From: Candidatus Pacearchaeota archaeon
GTDB lineage: Archaea; Nanoarchaeota; Nanoarchaeia; Pacearchaeales; GW2011-AR1
Direction of reading: 5' to 3'
DNA: 21,688 nt
Assembly (NCBI GenBank): GCA_002690445.1
Contig: NZER01000131.1
Span: 1-21,688 of the forward strand
Made by a program: the position numbers and the translations under genes. Shown here piece by piece: positions 1 to 21,688 of this stretch (position 1 is the first letter of the stretch; every line of letters starts with the position of its first letter). Below the pieces are notes generated by a model. The model ran no database searches, had not been told where the DNA came from, and was given only the letters and a program-made list of their open reading frames with translations.

Positions 1-885
1 CCGACGTTGCCGTTGCCATCTATTCTAACTCTCTCCGATCCTGCTGTGGTTAATGACAGATTATTCGCCGCCGCACTGCCCAAACCCGTATCCGTATCAC
101 CATCAAAAGAATACACCGGAGAACCCCCTGAAGACGTAACCTCGACTATAAAAGCATTTCTCGCTGTTCCCCCCACTGTTATGTGTCCTCTAACATCCAG
201 TTGTTGCGTAGGCGATGCCGTCCCAATACCGACGTTGCCGTTGCCGTCTTTGTTTAAGATGAGGTCGTCTGTGTTGTGTTCGAATCTGATGAACTCGCTG
301 TTTCCCGTACCGCTGTCATTGAGTGATTCAAATCTGGTTGAACCTCCAGAATGGACTACGGAGATGATACGCTCGTTTGATGTTCCGCCAGAGTCGTAGA
401 GTATAAGGTCTGCTGATTCGGACCCCTCTATATGCATTCTCCCTGCCGTAAAGCCACTTCCTATTGATATACCATCTTCCGTTGCTCCGTCGAAGACCCA
501 TGACAGCCCAATATCTCCCGTGCCGATGTGCAGGGATGAGGTTGGGGCGGAGTTTCCGATGCCGACGTTGCCGTCTTTATCCATCACAAACGCACGCTCT
601 CCAGTCGCTCCTTTCAAAAGCTGAAACTCCCCCGTCTCGCCCATCTGGAACAGTACATCTCCATCACTCGCATGTTCATTGCCGTAAAGAACCATCACCG
701 CCCCTCTTGCGATATTCCCTGCCCCACCACCCGCATCAACCAAAATCCTCTGGTCATCAGCACCATCGACTGTAACAGTTTCTATCGTGAGTGTGTCTGT
801 GGAAATATCGAAACTAAAATCATCTGTTCCGTCGCCTATCGTCAGTTCAGCATTTGGCGTCGTTGTCCCAATACCGACGTTGCCG
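1..885 (-). repeat. dispersed DNA repeat coding the NVGIGT motif
   Basis: The 12-bp core CCGACGTTGCCG occurs at 1-12, 229-240, 562-573 and 874-885. The copies at 1-17 and 229-245 are identical over 17 bp. They encode the repeated G-N-V(-G) part of the fibre motif. Short in-frame identity could allow recombination that shuffles fibre modules; this last point is inference. Confidence 0.7.
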
Positions 886-1634
886 CCTGTTAGTGTGACT
901 ACAGCACTCGCACTCCCATCCCCGATATTAGTAGCGGTTCCATCGTGTAATAAGATATTATTGCCATCCCAGTTGATGGGTTGACCATCTGTTAGTCTAA
1001 TTGCGCCGCCTGAGACATGCAGTAAGCTCTGCGGTGTCGTTGTCCCTATCCCCACATTCCCGCTCGCGTCAACCGTCATCCGCCGTGATCCGCCGGTGTT
1101 CAGCCCGAGTATGTTATCCCCCGTGAAGTGTACGCCCGTGTCCGTGTCGCCCGTGAGCGCCAGTCCGGGCGCAGCATCAGTACTGCTCCCCACATGAAAC
1201 GTCCCATCACAGTTCGCGGTTGTCGTGGCCGTGCCGGATGTGCTGCCGGTAATACCGGGGCAATTTTGGAGGGATGAGACGGTGAGGGTGCCGATAGTGG
1301 CGGTTGTCGCATCGAGTTCGGTGGTGGTGGTGTTGGTGGCGGTGATATTGTCGATATACGCATGCCGCCATTCTCGTGTGCTGCTACCAATGTCGTAGGT
1401 GCTACTTGCCTCTGGTAAAAGATGACGCTCAGATCGGAATTGGGGAGCGGCAAGTAAAATCTGTTCAACGAGCTCATCCGTCACTTCTATCGGAGCATCA
1501 ATCAGTGGCGATGTCCCTTCAACCCCACTCCAACGCGCCCAAAAACTCGCAAAATCAGCGTGCGTTACGGCCGGAACAATAAGCACAGTGAAGAGTGCAG
1601 CGACTACTAATGATACTGTTATTTTTTTCATCAT
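1..1634 (-). CDS. secreted-looking tail-fibre-like protein with NVGIGT repeats (partial, runs off left edge)
   Basis: The frame stays open from ATG at 1634 to the window edge (over 540 codons), so the C-terminus is missing. The first residues, MMKKITVSLVVAALFTVLIV followed by PAVTHA, look like a Sec signal peptide with cleavage after THA, which is unexpected for a virion protein assembled in the cytoplasm. The body is Gly/Ser/Thr-rich and carries NVGIGTTTP-type motifs at 1058-1032, 881-855, 569-543 (variant) and 236-210, with another beginning at the edge. Such motifs are typical of fibre and surface proteins that often end in an intramolecular chaperone (peptidase S74) domain; that end cannot be seen here. 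The start overlaps the previous stop as ATGA, indicating translational coupling. It could be a receptor-binding fibre or a surface protein displayed by the infected host. Confident as a gene, moderate on role. Confidence 0.85.
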   Translation of the reverse strand, partial: MMKKITVSLVVAALFTVLIVPAVTHADFASFWARWSGVEGTSPLIDAPIEVTDELVEQILLAAPQFRSERHLLPEASSTYDIGSSTREWRHAYIDNITATNTTTTELDATTATIGTLTVSSLQNCPGITGSTSGTATTTANCDGTFHVGSSTDAAPGLALTGDTDTGVHFTGDNILGLNTGGSRRMTVDASGNVGIGTTTPQSLLHVSGGAIRLTDGQPINWDGNNILLHDGTATNIGDGSASAVVTLTGGNVGIGTTTPNAELTIGDGTDDFSFDISTDTLTIETVTVDGADDQRILVDAGGGAGNIARGAVMVLYGNEHASDGDVLFQMGETGEFQLLKGATGERAFVMDKDGNVGIGNSAPTSSLHIGTGDIGLSWVFDGATEDGISIGSGFTAGRMHIEGSESADLILYDSGGTSNERIISVVHSGGSTRFESLNDSGTGNSEFIRFEHNTDDLILNKDGNGNVGIGTASPTQQLDVRGHITVGGTARNAFIVEVTSSGGSPVYSFDGDTDTGLGSAAANNLSLTTAGSERVRIDGNGNV

Positions 1635-2437
1635 ACGCGTGAATGTAACAAGATTAAGCTCTGCCCGGCCTCGGGTGCGCTCACCTCGCTCGTTAATGTT
1701 AGTTGTGCTGTACCGTCGCCGGTATAGTCGGTGGTTGGTCGGTAGATAATCGGGAATTGCGTCCCAAAGAGTGCGATATATCGCCGTCGTGGTACGGTGA
1801 AGGTCTTGGTTGATCCGTCGAGACTGCTCGAAAGATCAGTGAACTGTACGGTGTTCACCGCCGATCCACCCCGCATAAATACCTGCCCTGCGGTCTTCAC
1901 ATCCTTCATCACTTCTTTCAGTCCCTTGATAGCCGACTGGTCGAGCCGCTCATCTCCTTGCAACAGTTCAAGCGCGTCCCGCATAGCAGTACCAAGTTTC
2001 GGCAAGTCTTTCTCAATCTGCCCGATAATCTTCTCCTCATCAGCATCCTTTCCATTTTCTGCTTTTGGTATCTTGCCAAGTACCTCCTTCACCACATCCG
2101 CTTGGTTCACACTCGTTCCATCTGCGCCATCTCGCCCCGGAATTGCGGCGGGAATAAGAGGAATGATCAAGCGCATCAAATCTTGTCGGGTAGGGGTGTC
2201 CCCTTTCTCTCCTTTAATATTCTTGAGTACCTTATCCACAATCTGCCCCACCACCGTCATATTCACCCCGCCAAGAGCCGCACCATGTATGGTGACATCT
2301 TGCGGAACACTCGATACCTTGCCCTCAAACTTCGCAACCTGCCCCTGCAAGTCTTGGATCATATCGAGCAGCATCAAATGAGCGTCATTCCCGCCTTTTT
2401 GTAATAGCTTTGCTAATTGTTGGTCTACGGTTGGCAT
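1631..2437 (-). CDS. tail or fibre-connector protein with short collagen-like stretches
   Basis: 268 residues. The N-terminal 50 residues are predicted helical and probably oligomerise. Short collagen-like pieces follow: GEKGDTP near residue 77, then GRDGADG and ENGKDAD between about 100 and 135. A charged helical segment comes next, and a beta-rich C-terminal domain of about 75 residues begins near TDLSSSLDGSTKTFTVP. This layout suits a trimeric phage tail appendage that carries or attaches the fibre encoded immediately downstream, whose start overlaps this stop (ATGA). No enzymatic motif is visible. No clear Shine-Dalgarno sequence precedes the ATG. Upstream lies the repeat-rich gap 2438-2901, so this gene may start a transcription unit. 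The exact family was not recognised. Confidence 0.8.
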   Translation of the reverse strand: MPTVDQQLAKLLQKGGNDAHLMLLDMIQDLQGQVAKFEGKVSSVPQDVTIHGAALGGVNMTVVGQIVDKVLKNIKGEKGDTPTRQDLMRLIIPLIPAAIPGRDGADGTSVNQADVVKEVLGKIPKAENGKDADEEKIIGQIEKDLPKLGTAMRDALELLQGDERLDQSAIKGLKEVMKDVKTAGQVFMRGGSAVNTVQFTDLSSSLDGSTKTFTVPRRRYIALFGTQFPIIYRPTTDYTGDGTAQLTLTSEVSAPEAGQSLILLHSRV

Positions 2438-2460
2438 AGTGGTTGTTTAGTCGTTTTTTG

Positions 2461-2500
2461 TGATTCAAATTGATTCAAAGTGAATCAAAGTGAATCAACA
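2461..2500. repeat. four tandem 10-bp units around TGATTCA/TGAATCA
   Basis: Units are TGATTCAAAT, TGATTCAAAG, TGAATCAAAG and TGAATCAACA. The 7-bp cores of units 1-2 are reverse complements of those of units 3-4, so the array is both tandem and a dyad. TTGATTCA at 2470-2477 and TGAATCAA at 2481-2488 form an 8-bp stem with a 3-nt loop. The 10-bp period puts every unit on the same DNA face, as in iterons or cooperative operators. It lies 24 bp upstream of the minus-strand gene starting at 2437. Confidence 0.75.
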
Positions 2501-2520
2501 CACTCAACTACTAGTAAAAA

Positions 2521-2548
2521 CTGGACTACTCTGGACTACTCTGGACTG
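2521..2548. repeat. 2.8 tandem copies of CTGGACTACT
   Basis: Two perfect 10-bp copies lie at 2521-2530 and 2531-2540, followed by 8 bases (CTGGACTG) of which 7 match. It has the same 10-bp period as the adjacent array but an unrelated sequence, so a second protein or a separate slippage event is implied. Confidence 0.75.
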
Positions 2549-2564
2549 TATTCCTTCTCCTCAA

Positions 2565-2609
2565 TCCCTCTAACTCGATAGAATTGGGAGGGAGTTGGAG
2601 GGACTTTTT
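2565..2609 (+). terminator. plus-strand intrinsic-terminator-like hairpin
   Basis: Arms at 2565-2576 and 2592-2603 pair over 12 positions (one U-G on the plus-strand RNA, which becomes an A-C mismatch on the minus strand). The loop is 15 nt, and TTTTT follows one base after the stem. Orientation therefore favours plus-strand termination, although no plus-strand gene ends here. It may stop antisense transcription from the left. Confidence 0.4.
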
Positions 2610-2851
2610 GAAAAACAGTATCTTTTAGCCCTTATTCTATGTAGCTTATCGACCATCTTCCTCAAGGGTGGAAAGCTACTAGCGCAAACCCCCTCTAAGT
2701 TCCTCCCGTATACAGCGAATTTTCGTCGTATACAGCGACTTTTCGCTCTATTGCTCATATCACACCATCGGTAACTTCTAACCACCGATTTGGAGTTACC
2801 GATGGTGTGATATGATTCCCCCGCCGCTCTTTGTGTTTTAGTATCTGGCAT
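2570..2851 (-). CDS. possible small basic protein, unrecognised, doubtful
   Basis: A 93-residue open frame, basic and rather cysteine-rich (motifs such as SRCIRRKFAVYGR), fills the otherwise gene-free stretch 2438-2901. For: the phage is compact, and the ATG is preceded by TATAACTACT, the same start context seen before several real genes. Against: the frame crosses a 21-bp inverted repeat and a 20-bp tandem duplication (not a multiple of 3), its terminal part lies in the hairpin at 2565-2603, and it matches no family I know. The stretch may be purely regulatory. Confidence 0.25.
   Translation of the reverse strand: MPDTKTQRAAGESYHTIGNSKSVVRSYRWCDMSNRAKSRCIRRKFAVYGRNLEGVCASSFPPLRKMVDKLHRIRAKRYCFSKSPSNSLPILSS
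2707..2746. repeat. 20-bp tandem duplication with GTATAC core
   Basis: The unit starting CGTATACAGCGA at 2707-2726 repeats at 2727-2746 with two mismatches. Each copy contains the palindrome GTATAC. The 20-bp period equals two helical turns, so two bound proteins would face the same side. Confidence 0.75.
2756..2814. repeat. perfect 21-bp inverted repeat, 17-nt spacer
   Basis: The left arm 2756-2776 begins CATATCACACCATCGG, and the right arm 2794-2814 is its exact reverse complement. The spacer 2777-2793 contains ACCACCGAT, which resembles part of the arm. Neither side has a T-run, so it is not an ordinary terminator. Candidates are an operator, a replication or recombination site, or an RNA stability hairpin. 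Confidence 0.85.
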
Positions 2852-2864
2852 AGTAGTTATACAC

Positions 2865-2893
2865 TTGACATATTCAGTCTAATGTGCAGTAAT
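2865..2893 (+). promoter_or_regulatory. candidate promoter for the 47-aa plus-strand gene
   Basis: A consensus -35 TTGACA (2865-2870) is followed after 17 bp by AGTAAT (2888-2893, 4 of 6 bases of the -10 consensus). Transcription would start near 2900, directly at the ATG at 2902, so the mRNA would be leaderless or nearly so. Confidence 0.4.
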
Positions 2894-2901
2894 TTGCATA
2901 T

Positions 2902-3045
2902 ATGAAGAAATTCGTGACATTCGGCAACATATGGCTCGTTGCTATGCTTGTTGCAATTCTCGCAAAGTGGCTCTCTGTTGCTTTGGTACTCATGGTTATT
3001 GCTGTTGCTTACGGGGCGGCTACTGTTCGTTTTCCGAAACCCTAA
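2902..3045 (+). CDS. 47-aa single-span membrane protein
   Basis: It starts MKKFVTFGNIWLVAMLVAIL, is almost entirely hydrophobic from residue 9 to about 40, and ends in the basic tail VRFPKP. It could be one or two short membrane spans. It lies on the strand opposite to its neighbours and converges on the long ejection-type gene, whose last 26 bp it overlaps. A candidate promoter with a perfect -35 lies just upstream, and no Shine-Dalgarno sequence is visible. Small phage membrane proteins of this kind include holins and superinfection-exclusion peptides; the function here is unknown. Confidence 0.5.
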   Translation: MKKFVTFGNIWLVAMLVAILAKWLSVALVLMVIAVAYGAATVRFPKP

Positions 3046-4912
3046 CCGCGCGTCTTACCTGAAATGCGTCGCGACCTCTCGGCGCAATAGTTTCGACCAC
3101 TCTTCCTCCTCGTTCTAATGCTCGTGCAGTCCCGGGTGACAATCCAACTCCCGTGGTAAGTAAATCTTGCCCTGCTTTTGAGGTCACGAACTTACTGAAC
3201 ACCGCATCGCCAAATATCGTTTTTGCCGCAAGCCACGGATTTACGAATAGAAGCGACATTTCTCCGAAGATGCGCCCCAGAAAAGCAGTCTGTGACCCCT
3301 CAGCAATCTTCGCACCCTTCGCAAACTTTTTTGATACCGTCTCAATATCTTTCAATGCTTTGAACTGTTCGGCATCAAGCAAGGTCGTCAGCTTCTCCCC
3401 ATACTTATTCACCTGTGTTGTAATCCCCGTTGGCGTAAATCCTTCAGTCGCTTTGCTTTTTGCTTTCGAGAATATGTCTTCCAATACCGCCGCCTGAACA
3501 TTCGGCACGTTGTCTGGCCCAATAAGTTCGAAGATGCGCGGGATATCCTCAGAAGACATGGCGGGGGTTATAATCGCCGGTAAGATCTTGTCCGGCTGGT
3601 TCTTAAACTTCTGTATCTTACGTCCAAACTCGCTGTTCATCAGTTGTAATCCTTCGCGGTACACTTTGTTTGCTTCTTGCAAGATGGGTGATAGCTCTGG
3701 TCGTGTTGCGAGTGCTGTTGCGTCGAGATCATCACTTAATGAAGCGTAGAGGCGTTTTAGCAGACCTTGATTGCCCGTTACAAATGGATCGCCAGACTTC
3801 AACATGCGCCCTAGTTCGGTGCGGGTCTGTTTTACGTTCTCGAAGGTAAGTGGTTTCTTTGGATCTACAATTCCCTTGAGTTTGTCAGTAAAAAACTTAA
3901 GATCCGATCCGCCGCCGATAACGGATTGCTTACGTTCTATGATCTCTTCCAGCGCAACACGCGTGTTGTCTAACTGTGCCGGTATTCGTTTCGCTTCTGC
4001 ATCCAGTGCCGAATATGCGGCGTTTTTTACCGTCTCAAAGTTCCTGCGGTAGTCATCTGCACCCTTCACAATATTTTCCCCCACACTCACTAAATCGGGG
4101 GATCGTTTGGTAGACTGCACTAACTGATCCGCTACTTGTTGTAATTTTATGACCGCACGATCCATCGTGTCTGCAATTTTCGTCCCGAATAGTCCTTTAC
4201 CAACAAGCGATTCGAGTATCGGCACTACCTTCGATTGTGAGCGCACAGTCGCCGTAAGTTCCTGTGGTTGAAATCCAAGCCGTCCTGCCGCCTCTGTCGC
4301 GGGTACGTCTACAGAACGCGCAAGCGGAGCAACGCGTCTTCGTGCGCCGATACCTTTTACCCGTCTTCCTACGCGTCCTGCAACTTGCGCCACAGGGTCT
4401 ACTGCGCGTCCAACGCGTCCTGCTGTTCGTCCCGCTCGCGCTAATGCGCCTACTTTGGCGGCCTTCCCCGCCCCTGCTACAACAGCACCGCCTCCTGTAA
4501 GAACACTCGAAATGTCCGCCGCGAAGCCAACGGGATCTTCTTCTAACGTGCGTAATATGTTCTCCGCCCCGCCAAACCGTTCCTTGAAAAAGTCAATCAC
4601 GGCATCAAACTCTGTCGGGCGTTCTTCTGCCCGCGCCAACCGCTCTATCGGCTGCTCTCCGGGGATAGCTTTTGCAACAGCGCCCCCCGCAACACGGGCG
4701 AGTCCTTTTGCTGTTTGTATGGGGTGGCGCACAACCCCTGCAATATCGCCAACAAGCCGCCCTGCGCTCCGAGGAATATTCTCAATAGTCCGTCCTACCG
4801 AAAAATCAAAACCCTCCTCCGCCTTCCCGGTACGGATAAAGTTCTCAACCTCTTGCTCGGTTCTCCCTTCCGAGAGAGCTTGTGTTATTTGTTCGGGTGA
4901 CATTCGTGGCAT
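3020..4912 (-). CDS. internal virion (DNA-ejection) protein, 630 aa
   Basis: The likely start is the ATG at 4912, 1 nt after the stop of the preceding gene; a longer frame beginning at 5017 would overlap that gene heavily. The N-terminal 30 residues are acidic and helical. Residues 40-180 are rich in Gly, Ala, Val and Arg, with amphipathic or membrane-active runs such as SSVLTGGGAVVAGAGKAAKV. The rest is a long mostly helical region, with a hydrophobic stretch near MSLLFVNPWLAAKTIFG close to the C-terminus. Long, helical, alanine/glycine-rich proteins next to a second one are typical of podovirus ejection proteins, which leave the capsid and form a conduit across the cell envelope. The pairing with the 535-aa neighbour supports this. 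No peptidoglycan hydrolase motif is seen. Confidence 0.7.
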   Translation of the reverse strand: MPRMSPEQITQALSEGRTEQEVENFIRTGKAEEGFDFSVGRTIENIPRSAGRLVGDIAGVVRHPIQTAKGLARVAGGAVAKAIPGEQPIERLARAEERPTEFDAVIDFFKERFGGAENILRTLEEDPVGFAADISSVLTGGGAVVAGAGKAAKVGALARAGRTAGRVGRAVDPVAQVAGRVGRRVKGIGARRRVAPLARSVDVPATEAAGRLGFQPQELTATVRSQSKVVPILESLVGKGLFGTKIADTMDRAVIKLQQVADQLVQSTKRSPDLVSVGENIVKGADDYRRNFETVKNAAYSALDAEAKRIPAQLDNTRVALEEIIERKQSVIGGGSDLKFFTDKLKGIVDPKKPLTFENVKQTRTELGRMLKSGDPFVTGNQGLLKRLYASLSDDLDATALATRPELSPILQEANKVYREGLQLMNSEFGRKIQKFKNQPDKILPAIITPAMSSEDIPRIFELIGPDNVPNVQAAVLEDIFSKAKSKATEGFTPTGITTQVNKYGEKLTTLLDAEQFKALKDIETVSKKFAKGAKIAEGSQTAFLGRIFGEMSLLFVNPWLAAKTIFGDAVFSKFVTSKAGQDLLTTGVGLSPGTARALERGGRVVETIAPRGRDAFQVRRAVRVSENEQ

Positions 4913-4913
4913 A

Positions 4914-6521
4914 TTATCGGAATAAACTAAAGAAACTGTTAGAAATATTAGCGAAGAAACCGTTTCCGTCTTGTTCTTCTTCTTGTGGTACAATCGCTTG
5001 CAACCGCTCTGTAGCACTCTGTATCGCTTCTGCGTCGCCGGAAATGTCGATATTTTTATCTGGCTCGTCAGAAACTATAGGAGGCGGTGCTTGGAATGCA
5101 GTACCTGCTTCACTCTGTATATCTCTCTGCACTAGCTGTCGGTTTTGCTTCTTTTGTTGTAAGACTGATTCGTTATTCCCGGGCATTGGGAAATATTGCA
5201 ATGCAGCACTCTTGAACTCTTCAGGAGAAATAGCCGCTCCCGATTCTCGGCGAAGCAACGCGTTGATAAAGTTTCTTTCCGCTTGTTCCTGTTTTTGTAC
5301 AGCATCACTCTTAAAACGATTCGGTAAACCTCGTTCTACGGAAGTCACCGAGGTTAAACGCGGTAAAACTTCGTTTTCTAATTCATCAAATATTTGATTT
5401 GCCTGCTGCATTCGCGCAGCAAATCCGGCCGCCTTAAATTGCGATGCTGTTCCTGTCGGCACTGGCTCTCCCGTCACTGGATCTACGGCACTTGGTTGTG
5501 GATCAAAAGCCCCCGCAGCACTAGCCAACTGAATCGCCTCATCCGGTGTCTCAGCGTTACTAATCTGCCGCAAGGTCAAAGCATCCGCCCCATTCTTTGC
5601 CGCCTCCAATGCCACCTTATAAATATTGTCCTGCTCCTTTTCCGCACGATCCACCTCTGCCTTCTTCGCTGCCTGTGCCGCGCTTGTTGCCGCCGCACGC
5701 TTCTTCTCCGCCGCCGTAAATGCGGGAGATGCCTGTACGATCTCTAAATTACGCTCCACTGCCGCGATCTGCTCCCGAACGGGATCGAACTGTGCGGCAA
5801 CCGCGCGATCAATCCCATCAAGCGCACTGGCAAGCTGTCCTCTCGTCGCTTGAAAGAGCGAGTTTATCGTCAATGCTTTGATAGCGTTCTGCCGCAGCAA
5901 CGCACGCTCCTGCCTACCAAGTATGGTAGTCGTAATCCCGCGTCCTGCTGCGCCCGCTTCGAGTTGTAACGGGATAGATGCCGCCTCTGCCTTCAACTGT
6001 GATAACTGAGCAAAAAGATCCTGCTGTGTCCTCTCAAGTTGTGAAATACCACGTCGTTCTTCCTCTTGGGCGCGGAAGGTCGCCTCTCCCGTAAGCCCTC
6101 CTTGAAGACGCTGTAATAGCTCGCTCTGGTTTTGCACTTGTTGTTCCGGTGCCGATAGTCCCTCTTGTGGTAACGCCTCCACACCGAGAGAAGCAACGTC
6201 AAACACAGGCGGATCCTCGGGCGATACAAACTGCAATGGCGCAGATGGTGTAAGAGCATCGGATGTGATGGGCGCAGTTGGAGTCGTTGTCGTATCCGCA
6301 AATCCGGCCGGTGCTTGGAAAAATGGCCGCCCCTCAATCCTCCCCGTCTCAAAGTCCCGTTCTGCTCGTGCGCGAAAACGTTGCTGTTCATCCGGTGTTG
6401 CTTGGACGACAGGTTTCGAACTCGTAAAGATCTCCGCGGGATTCCTCCCACGAGCAATAGCCGCCTCTCGCTCGGCTTGTACGCGTCCGGGGCTTGCCCC
6501 TGCTATTTGTAGTCTTGCCAT
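4914..6521 (-). CDS. internal virion protein with the RRESGAAIS motif, 535 aa
   Basis: The ATG is preceded by GAAGG about 9 nt upstream. The N-terminal third is low-complexity and Pro/Thr/Gln-rich. Residues about 130-320 form Ala/Gln/Glu-rich coiled-coil-like helices (for example ERTQQDLFAQLSQLKAEAAS). Near residues 417-447 stands NFINALLRRESGAAISPEEF followed by YFPMPGN. I recognise this motif from internal virion or ejection-type proteins of many podophages, where R-R-E-S-G-A-A-I is strongly conserved. The C-terminus ends in the aromatic amphipathic tail FFANISNSFFSLFR, which could touch membrane. The stop is separated by 1 nt from the next ATG. Role: a minor capsid component ejected with DNA. 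Confidence 0.75.
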   Translation of the reverse strand: MARLQIAGASPGRVQAEREAAIARGRNPAEIFTSSKPVVQATPDEQQRFRARAERDFETGRIEGRPFFQAPAGFADTTTTPTAPITSDALTPSAPLQFVSPEDPPVFDVASLGVEALPQEGLSAPEQQVQNQSELLQRLQGGLTGEATFRAQEEERRGISQLERTQQDLFAQLSQLKAEAASIPLQLEAGAAGRGITTTILGRQERALLRQNAIKALTINSLFQATRGQLASALDGIDRAVAAQFDPVREQIAAVERNLEIVQASPAFTAAEKKRAAATSAAQAAKKAEVDRAEKEQDNIYKVALEAAKNGADALTLRQISNAETPDEAIQLASAAGAFDPQPSAVDPVTGEPVPTGTASQFKAAGFAARMQQANQIFDELENEVLPRLTSVTSVERGLPNRFKSDAVQKQEQAERNFINALLRRESGAAISPEEFKSAALQYFPMPGNNESVLQQKKQNRQLVQRDIQSEAGTAFQAPPPIVSDEPDKNIDISGDAEAIQSATERLQAIVPQEEEQDGNGFFANISNSFFSLFR

Positions 6522-6525
6522 AGTG

Positions 6526-6951
6526 TTATACCTTCAATAATACGACTGTAAATGTGTTATCCGCCGCTGCCTGTGCCGCAAGCGTTACCGTAAGTGTCGT
6601 GCCACTAATCGAAATATTATCTACAAACTGATCCATATTGCCTGTGGGATACCAGCCCACAATAATACTACTCGCCGTCACACTGTCCGTTCCTGTCGGG
6701 TTTCCCGCGCTCACCGTCACAGTTGCCGTTTCATAATCCCACTCTGCCTGCTTGATAGCATCGTTCGTCATCATCGCGTTCGTGATCGTATTATTCGCAA
6801 TAGCCGCCGATCCCACATTACTCGGGTTCGTAAGGTTCCCCTTCATATCCGCCGAACCTGATCCCGTCTTACGCTGCAAAAGCACCGTAAGTCGTGTGAT
6901 CTCACGCTCCATTCTCGCTATGCGTTTTTGTTCTTCGTTACTTAATGGCAT
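6526..6951 (-). CDS. small tail protein, coiled coil plus beta domain
   Basis: 141 residues from MPLSNEEQ (ATG 6951); an earlier MMM at 6972 would increase the overlap with the upstream gene. The N-terminal 30 residues form a charged heptad-like helix (RIARMEREITRLTVLLQRK), suited to trimerisation. A linker with the repeated alternating phrase IANNTITNAMM follows, then an all-beta C-terminal domain rich in T and V. This layout suits a short tail fibre or needle subunit. It overlaps the nozzle-like gene by 14 nt and ends GTA TAA just ahead of the next start. The family was not recognised. Confidence 0.7.
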   Translation of the reverse strand: MPLSNEEQKRIARMEREITRLTVLLQRKTGSGSADMKGNLTNPSNVGSAAIANNTITNAMMTNDAIKQAEWDYETATVTVSAGNPTGTDSVTASSIIVGWYPTGNMDQFVDNISISGTTLTVTLAAQAAADNTFTVVLLKV

Positions 6952-8494
6952 GTGTATAAAGGTCATCATCAAACAACTCGAATTGATGCTTGAAGCCCGT
7001 TATTTCTGCTCCTCCTGTACTCTCAATCCGGTATTGTATCTCGTTATAATCGGGGAATGTCGCACCACTCGATTCAATATTGATCGCCGAATGTGACATA
7101 GAATTATCAGTCGTATGCGTAAATATGGTCGTATAGCTCGTCTCCTCGTCCTTACGATACTTCAAAAACACCTGTCCTGCTGTTGGAAGCGGATCAAAAT
7201 ACACCGTAACCCCCTTCGGTTTCTTACGTAGCGCACTATTACCGTGGTTCAATATCTGCGTCTGGTATACGGACGTGTGCGTGAAGTTCGCCGTATCATC
7301 CGTCTTCTCGATAGATCCGTCATTCGAGTGGTTAATAAAGTAGTATTCTCCGGCGGCTCCGAAAGATGAAATAAGGTAATTGCTCGTATCTATATCCGGC
7401 TCTATGTAGTCGATCCACAGTGAAAAGTCCGACCCCTCGCTCTTACGTCCAAATCCCCAAATCCCGAGGTTAAAGGTCGATTCCGTGCTTGTTGACTGGT
7501 CGAACGGAACTGATGCCACCCAATACATACGATTGTTCTTGATAACGACATCCTGTATGAAGCGTCCAAGTGTTACCGTCTGGTTCGCAACAATCTCGGT
7601 GTGTACATTCGGTGTTCCTCCATTCCATGTCCGCACTACCATAGATCCCTTCGTAAGCCCGAGAGCAGACGACATATATTTATCTGATACTCCCACCAAA
7701 TGCCCGTCAATATTCCCCAACACTCGTAACGCACCCTCCCCCCAGTCCAAAACATCATTAAACGTCGCCGTCTCAACTTGGTCCCATATAAATACTTTTG
7801 AGATACCGGCGGGGGTCGCGGTTGCGGATGTCCCGAAGGCACATCCAATAGCAAGATAGTCCCCAAACGGTGCGACAGACGTAATCCGCATGTCATTCGG
7901 AATACCCGTAATCACATCGTCCGTAACAGATGCCGATGAAGAGATACGCACGACTTTGTTGTTATAGAAGGTATAAAAATTACCATCTGTACCGGCCACG
8001 GGGTGTGCAACGGTTACAATCGTCGAGCCAAGCGTGGCGGCAGTGTTCGTGATAGATCCCCCAACCGCCCACTTCGCCAACTGGTTCGTTCCTTGCATAA
8101 ACCACCACTCTCGCGTGCCGCTATTATCCCACTCTCCAAAGCTCCCGTTTATCTTCGCCGCATTGCCTTCGGCAGTCGCCTCAAGCGTCCAGTTGCCCGT
8201 CGTCGGGTCTGCTTTCGATACTACTTTTGGCTGTCCACTCCCGTTTTCACCTAGTCCGTATAACTTCCCGTCTGCGCCGAGCTTAAAATGGCGCACATCG
8301 TACTGCTTCATCCCGTCTGCGGTTGATCCATCATTCTCATCCGTCTCGGTTGATCGGTTCGGCACGAGCTTAAACTTACTCGCAGGGAGATCGAAGTGTT
8401 CAATAAGCGAACCTTTAGTCGAGTCGGTATCGCGGTCGTCTTCTGCAATGCCGCCGTCGAAACGTGTGATTATTTGTTCAACAGTTTGTCCCAT
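6938..8494 (-). CDS. beta-propeller-like tail nozzle or tail tube protein
   Basis: 518 residues, almost entirely beta-strand in character, with repeated blade-like units: DGKLYGLGENG, GNFYTFYNNKVVRISS, GDYLAIGCAFG, DGHLVGVSDKY, NNRMYWVASVPF, AGEYYFINHSNDGSIEKT. The N-terminus (ITRFDGGIAEDDRDTD) resembles openings of phage tail proteins that line the tail lumen. In podoviruses the nozzle (T7 gp12 type) is a propeller protein made next to the adaptor and ejection proteins, which fits this position. Assignment rests on fold-like pattern and context only. The ATG is preceded by TATAACAC and overlaps the end of the peptidase gene by 17 nt. Confidence 0.65.
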   Translation of the reverse strand: MGQTVEQIITRFDGGIAEDDRDTDSTKGSLIEHFDLPASKFKLVPNRSTETDENDGSTADGMKQYDVRHFKLGADGKLYGLGENGSGQPKVVSKADPTTGNWTLEATAEGNAAKINGSFGEWDNSGTREWWFMQGTNQLAKWAVGGSITNTAATLGSTIVTVAHPVAGTDGNFYTFYNNKVVRISSSASVTDDVITGIPNDMRITSVAPFGDYLAIGCAFGTSATATPAGISKVFIWDQVETATFNDVLDWGEGALRVLGNIDGHLVGVSDKYMSSALGLTKGSMVVRTWNGGTPNVHTEIVANQTVTLGRFIQDVVIKNNRMYWVASVPFDQSTSTESTFNLGIWGFGRKSEGSDFSLWIDYIEPDIDTSNYLISSFGAAGEYYFINHSNDGSIEKTDDTANFTHTSVYQTQILNHGNSALRKKPKGVTVYFDPLPTAGQVFLKYRKDEETSYTTIFTHTTDNSMSHSAINIESSGATFPDYNEIQYRIESTGGAEITGFKHQFELFDDDLYTHAIK

Positions 8495-9356
8495 GTGTTA
8501 TAGGGTAAGCCCTAATACGCCTCTGTAACTCCTCCCGACCAAAGGATGTATTCCAATTTCTAAACCACCGCGTATACCACGGCTCTACTGCCACCTCTTT
8601 CGGCGCAAAATCACCCTTCTCAACGTGTATACGCTTCAAGAATGTAAAATCAGTCCCCCACGGGACGCGCTTGATAAATGGCTCGTAGGTATCGGCAAAG
8701 GTGAAGTACTCTCCCTCTTTCCCGCCCACAATCAAGCTCTCATGGTTATCGGTGTTCTTCTTTACATACATCCCATCCTCCTCCACCCATGCGTAGACAG
8801 ATGCGAGTACGGGCGAACGTAATAGTGCCTCCCATATTTTCTCACTCTTCACCTCGGCTCGTTCTTTCGGATGAGCCACCCACTCATGCCACAGTTTGTA
8901 AGTGTGGAGCCACTTCGCACCTTCTCCAATGTGCCGTATCTCCATCGGCTTCGGGGACATGTACTCGTCCCAGTTCGTGACTGCCTCGTCAAACGGTAGC
9001 GATGCTTCCACTATGAGGCCGTGCTTGCGGATCGCCTCGAGCGGTGCCTGCATCGTATTGCCGCGCCGTCCCGTCTCGCTCATAATCGCCGTAAATCGTT
9101 CGGCGTAGTCTACTTCGTCACCATACATAAATGAGCAGAACGTCTCGATTGCATTTATGGGCGTATATGTGGCGCACGACATACTTTCTACGTCCCGTTT
9201 CTTCTGAAACTCAAAAGCTGGCACATTCGGCAACCAGTCACGAGATTGACGCAGTAATTTCGTCTCGGGAATACATGAGTGTCCGCCTAAAAAGTAATCT
9301 TCTAATCGTGGCTCTTCAAATATGAGGCCGTGGCCATTTTTATGTATGTCAGTCAT
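8478..9356 (-). CDS. papain-like (C1-type) cysteine peptidase
   Basis: 292 residues. Candidate catalytic residues are Cys61 in SMSCATYTPINAIE (Cys at the head of a helix, as in papain), His205 in NTDNHESLIVGG, and Asp222 in YFTFADTYEP in the usual Asn position. Spacing and order fit the C1 fold, including the strand 'LASVYAWVEEDGMY' before the His region. There is no signal peptide and no cell-wall-binding domain. The gene follows a one-TM protein with an ATGA overlap, so the pair may be a lysis cassette (holin-like protein plus peptide-cleaving lysin). A virion-maturation or virion-associated peptidase is the alternative. No other endolysin is visible in this window. Confidence 0.65.
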   Translation of the reverse strand: MTDIHKNGHGLIFEEPRLEDYFLGGHSCIPETKLLRQSRDWLPNVPAFEFQKKRDVESMSCATYTPINAIETFCSFMYGDEVDYAERFTAIMSETGRRGNTMQAPLEAIRKHGLIVEASLPFDEAVTNWDEYMSPKPMEIRHIGEGAKWLHTYKLWHEWVAHPKERAEVKSEKIWEALLRSPVLASVYAWVEEDGMYVKKNTDNHESLIVGGKEGEYFTFADTYEPFIKRVPWGTDFTFLKRIHVEKGDFAPKEVAVEPWYTRWFRNWNTSFGREELQRRIRAYPITHGTNC

Positions 9357-9649
9357 TGTGGTATGCCATTTCTCACTGCTTCAACCCGCGCCCCGAACGC
9401 CGGTATTCGGGTCTCAAATACTATGCGAGACAAGCGCGATTCTTCCCGTGATAATTTTGATTCTACTATGCTCCGGTTCATAACATCAGTCATCTCCTCA
9501 AACGCTACTATCATATTTTGCGCTTGAGCTCTCATTTCTCGGCGCTCAAAAAAGTTAAGGATCAATACAAGGACTAGGACACCTATAACGCCCCCTTGTA
9601 TGACTGTCTTCAACATTCCTGATGTCTCATTTGTTGTTTCGGTTCCCAT
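9353..9649 (-). CDS. one-TM protein with cytoplasmic helix, holin-like
   Basis: 98 residues. A hydrophilic N-terminus of about 12 residues precedes one strong membrane span (VIQGGVIGVLVLVLILNF, about 16-33). A charged basic stop-transfer RREMR and a long amphipathic helix follow, with MNRSIVESKLSREESRLSR. Size, single span and charged C-terminus fit small phage holins or antiholins, and the stop overlaps the start of the peptidase gene (ATGA). The ATG is preceded by GTATAACAT. Function is inferred from context only. Confidence 0.7.
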   Translation of the reverse strand: MGTETTNETSGMLKTVIQGGVIGVLVLVLILNFFERREMRAQAQNMIVAFEEMTDVMNRSIVESKLSREESRLSRIVFETRIPAFGARVEAVRNGIPQ

Positions 9650-9659
9650 ATGTTATACT
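9631..9659 (+). promoter_or_regulatory. weak candidate plus-strand promoter before the three-way-junction element
   Basis: TTGTTG (9631-9636) and TATACT (9654-9659) are separated by 17 bp. The -10 matches 5 of 6 consensus bases; the -35 matches only the TTG. A start near 9666 would produce an RNA of about 105 nt covering the folded element and ending in the T-tract at 9759-9770. Confidence 0.2.
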
Positions 9660-9835
9660 TCTTGTAATTGAATACCGTACCGGGTACGGGGAAACTCATT
9701 AGGCATGTCCGTTAAGGATGCCTCCCGAATGCTTTGTTCGGGGAGTTTCCCTAGCGGATTTTTCTTTTTTAAGTACGGTGTCATAGAACAAATATAGTGC
9801 GAATATAAACGTGGTAATTGGCTCAAGATAAACAT
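9653..9835 (-). CDS. possible 43-60 aa protein, doubtful
   Basis: The open frame ends ...LQEV-TAA 3 nt before the ATG of the one-TM gene, the same tight V-TAA junction seen elsewhere here (6526, 15714). Possible starts are ATG 9835 (GGA nearby, 60 aa) or ATG 9784 (43 aa, MTPYLKKKNPLGKLPEQ). The product is basic and hydrophilic, with no family recognised. Against it, almost the whole frame lies inside the highly folded element 9674-9779, which may be the real function of the DNA. Confidence 0.3.
   Translation of the reverse strand: MFILSQLPRLYSHYICSMTPYLKKKNPLGKLPEQSIREASLTDMPNEFPRTRYGIQLQEV
9674..9779. other. three-way-junction inverted-repeat element with T-tract
   Basis: Stem B pairs GGGAAACTC (9689-9697) with GAGTTTCCC (9743-9751). 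It encloses hairpin C (9701-9705 plus 9708-9710 with 9716-9723, a 2-nt bulge) and hairpin D (9724-9729 with 9737-9742, 7-nt loop). Junction strands are 3, 0 and 0 nt. An outer pair ACCGTAC (9674-9680)/GTACGGT (9773-9779) competes with a local hairpin 9675-9689. Plus-strand T-runs occur at 9759-9763 and 9765-9770. All stems are Watson-Crick, so either strand could fold. It may be a small RNA, or the leader of the holin-like gene. Confidence 0.5.
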
Positions 9836-9852
9836 AATTCCAAATAAACTCG

Positions 9853-9863
9853 TATAAACTCAT
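9853..9863 (+). promoter_or_regulatory. TATAAA element directly before the plus-strand pair
   Basis: TATAAA at 9853-9858 ends 5 nt before ATG 9864. If it is a -10 box the transcript would be essentially leaderless. No good -35 hexamer is visible at 16-18 bp. Confidence 0.3.
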
Positions 9864-10001
9864 ATGTATAAAGACAACTCATTCCCATTCCGTACCGTGC
9901 GAGACATCCCCGCGTTTCTATACGTCCTCATAGTTGTTCCGCTTTTTGAATGGGTGCATGACATATGGACAAATCACTTCCCAAAGGAACAATCACAGTA
10001 G
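9864..10001 (+). CDS. 45-aa membrane protein
   Basis: MYKDNSFPFRTVRDIPAFLY opens the protein. One span covers about residues 15-32 (PAFLYVLIVVPLFEWV) and a polar tail ends KEQSQ. It is encoded opposite to the flanking late genes, and its last 37 nt overlap the next plus-strand gene in another frame. The two are therefore likely co-expressed and possibly partners. The TATAAA box is 5 nt upstream and no Shine-Dalgarno sequence is evident. The function is unknown; overlapping membrane pairs include lysis accessory (spanin-like) and exclusion genes, but no lipobox Cys is present here. Confidence 0.55.
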   Translation: MYKDNSFPFRTVRDIPAFLYVLIVVPLFEWVHDIWTNHFPKEQSQ

Positions 10002-10345
10002 TAACGATCCTCGTTGTCGCCGCCGTAGCATTCCCGCTCGGTGTCATATTCGGAACACATACCACGCCGATCTCTCACAAAGATCTCGCATACCAACAGG
10101 CGGGAGAGTTTGTGAAGTCGCTCGGGCGACCAGCACAAGGATTCCCCCATCTCACGTCCGAACACCTGCTCGTTGTGTGCGTAGAGTTTCATCCTAATTT
10201 CAGCCCGGCAAAACGTTCGCGAATCATCCACTCCTCAATCGCAGGAGACAGCCGCCTCGCACCGTATGAAAACACCGGAGACAACGCGCTCTGCATGGAC
10301 TTTACAAATGGCAACAAATACTCTGTTTCGTGGAATTATCAATAG
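9965..10345 (+). CDS. 126-aa protein with N-terminal anchor and exported domain
   Basis: A short basic N-terminus (MDKSLPKG) precedes a hydrophobic span (about 9-30, TITVVTILVVAAVAFPLGV). A soluble domain of about 95 residues follows, with two cysteines (Cys72, Cys110) that could form a disulfide outside the cytoplasm. Its stop codon TAG abuts the stop TAA of the convergent fibre-like gene with no base between. Opposite strand, own start context and pairing with the 45-aa membrane protein suggest a moron, for example for superinfection exclusion or host-surface change. No family recognised. Confidence 0.7.
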   Translation: MDKSLPKGTITVVTILVVAAVAFPLGVIFGTHTTPISHKDLAYQQAGEFVKSLGRPAQGFPHLTSEHLLVVCVEFHPNFSPAKRSRIIHSSIAGDSRLAPYENTGDNALCMDFTNGNKYSVSWNYQ

Positions 10346-11302
10346 TTAATTACCATAGACCTTTATAGACGACCCCACAGGGAAGTTGCCCCCTCCTGCA
10401 TGTACTTGAATTGATGTCACGGGCGTAGTCGTACTCTGAATACCCCCGCCGTTTACAAAATCCGGCGCGGCACTCGACGATGACGCAATCGTCCCGTTGA
10501 AAACCACGCGTTTATCGAGTGACGAATTAGCCCAAAAAACCTCAACCGCATAGGTAGATGTCGTAATCGCACCCCCCAAGTCTCGATTCATGTGAATACC
10601 GCTCTGATTTGCCCCACTGTCCTCCGTGGCATTCTCATAGAACTTGGTCGCATACTCAGTCACGCTCGAATCGTTAAACCGCATCCGATTGATCCCCGGC
10701 GCAGACTTACGCCCCAAGTTCAAGACAACAAGCATATTATCCGTCGCGGCAACCGTCGAAGACACTGACGCTTCTGCTTGTACCAATGTCGAAGAAGCAA
10801 GTAACGTCCGCGTCGTTGTTGCAGTTACCGAAGCAGCATTAGTAATAGTAATAGCTCCCGAGCTACTGGTAATCGAAATCCCATCACCCGCCGTCAGTGC
10901 CGCAATAATCCACGCATCTGTCCCTGAGCTAATAAGCACCTGTCCATTTTCCGACGGCGGGGTACTCGTCCCCGTCCCGCCATCTGCAATAGCAATCGTT
11001 CCGCTCACCCCCGCCGTCGTATGCAAATGTCCCGGGTCAACACTCGTCGCGTTCACGACATCATCATTTATCCGTGTCAAAGATCCGTTCACATTCGTTC
11101 GAAACGTGTTGATCGTATCAGAAAGCTCAGTCGATGATACCGACGCTCCAAGCTGTGCCTGCAAAACAGCAATCTCCTTCTCCTGCACCTCAGTCTTCAG
11201 CGTGATAACCCGCTCCCGCGTTACCGTCCCCACGGCCACCGCGCCGACAAGAAAGCCAAGAATGAGCGTTGCCAGTACTGTTATGGATCCTCTGGTGTGC
11301 AT
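10346..11302 (-). CDS. membrane-anchored fibre-like protein
   Basis: 318 residues. An N-terminal hydrophobic segment (about 7-26, ITVLATLILGFLVGAVAVG) is followed by a coiled-coil-like stretch with VITLKTEVQEKEIAVLQAQL. Then comes a Ser/Thr-rich beta region holding phage-fibre phrases ADGGTGTSTPPSENGQVLIS and LTAGDGISITSSSGAITITN. The C-terminus (SIQVHAGGGNFPVGSSIKVYG) resembles compact beta domains ending phage or surface proteins. A tail fibre with an uncleaved membrane anchor is unusual. HTRGSI at the N-terminus echoes HIRGST of the 155-aa protein. The start overlaps the preceding stop (TAATG). It may be displayed on the host or membrane-assembled before virion assembly. Confidence 0.75.
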   Translation of the reverse strand: MHTRGSITVLATLILGFLVGAVAVGTVTRERVITLKTEVQEKEIAVLQAQLGASVSSTELSDTINTFRTNVNGSLTRINDDVVNATSVDPGHLHTTAGVSGTIAIADGGTGTSTPPSENGQVLISSGTDAWIIAALTAGDGISITSSSGAITITNAASVTATTTRTLLASSTLVQAEASVSSTVAATDNMLVVLNLGRKSAPGINRMRFNDSSVTEYATKFYENATEDSGANQSGIHMNRDLGGAITTSTYAVEVFWANSSLDKRVVFNGTIASSSSAAPDFVNGGGIQSTTTPVTSIQVHAGGGNFPVGSSIKVYGN

Positions 11303-11526
11303 TAGTTTTTGGATTGATTACTAAAACTCGTTGACGACTTTGATGCATTGGTCCATGTGATGTCTACCAACTCCGCAAACGTCACGTCCTTCAATTGCGT
11401 CCCATCGGGGAAAAACACGTCCGTAAACACAAAATCCTTTATGTCATTCAATATGGTTGCCTTTCCGTGCGCCATCTGGTTCAAGAATGTCGCCGTTGTC
11501 TTCGACTGGTTCGTAAAAGTAGCCAT
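11302..11526 (-). CDS. 74-aa repeat protein with F-x-N-Q-x-K units
   Basis: Short units [TS]-[FW]-x-N-[QA]-x-K occur at both ends: TFTNQSK and TFLNQMAHGK at the N-terminus, TWTNASK and SFSNQSK at the C-terminus. They flank a central segment (DVFFPDGTQLKDVTFAELVD). I have seen similar N-Q-S-K repeats in short proteins of the phage head-tail region, but know no defined function. It begins 1 nt after the stop of the adaptor gene, and its TAA overlaps the next ATG, so it is translated with these genes. Confidence 0.75.
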   Translation of the reverse strand: MATFTNQSKTTATFLNQMAHGKATILNDIKDFVFTDVFFPDGTQLKDVTFAELVDITWTNASKSSTSFSNQSKN

Positions 11527-11527
11527 A

Positions 11528-12229
11528 TTACCGTGCGTTGATACCCGCCATCACAAGCTGCTTGCGTACGTCCTTTTCTCTCCGCCGGTAGTGATCTCGC
11601 AACCCTTCTTCAAGCTCCTTAATCTTGTCCCGTATCATCAATACGCGATCTTGCTTATAGGTCATGCAGTACGGTAATGCCGCCTTATACGCCAATATAT
11701 GATGGTACGGCGCAGCAAATCCCGGTGTCTTCGTTCCGGTCGTAACCTCGGCCGATGTAAACACACTCGCCGTCCTCTGAAAGTAAATCTTTAAGCCATT
11801 CGTAAGCGTCACATTCACCCCATTGTCCGGTGCGGGGTAGAGGAAGATAGAATCTCCCTGCTTGTCATACTCAATCGGCTGTCCGCTCGTCTTCTGGTAT
11901 TCGGGAAGCGCAATGTTAATCTGCGACTTATCCATCGGGTTTACCAAGATACTATTCCCATCCTTATCCAGTATTTCTACACGTTCTATTTCAAGGTGCG
12001 TCGAGTCAAACGTGTAATCCTGCTGATCGGCGACGAGATCCGTCCGTCCAATCGGCAAGTCCGTGAAGTTCGAGTCATCAAACTGCCACGTCCCGTCCAT
12101 CCCGATAATCATACCCACCACCTCTTCGTATGCCGCGTTTTCACGGCGCAGCAAATCCGCAGCCGCATAGCTGGTTGTATCTGCATCGCACAGTAACCGT
12201 GCTTCGGCTTCGATATCTGCAATAGTCAT
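11528..12229 (-). CDS. head-to-tail adaptor protein
   Basis: 233 residues. The helical N-terminus (TIADIEAEARLLCDADTTSY) is followed by a central beta domain with DLPIGRTDLVADQQDYTFDS and IFLYPAPDNG. The C-terminal helices (HHILAYKAALPYCMTYKQDR, then a charged coiled coil KELEEGLRDHYRRREKD) match the usual layout of podovirus adaptor (T7 gp11-like/P22 gp4-like) proteins that join the portal to the nozzle. Its place directly after the capsid gene is typical. No strong Shine-Dalgarno sequence is present; the 78-bp upstream gap holds two hairpins. Confidence 0.75.
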   Translation of the reverse strand: MTIADIEAEARLLCDADTTSYAAADLLRRENAAYEEVVGMIIGMDGTWQFDDSNFTDLPIGRTDLVADQQDYTFDSTHLEIERVEILDKDGNSILVNPMDKSQINIALPEYQKTSGQPIEYDKQGDSIFLYPAPDNGVNVTLTNGLKIYFQRTASVFTSAEVTTGTKTPGFAAPYHHILAYKAALPYCMTYKQDRVLMIRDKIKELEEGLRDHYRRREKDVRKQLVMAGINAR

Positions 12230-12235
12230 GAGTGA

Positions 12236-12296
12236 GTGTGAGAAGACCCCCCGTTATATGGTAGATCTCCTCACACAGCCCCATGACAGGGCTGTG
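12236..12296 (-). promoter_or_regulatory. two adjacent hairpins between capsid and adaptor genes
   Basis: CACAGCCC (12274-12281) pairs with GGGCTGTG (12289-12296), loop 7 nt. GTGTGAGAAGA (12236-12246) pairs 10 of 11 with 12266-12276. The two stems share 3 bases, so they compete at their border. No T-run follows on either strand. Such structures after a capsid gene can protect the mRNA end or attenuate downstream translation. Confidence 0.45.
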
Positions 12297-12307
12297 ATGA
12301 ATAACAT

Positions 12308-13162
12308 TTATGCAACGTTAATGTCAAAGATGACTGGTTTTACGTTCGTCCAGATCTTTTCCTTATAGTCCACACGAGATACGACTGAGACACCCGAAAC
12401 CAAGTTCGGGTCTTTGTCATCAACCATGATCTGTCCAAATGTGTCCCGTACAATACCGATCCACGGTGCCTTCTTCACACCCGCCATCAAGTGGTTCGCA
12501 GCCAACAGTTCCGATGAATAATGGGTGAATCCCATATAGTTCATCGCCTGCCTCGATCCGCCTGTAAGTGCAGTGTCAGCAGTTGAAAATCCGTTTGCTT
12601 GCATAAATGCTTCAAGGATCTCCAAGTCTGCGGCACGCCATACGATGAATCCGCCGTTGCGGTTCAGCATCGTCTCACCTTCCGCAACACGGATCACACG
12701 CCGTAAGCCGCGAATAATATCATCAATATTCGTTGCCGATACGGTGATCTGGTCAGTTGCAGCACCGCCGCCTCCGATACTTGACGTACCGAAGTCGGTC
12801 ATATTGGCGTGATCGGCAAAGATCGCCGTACCAATATCCTCGCTCAGAAGCGTTCCCTGCCGTGCGGCAAGCTGCATCTGATCAAGATAATCCGTCTGCG
12901 CCAAGTCAGCGCGGTCAATAACCTGCGGAAGTATCTTGTAGGTATTTATGGTGACACTCTCGTCTGTGATCGTGTCATCTTGGAAGGTGTACGCAGTCTC
13001 TCGCGTCCCCGTCTGTACTGTCGCATCAGTTCGATACGGGTTGTGTACAACGCGCTTATTCGAGATATCTACCGTACAAATATCCTTCCAAATGGTTGGC
13101 TCGTCCAAGTGTTCTTGAACCGTAGCCGCCCAATCTTCCTGATAAATTACTGTATTTGCCAT
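12308..13162 (-). CDS. major capsid protein, HK97-fold type
   Basis: 284 residues. MANTVIYQEDWAATVQEHLD at the N-terminus, a long central spine-like helix region (NIDDIIRGLRRVIRVAEGET), a beta-rich peripheral domain with a Gly-rich loop (SSIGGGGAATDQ), and a C-terminus with PWIGIVRDTFGQIMVDDKDP and YKEKIWTNVKPVIFDINVA all fit tailed-phage coat proteins. It follows the acidic scaffold gene and has the best Shine-Dalgarno in this area (AAGGA, 4 nt before the ATG), as expected for the most abundant protein. No N-terminal maturation protease cleavage region is obvious. Confidence 0.85.
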   Translation of the reverse strand: MANTVIYQEDWAATVQEHLDEPTIWKDICTVDISNKRVVHNPYRTDATVQTGTRETAYTFQDDTITDESVTINTYKILPQVIDRADLAQTDYLDQMQLAARQGTLLSEDIGTAIFADHANMTDFGTSSIGGGGAATDQITVSATNIDDIIRGLRRVIRVAEGETMLNRNGGFIVWRAADLEILEAFMQANGFSTADTALTGGSRQAMNYMGFTHYSSELLAANHLMAGVKKAPWIGIVRDTFGQIMVDDKDPNLVSGVSVVSRVDYKEKIWTNVKPVIFDINVA

Positions 13163-13189
13163 TTGTCCTTACTCTTCTTCTAACCCTCA

Positions 13190-13816
13190 TCAACGCAGTT
13201 CGACTTTTCCAATGGGGTTGTCGGTAAAGGTACTGCCCGATTTTGCTTTCGCAATTTTCGCCTTCACCACCTCGCGGCGCAGCTTGTTCTGATCAGTAGG
13301 GGGCAGTACCCCCTTTTTGATCCAATACTCAACCTTGTCGCGTGATGCCGTGCCGGATCGTTTCGAGCCGGATGGCGTGGCTTCTTTCGTCGCCGCCGCA
13401 TCTCGCCGTTCTTTCAAATCCTTTTGGAAGTATCCTGTTGCCAAGACATCATCCAGCGACTTCCCCGTTGCATCCATTACCTCGCGCACGAAATCAAACT
13501 CGTTTTCTTTAATCTCTTTTGCGAGGAGGTATGCCTTTTCTGCGTAGTTAAACCCTTTTGTTTCCTCAGAAGCAGGGGTTTGCGCTTCTGGCTTTTCGTC
13601 TTCTTTTGGAGTGTTTGCCTTTTTGAGTTCGGCAATCTCAGCTTTCAAAGCTTTGGTTGCTTCCCGCTGCTTTGATCCCTTTTTCTCCAACTGTTTTGCT
13701 CGCTTCTCCCAATCGGTAGGAGTTTCTTCTGCGCCCGCGTCTTCGTCCTCTACATCCTCGTCCTCCGCGTCCACGTCTTCTACCCCCTCCGCCATGTCAT
13801 TTTTTATTTGTGCCAT
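13190..13816 (-). CDS. scaffolding protein
   Basis: 208 residues, very acidic at the N-terminus (GVEDVDAEDEDVEDEDAGAE). A predicted coiled coil follows (KRAKQLEKKGSKQREATKAL), then Pro/Glu-rich linkers, and finally a basic C-terminal region (about 165-200, VVKAKIAKAKSG). Acidic, coiled and with a basic C-terminal coat-binding end, it has the classic scaffold layout and is encoded just before the capsid gene. The upstream gap 13817-13931 is AT-rich and may hold a promoter. Confidence 0.8.
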   Translation of the reverse strand: MAQIKNDMAEGVEDVDAEDEDVEDEDAGAEETPTDWEKRAKQLEKKGSKQREATKALKAEIAELKKANTPKEDEKPEAQTPASEETKGFNYAEKAYLLAKEIKENEFDFVREVMDATGKSLDDVLATGYFQKDLKERRDAAATKEATPSGSKRSGTASRDKVEYWIKKGVLPPTDQNKLRREVVKAKIAKAKSGSTFTDNPIGKVELR

Positions 13817-13931
13817 AAAATGATAAATGTCTATTAAATTGTTTAATGAGATTTATAACTCAGTATCAGTTTTTCGAAGACTGAAAACTTACTGCCAATT
13901 TTTAGGTGGGAGAATTGAGAACCCCGCTATG
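13817..13931 (-). promoter_or_regulatory. AT-rich leader before scaffold and capsid genes
   Basis: This 115-bp gap is one of the longer ones in the late genes. On the minus strand it holds TATAAA (13857-13852) with a poor -35 region, so it is at most a weak promoter candidate. A broken inverted repeat (13861-13870 with 13880-13894) lies just upstream of it. It may add capsid and scaffold transcripts. Confidence 0.25.
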
Positions 13932-14591
13932 CTAGTTCTTGTACCGTACTTGGTGGTATTTAATCATCTCCGTGCTCGCCGTTGAGGACGTTGCGTAGAT
14001 GATGTGGAAAATAGCAGTATCGGCTCCTTCGAGCGTTGTCGTGGCTTCTCCAAGTGTTGAAGATGCAGTCATGTACGAGATCGTACTCGATGCACCCGGG
14101 ATGAACTGTGTCGAGGACGCAGTTGAGATATTATCGTAAATCAGAATCTTCATCGCCCCCACACGATTCAAACAGTCGGGATCTTTCACAATGTCCACAG
14201 CGTCGGGAAGCGTCAACTGTGCATCATCCTGTGAATCCCACTCAACAATGCGTGAGTCACACAAGTTCGCCGCACTCAAAGTGGATGTCGTACCTCCCGA
14301 GAGCGTGGTAATAAGCGTCTGTCCGAATGACAAACTGCTCGTCTGCGCTCCATCACGAAACTCTTGGAATTGGAAGTGTGTCGGTCCGGGAGATGCGCCG
14401 AGTGTGCCATCTTGTGACACCCCATTTGCCGCGTAGTACACGTTTATCGTCTCCGCCGCATATTGCGGTACGGGACCGGTAAACTGTCCGCGAACAAATC
14501 CCACACCAGCTATCCCCACAACAAACAACCCCGCCAAAAGATAGATCGCTAATGTGTAATCAACTCCTTTCTTCTGTAATTTCTTTCTCAT
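13932..14591 (-). CDS. membrane-anchored Ser/Thr-rich protein, 219 aa
   Basis: The basic start MRKKLQKKG is followed by one span (about 13-33, TLAIYLLAGLFVVGIAGVGF). The rest is an exported-looking beta-rich domain with two cysteines (NLCDSRIVEW and DCLNRVGAMK) and many SST/TTT motifs (ASSTISYMTASSTLGEATTT). It is placed between portal and scaffold, where most phages have no membrane protein. It resembles the 155-aa and 318-aa proteins in style. Possible roles are host-surface decoration or a membrane-stored virion part. No family recognised. Confidence 0.7.
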   Translation of the reverse strand: MRKKLQKKGVDYTLAIYLLAGLFVVGIAGVGFVRGQFTGPVPQYAAETINVYYAANGVSQDGTLGASPGPTHFQFQEFRDGAQTSSLSFGQTLITTLSGGTTSTLSAANLCDSRIVEWDSQDDAQLTLPDAVDIVKDPDCLNRVGAMKILIYDNISTASSTQFIPGASSTISYMTASSTLGEATTTLEGADTAIFHIIYATSSTASTEMIKYHQVRYKN

Positions 14592-14593
14592 AT

Positions 14594-14743
14594 CTATCGT
14601 GTTCGTTTTTTTCGTTTCTTTGGTTCGACCTTAGCGCTCTCCTTATCATCGAGCTTCTCAATTTCGGCATGTAAGTCTCTGTTGGTGAGGTTGTTGCCTC
14701 GTATTTTGTCCTTCAAAGAGGACATCTTGTATTTGTCTAGCAT
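14594..14743 (-). CDS. 49-aa basic-tailed protein
   Basis: MLDKYKMSSLKDKIRGNNLT starts the protein, a helical charged segment (LHAEIEKLDDKES) follows, and it ends PKKRKKRTR. The lysine/arginine tail could bind nucleic acid. The stop TAG lies 2 nt before the next ATG. The start is 18 nt downstream of the T-run of the terminator at 14761-14786, with TATAAATACTC just before the ATG, so this gene would be first in the transcript that continues to scaffold and capsid. Unknown function; it might act on the RNA element upstream. Confidence 0.6.
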   Translation of the reverse strand: MLDKYKMSSLKDKIRGNNLTNRDLHAEIEKLDDKESAKVEPKKRKKRTR

Positions 14744-14760
14744 GAGTATTTATAGCTACT

Positions 14761-14786
14761 AAAAACAGCATCAGTGGTGATGCCGT
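14761..14786 (-). terminator. intrinsic terminator, minus strand
   Basis: On the minus strand ACGGCATCA (14786-14778) pairs with TGATGCTGT (14773-14765). The stem is 9 bp with one G-U, the loop is CCAC, and a run of five T (14765-14761) follows at once. It lies between the 155-aa and 49-aa genes and would cut the packaging/portal transcript off from the capsid genes unless it is read through. Confidence 0.65.
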
Positions 14787-14864
14787 TTCCGGGGGGACTA
14801 AAATATGAGTTTTGGGAGAAACACACCTTAGTCCTACCGAGAACGGCAAGACCACCCCAAAACT
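14774..14864 (-). promoter_or_regulatory. imperfect 82-bp palindrome overlapping the terminator (attenuator-like)
   Basis: Arms 14781-14801 and 14828-14848 match 17 of 21 in inverted orientation, and GTGGT (14774-14778)/ACCAC (14851-14855) extends them. The whole stretch 14774-14855 is one imperfect palindrome. Its transcript-late arm contains the 5' arm of the terminator (14786-14778), so the two folds exclude each other. A further 9-bp pair, AGTTTTGGG (14808-14816) with CCCAAAACT (14856-14864), crosses the main stem as in a pseudoknot. Two open frames starting inside it on opposite strands are mirror by-products of the palindrome. Confidence 0.6.
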
Positions 14865-14909
14865 TTTTATTCAGTTGTAATAGTTCTAGTATATCACACC
14901 TCCCTCATG

Positions 14910-15377
14910 CTACAACTCAAGCATTTGTAGTGTGGATGTTGACCCCGTCTCAGTCACGGCGTAAATATCACCGGCATACAGCTTGTCACCGTACAATTCG
15001 ATGGATGACGATGCAGTCAGCGTATGTCCGGTGAGGTTCGCCACAAGACCAGTACTCGTCGCAGACCATGTAATGTCAGCATTGCCGACATTCGTGAGAA
15101 TACGAAGCTGCGCGCCCGTGAAAGCACTTAATACCAAACTCGCCGAACTTGTAACGCTCGAACTCGTGTTACTTCCAAGCGTTCCTGAACTAGCGGATAT
15201 GACCCCAAGTGAAAGCGAATCATCTATGGCAAACCTGCCTCCTGTCTCTATCTGCTCTCCCAGCTTGTCCACCGCCTCATACATCTTGATCCCCACAATC
15301 GCTATCACGATCACCGCAATACCGATAATAGGCAGCGCAACCCCCGTCGATCCCCGTATATGTTGTTTCATTCTCAT
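14910..15377 (-). CDS. membrane-anchored Ser/Thr-rich protein, 155 aa
   Basis: MRMKQHIRGS is followed by one span (about 12-31, GVALPIIGIAVIVIAIVGIK) and a helix (MYEAVDKLGEQIETG). A Ser/Thr-rich beta domain follows (SASSGTLGSNTSSSVTSSAS, then a strand-rich end with ELYGDKLYAGDIYAVTETG). The RGS just before the span is shared with the 318-aa protein. Its ATG overlaps the preceding stop (ATGA); a second in-frame ATG at 15371 is possible. The C-terminal half resembles small beta-sandwich surface domains. Role unknown; export is inferred from the anchor and composition. Confidence 0.7.
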   Translation of the reverse strand: MRMKQHIRGSTGVALPIIGIAVIVIAIVGIKMYEAVDKLGEQIETGGRFAIDDSLSLGVISASSGTLGSNTSSSVTSSASLVLSAFTGAQLRILTNVGNADITWSATSTGLVANLTGHTLTASSSIELYGDKLYAGDIYAVTETGSTSTLQMLEL

Positions 15378-15712
15378 ATTGCTGGATTATCTTCCTTCGA
15401 CCTTGGTTCCTCATCGTTCTCATACGATCCCAATGCCTCAAACCCTTCTTCGAGCAACTCCACCGCCTGCGCCTTCGCATAGATCACATGCCCGATGTTA
15501 TCAAACGACTTACTCTCTATTGCGCGTAACAAGAAGTTGCGCTTCGGGTCTGGTTTCTTCCCCTTCTCCATCTGCCCGTTGTAGTAGATAGATGCAAGCA
15601 GTACCTTCCGCACCACATCTCGCGTATATGAGTTAGCGTAAAACGCCCGTATCGCCCCCTTCTCCTTCTCGTCCAGTATTTCATCTAGTAATTCTCTGTC
15701 TACATGTTTCAT
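15374..15712 (-). CDS. 112-aa unrecognised protein after the portal
   Basis: A charged, mostly helical protein: MKHVDRELLDEILDEKEKG, then SYTRDVVRKVLLASIYYNGQ, and an acidic end NDEEPRSKEDNPAI. The start at 15712 lies 1 nt after the portal stop (TAATATG); a GTG five codons earlier would overlap the portal. Position and helical content would suit a small head accessory or assembly factor. No known domain was recognised. Confidence 0.65.
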   Translation of the reverse strand: MKHVDRELLDEILDEKEKGAIRAFYANSYTRDVVRKVLLASIYYNGQMEKGKKPDPKRNFLLRAIESKSFDNIGHVIYAKAQAVELLEEGFEALGSYENDEEPRSKEDNPAI

Positions 15713-15713
15713 A

Positions 15714-17531
15714 TTATACCGTTGCACTTACCTCTGCTAATGGCTCCGTACGCGCCACAGGAGCCGCCTCAATCTGCTGTGGTGCAGAAACACCCGAAAA
15801 GTCTATCGGGTTCAACCCGCTCGATTCCAGTATCTCGTTAAACAACTTTGCCATCGGCGGGCTTTGTAATACTTGCGGGTTCGCAACAATCGTGCGGAAT
15901 ACGTTTACGAGCTTGTCGGTCATAGCCGCCATATACTTCTGCTTACCCGCAATATTCGTCTTCACCGCTATCGCCGCATCCTTCATCTCGTCCTTCAGTA
16001 TCTCTACAAACCGCGTATTCCCGCCACGCACAAAGTCCTCTTGTATCGTTGCCTTAAACGCTTCCGCCTCGTCCCTAAATATCGGGTCGCCATTCAGTAT
16101 CTTCTCCTTCACCGCCTCATTCGCCTCATTCCTTGCCACGCTCTCTGCCACCTCTTGCAGCTCATCAATATCAAGCTCTGCAAGAAACTTCTGCCCTTTG
16201 GTGATCTCTTTCGATATGTGGGGGATAATCCAGTCACGGTAAATCTCATCCAAGAAGGTGGCGAGCTTACCTTTGCGGTACTCATGCAGCGAATGACTCT
16301 CTGCTGTTACGAGCTGCTGCAAGGCAAACGGCGTTCCCGACTTCGGCTGTTCTCCTAAGATACTCTCATTTGCCGCACCCATCTGTTTTGCATGGTCCTC
16401 CCACTGTGCAACCGAGTTTTCAAAGACGGTGATATTAGCCGGTGTCATGTTTATCTGTTCTATCCGCTTGCCTTCTGCCGTCACCAGTACCTCCCCGTTA
16501 TCAACGCCCATAATCTTGTTGCGCGTGGAAAACGACGTATCAGATGTTTGTAATATAATTTTCGAGGCCGCATCTAACATGCCCTTTATACGGATCATGT
16601 CATAATTCACCCACACCTGCGGCTCAAACAACTCCTCTGCACCGCCAAACCCAAGCGCACGCCCGTACACCTTATCGCGTGCCAAGAACTTGTAGGGCGA
16701 CTCACTCTCTCGCCTCTTGAAAAGCGTAATACCCTGCTGGGTATCATTCTCATCCGTAAAGAACGAGATAATATGCATCTGCCCCACATAGCTCGTCTCC
16801 TCTGTCGTGTCCTCCTCGTCATCCTCGAGTAACCAACTTTCCGGCAATACCCCGTGGATCTCAAATACCTCTATATACTTCGCCGGTGTCTTCGTCTCGA
16901 TGCCCTGTGCTGCCTGCTCCTTTTTATTCCCCGACATAACGATAAGCTCATCTATATTCTCCCATCCATTCGCCTCCATATCTTTCAGCTGATCGGGGTT
17001 AAAGTAATGTTTCTCGGCAATCGGTCCCGAGAGTATGTCCGTCTGATCGCAAAACGCCACGCGCTGCCACGGGACAACCTCGGGACGCGCTTCTTTCATT
17101 TCCTTAATCAATACCCCCCCAAAGTCCACATAGGCCTCCACCATGTCGTCTATAAACGTATCAATGTTATGCTCCCGCGCCCAATCGTCGTGAAACTTCT
17201 GTACTAAAAATGACTTGTAGTATTCCTCGGCATCGTCAACAAAAAGCTCGATGTCTTTGACATCGAAGCCCTCCGCACGATATTGGAGGTTTAGAATAGG
17301 GCGAGTAATGTTCTTGAAAGGACGTGTTGTGTCCTTCCGGCTCACCGTCGTAGATGTTCTGCCCGAGGCATCCTTGGACCCCGACGCATACTCACTGTTC
17401 TTGTACAGCACCGTCTTCCGAATATGCTCGTACATAGACCACTCCCACCCGTCCATGATCGGAACAGGAAGTGTCTCATAGTTCGATTGCTCACTCGTTG
17501 TTAGTGCAAAGATATCTGTATGCTCAAACAT
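15714..17531 (-). CDS. portal protein
   Basis: 605 residues from ATG 17531 (MFEHTDIFALT). This start overlaps the previous stop by 8 nt, has GGGGTGG just upstream, and is preferred to a GTG at 17555. Supporting features are the N-terminal region with FKNITRPILNLQYRAEGFDV, a crown-wing-like alpha/beta segment, the phrase YGRALGFGGAEELFEPQVWV (about 289-308) and a long helical C-terminal half (SGTPFALQQLVTAESHSLHE, IYRDWIIPHISKEITKG). Length and position right after the terminases fit podovirus portals. The portal ring is the DNA entry and exit channel at one capsid vertex and contacts the adaptor. Confidence 0.8.
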   Translation of the reverse strand: MFEHTDIFALTTSEQSNYETLPVPIMDGWEWSMYEHIRKTVLYKNSEYASGSKDASGRTSTTVSRKDTTRPFKNITRPILNLQYRAEGFDVKDIELFVDDAEEYYKSFLVQKFHDDWAREHNIDTFIDDMVEAYVDFGGVLIKEMKEARPEVVPWQRVAFCDQTDILSGPIAEKHYFNPDQLKDMEANGWENIDELIVMSGNKKEQAAQGIETKTPAKYIEVFEIHGVLPESWLLEDDEEDTTEETSYVGQMHIISFFTDENDTQQGITLFKRRESESPYKFLARDKVYGRALGFGGAEELFEPQVWVNYDMIRIKGMLDAASKIILQTSDTSFSTRNKIMGVDNGEVLVTAEGKRIEQINMTPANITVFENSVAQWEDHAKQMGAANESILGEQPKSGTPFALQQLVTAESHSLHEYRKGKLATFLDEIYRDWIIPHISKEITKGQKFLAELDIDELQEVAESVARNEANEAVKEKILNGDPIFRDEAEAFKATIQEDFVRGGNTRFVEILKDEMKDAAIAVKTNIAGKQKYMAAMTDKLVNVFRTIVANPQVLQSPPMAKLFNEILESSGLNPIDFSGVSAPQQIEAAPVARTEPLAEVSATV

Positions 17532-17829
17532 CCACCCCAAGCGCCCCCAAGACACGCTTTTGCATCATAATTCTAAATGTTTTATTGGCGATAAGTTTCC
17601 GCAGAAGACGGGGAAACAAGACAACGCTCGTCTCTTTGTACGCCTTCGTACCCTTCGTACCCTGTGAGACGTGCAGTACAACCTTCGAGCGTAAGTGCCG
17701 CTTCTCAAGCATCCCGAGTGCTTCTACCACCGTATCTCCGCGTAACTCCTCAACCCCCAGATCCGGTCCAAGATCGAGTGATACCTTAAACTTCGGTCCC
17801 TTTTTTTCTTCTGCAAGTGCTGTAACCAT
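17524..17829 (-). CDS. 101-aa unrecognised basic protein
   Basis: The N-terminus EEKKGPKFKVSLDLGPDLGV is beta-like, a helix EALGMLEKRHLR follows, then strands (SKVVLHVSQGTKG) and a basic C-terminus LLRKLIANKTFRIMMQKRVL. It lies between the large terminase and the portal, follows the 87-aa gene by 1 nt and overlaps the portal start by 8 nt, so it is part of the packaging operon. Function unknown. Confidence 0.6.
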   Translation of the reverse strand: MVTALAEEKKGPKFKVSLDLGPDLGVEELRGDTVVEALGMLEKRHLRSKVVLHVSQGTKGTKAYKETSVVLFPRLLRKLIANKTFRIMMQKRVLGALGVDV

Positions 17830-17830
17830 A

Positions 17831-18094
17831 TCAAAAAACCAAATCCCCGCTCTTTCGTTCTTCTATTACGATCCGTAAATATTTTATACGCATATCAAGT
17901 ACCTTTGCTTCTCCTCGCGCTCTCGCCTGTGCCGTATTCGCCTGATCCATCTTACTTGTTGTCTTTGCGAGTATCTGTCCCTGTGTTGTCATCCGCACGT
18001 CCACCTCTTTGAGATACCTGTTAAAAACAAGATCCTCAAGCAGTATCTCCAGCTTCTTCAACACATCGTCCTCGTTCTCCATCCCCCTCACCAT
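17831..18094 (-). CDS. 87-aa helical protein
   Basis: Mostly charged helix, with DDVLKKLEILLEDLVFNRYL at the start and VLDMRIKYLRIVIEERKSGD at the end, suggesting coiled-coil oligomers. The start ATG 18094 has GGAA upstream. The internal ATG at 18082 sits behind GAGGGGG and could be the true start. It lies 21 nt after the large terminase. Unknown role in the packaging operon. Confidence 0.6.
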   Translation of the reverse strand: MVRGMENEDDVLKKLEILLEDLVFNRYLKEVDVRMTTQGQILAKTTSKMDQANTAQARARGEAKVLDMRIKYLRIVIEERKSGDLVF

Positions 18095-18115
18095 ACCATT
18101 TCCGCAGAAGAAACA

Positions 18116-19699
18116 CTATACCGCCGGATTTACCGCCTCTCGTCTCCCCGACATGGCATGTGCAAGCTCCGGGTTCAACGCAAACGGATCCGGCGCTTCC
18201 GGCTTCTTGATATTCACATTCGTCTGCCAAGCGATAGCACACGCCACGAGCAAGTCGAAGTGCCGTGTTGTAAGGCGCGGATCAACCTCCTTATCCATCA
18301 AATCCCCCCGTGTGTATGACTTCATCTCTGCAATGAGTCCCGCATCGTTCAAGTTGATATGCCCCTTCTCAACAGCAGTGGCAAGGGCGGACATCATCGT
18401 ATTCTTCGTCACCGTATTCGTCTTCCACCCATACTCCGTCGGTGCCTTCAACACAATAGCCGGTGCCTTCTTCGTCTTGTGTAGCTTATCTGTCGGGTAG
18501 ATAGTCTTCAATATATCAATCGTCGATCCATAATTATTCTCTACCGCGCAATAGTTCTCTCCAAACCGCTTACACTGCCGTACAATCTCATAAGCGAAAG
18601 AGTCCGGCTTGATCTCATTGTCCTTGAAGGTAGCGATTACCTCCGCAGGAAAGCAGTCAAACTCGATAAATACAGATGTGGAGTGATCCAACCCAACACC
18701 CCCGCCAACATCATGCCCCGATCCCAACCGTCCCGATGCATCAAACTTCCGAAATATCTTGAGTCCAGCAATCTCGTCTATCGATTCCTTCACAGTCTGC
18801 TTGTCCACACTCTCACGGTCAAAATACACGTCCTTAGAAGCTGACGGCTGACATAGGTACTCTCCCACGTAATCATCCGCCTCATCCTTTAGGAGCTTGA
18901 TATCGTCCATTGTGTACCGTTCCGGCCACGTCGGCTTTCCTTCTTGTTCAATCGGCACAATCGTTTGCAGTTTAATCTTCTCAACGAGCTTATGCACATT
19001 CCCGCGCTCTGATATATAGTTGCACGTGTAAATCGAGCCGCCATCCTTTGCGAGTCCCGTTCTCGCCTCTTCCATGTTGTCCCATATCCTGTCCGTCGTA
19101 ACGGCACTTGCAAGCGATAAACGTGTCTCAAAGTCCTCGTACCATACAAAATCCGGCCGTGCTTCGTCCTGTATCTGTCCGCGCTGGTCGGTGCCTACCG
19201 TGTCCGCAATCATCTTTACTCCCGTCGCGGTCGTAAACGATGCCATCGTCTCCTCGCGCTTTGTCGCCGTCTTCGCAAAGATCTCCGGATACATGGCTTT
19301 GACACGCGGCGCGATTAGCAGATTGTATACGTCAGTGCTAATTTGCTTTGCGTTCCCGATATCTTTTGATAGCACCTTAATATACTTCCTGAAATGCTCC
19401 TCATCATTCGCAATACAAAATGCAACAAATAGCTTCGTCCTCGTCGTCTTCGCACTGCCGCGAAATGCGATATCTAAATACGCATGTTCGGATCCCATGT
19501 AGACGTACAAATTCCGCCGGTCAATGTCGGCATGGAAGGGCGCATCTTTCGATCCAAAAAATCGCGGGAAGAAATACCGCGACCAGTAGAGAAACTTCTT
19601 ACGAATCAATTCAGAGTTCGTCTGTCTCGTAAAGGCAAAGAGTGCCTTAATCTCCGTCGGTTTACCCCGATCCAATATCTTTTTTACTTCTTGGTTCAT
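18116..19699 (-). CDS. terL: terminase large subunit
   Basis: 527 residues. The ATPase domain has a Walker-A-like loop FRGSAKTT (residues 79-86) and a Walker-B-like strand DFVWYEDFE (183-191). The C-terminal nuclease of RNase H fold shows candidate acidic residues in GHDVGGGVGLDHS (Asp330 and Asp338), AVENNYGST (Glu387) and HFDLLVACAIA (Asp482). The length is normal for the family. It pumps DNA into the prohead through the portal and cuts the concatemer. Its start overlaps the previous stop as ATGA. Confidence 0.9.
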   Translation of the reverse strand: MNQEVKKILDRGKPTEIKALFAFTRQTNSELIRKKFLYWSRYFFPRFFGSKDAPFHADIDRRNLYVYMGSEHAYLDIAFRGSAKTTRTKLFVAFCIANDEEHFRKYIKVLSKDIGNAKQISTDVYNLLIAPRVKAMYPEIFAKTATKREETMASFTTATGVKMIADTVGTDQRGQIQDEARPDFVWYEDFETRLSLASAVTTDRIWDNMEEARTGLAKDGGSIYTCNYISERGNVHKLVEKIKLQTIVPIEQEGKPTWPERYTMDDIKLLKDEADDYVGEYLCQPSASKDVYFDRESVDKQTVKESIDEIAGLKIFRKFDASGRLGSGHDVGGGVGLDHSTSVFIEFDCFPAEVIATFKDNEIKPDSFAYEIVRQCKRFGENYCAVENNYGSTIDILKTIYPTDKLHKTKKAPAIVLKAPTEYGWKTNTVTKNTMMSALATAVEKGHINLNDAGLIAEMKSYTRGDLMDKEVDPRLTTRHFDLLVACAIAWQTNVNIKKPEAPDPFALNPELAHAMSGRREAVNPAV

Positions 19700-19983
19700 T
19701 GTCCATACTGCATCTCCGCCACAATAGAAGCGTGTAAAGCCACCTCCGCGTTTGCGATATTGTGCGCTCCATGTTGGTGTATAAAACCTTCTCTATTCGT
19801 TACAAGCTGATTGAGCGTATATTGTATCCTCGGATTCTCCTTTATAACCTGCATCATACGATCCTTCTCCTCCTGTGTCATACCATCCATCCAGTGTAAA
19901 TATCTTACGAGGTTAGGATTATCTTGAAATGTTTTTACAACTTCTTCCTGCTCCTTCTTGTCCACCCACTGAGTATACCACAT
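19696..19983 (-). CDS. 95-aa protein between the terminase subunits
   Basis: Starts at ATG 19983 (MWYTQWVDKKEQEEVVKTF), overlapping the small-terminase stop by one base (TGATG), with a strong GGAGG 7 nt upstream. A GTG one codon earlier is less likely. Helical and acidic, it contains DNPNLVRYLHWMDGMTQEEK and ENPRIQYTLNQLV, two related D/ENP-x-[LIV] phrases, and ends with a His-rich IHQHGAHNIANAEVAL segment. No family recognised; co-translation with both terminase subunits suggests a packaging accessory. Confidence 0.7.
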   Translation of the reverse strand: MWYTQWVDKKEQEEVVKTFQDNPNLVRYLHWMDGMTQEEKDRMMQVIKENPRIQYTLNQLVTNREGFIHQHGAHNIANAEVALHASIVAEMQYGQ

Positions 19984-20381
19984 CACACATCCTCCAAAGC
20001 ACGATCTGCCGCCTCCTTCTCCTCTGCCGACGGAATAAGATCTTTGCCGTCCGGTCCCGTAAGCTCTGTTCTGTGACTAAACTCTGCCTTTCGCTTCCTT
20101 TCAAGAAACCATCTAGCCGTGTCTGGCTGATCCAACCCCTGCACAATCGTCTGGCGTGCCTTTAATACTGGCTTATTCCGCAATGCCTCTATTCTGTCAG
20201 AGAACGTCTTGTCCTTTTTTATAATCTGATAGTACGTTTCCCGTGAAATACCCGCGTAAAATGCTATCTCAGCTACACTTGCGTCTAGCGCGGCTGCTTG
20301 CTCGATTTTCTGACGCGTTTCTGGTGTATCAGACGTGGGTCTACCCGATTTTTTCCGCTTTTTCTTCACTATACTGTTCAT
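19983..20381 (-). CDS. terS: terminase small subunit
   Basis: 132 residues from ATG 20381; a TTG at 20390 is less likely. The very basic N-terminus (VKKKRKKSGRP) precedes a helix-turn-helix (ASVAEIAFYAGISRETYYQI) that would bind the packaging site. Oligomerising helices follow, and then the phrase TARWFLERKRKAEFSHRTEL-TGPDGK typical of phage small terminases. It overlaps the end of the methyltransferase gene by 41 nt and is coupled to the 95-aa gene. Confidence 0.85.
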   Translation of the reverse strand: MNSIVKKKRKKSGRPTSDTPETRQKIEQAAALDASVAEIAFYAGISRETYYQIIKKDKTFSDRIEALRNKPVLKARQTIVQGLDQPDTARWFLERKRKAEFSHRTELTGPDGKDLIPSAEEKEAADRALEDV

Positions 20382-21519
20382 ATCTATCAATTATGACATC
20401 CACATATCTTGGGTCAATCTCCATTCCGTAGCATATACGATGAGTTTTCTCGCAAGCTATTAGGGTTGAGCCAGAGCCGAGGAAGGGGTCAAGGATTATG
20501 TCATCTACATTACTAGAATTTTGCACTGCTCGTTTTATTAGTTCATTGGGCTTTTCCGCAAAATGCTCTCTCTTACCACCAACCCTTGCTATATCCCAAA
20601 CATTACTAAGTGATAAATCATTCAGAGGGCGTTCCTTAAATTTTACCTCATACTTTGCTTTTTTGACTTTACCATCGCCTATAAATCCTGTCTGACTATT
20701 AGCTTTTTTAGAATTGGAAAAAAAAGCTACAAGTTCATATTGCTGTCTGTAACTAACACCCATAGTTGGGTTGCCTTTATTCCAAACAATCAAATTTTTA
20801 TTCTTAAACAATCTGTCTGTGATTCTGCGAATAAATGGGTAGGTTCTCCAGTCGCAACATACATATAAATGACTTGCCCACTTAGTATTCTGATGAATTG
20901 ACTCAAGAAAAAGATTAAAAAATGGCTCTACCATTTTGGAATCAGCATCACTTACCTCTAGCCCTGTACTACTGCCTTGTATAAAGTAGGGCGGATCAGT
21001 AAAAACCATATCCGCCTTCTTCCCATCCATCAACTTATCAACATCCTCCTTCTTCGTAGCATCCCCACACATCACCCTATGCCTCCCTAATTGATAAATC
21101 TCACCGAGCTTACTCTTCGGTTCATCTGGTACATCAGGCACTTCGTCATCTTTCTCATCTGGCTCAATCAACAAATCCTTATCAAACCCCGTAAGCTCAA
21201 ACATCTCACTACTCAATCCTTTAAGCTCACCTATCGCCAAGTCCATATCCCAATCGCTCTCATTCAGTTTGTTGTCAGCGAGTCGATATGCTTTAGCTTG
21301 TTGTTCGTTTAAGTTTACTTTCTCAACGGGTACATCTTCTAACCCTAAAAGTTTAGCCGCCTCATAGCGACCATGCCCGACAATAATTACATTGTCTTTA
21401 TCTACTACAATTTTTTGATTGAACCCGAACTCTTTAATACTCGCGGCGATCTGTTCTATCTGTTTCTTCGGGTGTTGCTTCGCGTTCTTTGGGTACGGTT
21501 TTATCGTGGTCAGCTTCAT
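20341..21519 (-). CDS. ParB-like domain fused to a beta-class DNA methyltransferase
   Basis: 392 residues. Residues 1-110 form a ParB/sulfiredoxin-like domain (KPYPKNAKQHPKKQIEQIAA, then IIVGHGRYEAAKLLGL). Residues about 138-392 are an adenine-N6 or cytosine-N4 methyltransferase with catalytic DPPY at 175-178 (TDPPYFIQG) before the SAM-binding LDPFLGSGST (343-352), the order of the beta class. Phages use such enzymes to evade restriction or mark packaging DNA. The start shares one base with the stop of the 40-aa peptide. Bases 20641-20820 are clearly AT-richer (about a third GC by eye) than the rest of the window, hinting at a separate origin of the catalytic core. Confidence 0.9.
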   Translation of the reverse strand: MKLTTIKPYPKNAKQHPKKQIEQIAASIKEFGFNQKIVVDKDNVIIVGHGRYEAAKLLGLEDVPVEKVNLNEQQAKAYRLADNKLNESDWDMDLAIGELKGLSSEMFELTGFDKDLLIEPDEKDDEVPDVPDEPKSKLGEIYQLGRHRVMCGDATKKEDVDKLMDGKKADMVFTDPPYFIQGSSTGLEVSDADSKMVEPFFNLFLESIHQNTKWASHLYVCCDWRTYPFIRRITDRLFKNKNLIVWNKGNPTMGVSYRQQYELVAFFSNSKKANSQTGFIGDGKVKKAKYEVKFKERPLNDLSLSNVWDIARVGGKREHFAEKPNELIKRAVQNSSNVDDIILDPFLGSGSTLIACEKTHRICYGMEIDPRYVDVIIDRYEQYSEEKAEKIG

Positions 21520-21641
21520 TATTTCCGTCGCACCGTCCTACGTCGTACCTTGACCTTTGGCTTCCGCCGAATCTTTGTCGTCTTCCGTCGCACCGTCCGC
21601 TTCAATCGGCTAATCCGCTTCCGAACTTCTATGAGTGGCAT
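21519..21641 (-). CDS. 40-aa Arg/Lys-rich peptide
   Basis: Starts MPLIEVRKRISRLKRTVRRK and continues with KIRRKPKVKVRRRTVRRK. About half of all residues are Arg or Lys, with almost no acidic residue after position 5. TVRRK appears twice, encoded by a 16-bp direct DNA repeat. TAA overlaps the methyltransferase ATG (TAATG), and TATATAC stands before its own ATG. The composition suggests nucleic-acid binding or DNA condensation, or a positively charged packaged peptide. It is short, so not certain, but tight coupling and biased composition support it. Confidence 0.6.
   Translation of the reverse strand: MPLIEVRKRISRLKRTVRRKTTKIRRKPKVKVRRRTVRRK
21523..21598. repeat. 16-bp direct repeat pair
   Basis: TTCCGTCGCACCGTCC is present at 21523-21538 and 21583-21598, exactly 60 bp (20 codons) apart. 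It encodes the repeated RTVRRK of the basic peptide, so it reflects an internal duplication in frame. Confidence 0.75.
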
Positions 21642-21688
21642 GTATATAGTCTACTTGATCGTACCCGGATTTTCCATATGCACATTCC

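Follow-up and report, generated by a model that had tools for sequence, protein, structure and literature searches.

A recurrent two-state RNA element ahead of phage head genes and its likely role as a three-structure transcription attenuator

Ribosome-mediated attenuators, such as that of trp, rely on 1:2, 2:3 and 3:4 pairing and have a translated region close upstream. In phages, lambda nut and HK022 put are RNA elements of operons which govern termination and act on RNA polymerase over distance, and the autoregulatory pseudoknot of T4 gene 32 is located in a leader, where it exerts translational control and no terminator is present. The rplJL leader of Bacillus subtilis harbors three overlapping structures, an anti-antiterminator, an antiterminator and a terminator, the first of which is stabilised by L10(L12)4 (PMC4538822). 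The logic of a three-structure attenuator is already known from that leader.

The window, by which we mean the whole stretch of DNA analysed, is a virus record of 21,688 bases with its head genes on the minus strand. Ahead of the scaffold and capsid genes it carries an RNA element (Table 1) which most probably acts in cis as a three-structure transcription attenuator of the head genes, with P1 as anti-antiterminator, P2 as antiterminator and T as predicted terminator. The element resembles the rplJL leader in this logic and in placing control of an operon in a leader: terminator and antiterminator share a strand, a third structure forms earlier and should exclude P2, and both states display compensatory change. 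It differs from it in that rplJL is a ribosomal protein operon with a kink-turn target (PMC4538822), whereas phage head genes are concerned here, and in that P1 would exclude P2 by crossing it; no relation between the two was detected. The pairing logic and the translated region close upstream are also those of trp-type attenuators, but the upstream region is here an ordinary phage gene and no dedicated leader peptide was identified. Like lambda nut and HK022 put, the element belongs to a phage operon, but it contains its own predicted terminator, and boxA-like sequence is found only in a subset of its members. The T4 gene 32 pseudoknot, likewise a pseudoknot in a phage leader, resembles the tandem pseudoknots near the scaffold gene of the window, but it controls translation and has no terminator, whereas the element has the terminator-like T. 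Membership of an Rfam family was rejected, since the window and 13 further loci gave no match at gathering score, L10 leader included, and the best match of the window element at E<=10 was MIR5020 (30.3 bits against the 73 needed); this agrees with the initial annotation, made from the window alone, which had recognised no known riboswitch class. A riboswitch would be expected to have a conserved ligand-binding core, and across 14 elements almost no letter is invariant (2 of 135 columns). No description of such an element was found in the literature searched.

In the minus-strand transcript the element is ordered A-B-A'-B'-C and ends in a U-tract. The terminator hairpin, the palindrome and the pair crossing it, all noticed in the initial annotation, are present where it had placed them, although it had counted too few pairs in the palindrome: B and B' pair at 29 of 34 positions (25 Watson-Crick, 4 G-U). 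B' is common to P2, where it pairs with B, and to T, where it pairs with C, both in the window and in relatives, whereas P1 and T are compatible, and in the window B folds on itself inside P1. A abuts the base of P2, and A' sits in the apical loop at the other end of some 30 stacked pairs; on geometric grounds P1 and the complete P2 should therefore be mutually exclusive. A pseudoknot holding both at once is probably sterically impossible, but P1 could form together with just the top of P2. The minus strand of 14740-14900 has a minimum free energy of -53.2 kcal/mol (z -4.8), a stability equalled by none of 200 shuffles. In constrained folds the two states of the window element are nearly equal: with 15 nt of upstream flank, P1+T reached -46.0 vs -44.6 kcal/mol for P2, and without the flank -41.7 vs -44.2 kcal/mol. 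A likeness of AAACTTCTAC/GTAGAAGTTT to Cas12a repeats was dropped, P1 being unrelated in sequence in other members.

Table 1. Head genes, element and neighboring motifs of the window
Feature	Position	Strand	Remarks
Terminase large subunit	19699-18116	minus	
Portal-like gene	17555-15714	minus	named by position and size; no PHROG match
155-aa gene	15377-14910	minus	just upstream of the element
Promoter-like extended -10	14888-14896	minus	TGATATACT; 23 nt before A; one mismatch to TGnTATAAT
A, 5' arm of P1 (anti-antiterminator)	14855-14864	minus	AGTTTTGGGG; pairs with 14808-14817
B, 5' arm of P2 (antiterminator, palindrome)	14822-14855	minus	self-folds at about 14829-14854
A', 3' arm of P1	14808-14817	minus	TCCCAAAACT; lies in the P2 apical loop
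B', 3' arm of P2	14774-14807	minus	5' arm of T formed by its outer part, 14778-14786
C, 3' arm of terminator-like hairpin	14773-14765	minus	followed by the U-tract
T, terminator-like hairpin and U-tract (predicted terminator)	14761-14786	minus	ACGGCATCA-CCAC-TGATGCTGT, then TTTT
49-aa basic ORF	14594-14743	minus	directly 3' of the element; no PHROG match
219-aa gene	14591-13932	minus	
Four tandem small pseudoknots	13797-13924	minus	upstream of and overlapping the start codon of the scaffold gene (13816); found by eye, three of four by script
Scaffold-like gene	13190-13816	minus	named by position, size and acidic composition; no PHROG match
Major capsid gene	12308-13162	minus	PHROG 267 major head protein, E 7.4e-09

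Relatives of the window were absent from the deposited phage collection by megablast (8.2 kb) and by tblastn with portal and capsid, and a scan of genome contigs gave a single relative, in a Methylococcaceae MAG, which says little about the host. Among the 120 terminase relatives listed of 1451, those with names are bins of Paceibacterota, Atribacterota and Nanoarchaeota, and for this reason a patescibacterial host for these phages can only be guessed at. A capsid search yielded one locus, L002, which displays the same order of element parts in different letters. Alignment searches yielded overlapping sets of at least 80 loci with the capsid, at least 80 with the portal and 19 with a second portal query. 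A scan requiring all of P1, P2, T and a U-tract, applied to 61 non-redundant loci (606 kb), gave 11 matches on the gene strand, in 10 loci, vs one weak match on the other strand and none in six dinucleotide-shuffled sets. Made blind to the U-tract, the scan of the same loci again gave 11 gene-strand matches, with four weak opposite-strand matches (1-4 T) and none in ten shuffled sets; nine of the 11 have at least five T in the eight bases after the stem, and in the other two (window and L046) the U-run was counted inside the stem. Over 176 loci with 1.14 Mb of novel sequence the scan for P1, P2 and T returned 20 matches on the gene strand and three weak ones on the other, and L071, whose tail does not satisfy the U rule, was included manually to make 21 elements. 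A DNA pattern based on a single subgroup had 12 matches in viral contigs, ten of them elements (three already known), and the two others, L180 and L186, were dropped because both lie inside genes; a second pattern gave only known loci, and the total is 28 elements.

In 17 contigs covered in full or almost in full (25 pieces, 407 kb) 15 matches were obtained, one each in 15 contigs and all on the strand with most coding sequence. The scan undercounts, since in the L071 and L184 contigs its thresholds missed elements already known, and the notion of one element per genome fails for L040, which has two, and probably for L184. These phages can do without the element, given that 51 of the 61 related loci had no gene-strand match (the hand-added L071 among them).

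Covariation was assessed in two alignments, each of seven elements: A4 comprises a subgroup whose A arms are similar, and A5 the portal class. The structures came from these very sequences, which favors the percentages of paired cells given here. For P1 with the B hairpin and T, 95.7% of cells are paired in A4 and 86.4% in A5, with changes on both sides in 13 of 33 and 18 of 35 pairs, respectively; for P2 the corresponding values are 87.4% and 87.7%, with 19 of 39 and 16 of 29 pairs. None of 500 shuffles was as high in any of the four cases, and sliding the partners lowered pairing to 34-50%, vs 86-96% in true register. Compensatory changes, the lack of which the initial annotation had named as grounds for giving up its proposal, are accordingly found in both folds and both alignments. 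In A5 the further pair types did not stand out against shuffles (63/500 and 167/500). On the coding strand G-U exceeds A-C in P2 (83:46, p 0.0014) and in T (24:1), and P1 has no such excess (11:19), in a count which covers only the elements parsed by the scan, 26 of the 28 judging by the misses seen in the energy analysis. B often has at its middle a perfect palindrome of 8-12 bases (e.g. in L179, L187, L030 and L174), which gives the small hairpin enclosed by P1 a self-complementary tip, conceivably a dimerisation site, and in L149 (2386-2410) the A arm stands twice in tandem (AAACTTCTACA-ACA-AAACTTCTACA).

Models built from A4 (R1) and A5 (R2), 14 elements in all, were applied to 120 sources out of about 190. 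Outside its training set R1 found L188 (E 6e-12), L184 (2e-11), L185 (9.5e-07) and the second copy of L040 (3e-06), as well as L149, L119, L033, L162 and a likely second copy in L184 (E 0.0019), its non-training finds ranging from E 6e-12 to 0.015, and R2 found L171 (E 9e-06). Opposite-strand matches had E 0.02-0.9 except for one of R1 in L166 (E 2e-05, opposite to the genes), which by its fold was judged a different, simpler palindrome. This stretch (4929-4990, before the portal gene) is a long, near-perfect palindrome ending in a U-run, the apical loop of which repeats part of the 3' arm, and it is perhaps a simpler form of the element. Taken as a whole, the element is a real, recurrent two-state RNA belonging to a family, to which the window member would be assigned by its architecture and place, since neither R1 nor R2 finds it at E 1.

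The elements lie between genes, in 26 of the 28 cases ahead of the portal gene or of the scaffold/capsid block, the other two being L182 and L184. Eight precede the portal gene, including L167 and L174, which were placed by portal match as their gene call is incomplete. Eleven precede the gene that comes before scaffold and capsid; the portal gene lies before the element in six of these (window, L139, L162, L153, L130 and L119, where homology to the window scaffold or capsid is partial or distant in L153 and L162 and absent from the short locus of L119) and after the capsid gene in the remaining five (L011, L033, L071, L095 and L149), in which the element is still ahead of the scaffold/capsid block. 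Another seven stand directly before a scaffold-like gene or the capsid block (second copy of L040, L070, L179, L181, L187, L185 and L188). Two of them, L185 and L188, directly precede scaffold-like genes, and their capsids have no BLASTP similarity to that of the window (best E 2.1 and 0.30). Short basic ORFs with an SLKDKI-like start and a lysine-rich tail are found 3' of the element in several phages, among them the window, L071 (4595-4729) and L149 (2533-2685). A perfect extended -10, TGnTATAAT, is found between head genes upstream of the elements of L149, L130, L119 and L040, and also in gaps of L012, L083 and L017; it occurs in loci without the element too.

The pairings, their covariation in relatives, and the position and strand of the element are read from the sequence, and from them we infer that T terminates transcription, that P1 and full P2 are exclusive, and that a factor acting on P1 sets the choice. 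P1 is complete before B' is made. Should P1 persist, the outer part of B' would be free to pair with C, T would form and the polymerase would stop before the portal or the scaffold/capsid genes; should P1 be lost or never form, B would pair with B' along the whole of P2, precluding T and allowing read-through into the head genes. The initial proposal of an attenuator-like RNA ahead of the head genes on the minus-strand transcript is supported, and that of a two-state switch largely so, with P1, there a crossing pair, acting as a third alternative structure. Its order of events has to be amended, as P1 and not the palindrome is complete first, and where it had T triggered by an opening of the palindrome, the trigger would be whatever favors P1. 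Folding energies were compared for 27 elements, L184 being left out as it was not parsed by the scan. With A' out, P1 has formed to 70% or more in the minimum-energy fold in 26 of them (wholly in 24), and in 25 P2 has the lower energy as long as C has not emerged. In the full-length RNA the lower energy is that of P1+T in 12, and the two states are within 5 kcal/mol of each other in 16 (permutation p 7e-04), so that the switch could rest in either position; in some elements one state is strongly favored (by 18 kcal/mol in L046 and 15.5 in L011). Thermodynamics would thus let P2 replace P1 and give read-through, and anything holding P1 would lead to T. Candidate inputs on P1 are a phage protein, the ribosome ending the upstream gene and, in a subset, Nus factors at a boxA-like sequence. 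As a general part of the element a boxA/Nus site was rejected: against the boxA consensus the window scores 10/15, at background, and five of the 28 elements score at least 12/15 (null 1.5%). A second boxA-like motif used for this comparison had been tuned on the data itself.

The choice might instead be made by translation, a ribosome near the upstream stop codon hindering A so that P1 fails, P2 forms and transcription continues, with untranslated transcripts terminating. This is conceivable, if on balance unlikely. The stop codon indeed lies at most 20 nt before A in 21 of the 28 elements, but this spacing is uncontrolled, phage genes being tightly packed anyway, and the distance is 23-177 nt in six more and 45 nt in the window, where it makes a ribosome trigger less likely together with the promoter-like TGATATACT close before A. 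Moreover, a promoter-like extended -10 within 75 nt upstream of nine of the 28 elements (shuffle mean 0.97, max 5) would in some cases start transcripts past the stop codon. These same nine sites, and a length and U-tract that suit a small RNA gene, are what one would expect of a free-standing phage RNA of about 110 nt, with its own promoter-like site and terminator, whose fold acts in trans and for which T is only the 3' end. We regard such an RNA as improbable, given that 19 of the 28 elements have no promoter-like site, that in six the start codon ATG of the portal gene comes 4-21 nt after the U-tract, and that an RNA acting in trans would not need a B' with two partners.

That the palindrome works in DNA, as a protein-binding site or cruciform, is very improbable. 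A perfect palindrome of at least eight bases at the center of B, for which an RNA switch has no need, is found in 16 of the 28 elements vs 11% expected from shuffles, but the strand bias, the U-tract, the G-U excess in P2 and T, and the covariation of two exclusive folds all argue for RNA. Any single element could also be read as an ordinary terminator beside which palindrome and crossing pair are coincidental, and most related loci have no element at all; with covariation in both P1 and P2 and not one match in 16 shuffled scans, we give this reading hardly any credence. The cis-acting attenuator remains the reading we prefer.

Separate from the attenuator, small H-type pseudoknots of the form S1-UUN-S2-S1'-A-rich-S2' are found in the gap before the scaffold gene, 65 of them in 55 loci vs 5.2 expected from shuffles, with none in 19 of the 55. 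Their density is 8.2 per kb, vs 0.9 per kb in other intergenic stretches. The last pseudoknot includes the scaffold start codon in the window and in several relatives (e.g. L005, L009, L041 and L050); in the window its CAT pairs with the ATG, and its TCATTTT with an AAAATGA of the coding sequence. By eye, and uncounted for the attenuator, the loop strand often starts G-UU(N) in both motifs, and for this reason one may speculate, with considerable doubt, that a single head-module protein controls the head genes autogenously at two RNA levels. Binding a UU-looped pseudoknot, it would stabilise P1 (transcription off) and the tandem pseudoknots at the scaffold start (translation off), such that, once assembly is saturated, free scaffold, capsid or small basic protein would cut its own supply.

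The element is a compact natural switch, with states that would be exclusive by topology, and it is testable in vitro without a host. Since it is common to phages whose capsids lack sequence similarity, it may be exchanged between phages as a control module. The phages that carry it are known here only as metagenomic contigs. That the two-way fold is found again in further uncultivated phages, in quite different letters, suggests that an on/off control of head production is conserved. If a conserved switch in nascent RNA does set the dosage of head genes in tailed phages, this would be a new layer of late-gene regulation.
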